A stretch of 64,000 nucleotides of DNA, from the NCBI GenBank assembly GCA_024710705.1, contig JANJUF010000062.1, forward strand, positions 1 through 64,000, in the 5' to 3' direction. This stretch comes from Gemmatimonadaceae bacterium. GTDB lineage: Bacteria; Gemmatimonadota; Gemmatimonadetes; Gemmatimonadales; Gemmatimonadaceae. Shown piece by piece: positions 1 to 64,000 of this stretch; the stretch's first letter is position 1; the number at the start of each line of letters is the position of its first letter. The notes beneath the pieces are model-generated. The model had not been told where the DNA came from, ran no database searches, and saw only the letters and a program-made list of their open reading frames with translations. The position numbers and the translations under genes were made by a program.

Positions 1-1
1 G

Positions 2-823
2 GCGCCGTACGTTAACACCAACGTGGGCGTGTTGGCCTGGCTTATGGACACGTACTGGATGCACGTGGGGAACACGGTGATCGCCGTGACCACGGGCTTG
101 GCGGTGGTGTTGGGCGGGTCGCGGGGCGTTCGCGAGGCGACCGGCCGTGGCGTGATGTTCACGGCGACGCAGGCGCTCGAGCACCTCAAGATGGACGTGA
201 AGGGTGCGACGGTGGCGGTGCAGGGCTTCGGCAACGTGGGCTCGATCGGCGCGCAGCTGCTCATGCAGCAGGGCTGCAAGGTCGTGGCGATCAGCGACCG
301 CACGGGCGGCTGGCACAACCCGAAGGGCATCGACGTGGACGACGCGATGGCCTACGTGAAGAAGAACAAGACGCTCGACGGCTACGGCAAGGGCGACGCG
401 ATCACCAACGAGCAGCTGCTCGAGCTGCCGGTGGACGTGCTCGTGCCGGCGGCGCTGGAGAACGTCATCACGACGAAGAACGCCAAGAACATCAAGGCGA
501 AGATCATCTGCGAGGGCGCCAACGGCCCGACGACGGCCGCCGCCGACACCATCCTCGACGAGAAGGGCATCTTCGTGGTGCCGGACATCCTCGCCAACGC
601 GGGTGGCGTGACGGTGAGCTACTTCGAGTGGGTGCAGAACCGCGGTGGCTACTACTGGGACGAGGCCACGGTGAACGAGCGCCTCAAGAAGATCATGGTC
701 GAGAGCTTCGCGTCGGTGCTCAAGCTGTCGCAGCAGCACAAGGTGAACATGCGGACCGCCGCGTACATGGTGGCGATCAGCCGCGTGGCGACCGTGCATC
801 GCCTGCGCGGGATCTATGCCTGA
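2..823 (+). CDS. gdhA: Glu/Leu/Phe/Val dehydrogenase (glutamate dehydrogenase), 5'-truncated by window edge
   Basis: Open frame from base 2; EATGRG, VQGFGNVGS, CEGANGPTT, LANAGGVTVSYFEWVQN motifs. First ~40 residues are divergent (see findings). Confidence 0.9.
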   Translation, partial: APYVNTNVGVLAWLMDTYWMHVGNTVIAVTTGLAVVLGGSRGVREATGRGVMFTATQALEHLKMDVKGATVAVQGFGNVGSIGAQLLMQQGCKVVAISDRTGGWHNPKGIDVDDAMAYVKKNKTLDGYGKGDAITNEQLLELPVDVLVPAALENVITTKNAKNIKAKIICEGANGPTTAAADTILDEKGIFVVPDILANAGGVTVSYFEWVQNRGGYYWDEATVNERLKKIMVESFASVLKLSQQHKVNMRTAAYMVAISRVATVHRLRGIYA

Positions 824-853
824 GGCGCGCGCCTCGGCGCGGCCGGGGCGGCG

Positions 854-1321
854 ATGAAGGTCGTGGTGGCCGCCGTCGGGAAGCCGCGAGACGCGGCACT
901 GGCGGCGGCCATTCGTCAGTATGAGGAGCGGGCGGCGCACTACTGGCCGCTCGAGGTCGTTGAGGTGAAGGAGGAGGGCGCGCGCGGCGTGGCGCCGGTG
1001 CAGGTGATGCAGCGGGAGGCCGAGCGGCTGGGCGAGCGCCTGCCGGCGCAGGGCCTGCTGGTGCTCTGCGAGCCGACCGGCGGCAAGTCGTACACGTCGG
1101 AGGAGTTCGCGGCCCTGCTGCAGGGGCAGCGGGAGCGGGCGCAGGACATCGCGTTCGTGATCGGCGGGGCATTCGGCATCGGGGCGCAGCTGCGGGACCG
1201 TCCCCACCGGAAGCTCAGCCTTGCCCCGTGGACGCTGCCGCACGAGTTGGCCCGATTGGTCCTGATGGAGCAGATCTACCGCGCCGGCACCATCGGCCGC
1301 GGGGAACCCTACCACAAGTAG
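854..1321 (+). CDS. rlmH: 23S rRNA (pseudouridine1915-N3)-methyltransferase RlmH
   Basis: 155 aa; MKVVVAAVGKPRD..., FVIGGAFG, LSLAPWTLPHELARLVLMEQIYRAGTIGRGEPYHK C-terminus typical of RlmH. Confidence 0.95.
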   Translation: MKVVVAAVGKPRDAALAAAIRQYEERAAHYWPLEVVEVKEEGARGVAPVQVMQREAERLGERLPAQGLLVLCEPTGGKSYTSEEFAALLQGQRERAQDIAFVIGGAFGIGAQLRDRPHRKLSLAPWTLPHELARLVLMEQIYRAGTIGRGEPYHK

Positions 1322-1386
1322 CGGATGCCTGTGATGCAACGAGACAAAGGTCGGCGATGTCGGGTGATGCCGCGGAGCGCCCAGCG

Positions 1387-2934
1387 ATGAGCGCACCCCG
1401 CCTCGTCACCGAAACCCTTGGCGGGTCGCCGCTCTCCCGCGCGACGCAGGACGGCCAGGTCCCGGCCGACTGGTTCCCGCAGCGCCCGGTCGGCGCAGCC
1501 GGCTGGCGCGCGCGCGCCGAACGCGTGCGCGAGGAATTCAACGGATCGCGCTGGCTCGCCGGACTGCGGCCCGCGCTGGATCCCTCGGGCCTGGCCGCCG
1601 AACGCCTCGAGCGCGTGGCCGCGGCGAACGGCATCGTGGTGACGACGGGACAGCAGCCCGGCCTGTTCGGCGGGCCGTTCTACACGATCCTCAAGGCGAT
1701 GTCCGCGCTGGCGCTGGCCGATCGCATCGAGCGCGAGACGGGCATCCCGGCGGCGCCGGTGTTCTGGGCCGCCACCGATGACGGTGATTTCGCCGAGGCC
1801 TCGTGGACGGCCGTCGCGGGTGAAGGCATGGTGCATCGCCTGACCATCCCGCGCCGCGGCAACGAAGGTGTGGTGATGGCCGAGATGCCGCTCGGCGACA
1901 CGGGCGAGCAGTTCGAGCAGTTGGTCGCCGCAGCCGGATCGGCGCCGCATGGCGGCATCCTCGACGCCCTCAAGGCCGCGTACAATCCCGACGCGACCGT
2001 GGGCGGCGCCTACGTGCGCTTCCTGCGCAGCCTGCTCGAGCCGCAGGGCATCGCCGTGTTGGATGCCTGGCATCCGGCGACGCGTGCCGCGGCGCGCCCG
2101 ACGCTCGTCGAGGCGCTGCGCCGCGCCCCGAGCGTGGACGAAGCCTTGGCGTTGCGCATGGTCGCCATCGAGCGCGCCGGGTTCCGCGCGCAGGTGGCGC
2201 GTGTGCCGCGCCTCTCACTGGTCTTCCGCTCCCTGGCCGGCGTGAAGGAGCGCATCCCGATTTCGCAGGCCAGCGAAGTGGCGCATCGCGCGGACAGCAT
2301 CCTCTCGGCGAACGTGCTGCTGCGGCCGGTGGTCGAGTCGCGCATCCTGCCGACGGTGGCGTACGTCGCGGGGCCCGGTGAGTTGGCGTATTTCTCGCAG
2401 GTGAGTGCGGTGGCCGATGCGCTGGGCGTCGGTGCGCCGCTGGCGGTGCCGCGCTGGTCCACGACGGTGGTGGAGCCGAGCATCGACCGTCGGCTGGGGC
2501 GCCTGGGGATGGTGCTCGACGATCTCAAGACGCCGCACGATGCGGAGCGGCGGATCGGCGACCGTGCGATGCCGGCGGCCGTGCGCGATGCGCTCGAGTC
2601 GCTGCGCCGCGACCTCGCGGCCCGCCTCGATACGCTCGGCGCGGTGTCCTCGTCGCTCGACCACCTGATTCCCGATCGCGTGATCGAGGGGGCGCGGCAC
2701 CAGATGCTGCATCGCGTGGATCGCCTCGAACGGCGGTTGCGCGCCGCGTCGCGCAACCGGGCGACGGAAGCGGTGACCGACCTCGCCAGCGTGCGCGCCG
2801 CGCTGATGCCCGACAATCAGCGGCAGGAGCGGCGCCTGAATCCCGTTCCCATGCTCGCGCGGCACGGCGACCTGCTGATGGCGCAGCTGAAGGCCGGCGC
2901 GGCGATGCACGCCGGGTCCTTGGTCGGCGGGTGA
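1387..2934 (+). CDS. bshC: Bacillithiol biosynthesis cysteine-adding enzyme BshC
   Basis: VVTTGQQPGLFGGPFYTILKAMSALALA and PVFWAATDDGDFAEA motifs; ATG at 1387 preferred over the ORF-track start 1228. Confidence 0.88.
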   Translation: MSAPRLVTETLGGSPLSRATQDGQVPADWFPQRPVGAAGWRARAERVREEFNGSRWLAGLRPALDPSGLAAERLERVAAANGIVVTTGQQPGLFGGPFYTILKAMSALALADRIERETGIPAAPVFWAATDDGDFAEASWTAVAGEGMVHRLTIPRRGNEGVVMAEMPLGDTGEQFEQLVAAAGSAPHGGILDALKAAYNPDATVGGAYVRFLRSLLEPQGIAVLDAWHPATRAAARPTLVEALRRAPSVDEALALRMVAIERAGFRAQVARVPRLSLVFRSLAGVKERIPISQASEVAHRADSILSANVLLRPVVESRILPTVAYVAGPGELAYFSQVSAVADALGVGAPLAVPRWSTTVVEPSIDRRLGRLGMVLDDLKTPHDAERRIGDRAMPAAVRDALESLRRDLAARLDTLGAVSSSLDHLIPDRVIEGARHQMLHRVDRLERRLRAASRNRATEAVTDLASVRAALMPDNQRQERRLNPVPMLARHGDLLMAQLKAGAAMHAGSLVGG

Positions 2935-4472
2935 CGACGCCGGGAGGGGCACGGCTCGTCGCGGCCGGGATCCTCCTCAGCCGCATCACGGGATTGGTGC
3001 GCCAGCGGGCGACGGCGCACTTCCTCGGGAGTGGCGTGGTCGCCGATGCGCTCGCCGCGGCGTTCCGCATCCCGAACCTCCTGCAGAACCTGTTCGGCGA
3101 GGGCTCGCTCTCGGCCTCGTTCATCCCCGTGTACGCCAAGCTGCTGGCCGAGGGCCGGCGCGAGGACGCGGGACGCGTGGCGGGCAGCATCCTCGGCCTG
3201 CTGTCACTGATGGTGAGCGTGCTCGTGCTGCTGGGCGTGCTGCTCGCGCCGCAGCTCGTGTGGGTGCTCGCGCCGGGCCTCGATGCCGAGACGCAGGCGC
3301 TGACCGTCGGATTGATCCGCATCATCTTCCCCGGCCTCGGCGTGCTGGTGCTCTCCGCCTGGTGCCTCGGCGTGCTGAACGCGCACCGGCGGTTCTTCCT
3401 CTCGTACGTGTCGCCGGTGCTATGGAACGCGGCGATCATCGTCGCGCTCGTGTGGCGGGGCGGGATCGTCGGCGAGGAGAGCGCGCGGCTGGCGGTGGCG
3501 GTGGCGTTCGGCAGCGTGATCGGCAGCCTGCTGCAACTCGCGGTCCAGGTGCCGACGGTGCTGCGCCTCGACCGCGGCCTACGCCTGCGGGCGGGCGCGG
3601 CGGCCCCGGACGTGCGCACGGTGGTCACGAACTTCGGCCCGGCGGTGGCGACGCGCGGCGTCGTGCAGGTGAGCGGCTACGTGGATACGCTGATCGCGTC
3701 CTTGCTGGGGGCGGGCGCATTGGCCACGCTGAGCTACGCGCAGACGATCTCCATGCTGCCGGTGTCGCTGTTCGGCATGTCCATCGCGGCCAGCGAGCTG
3801 CCGGCGATGTCCGGTGCGACGGGCAGCCGCGAGGAGATCGCCGCGGCGCTGCGCACGCGCCTCGTGAGTGGCCGGGCGCGCATCGCGTTCTTCGTCATCC
3901 CGAGCGTCGTGGCGTTGGTGCTGTTCGGCCGCGTGATGGCGTCGGCGCTGTACGAGAGCGGCGCCTTCACGCGCGACGATGCCGCGTGGGTGTGGGCGGC
4001 CCTGGCCGGCTCGGGCGTCGGGATGTTCGCCGGCACGCTGGGTCGGCTGTACTCGTCGGCGAGCTTCGCGCTGCGCGACACCTCCACGCCGTTCCGCTAC
4101 GCCATGCTGCGCGTCACGCTGGCGGCGGTGCTGGGCGTGGTGCTGGCGATGACGGTGCCCGAGCGCATGGGTTGGCCGCCGCAGACCGGTGTCGGTCTGC
4201 TGACCGCCGCCTCCGGGCTCGCTGCGTGGTTCGAGAGCCGCTTGCTGCGGCTGCACGTCGAACGTTTGGTCGGCGACCTGCCGCGTGACCTGCGGCTCGA
4301 GCCCACGCTCTGGGGTATCGCGTTGCTCGCCGGCGCGGCGGCGGTGGTGGTCGCGGCGCGGCTGCCGACGCTGCACCCCGTCCTCGAGGCCCTCATCGTG
4401 CTCGGGACGTACGGGGCAGGGTACCTCGCGCTGGCGCGCGTCGCCGGAGTGGATCGTGCCCGACGCGCCTGA
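2931..4472 (+). CDS. murJ: Lipid II flippase MurJ/MviN
   Basis: SRITGLVRQRATAHFLGSG..., FRIPNLLQNLFGEGSLSASFIPVYAKL; multi-TM; GTGA overlap with bshC stop. Confidence 0.93.
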   Translation: MTTPGGARLVAAGILLSRITGLVRQRATAHFLGSGVVADALAAAFRIPNLLQNLFGEGSLSASFIPVYAKLLAEGRREDAGRVAGSILGLLSLMVSVLVLLGVLLAPQLVWVLAPGLDAETQALTVGLIRIIFPGLGVLVLSAWCLGVLNAHRRFFLSYVSPVLWNAAIIVALVWRGGIVGEESARLAVAVAFGSVIGSLLQLAVQVPTVLRLDRGLRLRAGAAAPDVRTVVTNFGPAVATRGVVQVSGYVDTLIASLLGAGALATLSYAQTISMLPVSLFGMSIAASELPAMSGATGSREEIAAALRTRLVSGRARIAFFVIPSVVALVLFGRVMASALYESGAFTRDDAAWVWAALAGSGVGMFAGTLGRLYSSASFALRDTSTPFRYAMLRVTLAAVLGVVLAMTVPERMGWPPQTGVGLLTAASGLAAWFESRLLRLHVERLVGDLPRDLRLEPTLWGIALLAGAAAVVVAARLPTLHPVLEALIVLGTYGAGYLALARVAGVDRARRA

Positions 4473-6318
4473 TCGGGTCGCGCAGAAACTCCAGCATCTG
4501 CCGGAGACACCGGGCGTCTATCTCTGGAAGGACGCCGAGGGGACCGTGCTGTACGTGGGCAAGGCCAAGCGCCTGCGGCCGCGCGTACGCAGCTACTTCG
4601 CGTCGGAGCATTGGGACAATCCCAAGACACGCCGTCTCGTCGAGCGCATCGCCGACGTCGAGACCATCGTCGTGCCCGACGAAGCGCACGCGCTGATCCT
4701 CGAGAACAACCTCATCAAGGAGCACCGCCCCAAGTACAACGTGATGCTGCGGGACGACAAGACGTACCCGTACATCAAGGTGACGGTGCAGGAACCGTAT
4801 CCGCGCGTCTTCGTGACGCGCAAGCTCCAGGATGACGGCGCACGCTACTTCGGGCCGTACACCGACGTGGCGGCGATGCGCCGTGCGCTCGAGGTGGTGA
4901 AGCGCATCTTCACCGTGCGCTCCTGCCGATACGACATGCCGCGCGAAATGCCGGAGCGGGCCTGCCTCGACTATCACATCGGCCGCTGCAAAGCGCCCTG
5001 CGTGGGCCTGCAGCCGCAGGCCGACTACCGCGCGATGATCGACGAGGTGCTGACCTTCCTCAACGGGCGCACCGACGACGTCGTGAAGCGGGTCCGCGAG
5101 TTGATGGAGGCAGCCGCCGAGGCCATGGAGTTCGAGCGCGCCGCCGAGCTGCGCGACGCGATCGGCAAGCTGCAGCGCCTCGAGGAGCCCAGCCTCGTGG
5201 CGGAGGTCGAGGGCGGGGACCGCGACGTGGTCGGCTATGCGCGTGACGGCGACGACGCGGCGGTGACCCTGCTGCGCATCCGCAGCGGCAAGTTGGTGGC
5301 GCGCGAGCATCGCTTCCTCGAGGGCGTCGAAGGCGAGCCGGATGGCCAGGTGCTGAGCACCTATCTCGTCAGCGCGTACCTCAAGGCGCCGGCGCGGGCC
5401 CGCGAGCTGCTGCTGCCCTTCGACTTCGAGGACCGCGCGCTGTTCGAGGAGGCGCTGCAGGGCGAGGCCCGGGTGCTGGTGCCGCAGCGCGGTCCGAAAC
5501 GCGAGCTGCTCGACCTCGCCGAGCAAAATGCGCGGCACCTGCTCGAGGAGTTCAAGCTGGCCGAGCAGGAGACGGACGAGCGCGCGGCCGATCCCATCTA
5601 CGAGCTCGGGCTCGCGCTGGGGCTTGAGCGCATTCCGCGGTCCATCATCTGCTTCGACAATTCCACGGCGCAGGGCAAGGACTCCGTCGGCGGCATCGTC
5701 TGGTTCGAGAACGGCCGGCCGCGGCGCGCCGAGTACCGCACGATGAAAGTGAAGACGGTGGACGAGTCGCAGGGGCCGGACGACTTCCAGTCCATGCGCG
5801 AGGTCGTCGGACGGTATTTCCGACGGCGCGTCGAGGAGCAGCGTCCGTTGCCGGACTTGATCGTGGTGGATGGTGGCAAGGGGCAACTCAGCGCCGCCGA
5901 CGAGGCGCTGCAGGAACTCGGGCTCGGCGCGATCCCGTTGATCGGGCTCGCCAAGCGTGACGAGGAGATCTTCCAGCGCGGGCGCCGGGAATCGCTGCGC
6001 CTGCCGCGAAGGTCGCCCGCGCTCCGACTGTTGCAGCAGATCCGCGACGAGGCCCACCGCACCGCCGTGACGTACAACCGCAAGCGACGCTCGATGCGGA
6101 CGGTCACGAGCGAGCTGCTGAAGATTCCCGGCGTGGGCCCGGTGAAGCGCCGCGCGCTGCTGCAGGCCTTCGGCTCACTCCAGGGCGTGCGCGAGGCAAC
6201 GGTGGAACAGATCGCCGCGTTGGAAGGGTTCAGCGAGGCGAGCGCGCGCAAGCTGCTCGAAGGGCTCGGCGTCGTGGAGGCCGAGCCACACGACGCGGAT
6301 CCCCCACCGGAAACCTGA
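4456..6318 (+). CDS. uvrC: Excinuclease ABC subunit C
   Basis: LPETPGVYLWKDAEGTVLYVGKAKRLRPRVRSYF GIY-YIG domain, ACLDYHIGRCKAPC, IVVDGGKGQLSAA, IPGVGPVKRRALL; GTG at 4456 proposed as start. Confidence 0.95.
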   Translation: MPDAPDRVAQKLQHLPETPGVYLWKDAEGTVLYVGKAKRLRPRVRSYFASEHWDNPKTRRLVERIADVETIVVPDEAHALILENNLIKEHRPKYNVMLRDDKTYPYIKVTVQEPYPRVFVTRKLQDDGARYFGPYTDVAAMRRALEVVKRIFTVRSCRYDMPREMPERACLDYHIGRCKAPCVGLQPQADYRAMIDEVLTFLNGRTDDVVKRVRELMEAAAEAMEFERAAELRDAIGKLQRLEEPSLVAEVEGGDRDVVGYARDGDDAAVTLLRIRSGKLVAREHRFLEGVEGEPDGQVLSTYLVSAYLKAPARARELLLPFDFEDRALFEEALQGEARVLVPQRGPKRELLDLAEQNARHLLEEFKLAEQETDERAADPIYELGLALGLERIPRSIICFDNSTAQGKDSVGGIVWFENGRPRRAEYRTMKVKTVDESQGPDDFQSMREVVGRYFRRRVEEQRPLPDLIVVDGGKGQLSAADEALQELGLGAIPLIGLAKRDEEIFQRGRRESLRLPRRSPALRLLQQIRDEAHRTAVTYNRKRRSMRTVTSELLKIPGVGPVKRRALLQAFGSLQGVREATVEQIAALEGFSEASARKLLEGLGVVEAEPHDADPPPET

Positions 6319-6345
6319 CTCCTGTCACCCGTCACCATTTCAATC

Positions 6346-7485
6346 ATGTGGTCGCTTCACTGCAGCGTCTGTTCCTACTCGCAGCCTGACGGCTCCCGGC
6401 TCGCGTCCCTGTGCCCGGAGTGCACGCAGCCCCTGCTGGTGCGCTACGCCGCGCCGGTGGCCAAGAGCGCCATCACGACTGAGGCGAGCCTCTGGCGCTA
6501 CGGCGCCGCGCTGCCGCTGCGCGCAGGCGAGCGTGCCGTGTCGCTGGGCGAGGGGATGACACCGCTCATCGAACTGCCGCATCTCGCCAAGGATCTTGGG
6601 ATACGGCGTCTCTGGGTGAAGGACGAAGGCATCAATCCGACTGCGAGCTTCAAGGCCCGCGGCCTGATGATGGCCGTGACGCGCGCAAAGGCGCTTGGAC
6701 TGCCTGGTGTCTGCGTACCCACTGCGGGCAACGCAGGCATCGCACTGGCGGCCTACGCCGCCGCCGCCGGCATGCCCTGTCGCATCTTCGCGCCGGAGAC
6801 TACGCCTCCACCCATCCTGGGCTCCATTCGTGCCTTCGGCGCCGAACTGGTGCTGCTCCCCGGGCACATCGGCGACGCCGGCAAGGCGACGCTCGGGTTC
6901 GCCAAGGAGAGCGGGTTCTTCAACGTGGCGACTGTCCGCGAGCCGTATCGCGTGGAAGGGATGAAGACGATGGGCTTCGAGGTCGCCGAGCAGTTGGGTT
7001 GGCGACTGCCCGATGCCATCGTGTACCCGACCGGGGGCGGGGAGGGCACGATCGGGATCTGGAAGGCCATCGGCGAGATGCTCGAGTGGGGCTGGTTGCC
7101 GGCGGAGACCCGGCGTCCGCGGATGATCATCGCGCAGGCCGCCGGGTGCGCGCCACTGGTGCGCGCCTTCGCTGCGGGAGCGGACCAGGCCACGCCCTGG
7201 CAGGACCCCTCCACGCACGCGAGCGGCCTGCGCGTGCCGGGGCCGCTGGGCGATCGCCTGACGCTACGGACCCTGCGCGAGAGCGCAGGCGACGCCGAGT
7301 CAGTGAGCGAGGAGGCGATCCGCTCCGGCACGCTGCTCCTGGCATCAAGGAGCGGCATTGACGCGGCCCCCGAGGGCGGTGCCGCGCTGGAGGCCACGCG
7401 TCAACTCGTCGCGCGTGGGCGACTGGCGTCGGACGCAGAGGTGGTGGTCTTCAACACCGGGAGCGGGGCGAGCTATCGCTGGTAG
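6346..7485 (+). CDS. thrC: Threonine synthase with N-terminal zinc ribbon
   Basis: CxxC...CxxC N-terminus; LGEGMTPLIELPHLAKDLGI, KDEGINPTASFKARG PLP-lysine motif. Confidence 0.9.
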   Translation: MWSLHCSVCSYSQPDGSRLASLCPECTQPLLVRYAAPVAKSAITTEASLWRYGAALPLRAGERAVSLGEGMTPLIELPHLAKDLGIRRLWVKDEGINPTASFKARGLMMAVTRAKALGLPGVCVPTAGNAGIALAAYAAAAGMPCRIFAPETTPPPILGSIRAFGAELVLLPGHIGDAGKATLGFAKESGFFNVATVREPYRVEGMKTMGFEVAEQLGWRLPDAIVYPTGGGEGTIGIWKAIGEMLEWGWLPAETRRPRMIIAQAAGCAPLVRAFAAGADQATPWQDPSTHASGLRVPGPLGDRLTLRTLRESAGDAESVSEEAIRSGTLLLASRSGIDAAPEGGAALEATRQLVARGRLASDAEVVVFNTGSGASYRW

Positions 7486-7499
7486 GCGCGTGCGCTGGT

Positions 7500-7889
7500 T
7501 CAGCGATTGCGCATGTGGTCCGCGAGCTGCTCGAAGCGCTGCCGGAGATACGCCCGGAGGTCGTCGGGCATCGCATGCTCGTCGAGGGCGCGGCGCATGC
7601 ACCACAGCCATTCGTCGCGCTCGCGCTCGGCGATGGCGAAGGGCAGGTGGCGCGCCCGGAGCATCGGATGGCCGTACTCCTCAACGTAGAGCTGGGGGCC
7701 GCCGAGCCATCCGGTGAGGAACTTGTAGAGTTTGTCGCGCGAGACCTTGAGGCTACGGGCGTGGAGGAGTCGGATGTTGGCCGCCTCCGGTGCGGAGTCC
7801 ATCAGGTCGTAGAAGCGGTCCACGAGTGCGCGCACGCCGTCGGCGCCACCGACGGCGTCGAAATGGGACGGGGAGCGGGAGGCAGTCAC
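7500..7889 (-). CDS. Group II truncated hemoglobin
   Basis: VGGADGVRALVDRFYDLMD..., LTGWLGGPQLYVEEYGHPMLRARHLPFAI; globin fold motif with conserved His. Confidence 0.88.
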   Translation of the reverse strand: MTASRSPSHFDAVGGADGVRALVDRFYDLMDSAPEAANIRLLHARSLKVSRDKLYKFLTGWLGGPQLYVEEYGHPMLRARHLPFAIAERERDEWLWCMRRALDEHAMPDDLRAYLRQRFEQLADHMRNR

Positions 7890-7940
7890 GGGCGCAATCT
7901 ATCGCAATCGGGTGCGTCGGCGCCCGTGTAGATTTCGCGC

Positions 7941-9119
7941 ATGAGCCGCATCGCCATCCTCGATCCCATGTCCGGCATCGCCGGCGACATGTGCCTCGGT
8001 GCCCTGCTCGACGTCGGGCTCGACGAGCGCTTCGTGCGCGAGTTGCCGACGACGCTCGGCATCGCCGACGTGCAGGTGTCCGTCAGCAGCGTGTCGCGCG
8101 GCCAGATCGCCTGCAAGAAGGTGGAGTTCGCCGTTCCGCCGCAGCCGCATGGCCGGCACCTCAAGCACATTCGGGCCATCGTGGAGGCCACCAGTGCGCC
8201 GGACACGGTGAAGGCCAAGGCCATGGAGTGCTTCACGCTGATTACCGAGTGCGAGGCGGCGATCCACGGGACCACCGTGGAGCGCGTGCATCTGCACGAG
8301 GTGGGGAGCGTAGACGCCATCCTCGACATCGTCGGGACGATCTGGGGCCTGCAGCAACTCGGCGTCGCCCACGTGTACTGCGGCACGATCCCGCTCGGGG
8401 ATGGCTTCGTGGACACGCAGCACGGGCGGATGGCGGTGCCGACGGCGGCGACCCTGCGACTGCTGGAAGGACTCCCCGTGCGTCCCGGCCCCGATGGCTC
8501 GGGGGAGCTGGTCACCCCGACTGGCGCTGCACTCGTGCGGGTATTGAGCGAAGGCCCCCCGCCGCACGAGTTCATCCCCATCAAGAGCGGCTTCGGGGCT
8601 GGCACGAAAGACTTCACGGACCGCGCCAACGCGCTCCGTATCATCCTGGCCGACGGGCTCTCCGATGAGGAGATGGTGCGCACCCCCGCCGTGGCGTTCG
8701 TACTCGCCGCCGACATGGATGACGCCACCGGGGAAGAGCTGTCCGCCGTGGCGAACGCGTTGCGGGCAGCCGGGGCGCTGGACGTGACGCTCTTGTCCGT
8801 CCTCATGAAGAAGGGACGCCCGGGGACCCGCATCGAGGTGTTGGCTGACGCGGAGCAGGTGGAGGTGCTCGAGACGATGCTGCTCCGGGAGTCCACGACC
8901 ATCGGGGTGCGGCGCTATCCGGTTGGCCGTCGGGTCCTGCCTCGCGAGTCCGTCGCGGTGGACGTCCTCGGGCATCGGGTGGGCCTGAAGGTGGTCACGC
9001 TCCCAGATGGCACGACGCGTGCAAAACCAGAATCCGATGACGTGGACCGCGTGGCGGAGGCGACGGGGCGCACCCGGCGGGAGATCGTCGAATTGGCACT
9101 CCGCGCGGGCCGCAAGTAG
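7941..9119 (+). CDS. larC: Nickel insertion protein LarC (nickel-pincer cofactor family)
   Basis: DPMSGIAGDMCLGALLDVGLD, RVHLHEVGSVDAILDIVGTIWGLQ, ELVTPTGAALV motifs. Confidence 0.9.
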   Translation: MSRIAILDPMSGIAGDMCLGALLDVGLDERFVRELPTTLGIADVQVSVSSVSRGQIACKKVEFAVPPQPHGRHLKHIRAIVEATSAPDTVKAKAMECFTLITECEAAIHGTTVERVHLHEVGSVDAILDIVGTIWGLQQLGVAHVYCGTIPLGDGFVDTQHGRMAVPTAATLRLLEGLPVRPGPDGSGELVTPTGAALVRVLSEGPPPHEFIPIKSGFGAGTKDFTDRANALRIILADGLSDEEMVRTPAVAFVLAADMDDATGEELSAVANALRAAGALDVTLLSVLMKKGRPGTRIEVLADAEQVEVLETMLLRESTTIGVRRYPVGRRVLPRESVAVDVLGHRVGLKVVTLPDGTTRAKPESDDVDRVAEATGRTRREIVELALRAGRK

Positions 9120-9160
9120 CTGTCCCGCATTGTTTTCGGCCTCGTCGGCTGATACATTAG

Positions 9161-10456
9161 GTGATGGTTCGCGTAAGCAAGGTCCACCCGGGAAGCATCG
9201 CCGCCGAACTGGGCATCACGCCCGGGGCGGAACTGCTCGCCGTGGATGGACGCCCGCTCGAGGACTTCCTCGACTGGGAGTTCCTCACCGCCGATGACGC
9301 CTTCGAGCTCGAGGCCAAGCTCGCCGATGGCGAGCACGTGGTCTTCGAGATCGAGCGCGAGGGCGGCGACCCGATGGGGATCGAGCTCGAACCGCCCAAC
9401 GTGCGCCGTTGCGCCAATCGCTGCGAGTTCTGCTTCATCGAGGGTCTCCCCAAGGGCCTGCGCAAGCCGCTCTACATCCGCGACGACGATTACCGCCTCT
9501 CGTTCGCCTACGGGAACTTCGCGACGCTGTCGAACCTGAAGGAACGCGACATCGCCCGCATCCTCGAGTACCGGCTGTCGCCGCTCTACGTGTCCGTGCA
9601 CGCGACGCCGTGGGACGCGCGGAAGAAGCTGCTCAACAACCCGCGAGTGCCGAACATCCTCGAGCAGCTCACGCGGCTGACCGACGGCGGCATCCAGTTC
9701 CACGGCCAGATGGTGGTCGTGCCAGGGCTGAATGACGGCGACGTGCTCGAAGCGTCGTTGCGTGACCTCTATGCGTTCGGCGACAACTGTCTCTCCGTGG
9801 CGCTGGTCCCGGTGGGGCTCACGCAATTCTCCCACATCTACACCGGCCAATCCATGGACCGCGAGAATGCGTCGCGGATCCTCGACGCCGCCGAGCGGTG
9901 GGCCGCCCGCGCCGAGGCCGAGCGCGGCGCGCCCTGGGTGTATGGCTCGGACGAGCTGTATCTCCTCGCCGGCCGCGAGTTGCCCAAGGCCGAGCACTAC
10001 CGCGATTTCGCGCAGATCGAGAATGGCGTGGGCGCCATCACCTCGTTGCGCGATCGCGTCCGGGCCGGCGTGGCGCGACTCCCGCGACTGGACGGCCGCC
10101 GCATCGGGATCGTGACCGGCTCGGCCATGGCCGCCCTGATGCCGGAGTTCCTCGACCAGTTGCACGCCCAGACCGGCGCGCACTTCGAGGTGATTCCGAT
10201 GACCAACTCCCTTTTCGGACCCACCGTGACCACTGCAGGACTTCTCGTGGGGGCCGACATCCGCCGCGCACTCGCGGACAGAACCGATCTCGATCTCGCG
10301 TTGATCCCCGCCGAGACGATCAACCAGGACGGACTCTTCCTCGACGACGAGGCCTTCGTCGTGGTGCGCGAATCGCTGCCGATGCCGGTGTACCCCTCGT
10401 ACGATTTCATCGACGTGCTCGAAGCCGAAGGCGCGCCGGTGGGAGCGGGACGATGA
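9161..10456 (+). CDS. PDZ + DUF512 radical-SAM-like Fe-S oxidoreductase
   Basis: PDZ-like N-terminus (GITPGAELLAVDG), CANRCEFCFIEGLPKGLRKPLYIRDDDYRLSFAYGNFATL cluster motif; GTG start. Confidence 0.85.
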   Translation: MMVRVSKVHPGSIAAELGITPGAELLAVDGRPLEDFLDWEFLTADDAFELEAKLADGEHVVFEIEREGGDPMGIELEPPNVRRCANRCEFCFIEGLPKGLRKPLYIRDDDYRLSFAYGNFATLSNLKERDIARILEYRLSPLYVSVHATPWDARKKLLNNPRVPNILEQLTRLTDGGIQFHGQMVVVPGLNDGDVLEASLRDLYAFGDNCLSVALVPVGLTQFSHIYTGQSMDRENASRILDAAERWAARAEAERGAPWVYGSDELYLLAGRELPKAEHYRDFAQIENGVGAITSLRDRVRAGVARLPRLDGRRIGIVTGSAMAALMPEFLDQLHAQTGAHFEVIPMTNSLFGPTVTTAGLLVGADIRRALADRTDLDLALIPAETINQDGLFLDDEAFVVVRESLPMPVYPSYDFIDVLEAEGAPVGAGR

Positions 10457-11781
10457 GCAACATTCCGGTGGTGGCGCTGGTGGGGCGGCCGAACGTCGGC
10501 AAGAGCGCCCTGTTCAATCGCTTGATCGGTGACGACACGGCAATCGTGAGTGAGGAAGCGGGCACCACCCGCGACCGCCACTTCGCCAGCTGCACCTGGC
10601 AGGGGCGGACGTTCTGGCTGGTGGATACCGGCGGCCTCATCGAGGACTCGGATCTCCCCATGGACGTGGCCATCCGTCGCCAGGTGCGCGAGGCCATCGC
10701 CGAAGCCGACCTGCTGCTGCTGACGGTGGACGCCAAGAACGGGTTGCACCCCAGCGACGGGCGCATCGTGGACCTGCTGCGCAACTCGCGGAAGCCGTGG
10801 CTGCTCGTGGCCAACAAGGTGGACGACCCCACGCGGACCGATTTCTACGAGTTCTACAATTTGGGCGCTGGCGATCCGGTACCGGTGTCGGCGGTGAATG
10901 GCAAGAACTCCGGCGACCTGCTCGACATGATCGTCAATGCGCTCCCCGAGGCACCGGCCGAGCCGGGCCCGGAGGTGCTGCGGGTGGCGGTCGTGGGGCG
11001 GCCTAACGTCGGCAAGTCGTCGTTCATCAACCGCCTCTTGGGCGAGGAGCGGCTGGTGGTCTCGGACGTGGCAGGCACCACACGTGATTCAATCGACACG
11101 CCCTTCGTGTACCACAACCGCGACTTCATCTTCGTGGACACCGCCGGCCTGCGGCGCCAAAGCAAGATCGACGACGGCATCGAGTTCTACTCGTCATTGC
11201 GGACGCGACGGGCCATCGAGCGCGCCGACATCTGCATCCTGATGATCGATGCGGTGGAAGGGCTCCACAACCAGGACCTCAAGATCGCGACGCTGGCCTG
11301 GGAGTCGGGGCGGGGGATGATCATCGTCGTCAACAAGTGGGACCTGAAGGAGAAGGACGACAAGACTTCGGCGAAGTTCCAGAAGGAGTGCGTGGAGAAG
11401 GCCCCCTACCTGAAGTTCGTCCCCTTCCTGTTCACGAGCGCCATCACCGGGCAGCGCGTGACGAAGGTGCTGGACCTCCTGCTCGAGGTGGAAGCCGAGC
11501 GCGGCAAGCGCATCACCACCTCCGAGGTGAACGACGCCCTGCAGGAACTGCTCGCGCGTCGCCAGCCTCCGCAGGCGGCGGGACGCGAGGTGAAGTTCAA
11601 CTACGCCACCCAGGTCGAGACCTCCCCGCCGGCCATCGCCGTGTTCGGCAACCACCCCGAGCTCGTGCAGGAGCACTACGTGCGCTACCTGCACAACGGC
11701 TTCCGCGAGAAGTGGGGATTCTTCGGCAATCCGCTGCGGATCCTGATGCGTCGCAAGGGAGGACGGAACGACGATGAATGA
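10453..11781 (+). CDS. der: Ribosome biogenesis GTPase Der (EngA)
   Basis: Two tandem G domains (GRPNVGKSALFNRL, GRPNVGKSSFINRL) plus KH-like C-terminus; ATGA overlap with upstream gene. Confidence 0.96.
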   Translation: MSNIPVVALVGRPNVGKSALFNRLIGDDTAIVSEEAGTTRDRHFASCTWQGRTFWLVDTGGLIEDSDLPMDVAIRRQVREAIAEADLLLLTVDAKNGLHPSDGRIVDLLRNSRKPWLLVANKVDDPTRTDFYEFYNLGAGDPVPVSAVNGKNSGDLLDMIVNALPEAPAEPGPEVLRVAVVGRPNVGKSSFINRLLGEERLVVSDVAGTTRDSIDTPFVYHNRDFIFVDTAGLRRQSKIDDGIEFYSSLRTRRAIERADICILMIDAVEGLHNQDLKIATLAWESGRGMIIVVNKWDLKEKDDKTSAKFQKECVEKAPYLKFVPFLFTSAITGQRVTKVLDLLLEVEAERGKRITTSEVNDALQELLARRQPPQAAGREVKFNYATQVETSPPAIAVFGNHPELVQEHYVRYLHNGFREKWGFFGNPLRILMRRKGGRNDDE

Positions 11782-12436
11782 CTTGCTGCGCGGGACGGGC
11801 GGGATGCACTGGAGCGTCGCGCTGACCCTGGCCTACCTCATCGGCTCGATTCCCACGGCCTACCTGGCTGGCCGTCTGCTCAAGGGCATTGACCTGCGCA
11901 CCATTGGCTCCGGCAACCTCGGGGCCACCAACGTGTACCGGAACCTCGGGGCGATTCCGGCGGCTGTCGTGCTCGTGCTTGACGCTGCCAAGGGCGCGCT
12001 CCCCGTCCTGCTGCTCGCCCCGCGCATCCGCGGCGTCTACGTCTTCGACCTTCGCGAGGCGATGTGGTGGGGCTTGGCCTGCGGCGTGATGGCCATCATC
12101 GGGCACGCCACGCCGATCTTCCTCCTGTGGAAGGGGGGAGGGAAGGGCGTCGCGACGGCAGCGGGCGTCTTCGGCGCACTCGCGCCGGCGGCCACCGGAA
12201 TCGCGATCCTCGTCTTCATTACCGTCGCGGCGAGCAGTGGCTACGTCTCCTTGGCGAGCATTGCGGCTGCGGTGGCGCTCCCCGTGGCGGTGCTCGTCAC
12301 CCTTGGAGCCAAGTCCCCAGCGCTTCTGGTGGCGACGGCGGTGGCGGCGTTTGTGGTGGCCATGCACTGGAAGAACATTCAGCGGCTCCGCGCCGGCACG
12401 GAGCCGAGAACCTTCCGCACGCAGGAGGACGAATGA
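11774..12436 (+). CDS. plsY: Glycerol-3-phosphate acyltransferase PlsY
   Basis: LIGSIPTAYLAGR, GSGNLGATNVYRNLG, WKGGGKGVATAAG motifs. Confidence 0.95.
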   Translation: MNDLLRGTGGMHWSVALTLAYLIGSIPTAYLAGRLLKGIDLRTIGSGNLGATNVYRNLGAIPAAVVLVLDAAKGALPVLLLAPRIRGVYVFDLREAMWWGLACGVMAIIGHATPIFLLWKGGGKGVATAAGVFGALAPAATGIAILVFITVAASSGYVSLASIAAAVALPVAVLVTLGAKSPALLVATAVAAFVVAMHWKNIQRLRAGTEPRTFRTQEDE

Positions 12437-13425
12437 GGCTCGCCGTGATCGGCGCGGGCGCCTGGGGCACCGCGCTGGCCAATCTCCTGGCCGAGAACGA
12501 CCACGAGGTGTTGCTCTGGGCCTTCGAGCCCGACGTGGTGGAGTCCATCAACGCCCACGCCGAGAACCGACGCTTCCTCGGCGGTGTGCCGCTGCACCCG
12601 TCGCTGCGCGCCTCCGGGAACATGGACCTGGTGGTGGAGGGTGCGGACCTCGCCCTCTTCGTGGCGCCGTCGCACGTGCTGCGGCAGGTCGCGACGTCCA
12701 GTGCCCGCGCCATGCCGGCCGGCATCCCGCTGGTGGTGGCCACGAAGGGCATTGACCGCGAGAAGCTCTCGCTCATGACGGACGTGGTGGACGACGAGGT
12801 GGCGGGACATCCGATCGTGGCGCTGAGCGGGCCGAGCTTCGCGATGGAAGTGGCCAATCACCTGCCGACGGCCATCGTCGCGGCATCCACCGACCACGAG
12901 GCCGCCCTGCTCACCCAACGCGCCCTCAGTACCTCGGCGTTCCGGGTGTATACGCAGTCGGACGTGATCGGCGTGGAGCTCGGCGGTGCGCTCAAGAACG
13001 TGATGGCCGTGGCCACCGGCATCGCCGACGGGCTGCAGCTTGGCTTCAACGCCCGGGCGGCCCTGATCACGCGCGGGCTCGCCGAGATGACGCGACTCGG
13101 CGTCAAGCTTGGCGCCGATCCGCAGACCTTCGCGGGGCTCGCCGGCATCGGCGACCTGGTGCTCACGTGCACCGGATCGCTTTCGCGCAATCGCTCGGTC
13201 GGACTCGAGATCGGGCGCGGCGCCACGCTGAGCGAGGTGCTCCAGGGCCGCGACACCGTGGCCGAGGGCGTCACCACCACCGAGTCGGCCAAGGCGCTGG
13301 CCGAACGCGAGGGCGTCGAGATGCCGATCGTGCAGGCCGTGCATCGCGTGCTCTTCGAGAAGCAGCCGGCCCGCTGGGCGCTCGTGGAACTGATGACCCG
13401 CGACCTGAAGGCGGAGAACGACTGA
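12433..13425 (+). CDS. gpsA: NAD(P)H-dependent glycerol-3-phosphate dehydrogenase
   Basis: MRLAVIGAGAWGTALANLLAENDHEV, ALSGPSFAMEV, GGALKNVMAVATGIADG. Confidence 0.95.
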   Translation: MRLAVIGAGAWGTALANLLAENDHEVLLWAFEPDVVESINAHAENRRFLGGVPLHPSLRASGNMDLVVEGADLALFVAPSHVLRQVATSSARAMPAGIPLVVATKGIDREKLSLMTDVVDDEVAGHPIVALSGPSFAMEVANHLPTAIVAASTDHEAALLTQRALSTSAFRVYTQSDVIGVELGGALKNVMAVATGIADGLQLGFNARAALITRGLAEMTRLGVKLGADPQTFAGLAGIGDLVLTCTGSLSRNRSVGLEIGRGATLSEVLQGRDTVAEGVTTTESAKALAEREGVEMPIVQAVHRVLFEKQPARWALVELMTRDLKAEND

Positions 13426-13787
13426 TGGCGGGCGGCGCCGAACCCGTCCGGGAGTTCTTCTCCATCGGGGACGTGTGCGAACTCACCGATCTCAAGCCGC
13501 ACGTCCTGCGGTACTGGGAGAGCCAGTTCCGGTTCCTGAATCCGGCCAAGAACCGGTCGGGGAACCGCGTGTACACCCGCCGCGAAGTGGAGTTGGTGAT
13601 GCTGGTGAAGCATCTGCTCTACACCGAGAAGTACACGATCGAAGGGGCCAAGCAGAAAGTGGACGAACAGCGGAAGGCTGGGGGCGTGAAGCCGGCAGCG
13701 CGCCACGGACTCGATAGCGAGACGGTGCAGCTGCTGGAGAAGGACCTGCAGGCGATCCTCGACATCCTCGAACGCAAGGGCGACTGA
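13425..13787 (+). CDS. MerR family transcriptional regulator
   Basis: FFSIGDVCELTDLKPHVLRYWESQF...RRGNRVYTRREVE-type HTH; 120 aa, between gpsA and surE. Confidence 0.88.
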   Translation: MAGGAEPVREFFSIGDVCELTDLKPHVLRYWESQFRFLNPAKNRSGNRVYTRREVELVMLVKHLLYTEKYTIEGAKQKVDEQRKAGGVKPAARHGLDSETVQLLEKDLQAILDILERKGD

Positions 13788-14549
13788 ATGCGGGTGCTGT
13801 GCAGCAACGACGATGGGATCCTGGCGCGAGGGCTCGAGTGCCTCGAGCGCGCGGCGCGCCCGCTCGGAGACGTCTGGGTTGTGGCCCCGGACCGCGAACA
13901 GAGCGCGACCAGCCACTCGTTGACCCTCCACCACCCGCTGCGCCCGGTGCAACTCGGGCCGCAACGCTGGCAGGTGGACGGCACGCCCACCGACTGCGTG
14001 ATGCTCGCCATCGAGGCATTGCTGCCGGAGCGTCCGGACTTCGTGTTGAGCGGGATCAACCACGGCCCGAACATGGGGGAGGACGTCCTCTACTCCGGCA
14101 CCGTGGCGGCGGCGATGGAGGGCCTGGCCCTCGGCGTGCCGAGCATCGCCGTCTCGTTCGCCGGGCGCGTGCTTCGCTCCGACGATTCGCTGCTGGATGA
14201 TCACGTCGAGAACCTGGCACGGCTCTTCCAGCACCTGACCTCGCTGCCGCAGTTTCCCGCCGACACGCTGCTGAACGTGAACATCCCGGCCGTGCCGGCC
14301 AAGGAGGTGAAAGGCGTGCGCCTCACGCGCCTCGGGCGGCGCGTGTTCAGCGACTCGCTCACGCCGATGAAGGATCCGTGGGGCCGCGACATCTTCTGGA
14401 TCGGAGGCGGTTCGGTGGCGTGGAGCGGCACGGACGACTCGGACTTCCGCGCCGTGAAGGAGGGCTACATCTCGGTGACGCCCCTGCACCTCGACCTCAC
14501 CGCCAGGGATCGGCTCGACGATGCGGAGCGCTGGTGGCGGCCGCTGTAG
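13788..14549 (+). CDS. surE: 5'/3'-nucleotidase SurE
   Basis: MRVLCSNDDGILARGLECLERA, VAPDREQSATSHSLTL, SGINHGPNMGEDVLYSGTVAAAMEG. Confidence 0.95.
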   Translation: MRVLCSNDDGILARGLECLERAARPLGDVWVVAPDREQSATSHSLTLHHPLRPVQLGPQRWQVDGTPTDCVMLAIEALLPERPDFVLSGINHGPNMGEDVLYSGTVAAAMEGLALGVPSIAVSFAGRVLRSDDSLLDDHVENLARLFQHLTSLPQFPADTLLNVNIPAVPAKEVKGVRLTRLGRRVFSDSLTPMKDPWGRDIFWIGGGSVAWSGTDDSDFRAVKEGYISVTPLHLDLTARDRLDDAERWWRPL

Positions 14550-15190
14550 TCCGTGAGTTCGGCGGTGCGCGCCGACGCCTCATCGAGGAGCTGCAACGGA
14601 AGGGGATCCGGGATCTCACCGTGCTCAAGGCCTTCGATGATGTCCCGCGGCATGAGTTTGTCCCCACTGGCCTGCGGCACCGTGCCTACGAGGATTGCCC
14701 GCTCCCCATCGGCAATGGGCAGACGATTTCACAGCCCTGGGTACATGCCAAGTATCTCGAAGTGCTGGCGCTCACGGGGAAGGAGCGGGTCCTTGAGATC
14801 GGCACCGGGTCGGGGTTCCTCAGCGCACTGCTGACGAAGCTGGCGGGCCAGGTGTTCAGCATCGAGCGCATCGCACCGCTGGCCGAGCAGGCGCGCGATG
14901 CGCTGCGACGCTGCGGCATCGAGCACGTCATCCAGCGGGTCGGTGACGGTACGCTTGGCTGGCCCGAATACGGACCCTACGATGCGATCCTCGTCGGCGC
15001 GGCGTCACCGGACGTGCCGCAGCCCCTCCTCGACCAGCTTGCCGTCGGCGGGCAGCTCCTGATTCCGGTGGGCGATCGAGAGACGCAGCACCTGCTTCGG
15101 ATCCGGCGCACCGCCGACGGCTACGAGCGCACGACGCTGGATGCCATGCGCTTCGTGCCCCTGATCGGGGCGCACGGCTTCACCACCTGA
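14534..15190 (+). CDS. pcm: Protein-L-isoaspartate O-methyltransferase
   Basis: PIGNGQTISQPWVHA, VLEIGTGSGFLSALL, YDAILVGAASPDVPQPLLDQL; GTG 14534 as probable start overlapping surE. Confidence 0.9.
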   Translation: MAAAVVREFGGARRRLIEELQRKGIRDLTVLKAFDDVPRHEFVPTGLRHRAYEDCPLPIGNGQTISQPWVHAKYLEVLALTGKERVLEIGTGSGFLSALLTKLAGQVFSIERIAPLAEQARDALRRCGIEHVIQRVGDGTLGWPEYGPYDAILVGAASPDVPQPLLDQLAVGGQLLIPVGDRETQHLLRIRRTADGYERTTLDAMRFVPLIGAHGFTT

Positions 15191-15198
15191 TCTCGCCC

Positions 15199-15732
15199 AT
15201 GCCACCGACCCTCGCGCAACGACTCGCGTCCTCCATCCGCGACGTCCCCGATTTCCCGAAGCCGGGCGTGATGTTCAAGGACATCACGCCGGTGCTGCAC
15301 GACCCGGCGCTGTTTGCCGAGGTCACCGCGGCGATGGCCCGTCCGTGGCAGGGGAAGGGCATCACGCACGTGCTGGCGATCGAGAGCCGCGGCTTCCTGT
15401 TCGGCGGCCCGGTGGCGCAGCATCTCGGCGCCTCGCTCGTGCCGGTGCGGAAGGCCGGCAAGCTGCCCCACACGCACGTCACGGAGCACTACGCCCTGGA
15501 GTACGGCGAGGACGCGGTCGAGATCCACTCCGATGCCATCGACGCCAAGTCGTTGGTGCTGATCGTGGACGACGTGCTTGCCACCGGTGGAACGGCCGCG
15601 GCCACGCGACGCCTCGCCCATCGGCTCGGTGCCGGCGTGGCCGGGATTGCCGTCGTCATTGACCTCGCGTTCCTGCCTTGGCGCAGGACCCTCGCCGGGG
15701 TTCAGGTCGAGACGCTCGTCAGCTTCTCCTGA
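15199..15732 (+). CDS. apt: Adenine phosphoribosyltransferase
   Basis: IRDVPDFPKPGVMFKDITPVL, IESRGFLFGGPVA, VLIVDDVLATGGTAAA PRPP motif. Confidence 0.95.
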   Translation: MPPTLAQRLASSIRDVPDFPKPGVMFKDITPVLHDPALFAEVTAAMARPWQGKGITHVLAIESRGFLFGGPVAQHLGASLVPVRKAGKLPHTHVTEHYALEYGEDAVEIHSDAIDAKSLVLIVDDVLATGGTAAATRRLAHRLGAGVAGIAVVIDLAFLPWRRTLAGVQVETLVSFS

Positions 15733-18700
15733 GTCGCCGCTGGCGACCGCTGGCCGAAGAGCAGTGCGCGGACGCGGTCGCCGATGCCGTGGGCGATGAG
15801 ATAGACGCAAGGCACCACGAATAGCGTCAGCGCCGTGGAGACGGTCAGGCCGCCCACCACCGCGATCGCGAGCGGGCGCATCAGCTCGCCGCCCTCGCCG
15901 AGGCCCAGTGCCAGCGGGAGCGTCCCCACGAGCGAGGTGAACGTCGTCATCATGATGGGGCGCATCCGGGCCGCGCCGGCATCGATGATCGCCTGCGCCC
16001 GCGTCACGCCAGGCTGGTCGCGGTACCCCTCGGCGAACTCCACGAGGAGAATCGAGTTGTTCACCACGATGCCGGCCAACAGGATCATGCCGAGGATCAC
16101 CGGCGCGCTGAACGGCGTGCCGGTGATGAGCAGGATGCCGAGCACGCCCATCATCGCCAGCGGGACAGCCATGAGGATGACGACCGGATTGACCACGCTC
16201 TCGTACTGGACCGCGAGCACGACGAAGACAAGGAAGATCGCCAAGGCGATGACGAGGATGAGCTGCTGGTTGCTCTCGTCGATGGCCTCCTGTTCGCCGC
16301 CGATGATCAAGCCGTAGCCGTCCGGGAGTTCGAGGTCGGCGAGGCGGGCGCGGATGGAATCGGTGACGGCGCCGACCGTGGCCTCGGCGGTGATCACGTC
16401 GCCGTTGAGCTGGATCTGGCGGCTCTGGTTCACGCGGGTGATGCCGTTTGGCCCGAGCACGGTGCGCACGCTGGCCACATCGCCAAGGCGGATCGCCGGC
16501 GCGCCGCGCGTGGCGACCAGCGGGATGTCCGCGAGGTCGGCTTCACTCTGGAAGCGTCCACGCGGGAAGAACACGCGCACATCGTACTCGAAGTTGCCTT
16601 CGGCGTAGCGCGTGGCGATGGTCCCGTCGAGCGCGGTGCGGATGGTCTGCCCGACCTGCTGGACGTTCAAGCCGCGGGCGCGGGCGCGCTCACGGTCGAG
16701 TTCGATGGAGAGCAGCGGGCTGCCTTCGTCCACCGGATTCTGGAAGTTCTCCAGTCCGGGTACGCCCTGCAGTCGCCGCGAGATGGCCTGGCCGATCTCC
16801 TGCAGCGTGAGGATCTCGTCGCCCAGGACGGCGATGGACACCGCCTCGCCCGAGGAAGACGTGCGGAGACCGCGAATGCGCGGGGGGCGGACCCCGACCC
16901 GCGCGCCGGCGAAGCCACGGGCGTTGATGGAGTCCTGCAGCGTCCGGACCCAGGCATCGGCAGACATGGACCGCTGCGAGACGGGTGTGAGGAGGATGTC
17001 GAGCGAGCCGCGCCCGGCGTTGGCGGAGCTGGAGCCCCCGAAGAGGAAGCCACCCGCCGTCGCGAAGACGGCCTGCACGTGGGGCATGGCCTGCACCATG
17101 CCTTCAATCTCCTGCGTCAGCCGGTTGGTCTGGGCCGGCGTGGCGCCGGGGGGAAGCCGGATGAAGGCGCCCACCGAGCCATCGTCCACCTGCGGGAGAA
17201 ACTCATTGGGAATGGAGCGGGAGCGCGCGAAGAGGAGTCCGGCCACCACCAGCACGCTGGCGAGCACGACCGCCTTGTGCTTGACGGTCCATGCCGCCGC
17301 GCCGCGGTAGCGCCCGATCACGCGGTCAAACCAGTGGTCAAACCCAACCAGGAAGCGATTATCCTCGAGTCCGCTCTTGAACTTCACCTTCCCCAGCTGG
17401 GCCGCGAGCATCGGTACGAGCGTGAGCGCCAGCGGCAGCGAAGCCAGGATGGCGAACGAGATCGTGAGGATGAGCTCGCGGAAAATCAACGCCGCGAGTC
17501 CCACGATCAGCAGGAAAGGCGCGACCGACGCGAGATTGGTCGTCGTCGAGGCGATGACGGCGCTGGTGACCTCGGCGGCCCCGACGTGGGCGCCCTCCTC
17601 CGGATCCAGGCCGTCTTCCTCGCGCCTCCGGTAGATGTTCTCCAACATCACGATCGCGTTATCGAGCAGCAGGCCGGTCCCGAGCGCCAAGCCGCCCAGC
17701 GACATGATGTTGAGCGTCAGGCCACCAAAGCCCATCATCACGAAGGTGGCCATGATGGCGAGCGGAATGGACACCGCGATGATGAAAGTCTTGCGGATCG
17801 ACCGCAGGAAGACCAGCACGACGATCATCGCCAGGAACGCCCCGATGAGCGCGGAGTTCCGCACCGAGCTCAGGGCGTCGCGGATGAATCCGGACTGGTC
17901 GAAGGTGACTTGGTAGCGAATGTCGCGCGGGATGAACTGCGATGACGCGAGGCGCCGCATCTGCGCTTCGACGCCGTCCACCACCTGAACGGTATTGGAT
18001 TCGGGTTGCTTCTGGATGCCGATGCGGACGGCCGGCGTGCCGTTGAGCCGGGCCCAGAAGCGCTGGTCGGCGGCGGTGTCCCGGACGGTGGCGACCTCGC
18101 TGAGAGGCACGCGCGTCCCGCCGGCTCCGGTCAGCAACACGCCGCGGATGTCCTCGATGCGCGTGAAGCGCCCGGTGGTACGGCTCACGATCTCGCGATC
18201 CGGGGCAATCACGCGCCCGCCGGCGATGTTCTGGTTCTCGCCGGCCAGGCTGCCCAGCACGTCACTGACCGCGAGCCCAAAGCTGCGGAGGCGCTCGGGG
18301 TCGAGTTCCACCTGGATCTCGCGCACGAGTCCGCCGGAGATGTCCACCGACGCGACGCCCTCGACGCTCAGCAGCTGCGGTCGCAGGCGCTGGTCAATCC
18401 ACTGGCGCAGCGAGACGAGGTCGCGCTCACTGGATGAGAACGCCACCTGGTAGATCTGCATCTGCGAGGGGTCTGACTTGCTCACCACCGGCGCCGAGGC
18501 TTCGACCGGCAAGCGCGAGCGCACACGCTCCACCGCCGTGGCCGCGTTCTGCAACGCGATGTCCACGTTGGTGCCGTAGGAGAAGTTGAGCTCGACGCTC
18601 ACGCTCCCTTCGTTCACGTTCGTCTGGAGGCGCTCGAGACCCTCGACCGTCGACAGCGCCGCCTCGAGAGGCTTGGCGACAGTCTCCTCGAGCACCACCG

Positions 18701-18884
18701 GCTCAACGCCGGGGTTGCCGACGTTCACCCGGACCTGCGGGTACACGATGCGAGGCAGGAGGTCCACCGGGAGCCGCCCGATATACACGACGCCGAGCAC
18801 CAGCAGGGTGCTCGTGAGCATCAGCGTGCCAACGGGGCGGCTGATGGCCCAGCTGGAGATGCCGCGGCGATGATGGATGCTCAT
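15702..18884 (-). CDS. RND-family efflux permease (AcrB/MdtB-like)
   Basis: 1060 aa; GLALGTGLLLDNAIVMLENIYR, PVILGMILLAGIVVNNSILLVEFAEGYR. Confidence 0.95.
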   Translation of the reverse strand: MSIHHRRGISSWAISRPVGTLMLTSTLLVLGVVYIGRLPVDLLPRIVYPQVRVNVGNPGVEPVVLEETVAKPLEAALSTVEGLERLQTNVNEGSVSVELNFSYGTNVDIALQNAATAVERVRSRLPVEASAPVVSKSDPSQMQIYQVAFSSSERDLVSLRQWIDQRLRPQLLSVEGVASVDISGGLVREIQVELDPERLRSFGLAVSDVLGSLAGENQNIAGGRVIAPDREIVSRTTGRFTRIEDIRGVLLTGAGGTRVPLSEVATVRDTAADQRFWARLNGTPAVRIGIQKQPESNTVQVVDGVEAQMRRLASSQFIPRDIRYQVTFDQSGFIRDALSSVRNSALIGAFLAMIVVLVFLRSIRKTFIIAVSIPLAIMATFVMMGFGGLTLNIMSLGGLALGTGLLLDNAIVMLENIYRRREEDGLDPEEGAHVGAAEVTSAVIASTTTNLASVAPFLLIVGLAALIFRELILTISFAILASLPLALTLVPMLAAQLGKVKFKSGLEDNRFLVGFDHWFDRVIGRYRGAAAWTVKHKAVVLASVLVVAGLLFARSRSIPNEFLPQVDDGSVGAFIRLPPGATPAQTNRLTQEIEGMVQAMPHVQAVFATAGGFLFGGSSSANAGRGSLDILLTPVSQRSMSADAWVRTLQDSINARGFAGARVGVRPPRIRGLRTSSSGEAVSIAVLGDEILTLQEIGQAISRRLQGVPGLENFQNPVDEGSPLLSIELDRERARARGLNVQQVGQTIRTALDGTIATRYAEGNFEYDVRVFFPRGRFQSEADLADIPLVATRGAPAIRLGDVASVRTVLGPNGITRVNQSRQIQLNGDVITAEATVGAVTDSIRARLADLELPDGYGLIIGGEQEAIDESNQQLILVIALAIFLVFVVLAVQYESVVNPVVILMAVPLAMMGVLGILLITGTPFSAPVILGMILLAGIVVNNSILLVEFAEGYRDQPGVTRAQAIIDAGAARMRPIMMTTFTSLVGTLPLALGLGEGGELMRPLAIAVVGGLTVSTALTLFVVPCVYLIAHGIGDRVRALLFGQRSPAATQEKLTSVST

Positions 18885-20023
18885 GGGCGGGCTCCGGCAG
18901 CCGGGACGGCGCGCGGCGTGGTGGTGGTCTCGGGGCGCAGCGGCTCCACGATGCGCACGGCGGCGCCGTCGCGGAGCAGGGCATTGCCCGTCGTGATGAC
19001 CGTGTCGCCGAAGGCGACGCCGTCCAGCACCTCGACCCGTCCTTCGATATCGGTACCGACGCGCACGCGGCGGCGCTCGGCACGCCCATCGCGGATCACG
19101 TAGACGCTCTGGGCGCCAGCCGCCCCGACGACGGCGCGGGTCGGTACGACCAGCGCCCCTTCGCGCTCGGCCAGCGACAACGTGACCCGGACGCTGTAGC
19201 CCGGCCGCAGTCCCTCGAGGTCACGGCCGGTGATGGCGACCTCGACGGGCACGAGCCGGCTCACGCTGTCGGCAGCGGGGAAGATTCGGCGGATGCGGCC
19301 CGCCACGCTGCGACCGAGTGCATCAACATCCACGCGGACGGCGGCGCCCGGGTTGAGGAACGGCACCTCCAGCTCCGACACCGGCAGCTGCGTGACCAGC
19401 GTGGCGACATCGGCGATGGTGAACATGCGCGTCGCACCGCCCACCACATCGCCGGCCTGCACGAATCGCTGCATCACCACGCCGTCGATGGGTGCCAGGA
19501 TGCGGGTGAAACCGACGCGCGTCTCGAGCTGCGAGACCGTCGCCTCGGCCGCCACCAACGCGGCCTGATCACGCTCATACTCGGCGGCGGTGATGACCTG
19601 ATTGTCGCGCATCTGCGTGGAGCGCTCCGCGGTGGCGCGCGCGAAGGTCAGGTTGGCGCGGGCGGCGCGGAGCTGGGCGTCGAGCTCGCGTGAATCCAAC
19701 TCGGCGAGCAGGTCACCGCGGCGCACCCGGGAACCTTCCTCGACGGGGACGCGAAGCAGGGCACCGGCAGTCTGGGAGGTGACGCCGACCACCCGCAGGG
19801 GGGAGAGCTGGCCAGTCACGAGGCTGGTACGCGCGATATTCACGCGCTCCACGGTGGCGATTTCCACCGGGGTGATCTGGGGGCCGCCGCCTGGGCCGCC
19901 GCCGGGGCCGCGATTGGCCCCCGGGGTTGCCGACGAGGCGTCGCTGCCGCAGGCCGCCAGCCCGGTGAGAAGCACGAGGGCCGCTACGCGGGTAGCGGCG
20001 GGAGGGATATAGAACGGGCGCAT
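18881..20023 (-). CDS. RND efflux periplasmic adaptor (membrane fusion) lipoprotein
   Basis: Lipobox LTGLAACGS; biotinyl-lipoyl-like domain VEEGSRVRRGDLLAELDSRELDAQL; 4-nt overlap with permease. Confidence 0.92.
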   Translation of the reverse strand: MRPFYIPPAATRVAALVLLTGLAACGSDASSATPGANRGPGGGPGGGPQITPVEIATVERVNIARTSLVTGQLSPLRVVGVTSQTAGALLRVPVEEGSRVRRGDLLAELDSRELDAQLRAARANLTFARATAERSTQMRDNQVITAAEYERDQAALVAAEATVSQLETRVGFTRILAPIDGVVMQRFVQAGDVVGGATRMFTIADVATLVTQLPVSELEVPFLNPGAAVRVDVDALGRSVAGRIRRIFPAADSVSRLVPVEVAITGRDLEGLRPGYSVRVTLSLAEREGALVVPTRAVVGAAGAQSVYVIRDGRAERRRVRVGTDIEGRVEVLDGVAFGDTVITTGNALLRDGAAVRIVEPLRPETTTTPRAVPAAGARP

Positions 20024-20121
20024 GGCCGGGAGGAAATCGATGTCGAGGGACGCGAAACGCTGTGCAGGTCATACGTTTGGGGACGCCGAATCGTTCATAT
20101 GCGTCATTATGTTTGAGGTGC

Positions 20122-20195
20122 GCCCCCGTAGCTCAGGTGGATAGAGCGACGGTTTCCTAAACCGCAGGTCGGCGGTTCGAGTCCGCCCGGGGGCA
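20122..20195 (+). tRNA. tRNA-Arg (anticodon CCT)
   Basis: Acceptor GCCCCCG...CGGGGGC+A, D-loop GCTCAGGTGGATAGAGC, anticodon loop TTCCTAA, T-arm GGCGGTTCGAGTCCGCC; CCA not encoded. Confidence 0.95.
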
Positions 20196-20273
20196 TCTGC
20201 GCGCAGGGGACTCTCGAGCGACTCGCGGGGCTGAGCTACAGACGGCCGCGGCCCCTCGTTAGCTTTCAGCAGC

Positions 20274-20294
20274 GCTCCCGGATGGACCGGGAGC
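20274..20294. repeat. Perfect 8-bp hairpin (GCTCCCGG-ATGGA-CCGGGAGC)
   Basis: Inverted repeat between the tRNA and TPR gene; no U-tract, so terminator role uncertain. Confidence 0.55.
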
Positions 20295-20331
20295 CTCCCG
20301 TGGCTTCACCTCGCACCACTCCAGATCCGTT

Positions 20332-20985
20332 ATGACCAAGACCGGCGACGCGGCCCTTCCGCCACTCGACCTCGAATCGTCCTCCGTAGCTGACCTGGTG
20401 CAGCGCTACCAGCGTCCCCTGATCATCGGTGCCATCGTCGTTGCTGGGCTTGGGGTGGGCGGGTGGCTGTACCAGCGGTCGGCGGCGATCCGGGAGATTC
20501 GGGCCGCCGAAGCGCTTGGCCAAGCCGAGTCCGCGTACAGCACCGGGGGCGTGGCCGGGGCGCAGACGGAGATGGCGAAGATCATCGCCCGATACAGCGG
20601 CACGGCGGCCGGGGCGCAGGCGGCCGCACTTTCGGCGCAGTGGTACTTCGAGGCGGGGCAGGTGGATAGCGGGCTGGTCCAGCTCGAGGCCGGGTTGCCG
20701 AAGGCGCCCGCGTTCATGAAGTCTGGGCTCCTTGCGTTGCGGGCGGCCGGCAAGAGCGCCAAGGGCGAGTTCGCGGCAGCAGCGGCCGACTTCGAAGCCG
20801 CAGCGTCAGCCGCGCAATTCCGTCAGGAGGCGGACCAGCTACGCATGCAGGCCGCTCGGGAGCACGTCGCGGCTGGTCAGCTCGAGCAGGCGCGAGCGAT
20901 CTACAACGACATCTCGAGTCGCGAGGATTCGTCTCACTCCGTTGAAGCGCGCCTAAGGCTCGGCGAGATAACAGCTAAGAGCTGA
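20332..20985 (+). CDS. YfgM-like single-TM tetratricopeptide-repeat protein
   Basis: Cytoplasmic N-terminus, one TM (PLIIGAIVVAGLGVGGWLY), TPR-like C-terminus. Confidence 0.75.
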   Translation: MTKTGDAALPPLDLESSSVADLVQRYQRPLIIGAIVVAGLGVGGWLYQRSAAIREIRAAEALGQAESAYSTGGVAGAQTEMAKIIARYSGTAAGAQAAALSAQWYFEAGQVDSGLVQLEAGLPKAPAFMKSGLLALRAAGKSAKGEFAAAAADFEAAASAAQFRQEADQLRMQAAREHVAAGQLEQARAIYNDISSREDSSHSVEARLRLGEITAKS

Positions 20986-21012
20986 TCAATTCAAGCATTA
21001 CTTGAAGTATTT

Positions 21013-21037
21013 CGGGCCCGGCGATCAGTCGGGCCCG
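21013..21037. terminator. Candidate terminator hairpin CGGGCCCG-N9-CGGGCCCG downstream of TPR gene
   Basis: Perfect 8-bp arms at 21013-21020 and 21030-21037; only a short T run follows. Confidence 0.5.
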
Positions 21038-21124
21038 CGCTGTTTGGGCACTGACTCCGCTTCAGCTGTCGCGATGGAGGCTCGAAAATCGGACGGGGAG
21101 CCGCCCACTCCGGACAATCTACCA

Positions 21125-21152
21125 ACTACGCATAATATGTATTATGTATTGT
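21125..21152. other. dif: Candidate chromosomal dif site (XerC/XerD recombination site)
   Basis: ACTACGCATAA TATGTA TTATGTATTGT; 11-6-11 architecture; CGCATAA...TTATGT core as recalled for E. coli dif; AT-rich island at a convergent strand-switch intergenic gap. Confidence 0.75.
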
Positions 21153-21190
21153 TGCTTTGGGGATAACCGGCCGATTTCCACTGGCTGACC

Positions 21191-22009
21191 CTAGAGCTCG
21201 CGAAGCAGCCCCTCAAAAACGATCCTCCCCTCCCCAGCCAAGGTTGGTTTGCGGGCCCCAGAGCCTGAGGAATCGCCCCCCAGGCGCACACTCAGCACGC
21301 GCCCGGAGCGAGTCCGCAGGTCGGTCGAGTCCCCGGACTCTCCCCACGCCTTCAGCAAGGCGGCGGTGGCCACAGCGCCGGTTCCGCAGGCCAGCGTCTC
21401 GGCCTCGACCCCCCGTTCGTACGTGCGCATCGCCCACGTGCCGTCTGCGTCCTTGGCCACCCAATTCACGTTCGCGCCGGCCGGGAGACTGGGGTGGTAG
21501 CGCAATTCTGGGCCCCGGTCCGCCAGCGGAATGAGCCGGAGGTCGGAGGTCCGGACGACGAGGTGCGGAACGCCGGAGTTTGCGAACCCGAGGGCCGATT
21601 CCCCCACGTGCCTGGAAATGCCGGCGTCAGGCCGCAGCCCGGTGATGGCCTGCAGCTCGACCTCCGGACGGCCGCCCACGATCCGCCCGCTGATGCGCCC
21701 CGCCCCGGTTTCGAAGCTCAGCCCGTCGGCGTGGGCGAGGCCGAGTTCGGTGGAGAGGCGGACGGCACAGAGCGACGCGTTGCCGCAGAGTTCCCCTTCG
21801 CTGCCATCCCGGTTGAAGTAGGCCAATGCGAAATCGGCGGTCGCCGATCGCCGGAACACGGCCACGCCATCCGCCCCAACTCCCGTGTGCGGCGCGCACA
21901 CCTCCCGCACGAAGTCTGGGTCCGTCGCTCGGGCGCCGCTCGCGGGATCCCCGACCCCGTCCACGAAGACGAAGTCGTTGCCGCTTCCGGACATCTTCCA
22001 GAATCGCAT
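21191..22009 (-). CDS. dapF: Diaminopimelate epimerase
   Basis: MRFWKMSGSGNDFVFVD, ELCGNASLCAVR, ETLACGTGAVATAA active-site Cys motifs. Confidence 0.92.
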   Translation of the reverse strand: MRFWKMSGSGNDFVFVDGVGDPASGARATDPDFVREVCAPHTGVGADGVAVFRRSATADFALAYFNRDGSEGELCGNASLCAVRLSTELGLAHADGLSFETGAGRISGRIVGGRPEVELQAITGLRPDAGISRHVGESALGFANSGVPHLVVRTSDLRLIPLADRGPELRYHPSLPAGANVNWVAKDADGTWAMRTYERGVEAETLACGTGAVATAALLKAWGESGDSTDLRTRSGRVLSVRLGGDSSGSGARKPTLAGEGRIVFEGLLREL

Positions 22010-22014
22010 GCCGG

Positions 22015-22737
22015 TCACACGCGTCCCGTGAGCGCCCACCAGCGGAGCCGCCACACCATGAAGATCGCCTCGCGCACGATGTGACCGGACATCTTGCTCT
22101 CCCCCTCAGTGCGGTCGGCGAACACGATGGGAATCTCCACCGGCCTGAATCCCTTTCTCACCGCCCGGAAGGACATCTCGATCTGGAAGGCGTAGCCGTT
22201 CGAGCGCACGTCCTCGAGGTCGATAGCCTGCAGCACGCGTCGGTGAAAGCACTTGAAGCCCCCCGTTGCGTCCCAGAGCTTGAGTCCCGTCACCAGCCGC
22301 GCATAGATGTTGGCCCCGTAGCTCAGCAGCAGCCGGCTGATGGGCCAGTTCACCACGGTGACCTTTCCGTTGAGGTACCGCGAGCCGAGCACGAAGTCGG
22401 CGGACTCGGCGGCCTCGAGGAACTGCGGCAGGTGGTCCGGATCGTGACTGAAGTCCGCATCCATCTCGAAGATCAGCTCGTAGTCGCGCGCGAGGGCCCA
22501 GCGGAATCCATCGCGATACGCGGTGCCCAGTCCCATCTTGCCGGGTCGGCGCATGAGGTGCACGCGCGGATTGGCCTCCACGATGCTGGCGACGACATCG
22601 CCGGTGCCATCCGGGGAGTTGTCGTCCACGATCAGGATTTCGAGGCGGGCGTCCTTGGCCAGCACGCGCTCAATCAGTACCTCGACGTTCGCCCGCTCGT
22701 TGAAGGTGGGCGTGATGACGAGCGCGCGCTCAGGCAT
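22015..22737 (-). CDS. Polyprenol monophosphomannose synthase-like GT2
   Basis: ALVITPTFNERANVEVLIERVL, ILIVDDNSPDGTGDVV, EMDADFSHDP, GSRYLNG; Dpm1-like. Confidence 0.9.
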   Translation of the reverse strand: MPERALVITPTFNERANVEVLIERVLAKDARLEILIVDDNSPDGTGDVVASIVEANPRVHLMRRPGKMGLGTAYRDGFRWALARDYELIFEMDADFSHDPDHLPQFLEAAESADFVLGSRYLNGKVTVVNWPISRLLLSYGANIYARLVTGLKLWDATGGFKCFHRRVLQAIDLEDVRSNGYAFQIEMSFRAVRKGFRPVEIPIVFADRTEGESKMSGHIVREAIFMVWRLRWWALTGRV

Positions 22738-25123
22738 GGGCGCCCACGCCGGCGGACCTGCGGCGATCCAGCACCAGGCCCGCCCCGAAGAGTGCGAGCG
22801 CCAAGGCGGCCGCCAGCACGGTGATACCCCGCCCCGTTGCGTACGCTGCGGATTCGAACCGGAGCTCGATGGTCGTTGCCCCGGCCGGTAGCGCCACTGC
22901 CATGAGGGAGAGCATCGCGCGCTCTGCCTTGGCCGGCTGTCCGTCCACGCTGGCCTGCCAACCCGGATAGAAGTTCTCGGAGAGGACGAGCGCCGATCCC
23001 GCCGGTGCCGGCGCCTCGAGGGTCACACGGATCATCCCCGGTGCGTAGGCCGTCGTGCGGGCCCTGATGGACAGCGGCTCCGGCAGCGCCGTCAGCGGCT
23101 GCGCCGGTGTGTCGGACTCCGGGGCGATGAGCGCCACACTGCGGTACGGAAAGGTTGGGGCGCGGAAGGCGTCGTTCACGGCGTCATCCGGGAACTTGGC
23201 GATGACCGGGGCGACCCACGCGAACGGATGCTCGCCGGGCAATTGGTGCAGGTACACGGTGCTGCCGGCGGCGGTACGCACCGGCCCCAGCACCACGCTC
23301 GAGCCGGGAATCTCGGTGTCGGCGATGTTCGTGTAGATGTACTTCACGTTAAGTAGCCCCCAGATCGCCGGATTCATGATCTGGGAGTAGCCGTCTGCCT
23401 TCGCCACCAGCCGCTGATAGCGACCCAACTCGTTGCCGTGGTAGCCGAGCACCACGCGCACCCGGTGCGCCATCAATCCGTCGAAGTCGAGATTGGGGTC
23501 GTGATACACGCCGTCGCGTCCGAAGGCGTTGTTGATCACCCGTACCGGCTCCGGCTCCGCCTGGATGCGCTCGATGGCGGGATCCGACGCGTAGATCACC
23601 GCCGCCGGCTCGGAGAAGTTGAAGTACTTGCGCTCCACGCTCCAGAGGTCCGCCACGATGACGGCGGCGAGCAACCAGCCGCCCACCGCGCCGCTGAGCC
23701 GCTGCATGCCGATGGCCGCGCACACCGCAAGCGCCGCCGCCAGGAACAGGAACGACCGCCAGGCGCCCAGCACCACGGCGCCGGCATTGGCGTCCACGCG
23801 ATCCAGTTGCTGCGGCAGTGCGATGGAGAGCGCCAACTGCTGGAATACGCCGGCACTCGCCAAGAGTGCGATGCCGAGTCCCACGGCACCGGCGCCGATG
23901 AACCACTTCCGGTGCACTGCCCCGGCGAGCACCCGCTCGCTGCCCAACGCGGCGAGGGCCGCCACCGCGAAGGTGCTCACGAAGAAGATCGTGCTCGGCG
24001 CGCGGAAGAACTTCGTGCCCGGGACGAGCGCGAGGGGAATCTCATAGAAGGGCGTATTGCCGCCGAGCGCCCAGAGCGTGGAGACGATCACGAGACCGGT
24101 GAAGAACCAGAGGAGGCGCCGCCGCTCAGTTGCCAGGCCGCGGGCGAAGGCGGTCATCGCGAGCAGCAACACCCCTGCCCCGAGATACTCGGAGTGGAAG
24201 TGGATGCCGTTGCGGCCCCAGTACCGCTCAAGGATGCCCGTGAACTGCGGGAGGTATGTGTTGAACAGTTCCTCGATCGGCATCGAGTAGCTCACGGCGT
24301 GATCGCGCGTCATGCCGCCGGCGCGCGGCGACCACTCCACATATTCGCGTACGGGCAGGTACTGCACCGCACCGATCACCAAGCCGAGGATGACGGCGCC
24401 GAGGGCGAATCCCAGTCGTGTCAGCGCGTCTCGCCGGCTGAGCGCCGCCGCGCCGACGCCGCCGAAGGCGAGCATCAGTCCCCACGCGCCGGCGGCCAGC
24501 AACAGGTACTGCAGGAGTTGCGGATGCGGCGACAGCACTCCGAGCCCGATGACCGCTGCCAGCAAGCCCCACGCCACCCGCCGCCCGTCGCGGATGCCCC
24601 AGGTCAGCACGAGCAAGGCCACCGGGAGCAGCGCGCTCACGAACAACTTGCCGTCGTGTCCTGGCGAGACCAACGAGGCCACCTGCCCGCTCATCATGTA
24701 CGCCAGACCGCCAATCAGCGCGGCATGGAAGCTCAGGCCCAGCACGCGGAGGAAACCGTACGTGGCGACGCCGGCGAGCATGAGATGCAGGATCATGCCC
24801 CAGGTCATGGCCACGTCCGTGGGCAGCACCATCCGCAGCAATGCTGTCGGATAGAAGATGTCGCCGTGCATCGCCGCGATGTACGGCAAACCGCCCATCA
24901 GGTAGGGATTCCACTGCGGGATTCCCTCGCCGGCCCGCAGCGACGCGGCAGCGAATTCGCGAAACGGATATCCGGCGATGTACTGGTCGCTCACCGGATT
25001 CACGAGGAAGGCACCGCCCAGGGCGGGATACGACAGCGTGAGCGCCGCCACGATGCAGGCGAGCGCGGCCCAACCGAAAGCGTACGGAGGAGCGTCGGGA
25101 ATGCGAGAGGGGCTGGACGTCAC
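22730..25123 (-). CDS. YfhO-family multi-TM membrane protein (putative GT-C)
   Basis: LVNPVSDQYIAGYPFREFAAASLRAGEGIPQWNPYLMGGLPYIA; multi-TM with C-terminal GWQASVDGQPAKAERA domain; GTG start with GTGA overlap. Confidence 0.82.
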   Translation of the reverse strand: MTSSPSRIPDAPPYAFGWAALACIVAALTLSYPALGGAFLVNPVSDQYIAGYPFREFAAASLRAGEGIPQWNPYLMGGLPYIAAMHGDIFYPTALLRMVLPTDVAMTWGMILHLMLAGVATYGFLRVLGLSFHAALIGGLAYMMSGQVASLVSPGHDGKLFVSALLPVALLVLTWGIRDGRRVAWGLLAAVIGLGVLSPHPQLLQYLLLAAGAWGLMLAFGGVGAAALSRRDALTRLGFALGAVILGLVIGAVQYLPVREYVEWSPRAGGMTRDHAVSYSMPIEELFNTYLPQFTGILERYWGRNGIHFHSEYLGAGVLLLAMTAFARGLATERRRLLWFFTGLVIVSTLWALGGNTPFYEIPLALVPGTKFFRAPSTIFFVSTFAVAALAALGSERVLAGAVHRKWFIGAGAVGLGIALLASAGVFQQLALSIALPQQLDRVDANAGAVVLGAWRSFLFLAAALAVCAAIGMQRLSGAVGGWLLAAVIVADLWSVERKYFNFSEPAAVIYASDPAIERIQAEPEPVRVINNAFGRDGVYHDPNLDFDGLMAHRVRVVLGYHGNELGRYQRLVAKADGYSQIMNPAIWGLLNVKYIYTNIADTEIPGSSVVLGPVRTAAGSTVYLHQLPGEHPFAWVAPVIAKFPDDAVNDAFRAPTFPYRSVALIAPESDTPAQPLTALPEPLSIRARTTAYAPGMIRVTLEAPAPAGSALVLSENFYPGWQASVDGQPAKAERAMLSLMAVALPAGATTIELRFESAAYATGRGITVLAAALALALFGAGLVLDRRRSAGVGAHA

Positions 25124-26067
25124 GGCGCGGGGGGAGCGGGAACGCGTGGCGGACGCCACGCAACGAAGCAGAGTCCGGGAACGAGCTCGAGCAGGGTCAG
25201 CCACAGTCGCGATGCCACTACGAGCAAGGTCGCCTCGGGTCCCGTCGCGAGACCAGCCGCGACGAGCAACCCTCCCATCGCCACCTCACGCACGCCAATG
25301 CCACCGGGTGCAAAGACCGCCAAGAATCCGGCGAGGTACGACAGCGTGAAAACTGCCACATACGTCCCCGCATCTCCAGCCGCCGAAGGGCCCAGCAGGC
25401 CGATGGAGAGGACGCGGAAGGCCAGTCCGTAGAGGACCCACGCGGCCGCGCAACCGGCGGCAGCAAGCCAGACGGCGGCGGCGGGCAGCGTGGGTGCCAG
25501 CACGTCGCGTCGGGTCAGGCGTCCGGCGAGGCGAATGAGCGGTCCGAGCGCCCACGGGAGCGACGCCAGCACGACGCCGAGCAGCGCGACGGGGATCCAG
25601 AGGGACCCCCCCTCCGCGCCGATCAGCCGGAAGGACTCCGCACCCGACACCGCCACCACGCCGAAGCCGGCGAGCACATTGACCAACGCGATCACCAGCG
25701 ACGATCCCACGGCCGCGCTGGCCGGCACGCCGGCCTCGGTGGCCATCACGCCCATGGCGCCGATCTGCCACACCTTGCCCGGCAGATAGCGCCCGAGATT
25801 GGAGACGAACCAGATGCGGGTGGCGACGCCGAGCGGCAGCGCGGCGCCCCAGGCCTGCACCATCCCTCGCCAGGTCGCAATCAGGACGGCGTAGCTGACG
25901 AGCACGACGGCCGCCGATGCGGCGACGAGGCTCCACGACGGCGTCAGCGCCGCCTGCAGCACGCGCACCTCGGCCCAGTGCCGCAGCAGGAGCCGCGCGC
26001 CAAACCACGCCACCGCGGCGAGGAAGAGGACCTGCGCCACGCGGAGGGCGACGGCCCTACGATCCAT
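25120..26067 (-). CDS. LPG-synthase-TM / YbhN (UPF0104) family flippase-like protein
   Basis: WFVSNLGRYLPGKVWQIGAMGVMATEAGV, LSYLAGFLAVFAPGGIGVREVAMGGLL; multi-TM. Confidence 0.85.
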   Translation of the reverse strand: MDRRAVALRVAQVLFLAAVAWFGARLLLRHWAEVRVLQAALTPSWSLVAASAAVVLVSYAVLIATWRGMVQAWGAALPLGVATRIWFVSNLGRYLPGKVWQIGAMGVMATEAGVPASAAVGSSLVIALVNVLAGFGVVAVSGAESFRLIGAEGGSLWIPVALLGVVLASLPWALGPLIRLAGRLTRRDVLAPTLPAAAVWLAAAGCAAAWVLYGLAFRVLSIGLLGPSAAGDAGTYVAVFTLSYLAGFLAVFAPGGIGVREVAMGGLLVAAGLATGPEATLLVVASRLWLTLLELVPGLCFVAWRPPRVPAPPAP

Positions 26068-27226
26068 GGTCCGCCACCGATCGATACAGGGCGTGATAAC
26101 CGGCCGCGACGGTCGAGGGTGCGAAGCGGTCGAGCATGGCGGCGCGCCCGGCCGAGCCGTGGCTCGCCACGAGTTCGGGATGTGCATCGACGCCCTGGAG
26201 TGCGGCCGCGAGTGCCCGCAGGTCCTTGGGAGGGACGAGCACCCCACCCCACTCCGGAGCGACCACCTCCGGCAAACCGCCCGACCGATACGCAATCACC
26301 GGCGTACGGCAGAGCTGCGACTCCACGGCGACAAGCCCAAGGCCTTCCTGCGTCGACGGAATGACCGTGGCTTGGGCGCGCTGATACAAAGCGGGCAGCG
26401 CCGTGCGTTCGAGCGCCCCATGCCACGTGACTCGGGCGGTGACCGACAGCCGCGCCGCGAGGGCTCTGAGCGCCGCTTCGTCATCGCCGGCGCCGACCAC
26501 ATCGAGCGTCACGTGCGGTGGGCACCACGCCAGGGCTTCGAGCAGCTCGCCGAGTCCCTTCTGCGCGTTGAGGCGGCCGACGAAGAGAAAGCGGCCCGGG
26601 ATGCGCGTAGCGGGCTCGGTGGTGAAGAGCCGCGTATCGGCTGGCATCGGCGCAATGCTGATCCGCGCCTCCGGCGCCATCGCCCGGGCCTCGCCCGCCA
26701 AGAACGAGGAGACGGCAGTCACCGCCGCCGAGCGTGCCAGCACGCGGCGGAAGATGGGATGGACCAGCTTCACCCGGCGTGCGAGTCGCACGTCGCTGCC
26801 GTGCAGGGTGGTGACGACGGGCACCTCCTCCTCGAGACCGAGCGACAGCAACCCGGCCGGGAACCACCAGTGTGCGTGCACCACGTCCGGCGCGAAGCGT
26901 TCGGCGCTCCGGCGCACGGCCATCGTTCCGGCGGTCAGCATGCCAGCGAGTGCGCCCTTCCCTCGCAGCGAGCCCAGCACCTGCTCGGCCATGGTGCCGG
27001 TGTAGGCCAGCGACTCCATTCCGGACGGGGCGTAGCGGAACCGCCGGATCGGAATCCCGTCAATCTCCTCGTGCGGCGCCAACCCGGGCGCGGACGGCGC
27101 CAGCACGAGCAGTTCGCAGCCGCTGGCGCGGAGTGCGAGGGCGAGGCGATGCAGGAAGGACCCCGCGGCGTCGGCGGCGAAGCGCGGGTAGGCGTGCGTG
27201 ACGAAGAGGACGCGCTGGCCGCTCAT
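26057..27226 (-). CDS. Glycosyltransferase family 4 (GT-B)
   Basis: VVHAHWWFPAGLLSL, FLFVGRLNAQKGLGELLEAL, PSTQEGLGLVAVESQLCRTPVIAYRSGGLPEVV. Confidence 0.93.
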   Translation of the reverse strand: MSGQRVLFVTHAYPRFAADAAGSFLHRLALALRASGCELLVLAPSAPGLAPHEEIDGIPIRRFRYAPSGMESLAYTGTMAEQVLGSLRGKGALAGMLTAGTMAVRRSAERFAPDVVHAHWWFPAGLLSLGLEEEVPVVTTLHGSDVRLARRVKLVHPIFRRVLARSAAVTAVSSFLAGEARAMAPEARISIAPMPADTRLFTTEPATRIPGRFLFVGRLNAQKGLGELLEALAWCPPHVTLDVVGAGDDEAALRALAARLSVTARVTWHGALERTALPALYQRAQATVIPSTQEGLGLVAVESQLCRTPVIAYRSGGLPEVVAPEWGGVLVPPKDLRALAAALQGVDAHPELVASHGSAGRAAMLDRFAPSTVAAGYHALYRSVADHGS

Positions 27227-28176
27227 GCCCCGCCGCGCTCACGGGCGAGCGCATCGAGACGACGGCGCAGTTCGCGCTGCTCGGCCCGCGTCACCGCCAC
27301 CTGCTCCCCCAGCAACCCGGTGGCGAAGAACACCGAGCCCAGCAGCAGGCAGGTCTGGATGAGCGTCCACACCCAGCGGAGTCCGATGCCCGACCACAGG
27401 AGCACGCCCAACGCGCCGAGTCCGGCCAGCACGCCCAGGGCGAAGAGCCCGGCACCCAGCATCCCGAAGGCCAGCAACGGTTTCTGCCCGAATCGGAGCT
27501 CGAACCACACGGCCAGCATGTCTAGCACGCCCACAGGAATGCGGCCGATGCCGAACTTGGATCGGCCGGCCACACGCGGGTACACCGCGATGGGAATCTC
27601 CGAGACCGTGTATCCCTGCGCGTGCGCGAGCACGATCATATACCGATGCCAATCGGGTCGCACGGGCTGGTCGTCCATGATCTCGCGGCGATACGCCTTC
27701 ACGTTGTTCAGGTCCCGCACCGGGACGTCGAACAGGGACCGTGACAACCCATTGTAGATGCGCGAGACGAAGGCCTTCTCGTAGTGTCCCTGCTTGAAGC
27801 CCGTCACCATGTCCGACGTCCCGTCGAGGATCGGCTGCACGAGGCGCGGGATGTCCTCCGGCTTGAACTGCAGGTCAGCGGGATAGAACACGAGGACGGC
27901 ACCGCGTGCGGCGAGATACCCGCTGCGCAGTGCGTCGGCGATGCCGCGCTGCGCGCGGTGCGTGACGCTGCGGAGCCAGGTGTGCTGCCGGATGAGGTCC
28001 GCCAGCACAGTGGCGGTGGCGTCCCGCGAGCCGTCGTCAATCACGATGACTTCGTAGCTGACGGCGTTGGCACGGATCATCGCGTCGCACTGGGCGACGA
28101 AGGCGGGAAGGTTCTCGGCCTCGTCCTTGGCCGGGACGAGGATGGAGACCTGCGGGGCTGCCGGGTGGGAAGTCAT
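27223..28176 (-). CDS. GT2 glycosyltransferase with C-terminal TM helices (CsbB/GtrB-like)
   Basis: VSILVPAKDEAENLPAFV, VIVIDDGSRDAT, VFYPADLQFKPED; two C-terminal TM helices. Confidence 0.88.
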   Translation of the reverse strand: MTSHPAAPQVSILVPAKDEAENLPAFVAQCDAMIRANAVSYEVIVIDDGSRDATATVLADLIRQHTWLRSVTHRAQRGIADALRSGYLAARGAVLVFYPADLQFKPEDIPRLVQPILDGTSDMVTGFKQGHYEKAFVSRIYNGLSRSLFDVPVRDLNNVKAYRREIMDDQPVRPDWHRYMIVLAHAQGYTVSEIPIAVYPRVAGRSKFGIGRIPVGVLDMLAVWFELRFGQKPLLAFGMLGAGLFALGVLAGLGALGVLLWSGIGLRWVWTLIQTCLLLGSVFFATGLLGEQVAVTRAEQRELRRRLDALARERGGA

Positions 28177-28183
28177 AGGCGGC

Positions 28184-29671
28184 TCAGAGTCGCTTGCGCA
28201 GCTGCGCCTTGAGAATGCCGAGTTCGTCGCGGTACTTGGCCACGGTGCGGCGGGCGATGCGCAGGCCATCGCGCCCCAGGATCTCCACCAGCGCCTGGTC
28301 CGTCAGCGGGTCGCGTGGGTTCTCCTCAGCCACCAGCTTCTCGATGGTGGCCTTGATGCCGCGGGCCGAGACGTCCTCGCCGTCGGCACTCTTGAGCCCG
28401 GACGAGAAGAAGAACTTGAGCGGCAGGACGCCACGCGGCGTCTGCGCGTACTTCTCGTTGGTGACGCGCGAGATGGTGGACTCGTGCATGCCGATGGCGT
28501 CGGCCACCTCGCGCAGCGTCAGCGGCTTCAGTCCCTGCACGCCACGCTCGAAGAAGTCGCGCTGCCGGTCCACGATGAAGTGCATCACCTTGAGCATCGT
28601 CTGTCGCCGCTGCTCGATGGCCTGGATGAGCCACTGGGCGGCGCTGAGCCGGCTGGTGATGAACTCCTTGTGCTCGGCGTCGAATCGCTTCTTGTCGCGG
28701 GCAATCTCCTGGTACGAGCGACTCAACCGCAGGCGCGGCAGGTTGGAGTCGTTCGTGAAGACCATGTACTCATCGTCGATCTTCTCCACCACGAGGTCGG
28801 CGACGACGTAATTGCCGTCACCCGACGAGAATGCACGGCCGGGCTTCGGGTTCAGCTTGGCGATCTCATCCGCCGCCGCCTGGGCCTCGCTGGGCGTGCA
28901 GCCGATCCGGCGCGCGATGTCGCTCCAGCGGTGGGCGATGAGTTCCTGGAAGTGCTCGCGCAGGATGCGCTCGGCGAGTGTGCCCACGAGCTTGGCGCCG
29001 GGCAGTTGCAGCATCAGGCATTCCTGCAGGTCGCGGGCGCCGATGCCGGGGGGCTCGAGCCCCTGGATGATCGCCAGCATCCGCTGTGCGTCGGCGAGGC
29101 CGAAGAGCGGCACCTCGCGCTCCTCGTCGGTCTGCTCCGCCGCCCGCAGGAGCACCTCGTTGATGCCGTGCACGATCTCGTCCAGCGAGGCCGCCAGGTA
29201 TCCTTCGTCATTGATGTTGCCGATGAACTCCTCGGCCAGGAGGCGGTCGCGCTCCGAGAGGTCCAGCAGCGAGATCTGGTCACGCAAATGGTCGTCGAGC
29301 CCCCGCGACTCCACCGTCACGCGCTCGAAGGGCTCGCGGTCATCGCTCTGCTCGCTCACGCCCCCGGTCTCCATCCCACCAAGCAGGATCTCCTCCCAGC
29401 GCGAGTCGTCCTCCCGTTCCTCCGCGGGAAGGCCGGGCTCGGGCTCGGGATCCGGCGTGTTTTGTTCGGAGAGTTCCGCGCTTGGGCTCTCGACGATCTC
29501 GTCGTCCTCTTCCTCCACCAGCTCGAGGAAGGGATTCTGCAGCAGTTCCTGCTTCAGGTGCTGCTGAAGATCCAGCAGGGGCATGTACAGCATGTCCATC
29601 GCCTGGTACAGGCGGGGATTGGCCCGGAGTTCCTGGCCCATCCGCTGGGACTGCTGCATGCCACCCTTCAT
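28184..29671 (-). CDS. rpoN: RNA polymerase sigma-54 factor
   Basis: Region I Q/L-rich N-terminus (MDMLYMPLLDLQQHLKQELLQNPFLEL) and C-terminal RpoN box RRTVAKYRDEL. Confidence 0.95.
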   Translation of the reverse strand: MKGGMQQSQRMGQELRANPRLYQAMDMLYMPLLDLQQHLKQELLQNPFLELVEEEDDEIVESPSAELSEQNTPDPEPEPGLPAEEREDDSRWEEILLGGMETGGVSEQSDDREPFERVTVESRGLDDHLRDQISLLDLSERDRLLAEEFIGNINDEGYLAASLDEIVHGINEVLLRAAEQTDEEREVPLFGLADAQRMLAIIQGLEPPGIGARDLQECLMLQLPGAKLVGTLAERILREHFQELIAHRWSDIARRIGCTPSEAQAAADEIAKLNPKPGRAFSSGDGNYVVADLVVEKIDDEYMVFTNDSNLPRLRLSRSYQEIARDKKRFDAEHKEFITSRLSAAQWLIQAIEQRRQTMLKVMHFIVDRQRDFFERGVQGLKPLTLREVADAIGMHESTISRVTNEKYAQTPRGVLPLKFFFSSGLKSADGEDVSARGIKATIEKLVAEENPRDPLTDQALVEILGRDGLRIARRTVAKYRDELGILKAQLRKRL

Positions 29672-30846
29672 GCGGACTCCGCGAATCGGGCGCGCAGACG
29701 GGTGGACAGCGTGGCGCCGAAATAGCGCTTGGCCACCGAGTCATCGAACACGAGGTCTCGCACCGGGCCCGATACCATCACCCGCCCCTCGAACATGATG
29801 TAGGCGCGATCCACGATGTCGAGGGTCTGCTCGACGTTGTGGTCGGAGATCAGGACGCCAATGCCGCGGTCCTTGAGCGAGGCGACGATGCCCTGGATGT
29901 CGTTCACGGCGATCGGGTCCACGCCGGCGAAGGGCTCGTCCAGCATGATGAACTTCGGCTGCGTCACGAGGGCCCGGGTGATCTCCAGGCGCCGGCGTTC
30001 GCCACCCGAGAGCGCATAGGCCTTGCTGGCCCGGAGGTGCTTGATGCTCAATTCGTCGAGCAGCGCCTCGAGACGCGCCTCCCGCTCGGCGCGGGGGATC
30101 GGCAGCGTCTCGAGGATGGCCATGATGTTCTCTTCCACCGAGAGCTTGCGGAAGATGGACGGCTCCTGCGAGAGGTAGCCGATGCCGCGGCGCGCCCGCT
30201 GGTACATCGGCATCCGGGTGATGTCTTCGCCGTCGAAGGTGATGACGCCGGAGGCCGGCGGGATGAGCCCCGCAATCATGTAGAAGGTCGTCGTCTTCCC
30301 CGCCCCGTTCGGGCCGAGCAGGCCGACGATCTCTCCTTGCCGCAGCTCCAAGGCCACCTCGTTCACGACGTTACGCTTCTTGTAGGTCTTGACGAGTCCC
30401 TGCGCCACGAGGACACTGTTGCCGCCGACGCGCTCGGTGGAGGCGTGCCGGCGGACCGTGGGGTGCTCACCGGTGGCCTGCAGCACGGCCTCCAGCGCGG
30501 GCCGATCCTGCTGGAACGCGACGAGGAATTCACCGGCCAGGCGGATCGCCTGCAGGTCGGCGCCGTGATCACCCATCTCGGCGATCGCTCCGCTGGCGAC
30601 CAGCCGCGGGAAGACCACCTTCAGCAGGTGGGAACGCACCTCGTCGCCGCTCAGTCGCCCGACTTCCCCTTGCGTGTCCTTCCCCTCGGCCTCCAAGGCC
30701 GCGAGATAATCGCTGCGGTAGGCCGCGAAGATCTCCCCCGCCGACAGCGTGCCGGACGCGTCGGCGCGACGGACAATCGATAGCAGGCAGAGCGCCGCCG
30801 ACCGGTCGCCTCCGGTCAGCCGATGGATGAGCTCGACGTCGCTCAT
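29668..30846 (-). CDS. lptB: LPS export ABC transporter ATPase LptB with ~145-aa N-terminal extension
   Basis: GLLGPNGAGKTTTFYMIAGLI, LSGGERRRLEITRALV, FIMLDEPFAGVDPIAV; ATGA coupling at the extended start. Confidence 0.9.
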   Translation of the reverse strand: MSDVELIHRLTGGDRSAALCLLSIVRRADASGTLSAGEIFAAYRSDYLAALEAEGKDTQGEVGRLSGDEVRSHLLKVVFPRLVASGAIAEMGDHGADLQAIRLAGEFLVAFQQDRPALEAVLQATGEHPTVRRHASTERVGGNSVLVAQGLVKTYKKRNVVNEVALELRQGEIVGLLGPNGAGKTTTFYMIAGLIPPASGVITFDGEDITRMPMYQRARRGIGYLSQEPSIFRKLSVEENIMAILETLPIPRAEREARLEALLDELSIKHLRASKAYALSGGERRRLEITRALVTQPKFIMLDEPFAGVDPIAVNDIQGIVASLKDRGIGVLISDHNVEQTLDIVDRAYIMFEGRVMVSGPVRDLVFDDSVAKRYFGATLSTRLRARFAESA

Positions 30847-32183
30847 GGGCGCTTCTCCCGGGCGCGTGCGGCGGCGCTGGTGTCGGCCGCCGCGGGCTCG
30901 AGGTAGATCCCCGACGCCTGCTCGCTCACGGTGACGCTGGACACCTCGCCGCTGTCGAATCGGACCAAGATGGACCGTCCGCGATTATAGCTGAGGTTCG
31001 GACTGCCCCGGCCCCCGCCGCTCGGCGGGAGTTGGTAGAAGGCTCGCGCCGCCCCGGTGGCGACGACCTCCCGCATCCGGGTCTCATCGCGGCCGAGCGT
31101 GGAGTCGCGCACGGTCTCGAACTGCGCCACCAGCCTGTCCCCGGCGATCCAGTCACGCTCGTTGCTGTCCACCCGCTGGGAGTCCACCACGGAGAGGGCC
31201 ACGGCGCTGCCGGTGGCGTGGAGGGCCTCGAGGCGCTGGCGCGGCATCCGCACGTCCATGGAGTCGGACTGGATCTCTTGGCCCTGTCCGACCGCCGTGG
31301 CCCGCGTGCCCCAGGCGAACACCCGCTGGATCATCTGCTCGGCGAACCGCAGGTCCACGGTGTCGCTGCGCAGGGTCAGCGAGTCACTCACGGCCACGCC
31401 AGAATCGGCCGCCACCACCCGTTCGAGCTGGCGGTCCTTGGACCACACATCAATGACCGTGCCCTCGAGCGTGAAGGTCCGCTCGCCCTTGCCGACGATC
31501 CGCGGATCCCGCAACAGGCGGATGAACTCGATGCCGTTGTCCACGGTGGCCGAGTCGGCAGTGGCACGCATGTCCGCGCGATCCACCACCACCCGTCCCG
31601 AGGCCCACACGAGGGAATCGTTGACGGACAGGACGCGGTCGGCAGTGAGGTCCGTCGAGTCGGCGTCCGTCCCCGATGCCGCGCCCGTCTCCGAGGGGCT
31701 CATGCGCACGAAGGGACGCCCGACCGCCACCCAGCTTGGCTGCGCCCGGAGCCCGGGCTTGGCGCGCGAGTATTCCATCCGCGGCCCGTTGAAGCGCGTA
31801 CCCGAGGAGGTGCGCCCCTGCACGTTGCCTTCGGCGATGAGGCGCTCCTCGATCGTGTAGTAGGTCATCTTGTCCGACGTCATCGTCACGCGTGCTTCCG
31901 AGTACTGCACGTTGTGGTACAGGATCAACAGCCCGCGGTCGGCGAAGTGCTCGGCGCTGTCGGCGAGCAAGCGGTTCCCCTGTCCCTCGCAGGTGGCGTC
32001 CACCACGCCCCCCACGTAGGTCGTGCGTCGTCCCGACGCATCCGTCACCGATGTGAAGCGCGTGGAGACGCCATTGCGCGTGACGCCGGTGATGACCACG
32101 TCGCAGGGACGCGAATCCTGCGCCGCCAAGGGCGCGGCGGACGCAGCGCAGAGGAGCGCGAGACCGATGCCGGGGCGGATCAT
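30843..32183 (-). CDS. OstA-like LptA-family protein (446 aa)
   Basis: Signal peptide; repeated jellyroll strands (YYTIEERLIAEGNVQGRT..., VWASGRVVVDRADMRATADSATVD); sits between lptC and lptB. Confidence 0.8.
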   Translation of the reverse strand: MIRPGIGLALLCAASAAPLAAQDSRPCDVVITGVTRNGVSTRFTSVTDASGRRTTYVGGVVDATCEGQGNRLLADSAEHFADRGLLILYHNVQYSEARVTMTSDKMTYYTIEERLIAEGNVQGRTSSGTRFNGPRMEYSRAKPGLRAQPSWVAVGRPFVRMSPSETGAASGTDADSTDLTADRVLSVNDSLVWASGRVVVDRADMRATADSATVDNGIEFIRLLRDPRIVGKGERTFTLEGTVIDVWSKDRQLERVVAADSGVAVSDSLTLRSDTVDLRFAEQMIQRVFAWGTRATAVGQGQEIQSDSMDVRMPRQRLEALHATGSAVALSVVDSQRVDSNERDWIAGDRLVAQFETVRDSTLGRDETRMREVVATGAARAFYQLPPSGGGRGSPNLSYNRGRSILVRFDSGEVSSVTVSEQASGIYLEPAAADTSAAARAREKRP

Positions 32184-32737
32184 TGCGTCCCGAGCCGCAC
32201 GGTGCCGCCGCGTCCGCTCTGCAACCGGCGGACGCGCACCACGTTGAGGTCTGGGTCGGCGTCGAAGCCGATGCCGCGCATCTCCTTGCCGTCAGGATCG
32301 GTCATCACGAAGGCGGAGTCGGAGGTGACCTGGTTCTGTCGGCTATCGAACCGGAGCATCGGGGACTTGAGCACGCGTCCGTCCACCGACGTCACGATCA
32401 CGTTGCCCCAGGCCTCCAGCACCGACCCGCGGGTGAGGTAGATGCCGCGCTGCGAGGTGAGCGTGGCGTCCTTCGCGCCCTGAGCATTGAAGAACACAGC
32501 CTGGACCACGCGCATCTCGATGCGCGTGTTCTCATCGAGGAAAAACGTGGTATCGGCGAAGATCTCGGCGCGCAGCAGGCCGGCGTCGGTCACCAGCGTT
32601 CGCGAGTCGAACGCCACCTGGTCGGCCGAATCGAGCATCGAACCCGGCGCGATCTCCTGCACCGGCGTTGCCGTCTCGGCGCAGGCTGCAGCGAACAGGA
32701 CGGCGAGGGCACGCCCGAACGCGGGAATGGCTTTCAC
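32180..32737 (-). CDS. lptC: LPS export protein LptC, putative lipoprotein
   Basis: LRAEIFADTTFFLDENTRIEM, GVILTSQRG-type strands; N-terminal AAAC possible lipobox; synteny. Confidence 0.83.
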   Translation of the reverse strand: MKAIPAFGRALAVLFAAACAETATPVQEIAPGSMLDSADQVAFDSRTLVTDAGLLRAEIFADTTFFLDENTRIEMRVVQAVFFNAQGAKDATLTSQRGIYLTRGSVLEAWGNVIVTSVDGRVLKSPMLRFDSRQNQVTSDSAFVMTDPDGKEMRGIGFDADPDLNVVRVRRLQSGRGGTVRLGTQ

Positions 32738-33702
32738 GCCGCCCCCGCGCGCATCAGGTCGTGCAAGTGTACGACACCCGCCACCCGTCCGTCCGGTTCA
32801 AGTGCCGGCAGGGCGATCACGCCTTTGGTCTCCATGACGTGCACCGCTGCGCTCCCGAGTTCATCCGCCCCGACTGTCTGGGGTGCGCGGGTCATCACGT
32901 CGGCGACCCGCACGGCCATCACGTCGCCGTCGCGCTGCATCAGGCGGGTAAGGTCGCCGGTGGTGATGACGCCTTGGAGACGACCGTCCGGACCGAGCAC
33001 GATGCCCAGTCCACGCTGCTTCGCCAGCACGACGATGGCATCCCGCATGGTGGCCGTGTCCTGCAGGACCGGGAGGGGCTCGGCCACCATCACGTCGCGC
33101 ACGCGCAGGAGCAGCTTCCGCCCCAGCGAACCCCCGGGGTGGAACTTCGCGAAGTCCTCGCGCCGGAATCCCTTCTCCTCCAGCAGGGCAACCGCCAACG
33201 CGTCGCCCAAGGCCAGCGCCAGCGTGGTGCTCGTCGTCGGCGCAAGATCGTGCGGACAGGCTTCCTCCTTCACCCACCCGTCCAGCGCGACGCTGCTGTT
33301 GCGCGCCAGCGTGGAGTCCCGATTCCCGGTGATGGCGATGCACGGCACGCCGAGCCGGGTGAGCTGTTCGAGCAACGGCAGCAGCTCCTGCGTCTCGCCG
33401 CTCTTGGATAGCAGGATGGCCACGTCGTGATCGCTGACGATGCCGAGATCGCCGTGAACACTCTCGGTGGGATGCAGGAACATCGCCGGGGTGCCGGTGC
33501 TGGTCATCGTCGCCGCGATCTTGCGGGCGATGAGGCCCGACTTCCCGATGCCAGCCACGATCACGCGACCGGTGGATGCTTGGATCAGTTCCACCGCGCG
33601 GGCGAACTCCTGGCCCAGCCGCGTCGCCGCCTCGCCCACGGCATCCCGCTCGAGCTCGAGCACGCGCCGACCACGCGCGATGATCCGCGTCGCGCTGCTC
33701 AT
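32734..33702 (-). CDS. kdsD: Arabinose-5-phosphate isomerase (KpsF/GutQ)
   Basis: SIS domain VIVAGIGKSGLIARKIAATMTSTGTPAMFLHPTESVHGDLG and two CBS domains. Confidence 0.93.
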   Translation of the reverse strand: MSSATRIIARGRRVLELERDAVGEAATRLGQEFARAVELIQASTGRVIVAGIGKSGLIARKIAATMTSTGTPAMFLHPTESVHGDLGIVSDHDVAILLSKSGETQELLPLLEQLTRLGVPCIAITGNRDSTLARNSSVALDGWVKEEACPHDLAPTTSTTLALALGDALAVALLEEKGFRREDFAKFHPGGSLGRKLLLRVRDVMVAEPLPVLQDTATMRDAIVVLAKQRGLGIVLGPDGRLQGVITTGDLTRLMQRDGDVMAVRVADVMTRAPQTVGADELGSAAVHVMETKGVIALPALEPDGRVAGVVHLHDLMRAGAA

Positions 33703-34289
33703 TGCTCGGCCTCCCGGCTCGCCACGTAACGCTCCACCTGAGCGTCCCACTCGCCGCGCGCGCGCAGCAGGAGTTCGCAGAACTCCCGGACCGCCCCGGC
33801 GCCGCCAGTCCGCTGCAACGCCACCTTGGCGGCGCGGCGCGCCTCGGAGGAGCCGTTGCCGACGCAGACCGGCAGGCCGACGAGCCGCATCACCCCGAGG
33901 TCAGGCAGGTCGTCGCCCACGAAGGCAACCTCGGGCCACTCGAGTCCGCGGCGCTGCAGGATGCTCCGCAGGGCCTGCACTTTCCGCGCCTGGTTGTCTT
34001 GCACCACCTCGTCCACCGCGAGCTCCTTGGCCCGCAGGGCCACGCTGTCCGACTCGCGACCGGTGATGATCGCGATCAGGATCCCGGCCTGCTGGAGCAT
34101 CTTGATCCCCAGGCCGTCCTGGATGTCATACCGCTTGAGTTCCACCCGGGTCCCTCCCGCGTCGCCGAGGATCACCCCGCCGTCGGTGAGCACCCCGTCC
34201 ACGTCGAAGCAGACGAGGCGGATGCGTGACGCGAGCTGCGCATCGAGGGTGGGCGTCAACGGCGCCTGCGGTCCGGAGCCGAGGATCAC
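33699..34289 (-). CDS. kdsC: KDO-8-phosphate phosphatase (HAD)
   Basis: RLVCFDVDGVLTDGGVILG, AIITGRES, VAFVGDDLPDLGVM; GTG 34289 probable start. Confidence 0.92.
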   Translation of the reverse strand: MILGSGPQAPLTPTLDAQLASRIRLVCFDVDGVLTDGGVILGDAGGTRVELKRYDIQDGLGIKMLQQAGILIAIITGRESDSVALRAKELAVDEVVQDNQARKVQALRSILQRRGLEWPEVAFVGDDLPDLGVMRLVGLPVCVGNGSSEARRAAKVALQRTGGAGAVREFCELLLRARGEWDAQVERYVASREAEQ

Positions 34290-35122
34290 GAGCGGGCCAG
34301 CTCCCACGTGGCCACGCACTTCTCGACCACCGCATCCAGCTGGTTGAGGGGCAGCATATTCGGCCCGTCACTCGGGGCACGGTCGGGATCGGGATGCGTC
34401 TCGAGGAACATGCCATCGGCACCGGCGGCACAGGCGGCCCTGGCGAGGGCGGGAATGTGTTCGCGCAGCCCACCGGACGCGCCCTCAGCCCCCTTGCCCG
34501 GCTGCTGCACGGAGTGCGTGGCGTCGAAAATCACCGGGGCGTCGCAGGCCGCACGCAAGCGGACGAAGCTCCGCATGTCCACCACGAGATCACCATAGCC
34601 GAAGAAGGTCCCTCGTTCGGTGACCGCCACGTCGCAGGCGCCCTCGGCGCGGGCCAGTCCCGGGGGGTACGCGGCGCGCACCTTTTTCACCGCACCGGCC
34701 ATGCCCTCGGGATGCATCCACTGCCCCTTCTTCACGTTCACGGCGATGCCAGTGGCACCGGCGGCTTCGAGGAGATCGGTCTGCCGACAGAGAAAGGCGG
34801 GAATCTGCAGCACGTCCACCGCCTGCGCCGCCGCCGCGCACTGCTCCGGGAGATGCACGTCCGTCAGCACCGGCAGGCCGGAGTGGGCCCGGACACGCTC
34901 CAGCGCGCGCAGTCCCTCATCGATTCCTGGGCCGCGGTGGGCCCCGGCATTGGAGCGGTTGGCCTTATCGAAGCTGGCCTTGAAGATGATCCCGCCCGGC
35001 ACGCGCGGCGCCAAACGCGCGAGATGATCGGCCACGCGGAACAGGAGCTCGTCGCCCTCGATCACGCAGGGCCCCGCAATCAGGAAAAAGCGGTCGGTTG
35101 GAAAGGTGGCGCGGTGGGGCAT
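34286..35122 (-). CDS. kdsA: 3-deoxy-8-phosphooctulonate synthase
   Basis: FFLIAGPCVIEGDELLFRVADHLA, FKASFDKANRSNAGAHRGPGIDEGLR, FDATHSVQQPG. Confidence 0.95.
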   Translation of the reverse strand: MPHRATFPTDRFFLIAGPCVIEGDELLFRVADHLARLAPRVPGGIIFKASFDKANRSNAGAHRGPGIDEGLRALERVRAHSGLPVLTDVHLPEQCAAAAQAVDVLQIPAFLCRQTDLLEAAGATGIAVNVKKGQWMHPEGMAGAVKKVRAAYPPGLARAEGACDVAVTERGTFFGYGDLVVDMRSFVRLRAACDAPVIFDATHSVQQPGKGAEGASGGLREHIPALARAACAAGADGMFLETHPDPDRAPSDGPNMLPLNQLDAVVEKCVATWELARS

Positions 35123-35129
35123 GAGGGTC

Positions 35130-37567
<2,438 letters not shown>

Positions 37568-37672
37568 TTCAGCACGCTCCGGCGAGCGGGCGCCGATGCA
37601 ATATCCACGCCAGAGGAATCTAGGGGCGGGGATTCCCCCGACAAGAGCACGTCACAAATCTTTCGCCGGCGA

Positions 37673-38959
37673 CTACCTCGGCAGAGCCGGATCGATGCGC
37701 CAACGCACGGCGTAGGAGACGTCGGAGGCGTCCTGGTCGACGCCCCATGCCGTGTTGCCGGCGGCTTGGAGCACGGACGCTTTTCCGGGCGGCCGGACAC
37801 GTCCCAGGTATCGGCCGTCCGCGGCAAAGACGTCGTACAGGTTCGGCTCTCGCGTCGTGCGCTGGATCGGTGGATTGGGGCCCGGACGGGCTGCGGGCAT
37901 CTCGTCCGGAGGAATCGGCTCGCCCGGGGTGTACAGCCGCACCCAGATCCGACCGTCCATGTCCACGCGCACGTCGCGGTAAGCCGGCTTGGTGGCAGGA
38001 ATGTCTGGGCCGGTCCACGTCCACGATGGGTCCAGGCGCTTCATGCGCTGGGTGAGCTGCGCCCGCATTTCGGACCGCTCCACGTCCGATACAGGAACGG
38101 CCGCATGCTCGCGCTCGATCCGCAGCGGTCGGCCGGTCGGGGGGAGGCTGTAGAGGACGTACTCCAGGCCGAATCCCGCGATGAGCCCACCTTCCGGTGT
38201 CAGCGCGGACTCGTTCCCTCCGGCCCACGGCAGGCCCCAGACCATGGACGACCCCCCGTCGGGCGACTGCGCCTTCAGCTGCGGAGGCTCCGGTGCGAGC
38301 GTCGGAAAGACGACCGTGTCGCGCACGGCTCCGGTGCTGTCCATCTGGAGGTATCCGGCCTTGACGAACTCGCCGGTGACGGAATCGCGCTCGAGGAGCG
38401 ACCAGGCGTAGAGCCGCCCCTCGGCGTCGCTCCGCAGGCCGTCACTCAGAAACCAGCCCGTGATTGGAAGCCGGACGCTGCTGCGAAACTCGCCGTCGTG
38501 CGCGTAGCGATTCAATCGCGCGCCCGGTGCGTCCCAGAACACCCAGTCGCCATCTGGGAGCTGGCTGATTCCGTTGAGATTGCCATGTTCTCCCGGTCCG
38601 CCGCCCTTGGCCCCGATCCGACGGACGAACGCCCCGGTGGAGTCAAAGAGCCGTGCCTCCTGCGCCTGCCCGTCGTACACCAGGAGCCCGCCCGCGCGCG
38701 TGCCGAAGAGCAGTTCCACGGAGCCGAAGGTCTCCTCGGGTGTGCCATCCTCGGCCCCAACGCGGAGCTCCGAGACCAGCCGGTGGACGAGCGAGTCCGG
38801 CACGGGGCCGGTGGTCCGTACCCGCACCGTGTCGCCGGTCGAGTCCACGGTGGTGATCCACGGAGTCGCGCCGGACCCTCCAGCGCGTCCATCGCCGCCG
38901 CAGGATGCCAGCGCCACAGCCATCGCGAGCGTCACCATCGTCAAGCGGGCGCTCCTCAT
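37673..38959 (-). CDS. 6-bladed beta-propeller lipoprotein
   Basis: MRSARLTMVTLAMAVALASCGG lipobox; FDSTGAFVRRIGAKGGGPGE..., repeated propeller strands. Confidence 0.8.
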   Translation of the reverse strand: MRSARLTMVTLAMAVALASCGGDGRAGGSGATPWITTVDSTGDTVRVRTTGPVPDSLVHRLVSELRVGAEDGTPEETFGSVELLFGTRAGGLLVYDGQAQEARLFDSTGAFVRRIGAKGGGPGEHGNLNGISQLPDGDWVFWDAPGARLNRYAHDGEFRSSVRLPITGWFLSDGLRSDAEGRLYAWSLLERDSVTGEFVKAGYLQMDSTGAVRDTVVFPTLAPEPPQLKAQSPDGGSSMVWGLPWAGGNESALTPEGGLIAGFGLEYVLYSLPPTGRPLRIEREHAAVPVSDVERSEMRAQLTQRMKRLDPSWTWTGPDIPATKPAYRDVRVDMDGRIWVRLYTPGEPIPPDEMPAARPGPNPPIQRTTREPNLYDVFAADGRYLGRVRPPGKASVLQAAGNTAWGVDQDASDVSYAVRWRIDPALPR

Positions 38960-39543
38960 GCCTGCACCTCGCTGAGGGTCAGGAAATTCTCCAGCATCCG
39001 ACGCCCGTCCTCCGTCCCGATCGACTCGGGATGAAACTGCACGCCCATCACCGGGTGCGTCCGGTGACGGACCGCATGGATCTCCGTGGGGTCGTCCACT
39101 GCGGTTGCCGTGATCTCCAGCGATGCCGGCAGCGACCCATGGGCGATGACCAGCGAGTGGTACCGCATCACCTCCACCGGCGTGGCAATGCCCGAGAACA
39201 GCCCCGTCCCGTCGTGCTGCACGCGCGAGGTCTTGCCATGCATCACCCCGCGCGGCGCCCGGATTACCGTGCCGCCGTATGCCTCCCCGATGGCCTGGTG
39301 CCCCAGGCAGACGCCCAGCATCGGGATCGTCGCGCCGAAGTGCTGGATGAGCGGCACGGTCACGCCGGCATCGCGGGGCGTCCCCGGGCCCGGACCAAGC
39401 ACGATGGCGCGGGGGGCCATCCGCGCGATGTCGGTGAGCGTGATGGCGTCGTTGCGCACCACCTGCGGATCGGCGCCGAGCTCCCCGAAGAGCTGGACCA
39501 AGTTGAACGTGAACGAGTCGTAGTTGTCGATGACGAGGAGCAT
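38956..39543 (-). CDS. Anthranilate/aminodeoxychorismate synthase glutamine amidotransferase
   Basis: MLLVIDNYDSFTFNLVQLFGELG, GPGPGTP, GVCLGHQAI, GVQFHPESI; trpG versus pabA not resolvable here. Confidence 0.93.
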   Translation of the reverse strand: MLLVIDNYDSFTFNLVQLFGELGADPQVVRNDAITLTDIARMAPRAIVLGPGPGTPRDAGVTVPLIQHFGATIPMLGVCLGHQAIGEAYGGTVIRAPRGVMHGKTSRVQHDGTGLFSGIATPVEVMRYHSLVIAHGSLPASLEITATAVDDPTEIHAVRHRTHPVMGVQFHPESIGTEDGRRMLENFLTLSEVQA

Positions 39544-40469
39544 CAGCCTCTCGGATGGAACTGCTTGTGCACCTGACGAAGATGCTCGCGGTCGATGTGC
39601 GTGTACAGCTGCGTGGTGGAGATGTCGGAGTGCCCCAGCATCTCCTGCACCGCCCGCAGGTCCGCCCCACCCTCCAGCAGATGCGTGGCGAAGCTGTGCC
39701 GCAGCGTGTGCGGGGTGATTGGCTTGGCGATGCCCGACCGTTCCACGTACTTGGCGAGGATGGTCCACGCGGTCATGCGCCGGAGCGGCGCCCCCCGTGA
39801 GTTGAGGAACAACTTCCCTTCCCCCTTCCCCCTTTCCAACCGCGGTCGCAGCTCCCGCAGGTAGATGCCCACCGCGCCGGCGGCCTTTCGCCCGATGGGT
39901 ACGATGCGCTCCTTGCCGCCCTTCCCGAACACCCGCACCACCAGCTCATCGAGCAGCACGTCCTTCACTTCAAGGGAGCACCACTCACTCACCCGGAGCC
40001 CGGCACCGTAGGCAAGCTCCAGCAACGCGCGATCACGGAAGGCGAATTCGTCGTCGAGTGAGATGCTCTCGATCAACCGTTCCACCTCCGCCACCGTGAG
40101 CACGTCGGGCAGCTTGCGCCAGCCGCGCGGCGTCTCGAGCTTCTCGCTGGGATCGGCCTTGACCACGCCCTCGGCGAGCAGAAACCGATACCAGGTCCGC
40201 ACGGCCGAGATGCGTCGCTTGATGGTCGCCGCCGAGCGTCCTTGGTCCTTGAGCGAATACACCCATTCCCGCAGGTGCGCGGCGTTGAGGTCCTCGGCCC
40301 GGGACACGCCGTGCTTCGCGCTGGCCCACTCCGCCAGCAGTGCCAGGTCGCGGGCATACGCCTCCTGCGTGCGGGGACTCGCGCCCTGCTCGAGGTCGAG
40401 ATACTCGGCGAAGCGTTCGAGCAGGAAGCGGCGGGCCAGCGAACTGGCGTCCGGGGTGGCGGGGCTCAC
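39543..40469 (-). CDS. xerD: Site-specific tyrosine recombinase XerD
   Basis: HTLRHSFATHLLEGGADLRAVQEMLGHSDISTTQLYTHIDREHLRQVHKQFHPRG catalytic block. Confidence 0.92.
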   Translation of the reverse strand: MSPATPDASSLARRFLLERFAEYLDLEQGASPRTQEAYARDLALLAEWASAKHGVSRAEDLNAAHLREWVYSLKDQGRSAATIKRRISAVRTWYRFLLAEGVVKADPSEKLETPRGWRKLPDVLTVAEVERLIESISLDDEFAFRDRALLELAYGAGLRVSEWCSLEVKDVLLDELVVRVFGKGGKERIVPIGRKAAGAVGIYLRELRPRLERGKGEGKLFLNSRGAPLRRMTAWTILAKYVERSGIAKPITPHTLRHSFATHLLEGGADLRAVQEMLGHSDISTTQLYTHIDREHLRQVHKQFHPRG

Positions 40470-40479
40470 GGGCCGGAAT

Positions 40480-41136
40480 CTACTGCCCGCGCGTCCGGCG
40501 TCTCCTATAGAGCCACCACGCGAAGCCGCCGAGCAGTACGATCAACACAAAGGCGCCGAGGCCTGCGCCCTGCGCGAACCGAGAGAGCGCGGCCTTCACC
40601 GATGGCCAGTCGGACCCGACTTTGAACGCGATCCAGACGATCGCGCTGTACCACGCGAAGGCCGAGACGAAGAGGATCGCCATGGTCTCCCACAGCGGCA
40701 CGCGCAGGGCGCCGGCAGCGGCTGGCGCCATGGCCCGGAAGCCGGGAATGAAGCGGCTGAGAAACAGCGCGACCCAGCCGTACTCGCGATAGGCCTCCTC
40801 GATCCGTCGCTCGGTGCGCTCGGCGCTATCTTCGCTGCTGGTGAGCTTGAATCGGGCCATCTGGTGCGCCAACCAATGCGCTCCATAGCGGCGCCCCAGC
40901 CACCATACCACGGAGTTGCCCCCGACACTGCCCAGCGTGACCGCCAAAGTGGTGGGAAGCCACTGACCACCGGCACGGGCCGAGAGAAAGGCGAGAAAGG
41001 CGGCCGCCACGTCCCCGGGGACTGGCGGGAGGACTCCCTCGGCGAACGAGGCCACGAAGATCAGCCCGTACAGCGCCTCGGGCCCCAATCCGCTCAGTCG
41101 GTCAACGAGGGGCTGGAGGCTGAGGTCAGCCAGCAC
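40480..41136 (-). CDS. DedA/SNARE-associated family membrane protein
   Basis: FVASFAEGVLPPVPGDV, YGWVALFLSRFIPGFRAMAPAAAGALR. Confidence 0.9.
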   Translation of the reverse strand: MLADLSLQPLVDRLSGLGPEALYGLIFVASFAEGVLPPVPGDVAAAFLAFLSARAGGQWLPTTLAVTLGSVGGNSVVWWLGRRYGAHWLAHQMARFKLTSSEDSAERTERRIEEAYREYGWVALFLSRFIPGFRAMAPAAAGALRVPLWETMAILFVSAFAWYSAIVWIAFKVGSDWPSVKAALSRFAQGAGLGAFVLIVLLGGFAWWLYRRRRTRGQ

Positions 41137-41626
41137 GCACGAGCGTGGCGACCGCGATACACGCGATCCCCTCGCCTCGGCCGATCCATCCCATGCCCTC
41201 GTTGGTCTTTCCCTTCACCATCACGTTGACGGGAGGGATGCCCAGTGCCTGGCCGAGGCGCTCCCGCATGGCGTCGCGATGCGGGCCGATCTTCGGCGTC
41301 TCGGCGATGACCGTGATGTCCGCCTGCGCCGCCATCCAACCCGCCGCCTGCACGCGCGCCACGGCCAACTTCAGCATCTCGATGCTGTCGCGCCCGGCGT
41401 TCTCGGACTTCGTGTCCGGGAACATCTCGCCAATGTCGCCGAGGCCCGCGCCACCAAGGATGGCATCGGTGATCGCGTGGGCCACCGCGTCGGCGTCGCT
41501 GTGCCCGGTGCAGCGTACCGGCGCCGGGATCAGCACCCCGGCCAGGAGCACCCCGTGCCCCTCGGCGAATCGGTGTGAGTCGTAGCCGATGCCGACGCGG
41601 ACGGGGAGCTGCGGCGCGCCACTCAC
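41126..41626 (-). CDS. ispF: 2-C-methyl-D-erythritol 2,4-cyclodiphosphate synthase
   Basis: RVGIGYDSHRFAEGHGVLLAGVLIP, GHSDADAVAHAITDAILGGAGLGDIG; GTG start, GTGA overlap with mqnC stop. Confidence 0.94.
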   Translation of the reverse strand: MSGAPQLPVRVGIGYDSHRFAEGHGVLLAGVLIPAPVRCTGHSDADAVAHAITDAILGGAGLGDIGEMFPDTKSENAGRDSIEMLKLAVARVQAAGWMAAQADITVIAETPKIGPHRDAMRERLGQALGIPPVNVMVKGKTNEGMGWIGRGEGIACIAVATLVRAG

Positions 41627-42669
41627 GCGGCGACCGTCTCGGGCGCCGCGTCGATGAGCGAGTAGTCCTGCTTGCGCTTGCGCGGGGTGAAGCCAGCCTC
41701 GCGGATCAGCGTCTCCATCTCGTCGATGCTGGTGCGGTGCGTGGTGTTGGCGGCCGAGACGACGTTCTCCTCGAGCATGAGCGAGCCGAAGTCGTTGCAG
41801 CCGTAATGCAGCGCGGTCTGGCCGACCTTCATCCCCATGGTCACCCAGCTGGCCTGGATGTTGGGGATGTTGTCGAGCACGGTGCGGGCGAAGGCCGTCG
41901 TGCGGAGGTACTCCACCGCGTCCGTCTTCTGCATGTGCGACATCGTCGGCGTGTTCTCGGGCTGCAACGGCCAGCAGATGAAGGCGGTGAAGCCATTGGT
42001 GCGATCCTGCAAGGCCTTCAGCCGCAGCAGGTGCTCCACGCGCTCGGCGTTCGTCTCGCCGATGCCGTACATCATCGTGCACGAGGTCTTGAGTCCCTCG
42101 TTGTGGGCCAATTCCATGACCTCGAGCCAGCGATCGGCGCCGGCCTTCTTCTTGGCCACGTTGTCGCGCACGCGTTGCACGAGGATCTCGCCACCACCGC
42201 CGGGAATGGAATCCAGCCCTGCCTTCACCAGCTCCTGGATTACCGTCCGGGCATCCATGCGATACAACGTCGCCCAGAAGTCCACTTCGGAGGGCGAGAA
42301 GCCGTGCACGTGGATGGGGTGGTTTCGCTTGATGTACTTGAGCAGTTCGAGGTACCACTCGAACGGGATGTACGGGTTGTGCCCGCCTTGGATCAGGATC
42401 TGCACGCCGCCGAGCGCCTTCACCTCGTCGATCTTCGCGCCAATTTGCTCGTAGCTGAGGGTCCAGCCTTCAGCATCCTTGGGCCGCCGATAGAAGGCGC
42501 AGAAGCCGCAATCGGCCACGCACACATTCGTGTAGTTGATGTTGCGGTCCACGATGTAGGTGACGACCGGCTCGGGATGCAGCCGTCGGCGCACGGCATC
42601 GGCGGCGGCGCCCAGCTCGAGGAGGGGAGTGCGCTCGTAGTACTCGAGTAGCTCTCTGGTGTCGCTCAT
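41623..42669 (-). CDS. mqnC: Cyclic dehypoxanthinyl futalosine synthase
   Basis: INYTNVCVADCGFCAFYR radical SAM motif; LIQGGHNPYIPFEWYLELL. Confidence 0.93.
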   Translation of the reverse strand: MSDTRELLEYYERTPLLELGAAADAVRRRLHPEPVVTYIVDRNINYTNVCVADCGFCAFYRRPKDAEGWTLSYEQIGAKIDEVKALGGVQILIQGGHNPYIPFEWYLELLKYIKRNHPIHVHGFSPSEVDFWATLYRMDARTVIQELVKAGLDSIPGGGGEILVQRVRDNVAKKKAGADRWLEVMELAHNEGLKTSCTMMYGIGETNAERVEHLLRLKALQDRTNGFTAFICWPLQPENTPTMSHMQKTDAVEYLRTTAFARTVLDNIPNIQASWVTMGMKVGQTALHYGCNDFGSLMLEENVVSAANTTHRTSIDEMETLIREAGFTPRKRKQDYSLIDAAPETVAA

Positions 42670-42686
42670 AAAGGACGGGAGACGAA

Positions 42687-42728
42687 AGACGGAAGACGGA
42701 AGGGAACGGCGACTGCGGTCTTCCGTCT
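42687..42728. repeat. GACGGAA-type hairpin repeat between mqnA and mqnC
   Basis: AGACGGAAGAC (42687-42697) and perfect reverse complement GTCTTCCGTCT (42718-42728), 20-nt loop. Confidence 0.8.
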
Positions 42729-42742
42729 AAAGATAGTCGGCG

Positions 42743-43603
42743 CTAGCGGCCCCGGGCGGACGCGGGGAGGAAGGCCAGCTTGCCCTTCGGAACGCGTCCA
42801 GCCAGTTCGAGGCGGCGGAGGAACTCCGTCAGGCCCTCGAGGTCGGGGAGGCTGAGGCGCCAGTCCAGCCCATCGAAGTAGTGCCGGCACTCGGCCTGCG
42901 GCACGCCGGTGGCGCGGGCGGCCTGCGCCGCCAGTTCGTCCAGATGCGCCAGGCCCCAGTCGCGCGAGGCGATCAGCGACCCGTGCACCTTGAGGGCGTC
43001 CGCCACTGGAGTGGAGCGTTGCGCCACCCACACGGCGAACACGAAGGGGAGCCCGGTCCAGCGCTTCCACTCCTCGCCCAAGTCGTACGTGTACGGATAG
43101 GCCTGCCCGTGGCTGCGGGCCACCGGGTGCTCGGCACTCTGCAGCATCAGGGCCGCGTCACCGATCACCAGTCGCGCGGCGACATCGCCCCCACTCCCGC
43201 TGGCGATGGCGTCGGCCTCGGCATCACCCGGCACGAACTCGGGGCTGGCCTTCCACACATGCTCGAACAGCAACTCGAGCAGGTGCACCGACGTCATCGA
43301 GGAGCGGCTCACCAGTACCCGCTGGCCGGACAGGTCCGGCGCCGGGCGCGTGGAGAAGAGCATCACGCTCTGCACGCGGCCATCGCAAGAGATGGCGAGG
43401 TCGGGCAGGAGCAGGTAGCGCGCCTGGTCCCGCGCATACTCGACGGCCGAGACGACGCTCACGTCCAGCGTCCCCTCAGCCATCATCCGATTCAGCGCGG
43501 TGGGCACTCCATCAACGAGCGTGGCATCGAGCGGCACAAGGCCGCGATCCACGCCGCCGTACACCGGAAAACAATTGATGTAGGGGATGCGACCGACGCG
43601 CAT
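42743..43603 (-). CDS. mqnA: Chorismate dehydratase
   Basis: MRVGRIPYINCFPVYGGVDRG, LNRMMAEGTLDVSVVSAVEYAR; gene neighbours mqnC and mqnE. Confidence 0.9.
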   Translation of the reverse strand: MRVGRIPYINCFPVYGGVDRGLVPLDATLVDGVPTALNRMMAEGTLDVSVVSAVEYARDQARYLLLPDLAISCDGRVQSVMLFSTRPAPDLSGQRVLVSRSSMTSVHLLELLFEHVWKASPEFVPGDAEADAIASGSGGDVAARLVIGDAALMLQSAEHPVARSHGQAYPYTYDLGEEWKRWTGLPFVFAVWVAQRSTPVADALKVHGSLIASRDWGLAHLDELAAQAARATGVPQAECRHYFDGLDWRLSLPDLEGLTEFLRRLELAGRVPKGKLAFLPASARGR

Positions 43604-44817
43604 CAGGCGGCCGAGACGGAAGAGGGATGACCGAAGGAGTCCTCGGCTGACGCATCCGTCCGCCTTCCGTCTTCCGTTCCCTCGAACTTCCGCAACACGC
43701 GGTAGAAGCTGTCGCGCTCGGCCGGCACCTTCCCCGCCCCGCGAATCAACTTCAACAGGTCGTCGAGCGACATCGCCTGCGTGGTCTGCGCCCCGACCGC
43801 GTGGTAGATCTTCTCGCGCACCACCGTGCCCTCGAGGTCGTTCACGCCGTAGTGCAGCGCGATCTGGCTCAGGAAGGGCGTCACCATGATCCAGTGGCTC
43901 TTGATATGCGCGATGTTGTCGAGAAAGAGCCGGCCGATGGCGAGGTTCTTGAGGTCGTCCACGCCGCTTGTCGCGATGCCCTGGCGGTTCAGCCTCTTGC
44001 CCAGCTCGTTGTCGTCCGGGTGGTACGCCAGCGGAATGTAGGCGAGAAACCCACCCGTCTCGTCCTGGAGGTCGCGCAGCATCTGGAGATGCTCCATGCG
44101 ATCGGCGTACGTCTCGACGTGCCCGTAGAGCATGGTGCAGTTGGTGCGGATGCCGAGCTCGTGGGCCGTGCGGTGTACGCCCACGTAGTCGGCCGCCCCG
44201 AGCTTCTTTCGGGCGATCTCCTCGCGCACGGCCGCGCTGAACGTCTCGGCGCCGCCGCCGGGCATCGTATCGAGCCCGGCCTCCTTGAGCGCGGTGAGCA
44301 CCTCGGCCCAGGTCTTCTTCTCGATTCGCGCGATGTGCGCGATCTCCACCGCCGTCAGCGCCTTGATGTGTACGTGCGGGAGTTCGGCCTTGAGGGCCCG
44401 GAACATCGTCGTGTAGTACTCGAGCCCGGCCTGCATATCGAGCCCGCCGACGATATGGAACTCGCGCGTCATCCCGTTGTTGCCCGTGCGCGCTTCCGCC
44501 ATCACCTGCTCGAGCGTGTAGCGGTAGGCACCAGCTTCCTTGGGAAGGCGGGCGTAGCCACAGAACACGCAGGTGGTGCGCAGCGTGCAGATGTTCGTGG
44601 GATTGATGTGCTGGTTCGACGCGAAGGTCACGATGTCGCCATGCCTGGCGCGGTTCACCGCGTCGGCCAGGACGCCGATGCCGGTGAGATCGGCCGATGC
44701 GAACATCGCGACACCGTCGGCCTGCGTCAGGCGTTCGCCGGCGGCCACGCGCTCCGCGATGCGGCGCACCACCGGGTCCGTGATGCGCGCGAACGGGATC
44801 GTCAGCGCCCCGGACAC
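43603..44817 (-). CDS. mqnE: Aminodeoxyfutalosine synthase
   Basis: INPTNICTLRTTCVFCGYAR radical SAM motif; FHIVGGLDMQAGLEYYTTMFRALK. Confidence 0.92.
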   Translation of the reverse strand: MSGALTIPFARITDPVVRRIAERVAAGERLTQADGVAMFASADLTGIGVLADAVNRARHGDIVTFASNQHINPTNICTLRTTCVFCGYARLPKEAGAYRYTLEQVMAEARTGNNGMTREFHIVGGLDMQAGLEYYTTMFRALKAELPHVHIKALTAVEIAHIARIEKKTWAEVLTALKEAGLDTMPGGGAETFSAAVREEIARKKLGAADYVGVHRTAHELGIRTNCTMLYGHVETYADRMEHLQMLRDLQDETGGFLAYIPLAYHPDDNELGKRLNRQGIATSGVDDLKNLAIGRLFLDNIAHIKSHWIMVTPFLSQIALHYGVNDLEGTVVREKIYHAVGAQTTQAMSLDDLLKLIRGAGKVPAERDSFYRVLRKFEGTEDGRRTDASAEDSFGHPSSVSAA

Positions 44818-44824
44818 GGGCGCC

Positions 44825-46075
44825 TCAGTCCTTGTATCGCCGCAGGGCGATGCTGACGTTGTGGCCGCCGAATCCCGATGAGTTGGTGAGTGCGGCGTGC
44901 ACCTCGCGCTTCACGGGCACGTTCGGCGTGATGTCGAGGTCGCACTCGGGATCGGGCGTCACGTAGTTGATCGTCGGCGGGATCATCCCGTGGACGATCG
45001 CCATCGTGGTGAACACCGCCTCGACCCCACCGGCCGCACCAAGCATGTGCCCCGTGGACGACTTGGTGGAGCTCACGTTGAGTGCCGTGGCGTGCGCCCC
45101 GAACACCTTCTTGATGGCCCGGATCTCGTTCGGGTCGTTGAGGGGCGTCGAGGTGCCGTGGGCGTTCACGTACTGGACCTCCTCTGGCTGCAGGCCCCCG
45201 TCCTCGAGGGCGCGGCGCATGGCCCGCTGGAGCCCCTCGTGGTCCTCGGGCTGCCCCGTGAGGTGGTAGGCATCACCGGTTGCCCCGTAGCCCACGATCT
45301 CGGCCAGGATGCGCGCGCCGCGCTTGCGGGCGTGCTCCAGCTCTTCCAGCACCACAATGCCCGCGCCCTCGCCCAGCACGAAGCCGTCACGGGTGGCATC
45401 GAACGGGCGCGACGCCGTCGCCGGCTCGTCATTCCGCGTGGAATGGGCCTGCATGTTGCCGAAGCCACCGATGGACATCGGCGTGACGGCCGCCTCGGAC
45501 CCGCCGGCGATCATCACGTCGGCGTCGCCATAGCTGATCATGCGGAAGGCATCGCCGATGGCGTGGGCGCTGGTGGCGCAGGCGGACTGCACCGCGTAGT
45601 TCGGTCCCTTCGCGCCAAAGCGCATGGACACCACGCCGGCTGCGATATCGCCGATGAACATCGGGACGAAGAAGGGCGAGATGCGCCCCGGTCCGTGCGT
45701 GCGGTAGACGTCGAGCTGTTCCTCGAACGTCGCGATGCCGCCGATGCCGGACCCGATGACGACGCCCGTCCGGAGCGGATCGAAGCCGCCCTCCGCCAAC
45801 CCGGCGTCGGTCATGGCCTGCACCGAGGCCGCCATGGCGAACTGCGTGTAGAGGTCGGACCGCTTGATCTCCTTGCGGTCCATGTACAGCGCCGGGTCGA
45901 AGCCCTTCGTCTCGCAGGCGAACTTCACCTTGAAGGCCGCGGTGTCGAAACGCGTGATCGGCGCCCCGCCGGACTTCCCGGCGAGCAGCGCGTCCCACGT
46001 GGAGGGCAGGTCGTTGCCCACCGGGGTGACGACGCCTGCCCCCGTGATGACGACCCGGCGCTTCATCGAGCCCAT
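44825..46075 (-). CDS. fabF: 3-oxoacyl-ACP synthase II
   Basis: RRVVITGAGVVTPVGND, QSACATSAHAIGDAFRMI, NAHGTSTPLND, SSTKSSTGHMLGAAG. Confidence 0.95.
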   Translation of the reverse strand: MGSMKRRVVITGAGVVTPVGNDLPSTWDALLAGKSGGAPITRFDTAAFKVKFACETKGFDPALYMDRKEIKRSDLYTQFAMAASVQAMTDAGLAEGGFDPLRTGVVIGSGIGGIATFEEQLDVYRTHGPGRISPFFVPMFIGDIAAGVVSMRFGAKGPNYAVQSACATSAHAIGDAFRMISYGDADVMIAGGSEAAVTPMSIGGFGNMQAHSTRNDEPATASRPFDATRDGFVLGEGAGIVVLEELEHARKRGARILAEIVGYGATGDAYHLTGQPEDHEGLQRAMRRALEDGGLQPEEVQYVNAHGTSTPLNDPNEIRAIKKVFGAHATALNVSSTKSSTGHMLGAAGGVEAVFTTMAIVHGMIPPTINYVTPDPECDLDITPNVPVKREVHAALTNSSGFGGHNVSIALRRYKD

Positions 46076-46076
46076 C

Positions 46077-46313
46077 TCAGCCGAGCTTGCCGTTCAGGTA
46101 GCCGATCGCGTCGCCCACCGTGCGGAGCTTCTCGGCATCCTCGTCCGGGATGTCGATGTTGAATTCCTTCTCGAACTCCATCACGAGCTCGACGATGTCG
46201 AGCGAGTCGGCACCGAGATCCTCGATGAAGCTCGCGCCATCCGTGAGCTTCTCTCGCTCGACGCCGAGCTCCTTTTCGATGATATCCTTGACCTTCGCGG
46301 AATGGTCGGCCAT
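46077..46313 (-). CDS. acpP: Acyl carrier protein
   Basis: 78 aa; [45 protein letters not shown]. Confidence 0.96.
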
Positions 46314-46399
46314 ATGGGTGGAACTCCGTAGGGGTGGGACCGCTGGACGAACGCTGAAATATACACGGGGGTGCCCCCCGTTCACATCACTGCCGGGAC

Positions 46400-47137
46400 C
46401 TACATGACCATCCCGCCGTCCACCGTCAGGACCTGCCCAGTGATGTAGGCAGCGTGCTCGGATGCCAGGAACGCCACGGCGCTCGCGACGTCCTGCGGCG
46501 AGCCGAAGCGGTCGAGCGGGATCTGCGACGACAGCGCCTGCACCGCCTCGGGCGTCATCGCATCGGTCATGTCCGTCTTGATGAAGCCTGGCGCCACGAC
46601 ATTGCACAGGATGTTGCGGCTGGCCAGCTCCTTCGCCACGGACTTGCTCAGGCCGATGAGCCCGGCCTTGCTGGCCGCGTAGTTGGCCTGCCCGGCATTG
46701 CCGATCAGCCCCACCACGCTGGCGATGTTGATGATTCGCCCCCAACGCTTCTTCATCATGCCGCGCTGGGCGGCCCGGATGGCGACGAAGGCCGAGCGCA
46801 GGTTGGTCTCCAGCACCGCGTTCCAGTCCTCATCCTTCATCCGCAGCATCAGGTTGTCCTTGGTGATGCCGGCGTTGTTCACGAGAATGTCGATCCCGCC
46901 GAAGGCCTTCTCCACGCCCTCCACCAGCGCCGTCACCTGCGCCGGATCGCCGACCTCGCACGCAAAGCCCTGCGCGCCGTTCCCAATCTCGGCGGCGGCC
47001 GCCTCCGCCTTGGCGAGGTCTCGCCCCACGACTGCCACCCGGGCGCCGCATGCGGCGAGCGTTTCGGCGATCGCGCGGCCGATTCCGCGGGTCGAACCGG
47101 TAACGAGGGCGACTTTGTTGGTGAGGTCGATTCGCAT
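46400..47137 (-). CDS. fabG: 3-oxoacyl-ACP reductase
   Basis: [50 protein letters not shown]. Confidence 0.95.
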
Positions 47138-47145
47138 GATTCGAG

Positions 47146-47159
47146 ACGGAAGACGGAAG
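47146..47159. repeat. ACGGAAG direct-repeat pair in fabG-fabD junction (ACGGAAGACGGAAG)
   Basis: Single-arm copy of the motif that forms hairpins at 42687 and 50867. Confidence 0.6.
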
Positions 47160-47162
47160 GAA

Positions 47163-48086
47163 CTACAGGGCGAGCAGGGCTTCGACTTCCTGGACGGTGC
47201 CGCAGGTCATGGTGGTGCAACCAGGTGCCAAGCGCTTCACAAGTCCACTGAGGACGCTGCCGGGGCCCATCTCGACGAACGTCGTCCCGGGGAAGCTGGC
47301 AGCCATGTTGCGGACCACTTCCACCCACCGCACGGCGCTGGTGAGCTGCTGGTGCAATAGTCGCTTGGCGGTGGCGGCGTCGCCCACCGCCTCGGCAGTC
47401 ACGTTGCTCCACACCGCCACGCCGGGGTCGCGCCAACGGGCCGCTTCCAGCGCTTCCGCGAGGCCGTTCGCGGCCGGAGCCATCAGCGGGCTGTGGAAAG
47501 CGCCGCTCACCGGCAAGCGCAACGCGCGCTTGGCGCCCGCTGCCTTGGCCAGTGCCATCGCTTCCTCAACCGCCGCCACCTCGCCGGAGATCACGATTTG
47601 CTCCAGCGAGTTGTAGTTCGCCGGCACGACCACACCCTTGGCGCTCGCCTCCGTGCAGACCTCCTCGATCGTGCGCGTCATCTCGCCAAGGATCGCAGCC
47701 ATCGCGCCCGGCACGGCCAGGCCCGTCTCGTACATCAGTTCCCCGCGTCGCCGTACCAGCTTGAGCGCATCCTCAAGCCCGAGCGCTCCGGCGGCGTGGT
47801 ACGCCGAGAACTCGCCGAGTGAGTGGCCGGCGGCGCCCTTGATGCGTCCCGCCAGCTTGTCCTTGACCACGGCCCACACTGCCGCGCCGTGCGCCAGGAG
47901 CGCCGGCTGCGCGTTGTGTGTGAGCGTGAGTTCCTCGGCTGGCCCGTCGAAGCACAGTGTGCTCAGGGGCGCGCCGAGCGCGGCGTCCGCACGCTGAAAG
48001 ACGTCCTTGGCCTCGGGGAAGGCCTCGACCAGATCCTTCGCCATCCCCGGCTTCTGCGAGCCCTGCCCCGGGAAGAGAAGGATCAT
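47163..48086 (-). CDS. fabD: Malonyl-CoA:ACP transacylase
   Basis: LFPGQGSQKPGMAKDL, GAAGHSLGEFSAYHAAGAL. Confidence 0.95.
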   Translation of the reverse strand: MILLFPGQGSQKPGMAKDLVEAFPEAKDVFQRADAALGAPLSTLCFDGPAEELTLTHNAQPALLAHGAAVWAVVKDKLAGRIKGAAGHSLGEFSAYHAAGALGLEDALKLVRRRGELMYETGLAVPGAMAAILGEMTRTIEEVCTEASAKGVVVPANYNSLEQIVISGEVAAVEEAMALAKAAGAKRALRLPVSGAFHSPLMAPAANGLAEALEAARWRDPGVAVWSNVTAEAVGDAATAKRLLHQQLTSAVRWVEVVRNMAASFPGTTFVEMGPGSVLSGLVKRLAPGCTTMTCGTVQEVEALLAL

Positions 48087-49075
48087 CAGAACCGCACCAC
48101 CATCGAACCCCAGGTGAATCCAGCCCCGAACGCCACGAACATCACGGTCGTCCCCTCCTTCACCACGCCCTGCTTCATGGCTTCGCTGAGGGCGATCGGG
48201 ATGGACGCTGCCGAGGTGTTGCCGTAGCGGTCCACGTTCACGAACACCTTCTCCATCGGGATATTGGCGTGCTTCGCCGTCGCCTCGATGATGCGGATGT
48301 TGGCCTGGTGCGGGATCATCACGTCGATGTCGGCGGCCGAGAGCTTGGCGCCGTCGAGGGCGCGGTCCGAGGCGTCGGCCATGGAGCGCACCGCATTCTT
48401 GAAGACTTCGCGACCGGCCATGGTGATCCAGTGCGAGCCCTCGGCGATGATCTCCGGCGTAATGGGCGCCGCACCGGCGCCTTTCTGCCGCTGCAGCAGG
48501 TCGGCCAGCGTGCCGTCGGAGCGCATGTACGCCGAGAGGATCCCGCGTCCCTTAGTGGCCTTCTTGACGACGGTCGCGCCGGACCCGTCGCCGAAGAGTA
48601 CGCAGGTATTGCGGTCCTTCCAGTTGATGATGCGGCTGAGCTGCTCGCCACCGATGACGAGGATGGTCTCGTAGCTCCCGGTGGCGATCAGCCCTTCGGC
48701 CACCTGCACGCCGTACAGCCATCCGGAGCAGGCAGCACCGACGTCGAAGGCCACCGCCCGCGTGGCGCCGAGCGCCGCCTGGATCTCCACGGCTGTGGAG
48801 GGCAGCAGCCGGTCGGGCGAGGCGGTGCCGAGGATGATCGCATCGAGCTCTGGCGCCGTGACACCGGCGGCGGCCATTGCCTCGCGCGCGGCCTCCGTGG
48901 ACAGCGAGGTCAGCGTCTCCCCAGGACCGGCGATGTATCGCTGGCGGATGCCCGTGCGCTCCTGGATCCACTCGTCCGACGTATCCACGCCAATGGACCG
49001 GAACTCATCGTTCTTGAAGACACGCTTGGGCACCGCGTGGGCGGTGGCGGTGAGCATGGCAAAGGGGCGCTTCAT
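48086..49075 (-). CDS. fabH: 3-oxoacyl-ACP synthase III
   Basis: DTSDEWIQERTGIRQRYIA, FDVGAACSGWLYG, MIPHQANIRIIEATAK. Confidence 0.95.
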   Translation of the reverse strand: MKRPFAMLTATAHAVPKRVFKNDEFRSIGVDTSDEWIQERTGIRQRYIAGPGETLTSLSTEAAREAMAAAGVTAPELDAIILGTASPDRLLPSTAVEIQAALGATRAVAFDVGAACSGWLYGVQVAEGLIATGSYETILVIGGEQLSRIINWKDRNTCVLFGDGSGATVVKKATKGRGILSAYMRSDGTLADLLQRQKGAGAAPITPEIIAEGSHWITMAGREVFKNAVRSMADASDRALDGAKLSAADIDVMIPHQANIRIIEATAKHANIPMEKVFVNVDRYGNTSAASIPIALSEAMKQGVVKEGTTVMFVAFGAGFTWGSMVVRF

Positions 49076-50073
49076 GCGTGCACCCGCTCGGCGATGTGTG
49101 AGCTCATCTTCGACTCGTGGGCCCGTAGCCCGGCGAGGATGCCGTTCTTGAGCGCTTCGGGGCTGGACTTGCCGTGGCAGATGATGCTCACGCCCTTCAC
49201 GCCGAGGAGCGGCGCGCCGCCGTACTTGGCGTAGTCGAGGGAGTGCACCACCGCCCCAAGCTGTTCCTTGGTCACGCCGGCCTTCATCAGCATGCCGAAG
49301 AGCATGGGCGCCACGGCCTCGTAGAACTTGAGCAGCACATTGCCGGTGAAGCCGTCGCAGACCACCACGTCTATCGGGCCGCGGTCGCAGACGCCCATCG
49401 GGATATCGCGCCCCTCGATGTTGCCGAGGAAATTCAGGCCGTTCTTCGCAAGGAGCTGGTGCGCCTCCTTGACCGCGGCATTGCCCTTCTCGGACTCCTC
49501 GCCGATGGACAGCAGCCCGATGGCTGGCTTCTCGCGGCCGAGGATGTCCTTCGCGTAGACGTGGCCGAGCTGGGCGAAGTTCTCGAGCTCCTTGGGCGAG
49601 CAATCCACGTTCGCGCCGGAGTCGAGCACGACCACCGGCTGCTTGGCGGTCGGGAACACGGTGCCGATGGCGGGGCGCTCGAGGCCGTCGTGCAGCCGGA
49701 GGATGAACACCGACGCGGCCATCTGCGCGCCAGTGTTCCCGGCGGAGATGAAGGCATCGGACTTGCCTTCGGCCTGCAGGCGAAGCCCCACGCCCATCGA
49801 GGCCTGTGGCTTGCCGCGGATGGCCACCGATGGCTTGTCCGTCATCAGGATGACGTCCGGGGCGTGCACGATCTCGAAGCGCTCCGCCGCGGCCTGGAGC
49901 AGCGGGCTGGCGCCGGCGAGCTGCTTCGCAAGCTCGTCGCGGATGACGGGCTCTTGGCCAACGAGCTGCAGGGTATGGTCTGGGCCGAGTTCAGCGGCGG
50001 CGAGGAGCGCCGCCGCGATCGGGGCCTGGGGCGCGTGATCGCCCCCCATCGCGTCCAGCGCGATGCGGGCCAT
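49072..50073 (-). CDS. plsX: Phosphate acyltransferase PlsX
   Basis: ARIALDAMGGDHAPQAPIAAAL, FISAGNTGAQMAAS, DVVVCDGFTGNVLLKF. Confidence 0.95.
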   Translation of the reverse strand: MARIALDAMGGDHAPQAPIAAALLAAAELGPDHTLQLVGQEPVIRDELAKQLAGASPLLQAAAERFEIVHAPDVILMTDKPSVAIRGKPQASMGVGLRLQAEGKSDAFISAGNTGAQMAASVFILRLHDGLERPAIGTVFPTAKQPVVVLDSGANVDCSPKELENFAQLGHVYAKDILGREKPAIGLLSIGEESEKGNAAVKEAHQLLAKNGLNFLGNIEGRDIPMGVCDRGPIDVVVCDGFTGNVLLKFYEAVAPMLFGMLMKAGVTKEQLGAVVHSLDYAKYGGAPLLGVKGVSIICHGKSSPEALKNGILAGLRAHESKMSSHIAERVHA

Positions 50074-50075
50074 AG

Positions 50076-50258
50076 CTATGCTTCGCGCGCTGCGACCCGC
50101 TGCTCGCCCGCGTAGAACCCGCACTCCTCGCACACGTGATGCGGGCGCTTGGAGGCGCCGCACTTCGGGCAGGCCTGGATGTTGATCTTGGGCGCCACCT
50201 TGTGGGTGTTGCGCGCGCGCTTCTTGCGCTTGGAGGTACGGCGCTTCGGGACGGCCAT
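50076..50258 (-). CDS. rpmF: 50S ribosomal protein L32
   Basis: MAVPKRRTSKRKKRARNTHK...CPKCGASKRPHHVCEECGFYAG. Confidence 0.95.
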   Translation of the reverse strand: MAVPKRRTSKRKKRARNTHKVAPKINIQACPKCGASKRPHHVCEECGFYAGEQRVAAREA

Positions 50259-50304
50259 CGGAGTCTCGGCTCTGCGTGTAGGAGTGGTACGAAGATTCGG
50301 TGAA

Positions 50305-50802
50305 TCAGGTCTCGAGGCCTGCGAGGACGCAGCCACAGGGACCGGTGTTCAGATCCGCCCCGCACGTCGCGCACAGTCCCTTGCAGTCGGGACGGCACAA
50401 CGGCAGCACGGAGGTGTCCAGCAACCACTGCTCGCGGATCGCGGGCCGGAGATCCAGCGTCGTGCCCGCGTCGGACAGCGGGTAGACGTCGGGTTCGTCC
50501 GCGTTCTCGTCGTCGGCATCGGCGAAGATGAGGTGCGAATCCCCCTGCACCACGAACTCCACCGGCGCCAGGCACCGGCGGCACTCTCCGGAGGCGGTTC
50601 CGTGGAACTCGCCGCTGAAGTAGAACCGCCCCGCCCCCGCCCCGCTCAGGCGTCCGGTGACCTGGATCGACCCAACCGGGCGAACGTCGCCCTCCAACCA
50701 CACCGCGTCGTCGGAAGCGAGGCCGGATTCGACCTGTGCCGCTCCCTGCTGAAGGGTGCGAATTGGGAACGAAAGCATAGCTGAGAAAACTAACCCCGCC
50801 AC
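50305..50802 (-). CDS. DUF177 (YceD) domain protein; start uncertain
   Basis: GECRRCLAPVEF and CRPDCKGLCATCGADLN Cys motifs; upstream of rpmF as usual. Confidence 0.88.
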   Translation of the reverse strand: MAGLVFSAMLSFPIRTLQQGAAQVESGLASDDAVWLEGDVRPVGSIQVTGRLSGAGAGRFYFSGEFHGTASGECRRCLAPVEFVVQGDSHLIFADADDENADEPDVYPLSDAGTTLDLRPAIREQWLLDTSVLPLCRPDCKGLCATCGADLNTGPCGCVLAGLET

Positions 50803-50866
50803 CTAGGCCCGGTCAAGGCGCCAAATCAGTGCGGGGACACGACTTAGGGGGAGATGCAAGCGGCAG

Positions 50867-50921
50867 GACGGAAGACGGAAGGTATCGGCGGCCCGGCGTG
50901 CGGGACCTTCCGTCTTCCGTC
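50867..50921. repeat. GACGGAA-type long hairpin between ndk and yceD/rpmF
   Basis: GACGGAAGACGGAAGGT (50867-50883) and perfect reverse complement ACCTTCCGTCTTCCGTC (50905-50921); third TTCCGTC copy follows to 50930. Confidence 0.85.
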
Positions 50922-50939
50922 TTCCGTCCTCCCTCGCCG

Positions 50940-51359
50940 TTACAAGCTGTCCGCCTCAGCAAAGAAGAACCGGCCTTCCCGTACCGCGTTCTCGTCCGAA
51001 TCCGATGCGTGGATGGCGTTCCGGCCCTTGGACTCGGCGTAGAGCTTGCGGACCGTCCCAGCAGCGGCCTCGGCCGGATCGGTGGCGCCGATGGCGTCAC
51101 GCAGGGCGTGCACGGCGTTGTCCTTCTGCACGATGAACGGCATGCAGGGCGCCGAACTCATGAACTCCACCAGTTCGCCATAGAACGGGCGGCCGCGGTG
51201 CACCGCGTAGAACTCCTCGGCCTGCTTCTTGGAGAGCTGCATCACGCGCGCCGCCTTGAGCACGAAGCCCTGGGCCTCGAGGTGGGCGACGATCTTGCCG
51301 GCCTTGCCGCTGTTGAAGGCGTCGGGCTTGATGATGCTGAACGTATAGTTGAGAGCCAT
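50940..51359 (-). CDS. ndk: Nucleoside diphosphate kinase
   Basis: YTFSIIKPDAFNSGKAGKIVAHLEAQGF, GRNAIHASDSDENAVRE active-site His. Confidence 0.93.
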   Translation of the reverse strand: MALNYTFSIIKPDAFNSGKAGKIVAHLEAQGFVLKAARVMQLSKKQAEEFYAVHRGRPFYGELVEFMSSAPCMPFIVQKDNAVHALRDAIGATDPAEAAAGTVRKLYAESKGRNAIHASDSDENAVREGRFFFAEADSL

Positions 51360-51491
51360 GTGACCTGGTGTCGGGTGTCGGAATCAGGGACCTACGAACA
51401 ACACTCACCACGAGGACTCGGAGGGTTCTGGGTGCACCGATGGCTCCGAGGCGCCGGGACCCTTCGTGCCTTCGTGGTCGAGCAGTGGGCG

Positions 51492-52364
51492 TTACTTCAG
51501 ACGCGCGCGGATCAGCTCCACGAAATCCATCGGGCGCTTGGAGATGCCCATGCCAGCGGCAGCAAAGGCCTCGAGCTTCTCGGCGGCGGTGCCCGAGGAG
51601 CCGGAGATGATCGCCCCGGCGTGGCCCATGCGGCGGCCCGGCGGCGCGGTCTGCCCGGCGATGAATCCCACCACCGGCTTCTTCATGTGCTTCTTGACGT
51701 ACTCCGCCGCTTCCTGCTCGTCCGTGCCGCCGATCTCACCCATCATGGCGATGGCCTTGGTGGCCGGGTCCTTCTCGAACGCCTCGAGGCAGTCGATGAA
51801 GTTCGTGCCGTTGATCGGGTCGCCGCCGATGCCGACGCAGGTCGTCTGGCCGATGCCGGCGCGGGTGAGCTGGTAGACCACTTCGTAGGTCAGCGTGCCC
51901 GAGCGCGAGACCACGCCCACGGGACCCGGCAGGCAGATGCGGCCCGGGATGATGCCGACCTTCGACTCGCCCGGCGTGATCAAGCCCGGGCAGTTGGGGC
52001 CGAGCAGACGGACTCCACGCTCCTTCACGAAGGGATAGACCTTCGTCATGTCGAGCACCGGCACGCCTTCGGTGATGCAGACCACGAGCGAGACGCCGGC
52101 CGCGGCCGCCTCCATCATCGCGTCGGCCGCGAACGGCGGCGGCACGTAGATGACGCTGGTGTTGGCGCCGGTGGCCTTCACGGCGTCGAACACCGTGTTG
52201 AAGATCGGCACCGTGCCCTCGAACTTCTGGCCGCCCTTGCCCGGCGTGACGCCGGCCACCACCTGCGTGCCGTACTCCATCATCTGCTTGGCGTGGAACG
52301 AGCCGTCGCGGCCCGTGATGCCCTGGATGACGAGCTTGGTGTTCTTGTCAATGAAGACGCTCAT
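51492..52364 (-). CDS. sucD: Succinyl-CoA synthetase subunit alpha
   Basis: [52 protein letters not shown]. Confidence 0.96.
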
Positions 52365-52365
52365 C

Positions 52366-53505
52366 TCACTTCCCTCCCTTGGCGAGGGCCACGGCCTGTT
52401 GCACCGCGGTGTCCATGTCGCTCGAGGCGGTGAAGCCGTTCTCGGTGAGGATCTTCATGGCGAGTTCTTCATTGGTGCCGGTGAGGCGGATGACGATCGG
52501 CACCTTGAGCGGATTCGCCTTGGTGGCCGTGACGATGCCGTTGGCCACGTCATCGGTGCGCGTGATGCCGCCGAAGATGTTGAACAGGATGGCCTTCACG
52601 TTCTTGTCGGCGGTGATGATGCGCAGCGCATTGACGACCTTCTCCGGATTCGACGACCCGCCGATGTCGAGGAAGTTGGCCGGCTCGCCACCGTAGTACT
52701 TCACCAGGTCCATGGTGGCCATCGCCAGGCCGGCGCCGTTCACCACGCAGCCGACGTTGCCATCGAGCTTGATGAACGTGAGGTTGGCGTTGCGGGCGTC
52801 CACCTCGGATGGCTCCTCGCTGCTCTCGTCCCGCAGGGCCGCGATATCCGGCTTGCGGTCGAGCTCGTTGTCGTCAATCACCATCTTGCCGTCCACGGCG
52901 AGCAGGTCGCCCGTCGGCGTGACGACCAACGGGTTGATCTCGGCCAACGAGCAGCCGGCGGCCATGAAGGCCGCATAGAGATGCTGCATGATCTTCGCCG
53001 CGCCGCGGGCCAGCTTCACGTCCTCGTAGAGGAAGAAGCCCATGCGCATCGCGTCGTAGGTCGGCAGGCCGTAGCGCACGTCCACCGGCACGTAGAGGAT
53101 CTTCTCCGGCGTCGTGGCCGCGACTTCCTCGATGTCAATGCCGCCGGCGGCGGACACCATGAACACCGGCTTCTTCGTCGCGCGGTCCACGATGATGCCG
53201 ACGTACGCTTCCGTGCCGATGTCGGCGGCGACGGTCACGAGCACCTTCTCGACCGTGAGGTCCTTGATCTTCATGCCGAGGATCGCGGTCGCCTTCTCCT
53301 TGGCGTCGGCCGGGGTCTTGCAGAACTTCACGCCACCGGCCTTGCCGCGGCCACCGGCGTGCACCTGCGCCTTCACCATCACGGCCGTGCCGTACGTGGT
53401 CGCGATCGCCTCAGCCTGGGCCGGCGTCGTGGCCACTTCCCCGGGGGGAATGGGGACGCCGTGGCTGCGGAGGATTTCCTTCGCTTGGTACTCGTGGATA
53501 TTCAC
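52366..53505 (-). CDS. sucC: Succinyl-CoA synthetase subunit beta
   Basis: [60 protein letters not shown] start 53505. Confidence 0.95.
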
Positions 53506-53593
53506 ACGGTCTCCATAGGGGGAACGGGTTCGGAACAACCATTGAAAATACTCGACGCGGAGTGCCCACGGCACCCGCGACGCCGGCTTTTTC

Positions 53594-56065
53594 TCAGCGG
53601 GGCTCGGTGCGTTCCAGGAGTCGCCCCAGCGCGGCCCAGGCCTCGCCGTAGGCGGTCCAATCTCCAGCGCGCAGTGCCGCCTGCATGGCCGCGTACAGTC
53701 GCATCACGCGCTCGCGGAACGCATCGCTCGCCAGCGGCGCCACCGCGGTTCGCACCCCGAGGGCCTCCCCGAGCGTTCGACCGCTGCGCGTGCGCCCGTC
53801 CACAGATGCCACGACGCCGGCAAGCCTCGGTGCCCCCTCCGCTGGCCACACGTAGTGACTCTGCACCCACGCCGGGCCGCGCTCAGTGGGGATGGCCTGG
53901 ACGCGCCCGCGCTGGCCCTGCGGAAGATTGCGGCCGAAACCGGCGGACTCTGCGGCGGCCTGCAGCTCCTCGAGGACCGTCGTCCAGCGTGGGCCTGGGG
54001 CGTGGTGGTACTCCGTGCGACGGTCCGCCCCGCCCCGCGCAACCAACAGGCCGAGGGTCCGGCCAGCCCATGGCACGTCCACCGGCAGCGCCCAGCCCAA
54101 AGTCCCCGCCGTGTCGAGCTGAAACATCGTGGCATTGCCGATCGCCAGGTCGGCATCGGCGTCATCGGTGCGCGTTAGCCGGCGTCGGCCGAGCGTATCG
54201 TCCTGGAATCCGACGGCGGCCAGGGCGCTCCCCTGCACGAGCATCCAATCCACGGACGGCGGCCGCTCGCGCCGGACCCACTCCGGCGCCGCGTCCAGTG
54301 GAGTGAAGGCACTCGGGAAGGCACGCACCCAATGCCGCATCACGGGATCGGGCCGCTCGACCGGGATGATCATCACCGCGCCCGTCTGCGCCTGGATGAG
54401 CGCGGTCGCCGCGTGCCTGGCGTAGCGCGCCTCCGTCCCCTCAACCGGCAGCGCGACGCTCAGCGGATAGGACGTTGCCGTCACGAAGAGTTCGACAAAC
54501 CAATAGAGCGAATCGCCCCGCAGATACGGCGTGAGCGAGCCGCCAGGTCGCAGAAAGGGCACCAGCTGCCCGAGCCGGGCGCGCACGTCTCGATGCGTGA
54601 CCAAGCGCGGCCGCGGCGCGGGCACCTGGCGGACGAGCAATCGCGGGTCCTGCTGGTCCCACGAGAGGGCCACGCGGGACACCGTGCTGGCGAACTCCGG
54701 CGCGGCGATGCGGCCGCTGGGATCCGCCACCAGTGCCACCCCCCGCTCACCCGGCGCGACCAAGACCCCGTCGAGGTCCTCGTCACCGATGCCGGGCGCG
54801 AGGAACGGGCGCCCGGCATCATCGGCGCTCGACGCGCGAAATGCGATGGCCGTCCATCGGCCCGTTTCGACGTCGTCCATCGGCCGCCGCAGCACGACGC
54901 TGGCTTCCAAACCGTCTGCGGTCGCGCGCCAGGCGATCGTTGCGGCCACCCCGCCGCGCGCACCGGCGCTGCCGTGCTGTACCAGCGCCGCCGGATCCCA
55001 GCCGCTCAGTGCGTGCGGAAGCGCCGACAGCGGGACGGTCGCGAGTGCCAGCGTATCGGCACCGCCGATCTCGTCCACACCAAAGGCACGGCGCGTGAAC
55101 AACGACGCCACGTTGATGTACGAGCGCTCGCGCGCCTTGGCGTCGGCGCTGGCCAATGGCCTCCGCGCCGCGAGCGGCAAGAGGGCTGACAGGATCGGCC
55201 CGCCCAGCACCAGCGCCGTAAGCATCGTGACGGCGAGCCGGAGGTAGCCACGCCATCCGGCCCAGACGAGGACGGCAGCGATGGGCACCGCCGCGAAGGA
55301 TGCTGCCGCCAGATACGGCAGCGCCACGCGATGGTCGTAGGCCCCGAAGAGCGCCGTGAGGGCGTTGTCCACCACCGCGCCGCTGCCGGCGCTCAATCGC
55401 TCGTAGCGGTCGAGGCGCCAGTCCCAGCCGACGAGGAGCACCAGCAGGCCCGAGAGTACCGAGAGGTGCCGCCGCACCCAGGTCGAGACGTACAACCCGC
55501 TCGGCGTCCAGCGGATGCTCGGCGTGGCGCCGTAGGCGAGGACCACCAGCATCGCGACGACGATCACCGCGGCCAGCACCCGCTCTTGCAGGGCGCGCTC
55601 CCACGGCAGCCACGCCACGTAGAAGCCGAGGTCGCGTTCCAGGTAGGGGTCCAGCTCGCCAAAGGGAGGGACGTCGAAGGCCAGGGCCGCCGCGGCCCAG
55701 TCGTGGGGGAGCAACGCGAACAGCGCGCCGACCAGGAGCGCGAGGGCGGCCGCCAGGAACGTCAGCCGCTGCGTCGGTACGGCTTCGGAGATCTCGAGGT
55801 CGCCGACTTGGCGTGGCAGGACCAGCGATACGATCGACTGTCGGACGGCGAACAGGTTCGCGAAGGTGAAGAGCGCGACACCGAGAAACGCCGCCACCGC
55901 GAGGAGCGTCGAGACCGTGGCGCGCGTGACCCACACCGCCTCGAATCCGAGCGCCGCGTGGAAGGCCCGATCCGCATACTGCCCGGCGAGCCAGCGGCCG
56001 GCGAGGAGCGCGAGTGCGCCGCCGGCGAGGAGTCCGAGGAGTCCGCGCCGCGTCCGCACGCTCAT
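53594..56065 (-). CDS. UPF0182 (COG1615)-like membrane protein
   Basis: N-terminal multi-TM, DPYLERDLGFYVAWLPWERAL, ERSYINVASLFTRRAFGVDEI; large soluble C-terminal half. Confidence 0.75.
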   Translation of the reverse strand: MSVRTRRGLLGLLAGGALALLAGRWLAGQYADRAFHAALGFEAVWVTRATVSTLLAVAAFLGVALFTFANLFAVRQSIVSLVLPRQVGDLEISEAVPTQRLTFLAAALALLVGALFALLPHDWAAAALAFDVPPFGELDPYLERDLGFYVAWLPWERALQERVLAAVIVVAMLVVLAYGATPSIRWTPSGLYVSTWVRRHLSVLSGLLVLLVGWDWRLDRYERLSAGSGAVVDNALTALFGAYDHRVALPYLAAASFAAVPIAAVLVWAGWRGYLRLAVTMLTALVLGGPILSALLPLAARRPLASADAKARERSYINVASLFTRRAFGVDEIGGADTLALATVPLSALPHALSGWDPAALVQHGSAGARGGVAATIAWRATADGLEASVVLRRPMDDVETGRWTAIAFRASSADDAGRPFLAPGIGDEDLDGVLVAPGERGVALVADPSGRIAAPEFASTVSRVALSWDQQDPRLLVRQVPAPRPRLVTHRDVRARLGQLVPFLRPGGSLTPYLRGDSLYWFVELFVTATSYPLSVALPVEGTEARYARHAATALIQAQTGAVMIIPVERPDPVMRHWVRAFPSAFTPLDAAPEWVRRERPPSVDWMLVQGSALAAVGFQDDTLGRRRLTRTDDADADLAIGNATMFQLDTAGTLGWALPVDVPWAGRTLGLLVARGGADRRTEYHHAPGPRWTTVLEELQAAAESAGFGRNLPQGQRGRVQAIPTERGPAWVQSHYVWPAEGAPRLAGVVASVDGRTRSGRTLGEALGVRTAVAPLASDAFRERVMRLYAAMQAALRAGDWTAYGEAWAALGRLLERTEPR

Positions 56066-56066
56066 C

Positions 56067-57452
56067 TCAGTGCGAGGAGGCTCCGACCGTCACGCCCTGC
56101 GTGGCGAGCCAGCCTTCCACCTCGGCGCGCAGTTCCGCCAGACGAGCTTCGCTTGACGCCTCGAACCGGAGCACGAGGATCGGCTGCGTGTTGGAGCTGC
56201 GGATGAGCCCCCAGCCGCCGTCGAACAGGATGCGCACGCCGTCCACGTCACTCACCGGGTACCTGGCGCGGAAATGGGCGAGCGCCGCCTGCGTGACCCC
56301 TTCCTTCCGATCGTCTGGACAGTCCACCCGCATCTCGGGGGTGGAGACGAAGCGCGGGACGTCGGCGAGCAAGTCCTTCACCGGCCGCTTGGCATCGGCG
56401 ACGATGCGCAGCAGTCGCGCCGCCGCGTAGATCGCGTCGTCGTGGCCGTAGAAACCCTCCGTGAAGAACATGTGCCCGGACATCTCCCCGGCGAGCGGGG
56501 CCTGCATCTCCTTCATCTTCTCCTTGATGAGGGAGTGCCCCGTCTTCCACATCACGGGCGTCCCGCCGGCCTTCGTGATGCCATCGGGGAGTGCCTGCGA
56601 GCACTTCACGTCGAAGATGATCGGCTGGCCCTTGCCGGTGCGCGCCAACACATCGCGCGCGTAGAGCAGCAGGAGATAGTCGCCCCAGATGATCGTGCCG
56701 TCGCCGTCCACGATGCCGATGCGGTCGGCGTCACCATCGAACCCGATGCCGAGCTGGCTGCCCGTCTCGCGCACCGTGCGGATGAGGTCCTGCAGGTTGG
56801 CCGTGACGGTCGGGTCCGGATGGTGGTTCGGGAAGGTCCCGTCGCTCTCGGCGAAGAGCCAGGTCGGCTCTACACCGAGCGCCTTGAACAGCGCCGGGGC
56901 CACCACCGCACCGACGCCGTTGCCGCAGTCGATTACGACCTTGAGGTCGCTGGGGAGGGGTCCGATCCGCTCGGCGACGTCGTCCACGTAGCGCGAGAGG
57001 ATCTTCTCGTGGCGGACGCGGCCCTGCCCGCTCGGAAACGCGCCCGCGTCGATGATCGCCCGGAGCCGCTGGATGCCCTCACCGTGCAAGGAGGCCTTGC
57101 CGACGCTGCATTTGAATCCGTTGTACTCCGGCGGATTGTGCGAGCCGGTGATCTGGATCCCGGCCACCACCGGCAGATGGTGGAGCGCCCAGTAGAGCAA
57201 CGGTGTCGGTACGATGCCGACGTCGATGACATCAAGGCCCGCGCCGGTGAGTCCGCGCACCAGCGCATCTCGCAACGCCTCACCACTTGGCCGATTGTCG
57301 CGTCCCACCGCCACCGCACCCTGCAGCCCGCGCTCGGCGAGGATCACGGCGTATCCGCGTCCGATGGCCTCGGCCGCCGTGACCGTGAGGTCCTGCCCGA
57401 CGATCCCGCGGATGTCGTACTGCCGGAAGATTCCGGGCGCGACTCCCGTCAA
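56067..57452 (-). CDS. Phosphomannomutase/phosphoglucomutase
   Basis: FRQYDIRGIVGQDLT, ITGSHNPPEYNGFK, GFDGDADRIGIVD, GEMSGHMFF; probable TTG start overlapping nuoN stop (TTGA). Confidence 0.93.
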   Translation of the reverse strand: MTGVAPGIFRQYDIRGIVGQDLTVTAAEAIGRGYAVILAERGLQGAVAVGRDNRPSGEALRDALVRGLTGAGLDVIDVGIVPTPLLYWALHHLPVVAGIQITGSHNPPEYNGFKCSVGKASLHGEGIQRLRAIIDAGAFPSGQGRVRHEKILSRYVDDVAERIGPLPSDLKVVIDCGNGVGAVVAPALFKALGVEPTWLFAESDGTFPNHHPDPTVTANLQDLIRTVRETGSQLGIGFDGDADRIGIVDGDGTIIWGDYLLLLYARDVLARTGKGQPIIFDVKCSQALPDGITKAGGTPVMWKTGHSLIKEKMKEMQAPLAGEMSGHMFFTEGFYGHDDAIYAAARLLRIVADAKRPVKDLLADVPRFVSTPEMRVDCPDDRKEGVTQAALAHFRARYPVSDVDGVRILFDGGWGLIRSSNTQPILVLRFEASSEARLAELRAEVEGWLATQGVTVGASSH

Positions 57453-59014
57453 TTCGCCTCCGGCGCCGGACTCGCGGCCGGTGGCGGTGCGAGCGTGCCC
57501 GGCGCGATGGGAGGTCCACCCACCGGCGTCCGGTAGTAGCGCGGCAGCGCACTCCATTCGCTCCACGCGGTGACGGGCGTCGGGAACACCCCAAAGAAGA
57601 GGATCACCGCCACGGTGGTGGCGAGCACCGCCTTCGTGAGCGGACCGGTGATCGGAACGGAACGCGCGTCGTCGGCACGTGGCTGCATGAACATCACGCG
57701 GATGACCTGCAGGTAATAGCCGGCGGAGATGACGGACGTCACCACGACGATCACCGCGAGCAGGACGAGGTTGATGTCCGACGTGAGGGCGGCCACCACC
57801 AAGTACCACTTGGCGAAGAATCCGATGCCGCCGAAGACCGGGAACCCGAGCAGGGCGAGGAGATAGACGCTCATACCCACGGCCAGTCCGGGACGGGCAT
57901 GCCACAATCCGGCAAAATCGGCGATGCGCACTGGCTCGTCGTTCCCCTCTTGCATCAAGGAGACGACCGCGAAGGCGCCGAAGGTGGCCAGGGTGTAGGC
58001 GAGCACGTAGAAGACGAAGGCCGCCGTGCCGGCCGCGCTGTTCGCAAGGACCAGCACCACCAGGTACCCGGAGTGCACGATGCTCGAGTAGGCGAGCATG
58101 CGCTTGATGTTCTGCTGCGAGAGGGCCACCACGTTGCCGATGACCATCGACAGCACCGCCAGCCACCACAGCACCGGACCCCAGGCGAAGGAGAGGAGCT
58201 GGAAGGTCTCGTACCAGATGCGGGCGAAGGTCGCGAACGCCGCCGCCTTGACCGCCGACGCCATGAAGGCCGTGATGGGCGTCGGGGCGCCGTCATAGAC
58301 ATCGGGAGCCCACATATGGAACGGTGCCGACGCCACCTTGAATGCGAGGCCGATTGTCAGCAGGCCGAGGCCCACCAGGAGCATCGTGCTGCCCCACAGC
58401 CGATGCTCGGCGATACGCGAGGCGATCTCCGCGAGCTGCGTGGCGCCGGTCGCCCCGTAGATCAGGGCGATGCCGTACAGCAGGAAGCCGGTGGCGAACG
58501 CGCCGAGCAGGAAATACTTCAACGACGCCTCGGCGGCCGCGCCGCTGCGCCGGTTGAAGCCGGCGAGCACGTACACCGCCACCGACATGATCTCGATGCC
58601 GAGGAAGATCACCATCAGGTCGCGGCCCGCCGCCAGGACCATCATGCCGGCCGTGGCAAACAGCACCAGCACGTGCATCTCGGCCTGGGCGATCCCCTGA
58701 CGGATGTTGTACTCGATGGCGAGCGCGATCGTCCCGAGGGCCGCGATGAGGATGACCACGTCAACAGACCAGCGGAACCCATCCACCGCGATCACGCCTT
58801 GGGCGGCGGTGTCGCCGCGCCAGGCCATGTAGATCACGGCCCCGAGGGTCGCCACGAGCAGGCCGATGGACGCCATGCCGACCGACCGCTGGTGCTGCAC
58901 CGAGTCCGGCCGCCACGCCGCATAGAGCATCAAGACCATCGCCCCGACCATGAGGACGATGTCGGGGAGCAGCGCCGCCATCAGCTGCGTCGGGATCAGC
59001 AGATCGAAGGACAT
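57449..59014 (-). CDS. nuoN: NADH-quinone oxidoreductase subunit N
   Basis: Antiporter-like multi-TM; FKVASAPFHMWAPDVYDGAPTPITAFMA. Confidence 0.95.
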   Translation of the reverse strand: MSFDLLIPTQLMAALLPDIVLMVGAMVLMLYAAWRPDSVQHQRSVGMASIGLLVATLGAVIYMAWRGDTAAQGVIAVDGFRWSVDVVILIAALGTIALAIEYNIRQGIAQAEMHVLVLFATAGMMVLAAGRDLMVIFLGIEIMSVAVYVLAGFNRRSGAAAEASLKYFLLGAFATGFLLYGIALIYGATGATQLAEIASRIAEHRLWGSTMLLVGLGLLTIGLAFKVASAPFHMWAPDVYDGAPTPITAFMASAVKAAAFATFARIWYETFQLLSFAWGPVLWWLAVLSMVIGNVVALSQQNIKRMLAYSSIVHSGYLVVLVLANSAAGTAAFVFYVLAYTLATFGAFAVVSLMQEGNDEPVRIADFAGLWHARPGLAVGMSVYLLALLGFPVFGGIGFFAKWYLVVAALTSDINLVLLAVIVVVTSVISAGYYLQVIRVMFMQPRADDARSVPITGPLTKAVLATTVAVILFFGVFPTPVTAWSEWSALPRYYRTPVGGPPIAPGTLAPPPAASPAPEAN

Positions 59015-60585
59015 CAGCGGATCCTCCCGATGCGGTCGGAGGTGCGCACGTCCTCGACGTATTGAATCAGCTTGGCGGCGGCCCGCTCGGTCTTCTGCAG
59101 CAGGGGCTTCGGATACACACCTATCCAGAGGATGGCAACGACGAGGGGCGTCAGGAGGCCAATCTCGCGCCAGTTGAGGTCGTGGCCGCGGAGCCGCTCA
59201 TTCTCCGGCTTCACCAGCGGATTGTAGATGATGCGCTGGACGGCCCACAGCAGGTACGCCGCAGCGATGATGACGCTGGTCGCGGCGATCACGGCGTAGA
59301 AGGGCTGGGTCTGGAAGGAGCCGATCAATACCAAGAACTCGCCGACGAAGCCGTTCGTGCCTGGCACGCCGATGCTCGACAACGCGACGATCGTCAGGAA
59401 GACCGAGAAGACCGGCATCACCTTGGCGATCCCGCCGAAGTCATCTACCAGCCGCGTGTGGCGCCGCTCGTAGATCATGCCGATGAGGAGGAAGAGGGCG
59501 CCGGTCGAGATGCCGTGGGCGATGGTGACCACCAACGCGCCCTGCAGGCTCTCGGTGGTCAGCGCGAAGATGCCGAGCATGACGAAGCCGAGGTGGCTCA
59601 CCGACGAATACGCCACAAGCTTCTTGAAGTCGGGCTGGACGAGGGCCACCAAGGCGCCGTACACGATGCCGATGACCGCCAGCGAGAGCATCACGGTGCG
59701 CACTGCCGGCAACATCGCCGCCGCCGGGAAGAACGGCAGCGCGAAGCGAATGAACCCGAAGGTGCCCATCTTGAGCATGATGGCCGCGAGGATCACCGAT
59801 CCCGCGGTCGGCGCCTCGACGTGGGCGTCGGGCAGCCAGGTGTGGAACGGGAACATCGGCACCTTGACGGCGAAGGCCACGGCGAAGGCCGCGAAGAGCC
59901 AGACTGATCCGTGGGCATCGCTGAGCCGCGTGTAGTTCAGCACCGCGTCATAGCCGAAGTTCGGGACGCCCTCGGTGCCGGCAGCCGTCCCCAGCCAGAT
60001 GATCGCCACCAGCATCAGCAGCGACCCGAGCATCGTGTACAGGAAGAACTTGAGGCTGGCGTAGAGCCGCCGCTGTCCGCCCCAGACCCCGATGATCAGG
60101 TACATCGGGATCAGCATCACTTCCCACATCACGTAGAACAGGACGAGGTCGAGCGCCATGAAGACGCCGAGCATGCCGGTGGTGAGGATCAGCAACAGCG
60201 CGTAATAGCTCGCCGTCTTCTCCCGGATCGAGGTCCATCCGCCCAGCACCGCGAGTGGCATCAGCAGCGTCGTCAGCAGCACCAGCATCAGGGCGATGCC
60301 GTCGAGCCCGAGGTGGAAGGACACGCCCCACGACGGGATCCAGGGCAGCTCGAAGTCCGCCTGCCAGAGCGGCACCTCGACGTTGACGGACCACCAGAGC
60401 CCCAGCGAGAGCCCCGCCTCGGCCAGGAACACCCAGAGCGCAAAGCGGCGGTCGGACGCCATCTGCGCGTCGGCCGTCGCGGCCCTGCCGCGGAGCAGCA
60501 GCACGGCCGCGCCCAGCAGCGGCAGGCCGAGGAGCGCCGGGAGGATCCAGCCGTTGTAGCTGATCGATTCGAGAAACGCGGTCAC
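59014..60585 (-). CDS. nuoM: NADH-quinone oxidoreductase subunit M
   Basis: FVKVPMFPFHTWLPDAHVEAPTAGSVILAAIMLKMG-type motif. Confidence 0.95.
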   Translation of the reverse strand: MTAFLESISYNGWILPALLGLPLLGAAVLLLRGRAATADAQMASDRRFALWVFLAEAGLSLGLWWSVNVEVPLWQADFELPWIPSWGVSFHLGLDGIALMLVLLTTLLMPLAVLGGWTSIREKTASYYALLLILTTGMLGVFMALDLVLFYVMWEVMLIPMYLIIGVWGGQRRLYASLKFFLYTMLGSLLMLVAIIWLGTAAGTEGVPNFGYDAVLNYTRLSDAHGSVWLFAAFAVAFAVKVPMFPFHTWLPDAHVEAPTAGSVILAAIMLKMGTFGFIRFALPFFPAAAMLPAVRTVMLSLAVIGIVYGALVALVQPDFKKLVAYSSVSHLGFVMLGIFALTTESLQGALVVTIAHGISTGALFLLIGMIYERRHTRLVDDFGGIAKVMPVFSVFLTIVALSSIGVPGTNGFVGEFLVLIGSFQTQPFYAVIAATSVIIAAAYLLWAVQRIIYNPLVKPENERLRGHDLNWREIGLLTPLVVAILWIGVYPKPLLQKTERAAAKLIQYVEDVRTSDRIGRIR

Positions 60586-60592
60586 GGTCGGA

Positions 60593-62794
60593 TCAGAGGA
60601 AAGAGAAGGCGCCGAGCACGGCGACTGCGCCGAGCACGATCACCCAGGCGTAGGTGCCGACACGTCCGGTCTGCGCCTGGGACCCCATCCAGCCGAAGGC
60701 CCGGGTCAGCAGGGCGCTGCCGTTCACGAGGAGCCCATCGATGAGACCCGCATCGATTCCCTTCCACAGGACCGTGCGCGAAACGCCAAGCGTCGGCTGG
60801 ACGACGGCAGCGTCGTAGGCCTCATCCACATACCACTTGTCATGGAGCACCTTGGCGATGCCCTGCTCCGCCGGCGCATCCTTCGCGGCCACGAGCGCGG
60901 CCGGCTTGAGGCGCCACAGGGCAAACGCAATGCCCGCTACCGCGATGAACACCGCCGTGCCGATCAGGGTGTACTCAGTGGCGTGCGAGAGATGTGGCGT
61001 CTCGCCAAGGGTCACGATGTTTGCCCCGGTGCCCACGACCGGTTCAAGCCAGTGGTGGAGGAGTTCCACCGGGCCGATCGCGCCACCGGTGATGAGCGGC
61101 AGGTTCATCCACCCACCCACCAAGGACAGGACACCGAGCACGACCAGCGGGCCGGTCATCACCCACGGTGCTTCCTTGAGGTGCGGACGCTCCGCCTCCC
61201 CGGTCCGGTTCGGACCGTGGAAGGTGTACAGCATCATGCGCGTCATGTAGATCGCGGTCATCAGCGCCGCCGCGAGCCCGAGGGCGTAAATCGCGTACAG
61301 CAGTGCCGTGCCCGGGATGCCGAACAGACTTGCCTCCGCCAGCGTGGAACCGTGGGTGCGGGCGAAGACCGCCGTCAGGATCTCATCCTTGGAGAAGAAC
61401 CCGGAGAATACGGGGATGCCAGCGATGGCGAGGGTTGCGATCCACATCAGGCCGAAGGTGATCGGCATGTGGCGGCGCAGCCCTCCCATATTGCGCATGT
61501 CCTGGGCGTCCTCGTGGTTGTGCGTCTCGTGATACGCCTTGTGCATGGCGTAAATCACCGAGCCCGAGCCGAGGAACAGGAGCGCCTTGAAGAAGGCGTG
61601 CGTCATCAGGTGGAAGACGCCGGCGGTGTACGCCCCGACGCCGACGCCCACGAACATGTAGCCGAGCTGGGAGACGGTGGAGTAGGCCAGCACCTTCTTG
61701 ATGTCCCACTGCTTCAGGCCGATGGTCGCGGCGAACACGGCGGTCAGGGCGCCGACGAGGGCCACGGTGAGCTGGGCCGTTGGCGCAACCGCGAACAGCG
61801 TGGCGGAGCGCGCCACCAGGTACACGCCTGCCGTCACCATCGTCGCGGCATGGATCAGTGCCGAGACGGGTGTCGGGCCAGCCATGGCGTCGGGAAGCCA
61901 GATGTAGAGCGGGAGCTGGGCGCTCTTGCCGGCCGCGCCGAGGAAGAGGAAGAGGCAGATGGCCGTGGCAATCAGCGAGCCGACCATCAACCCGCCCGCC
62001 GCCTCCTCCACTCCGGCAAACGACAGCGTGCCAAAGTTGGCGAACATCAGGAACATCGCCACCAGGAAACCGAAGTCGCCGATGCGATTCACGATGAAGG
62101 CCTTCTTGCCGGCATCGGCGTTGGCCTTCTCGTGGAACCAGAACCCGATGAGGAGATACGAGCAGAGCCCCACGCCCTCCCAGCCCACGAACATCAGCGG
62201 GTAGTTGGCGCCGAGCACCAGCAACAGCATGAAGAAGACGAACAGGTTCAGGTACGCGAAGTAGCGCGGGTACCCGGGATCGTCCTGCATGTAGCCGACG
62301 GAGAAGATGTGGATCAGCGACCCGATGCCGGTGATGATCAATGTCATCACCATGGAGAGCTGGTCCAGCTGCAGGGCGACGTCGATCGAGAGCTTCCCGG
62401 TGGGCATCCACTGGAAGAGCGTGAGGACGTAGGCCTCCTCGATGTGCGCGGCGCGCATCGCCACAAAGACGGCGAGGGCGAGCCCGAAGCTGAGGAGCAG
62501 CACGCCGGGGCCGATCAGCGAGACGAGGCCGGCCGACGGATGGCGCGCGGCGTGGTGGGCGTCGTCGTGGCCGTGGGCATCGTGCGCGCCGTGGTCGCCG
62601 TGGTCGCCGTGTTCACCGTGGTCGTGCGAGGCGGCCGTCGGATCGGCTGGTCCGGGGTGCGCGGCGGCGCGCAACGACAGGAACCCGTTGAACAGGAACC
62701 CGAGAAGCGGCAACACCGGCAATAGCCACGCGAAACGCGCGACCGTGTCGGCCAGGGGATGGCCAGTCATCGGGGCATCGGTCTGGGTGAGCAT
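60593..62794 (-). CDS. nuoL: NADH-quinone oxidoreductase subunit L
   Basis: GKSAQLPLYIWLPDAMAGPTPVSALIHAATMVTAGVYL; His-rich N-terminal loop. Confidence 0.95.
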   Translation of the reverse strand: MLTQTDAPMTGHPLADTVARFAWLLPVLPLLGFLFNGFLSLRAAAHPGPADPTAASHDHGEHGDHGDHGAHDAHGHDDAHHAARHPSAGLVSLIGPGVLLLSFGLALAVFVAMRAAHIEEAYVLTLFQWMPTGKLSIDVALQLDQLSMVMTLIITGIGSLIHIFSVGYMQDDPGYPRYFAYLNLFVFFMLLLVLGANYPLMFVGWEGVGLCSYLLIGFWFHEKANADAGKKAFIVNRIGDFGFLVAMFLMFANFGTLSFAGVEEAAGGLMVGSLIATAICLFLFLGAAGKSAQLPLYIWLPDAMAGPTPVSALIHAATMVTAGVYLVARSATLFAVAPTAQLTVALVGALTAVFAATIGLKQWDIKKVLAYSTVSQLGYMFVGVGVGAYTAGVFHLMTHAFFKALLFLGSGSVIYAMHKAYHETHNHEDAQDMRNMGGLRRHMPITFGLMWIATLAIAGIPVFSGFFSKDEILTAVFARTHGSTLAEASLFGIPGTALLYAIYALGLAAALMTAIYMTRMMLYTFHGPNRTGEAERPHLKEAPWVMTGPLVVLGVLSLVGGWMNLPLITGGAIGPVELLHHWLEPVVGTGANIVTLGETPHLSHATEYTLIGTAVFIAVAGIAFALWRLKPAALVAAKDAPAEQGIAKVLHDKWYVDEAYDAAVVQPTLGVSRTVLWKGIDAGLIDGLLVNGSALLTRAFGWMGSQAQTGRVGTYAWVIVLGAVAVLGAFSFL

Positions 62795-63087
62795 CAGCCC
62801 TTCAGCAGGTTGATGTCATCGAGGTTCACCGACTGGCGGTGACGGAAGATCGCGATGACGATCGCGAGGCCGACGGCGGCCTCGGCGGCGGCCACCGTGA
62901 TCACGAAGAGCACGAAGACCTGTCCGGCGGCGCCATAGAGCGTGCTCAGGGCCACGAAGGACAGATTCACCGCGTTGAGCATCAGCTCCACGCACATGAA
63001 GAGGATGATGGCATTGCGACGCGTGAGCACGCCGATGACGCCGATGGTGAAGAGCGCGGCCGACAGCGCGAGGGATTCAGCGACCAT
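62794..63087 (-). CDS. nuoK: NADH-quinone oxidoreductase subunit K
   Basis: 97 aa; [24 protein letters not shown]. Confidence 0.95.
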
Positions 63088-63090
63088 CGC

Positions 63091-63636
63091 TCAGCTCCTC
63101 TTCCGGCCGATGACGACCGCACCGACGATGGCGGTCAGCAGCAGCATGGACGACAACTCGAAGGCCAGCACGTAGTCCTTCAGCAGCAACTCGGCCACCG
63201 GACCGATGATACCGCCGGGCTCCCCGCGCGACAGGTCGCCGGAGGGGATCGCCGATTCGATCTGCGCCGGGAACTTGGCCCGCGCCAGCACCATCACCTC
63301 AGCCAGCAGGGCCAGTCCCACGGCCCCCGCCGCCAGGCGCGGGAACTGCCCGCGGATGTCACTCACGTCCTCGGGCCTGCCGAGGTTGAGCAACATCACC
63401 ACGAACAGGAACACCACCATGATCGCACCGGCGTACACGAGCACCTGGATCGCGCCGATGAACTGCGCGTCGAGCATCACGTACAGCGCCGCCAGGCAGA
63501 ACATCACGTTCACCAGCCACAGCGCCGCCGCCACCGGGCTCTTGCGGGTCACGAACAGCAACGCCGAGGCCAGGGCGATGAGCCCGAACAGGTAGAAGTG
63601 GAACGAGAAGAAGAGGGGGTAGAACTCGTTGTTCAT
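63091..63636 (-). CDS. nuoJ: NADH-quinone oxidoreductase subunit J
   Basis: DAQFIGAIQVLVYAGAIMVVFLFVVMLLNL. Confidence 0.95.
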   Translation of the reverse strand: MNNEFYPLFFSFHFYLFGLIALASALLFVTRKSPVAAALWLVNVMFCLAALYVMLDAQFIGAIQVLVYAGAIMVVFLFVVMLLNLGRPEDVSDIRGQFPRLAAGAVGLALLAEVMVLARAKFPAQIESAIPSGDLSRGEPGGIIGPVAELLLKDYVLAFELSSMLLLTAIVGAVVIGRKRS

Positions 63637-63639
63637 CCC

Positions 63640-64000
63640 TCACTCCCCCCGCGGGTCGGCGGGGTCCCACAACTCGCTCACCGGGTGCGTCTGGGCGGTG
63701 AGGCGCTCGAGGTCATAGACGAACTTGGCGCGGCTGAACTCGGCGTTCTCGTAGTGGCGGCCCATGTGGATCGCCTCCTCCGGGCACACCTCCTGACAGT
63801 AGCCGCAGAAGATGCAGCGGAACTCGTCGATCTCGAACACCAAGGGGTAGCGGTTCCCCGCCTCGTCCTCGCCCGGCACCAGCTTGATGCAGTTCGCGGG
63901 ACAGACGGTGGGGCACAGGCCGCAGGCTACGCACTTCGCCTGGCCGTCCTCGGTGGTGAGCATGCGGTGCGTGCCGCGCCAGCGCGGGGAGATGTCCCAG
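63640..64000 (-). CDS. nuoI: NADH-quinone oxidoreductase subunit I, N-terminus beyond window edge
   Basis: Two 4Fe-4S motifs CVACGLCPTVCP and CIFCGYCQEVCP; frame open to base 64000 (WDISPRWRGTHRM...). Confidence 0.95.
   Translation of the reverse strand, partial: WDISPRWRGTHRMLTTEDGQAKCVACGLCPTVCPANCIKLVPGEDEAGNRYPLVFEIDEFRCIFCGYCQEVCPEEAIHMGRHYENAEFSRAKFVYDLERLTAQTHPVSELWDPADPRGE

Follow-up and report, generated by a model that had tools for sequence, protein, structure and literature searches.

The dif site is where joined sister chromosomes are separated before division, and it is generally described as self-sufficient, with XerC, XerD and FtsK being enough. The 64,000-nucleotide stretch of Gemmatimonadaceae DNA analysed here (the window, part of contig C128 of its own assembly) contains a 28-mer between converging genes that a preliminary description put forward as a candidate chromosomal dif site. 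This raises the question of whether the 28-mer is dif and, if so, whether dif stands alone in these bacteria. Our analysis supports the first point, and we consider it highly likely that dif is accompanied here by a co-conserved accessory box, a judgement that does not extend to DnaA as the protein that would bind it.

The 28-mer and the replication terminus

The full 28-mer, ACTACGCATAATATGTATTATGTATTGT, occupies positions 21125-21152 of the + strand. The proposed 11-6-11 layout is borne out at these exact coordinates, with a total length of 28 bp and conserved inner arms. The site and its two neighbouring genes are arranged as follows.

20332..20985, + strand: converging gene left of dif, 217 aa (ORF; no NCBIfam match)
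21125..21135, + strand: dif XerC arm, ACTACGCATAA (aligned with the family dif; family consensus ACTACGTATAA)
21136..21141, + strand: dif central hexamer, TATGTA (from alignment with the family dif)
21142..21152, + strand: dif XerD arm, TTATGTATTGT (outer bases diverged from the family's TTATGTAAACT)
21191..22054, - strand: dapF, converging gene right of dif (TIGR00652, E 1.7e-51)

The gap between converging genes is as originally described, with the left ORF ending at 20985 (+) and dapF at 21191 (-), but the TPR label given to the left gene is not upheld, its product having no NCBIfam match. A tRNA-Arg (CCT) gene lies at 20122-20195 of the window, about 0.9 kb left of dif. A recount agrees with the 20/28 identities to B. 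subtilis dif quoted in the preliminary description, and the inner TTATGT of the XerD arm is invariant across the family (107/107 sites).

The 28-mer is the sole match at up to 3 mismatches in its own draft assembly (3.0 Mb, 137 contigs), where a reversed control pattern has 0 matches. Relatives likewise carry a single copy in nearly all cases, and the rare double matches occur in draft genomes, mostly with one copy near a contig end. Within the window a weaker dif consensus has 1 match against 0.01 expected by chance, and a matrix built from family relatives, with the window's own sequence left out, scores 43.2 bits at 21125-21152. The next three matrix matches (12, -4 and -12 bits) all fall on this stretch, read on the opposite strand or in a shifted register, and unrelated sites in the window reach -12 bits at most. 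Conservation in relatives, a check that had been suggested for the candidate, is extensive. A relaxed dif pattern was found in 149/180 family genomes, almost always once, with 0 matches to its reversed control across all 180, and a shorter pattern recovers dif in 309/398 genomes of the class. Same-genus genomes missed by the relaxed pattern mostly contain a diverged dif copy at the dapF end (L297, L298, L300, L303 and L304), with no diverged copy seen in L299 or in the partial locus L305. Among family loci of testable length, nearly all have dapF adjoining dif, at a distance from dif to the dapF end that varies from about 40 to 460 bases.

Several lines of evidence place the site at the terminus. 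Accumulated along the window, the G-C curve reaches its peak at 21100, a point that lies 25 bases from dif. Words matching GGGNAGGG, the E. coli KOPS, number 5 on the + strand and 0 on the - strand to the left of dif, and 2 on the + strand and 8 on the - strand to its right, with the closest on the right pointing at dif.

21228..21235, - strand: nearest right-hand KOPS word, GGGNAGGG, pointing at dif (window KOPS scan)

G070 is a same-genus chromosome of 3,136,119 bases, of which 800 kb were sampled evenly for skew; in that sample GGGNAGGG is the most leading-strand-skewed one-N octamer (105 vs 30). The G070 skew sum is highest at 1.41-1.65 Mb and lowest at ~2.9 Mb, with dif at 1.479 Mb inside the maximum and dnaA at 2.98 Mb by the minimum. 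Where the chromosome is in one contig (G022, G048, G098 and G070), dnaA and dif are separated by 42-48% of its length, and in G022, G048 and G098 dif lies ~42-45% of the chromosome from dnaA. The window peak, the G070 skew and the dnaA distances therefore all agree with dif at the GC-skew switch, the location that the preliminary description had flagged for checking. A position near the origin, considered since the box described below resembles a DnaA box, is ruled out by the dnaA distances.

The window also encodes a recombinase.

39543..40469, - strand: xerD, 308 aa, 18.4 kb from dif (TIGR02225, 359 bits, cut-off 329.6)

The XerC profile TIGR02224 gives this product 326.5, below its cut-off of 335.15. 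A profile search of the window's own genome returned XerD over cut-off (C128:39549-40418) and a second full-length homologue (C54:29736-30632), such that both XerC and XerD are encoded. XerD, a second XerC/D-like protein and an FtsK gamma domain are present in 8/8 genomes tested. The gamma domain accompanies converging KOPS, the match in the window's own genome lying at a contig edge with one internal stop. In 8/8 genomes examined the distance between xerD and dif is 17-22 kb, with xerD on the side of the XerD arm, whereas the survey of Kono et al. reports a trend for xerC to be close to dif and for xerD to be close to the origin (PMC3025954).

Uniqueness, position and conservation together support the assignment of 21125-21152 as the chromosomal dif. 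By itself this dif is an ordinary new member of its class, and the phylum already had one predicted dif in 2011, when Kono et al. predicted dif in 578 genomes, one of them of Gemmatimonadetes (PMC3025954). The new dif is nonetheless useful for marking the terminus in a phylum that has received little study.

A conserved box outside dif

A conserved box lies just outside the 28-mer, and was overlooked in the preliminary description, as was xerD in the window. When 107 distinct family sites are aligned on dif, columns +8 to +25 past the XerD arm hold 0.3-1.3 bits each, and, apart from the base touching each end of dif, nearly every other column of the flanks has about 0.0-0.3 bits. Mean pairwise identity among family sites is 0.80 for dif, 0.45 for +6..+26 and 0.26-0.28 for the other flanks, the flank sets having been picked by pattern and thus being biased toward well-conserved dif. 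Given these identities, the flanks are saturated and the boxes appear to be under selection.

The box was scored as TGTGGANAAC, with at least 7 of its nine fixed letters matching. It is present on the XerD side in 110/112 family sites against 21/994 control windows (2%), noting that the consensus derives from the very sites scored and the control windows were taken from the same loci. Since relatedness keeps the 112 sites from being independent, counting by genus is safer, and on this count the box occurs in 31/32 genera, the exception being g25 with GTGGAAA at +7. Box starts cluster at +6/+7 and/or +16/+17, one helical turn apart and in the same direction, and 87/205 sites examined have a box at the +6 offset (+/-2). 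The tandem 10-bp spacing is rare elsewhere, with at most 2 occurrences per genome and often one of these at dif. The box and its spacing, like the position and conservation of dif itself, are direct readings of the sequence.

Sites from the sister family f2 and from outside the family were fetched later and provide a fresh test of the box. In f2, box 2 is found exactly at +16 in 20/20 sites and box 1 in 6, and a further 43 outside-family sites (three of f2 among them) yield the box in 19, mainly in f6 and f4. No box was seen among the few sites from f7, f8, f10 and f11, and the XerD side in f5 is without it (0/30), from which it follows that the box cannot be a general requirement for dif. In about eight f5 sites it is the XerC side that bears the box, which again reads outwards and lies at about +10 to +12; on either side of dif it is the G-rich strand of the box that reads away. 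The f5 loci L310-L312, L391, L400, L403, L404 and L408 carry gttttccaca on the XerC side about 10-12 bp out, an apparent side switch.

The window has its own version of this arrangement.

21158..21167, + strand: dif-adjacent box 1, TGGGGATAAC, +6 from the dif end (8/9 match to TGTGGANAAC)
21173..21182, - strand: possible second box, inverted, AGTGGAAATC (weak, 7/9 match; replaces the direct box 2 at +16/+17 of most relatives)

The inverted second-box layout is common to the window, G070, G110 and G160, all of which have also lost the AAACT with which the family's XerD arm ends; in its place the three same-genus genomes share the TATTGT/TATAAT endings with the window. Because its second box is weak and inverted and the AAACT ending is lost, the window is a diverged example of the composite, with one good box and one weak inverted box. 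A same-genus subgroup (window 21142-21152, L021, L298 and L300) combines a changed outer XerD arm (TATTGT/TATAAT) with a lost or inverted box 2.

No earlier description of a conserved box beside dif was found in the open-access literature on dif, DnaA boxes and Xer, and the text searched of Kono et al. 2011 has no discussion of elements flanking dif (PMC3025954).

Candidate ligands of the box

From these sequence comparisons we infer that a protein binds the box, which protein this might be and how it may affect recombination. Read on the opposite strand, the box becomes GTTNTCCACA, a near match to the DnaA box TTATCCACA, and we tentatively favour DnaA as the most likely single ligand, while stopping short of calling it probable. 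Box-like words, mostly TGTGGATAAG, are found upstream of dnaA in 8/8 genomes, with few boxes around dnaA in several of them, and in G016, G031 and G055 additional box-like words lie between dnaA and the next gene. A perfect 10-bp-spaced box pair is also located just 3' of parB in G055 (L354 2056-2075) and G016 (L358 1802-1821), where parA and parB were identified by reading of translations. A third box lies about 70 bp from the parB pair in both genomes, the cluster being at the start of a lipoprotein gene, and G031 (L359) has a box cluster similar to that beside parB.

The fit of the box to the DnaA consensus TTATCCACA is imperfect. The box is TTNTCCACA-like, and the perfect DnaA word, TGTGGATAA, is found in only 9/217 boxes, with box 2 favouring TGTGGAGAAC or TGTGGGAAAC, a poorer DnaA fit. 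As a separate observation, a protein with two DnaA AAA+ domain-like stretches and without the DnaA DNA-binding domain is encoded in 5/8 genomes (G000:C108:15678-17453, G070, G022, G048 and G098); where the chromosome is in one contig, as in four of these, about 200-300 kb separate it from dif.

A credible alternative, which we hold about as tentatively as DnaA, is that the composite stands and the box binds a dedicated terminus protein, such as a fork barrier, a terminus organiser or an Xer accessory factor. Such a protein would account for a box 2 that is one position off the canonical DnaA word and for a tandem spacing seldom seen away from dif. However, similar words beside dnaA and parB are as expected of DnaA, and no candidate for a dedicated terminus protein was identified.

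The remaining readings fare considerably worse. The box might be a KOPS-like word read by FtsK and serve as a loading site beside dif, and GTGGRNAA is indeed commoner on the G070 leading strand (80 vs 28). This is very unlikely because the G-rich strand of the box points away from dif, opposite to the direction expected of a word that guides a motor towards dif, and because the most skewed one-N octamer of the genus is GGGNAGGG, whose copies in the window converge on dif; the polarity and the GGGNAGGG skew thus both speak against a KOPS reading. We give similarly little credence to a plain dif in which the box is a leftover of the dapF 3' region or a terminator between the converging genes, despite the close association of dif with the dapF end and the inverted TTCTCCAC partner found downstream of box 2 at some sites. 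The inverted partner occurs only in a minority of sites, and the stretch +1..+55 folds no more stably than the upstream flank (mean folding-energy z -0.94 vs -0.99). The distance from box to dif is fixed while that from dif to the dapF end varies, and some loci, L024 for example, have boxes with no dapF in range. With no additional folding stability, and with a spacing that tracks dif rather than dapF, both a terminator hairpin and a dapF-linked element are unlikely. Finally, dif-like sites can be carried by phages and other elements, and the family word does occur on one unrelated viral contig, but the idea that the 28-mer arose by chance as an AT-rich palindrome, or serves a mobile element as attachment site, can be set aside almost entirely, as it is unique, lies at the skew switch and keeps the same dapF neighbourhood across genera, with a chance match ruled out by uniqueness, matrix score and family conservation.

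A model for the composite and its relation to known systems

In the model that we propose, XerC would occupy the left arm of dif and XerD the right arm, with FtsK, steered by converging GGGNAGGG words, arriving at dif and activating XerD such that chromosome dimers are resolved. The class-wide composite would add a DNA-binding protein seated on a single TGTGGANAAC box or on two direct boxes separated by one helical turn, 6-26 bp past the XerD arm, or past the XerC arm instead in some lineages. A second element at fixed spacing across most of the class suggests that another protein participates. If DnaA were present at the box, it may make the activity of the site depend on the state of replication, or shape the side from which XerD and FtsK enter. 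The fullest form of this proposal, in which the Gemmatimonadota dif is a composite switch and DnaA gates dimer resolution or fork completion from a position one or two helical turns away from the XerD arm, is speculative and on balance unlikely. If true, gating by DnaA would directly connect the start of replication with the final step of chromosome segregation, and the resemblance to the DnaA box makes a link from replication control to dimer resolution testable.

The site is similar to the XerC/XerD-FtsK dif of E. coli and B. subtilis in being 28 bp long with an 11-6-11 layout, single copy and located at the GC-skew switch, and in the presence of XerC, XerD, the FtsK gamma domain and converging KOPS. 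It differs from E. coli K-12 dif in the box at fixed spacing, E. coli K-12 being without a box on either side. Plasmid Xer sites are also comparable, as they couple an Xer core to adjoining protein-binding DNA, binding here being predicted. The plasmid site cer has about 180 bp of accessory sequences and uses ArgR and PepA (PMC5357621), whereas the boxes here span 10-20 bp beside a chromosomal site with a 6-bp spacer. Carnoy and Roten 2009 argue from the 6-bp spacer that proteobacterial chromosomal dif can do without accessory elements (PMC2731167). The likeness to the DnaA boxes of oriC and other DnaA-binding loci lies in the reverse complement of the box and in the similar words beside dnaA and parB; unlike oriC boxes, those described here are at the terminus, are variable at the third position and keep a fixed spacing to dif.

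The viral contig carrying the family word is L416 (IMG/VR, 14.7 kb, 42% GC), which appears tailed-phage-like and has ATTGCGCATAATATGTATTATGTAAACT at 12704-12731 beside apparent packaging genes. This copy is a possible Xer-dependent attachment site, and from base composition the host of L416 is probably not a member of this family.
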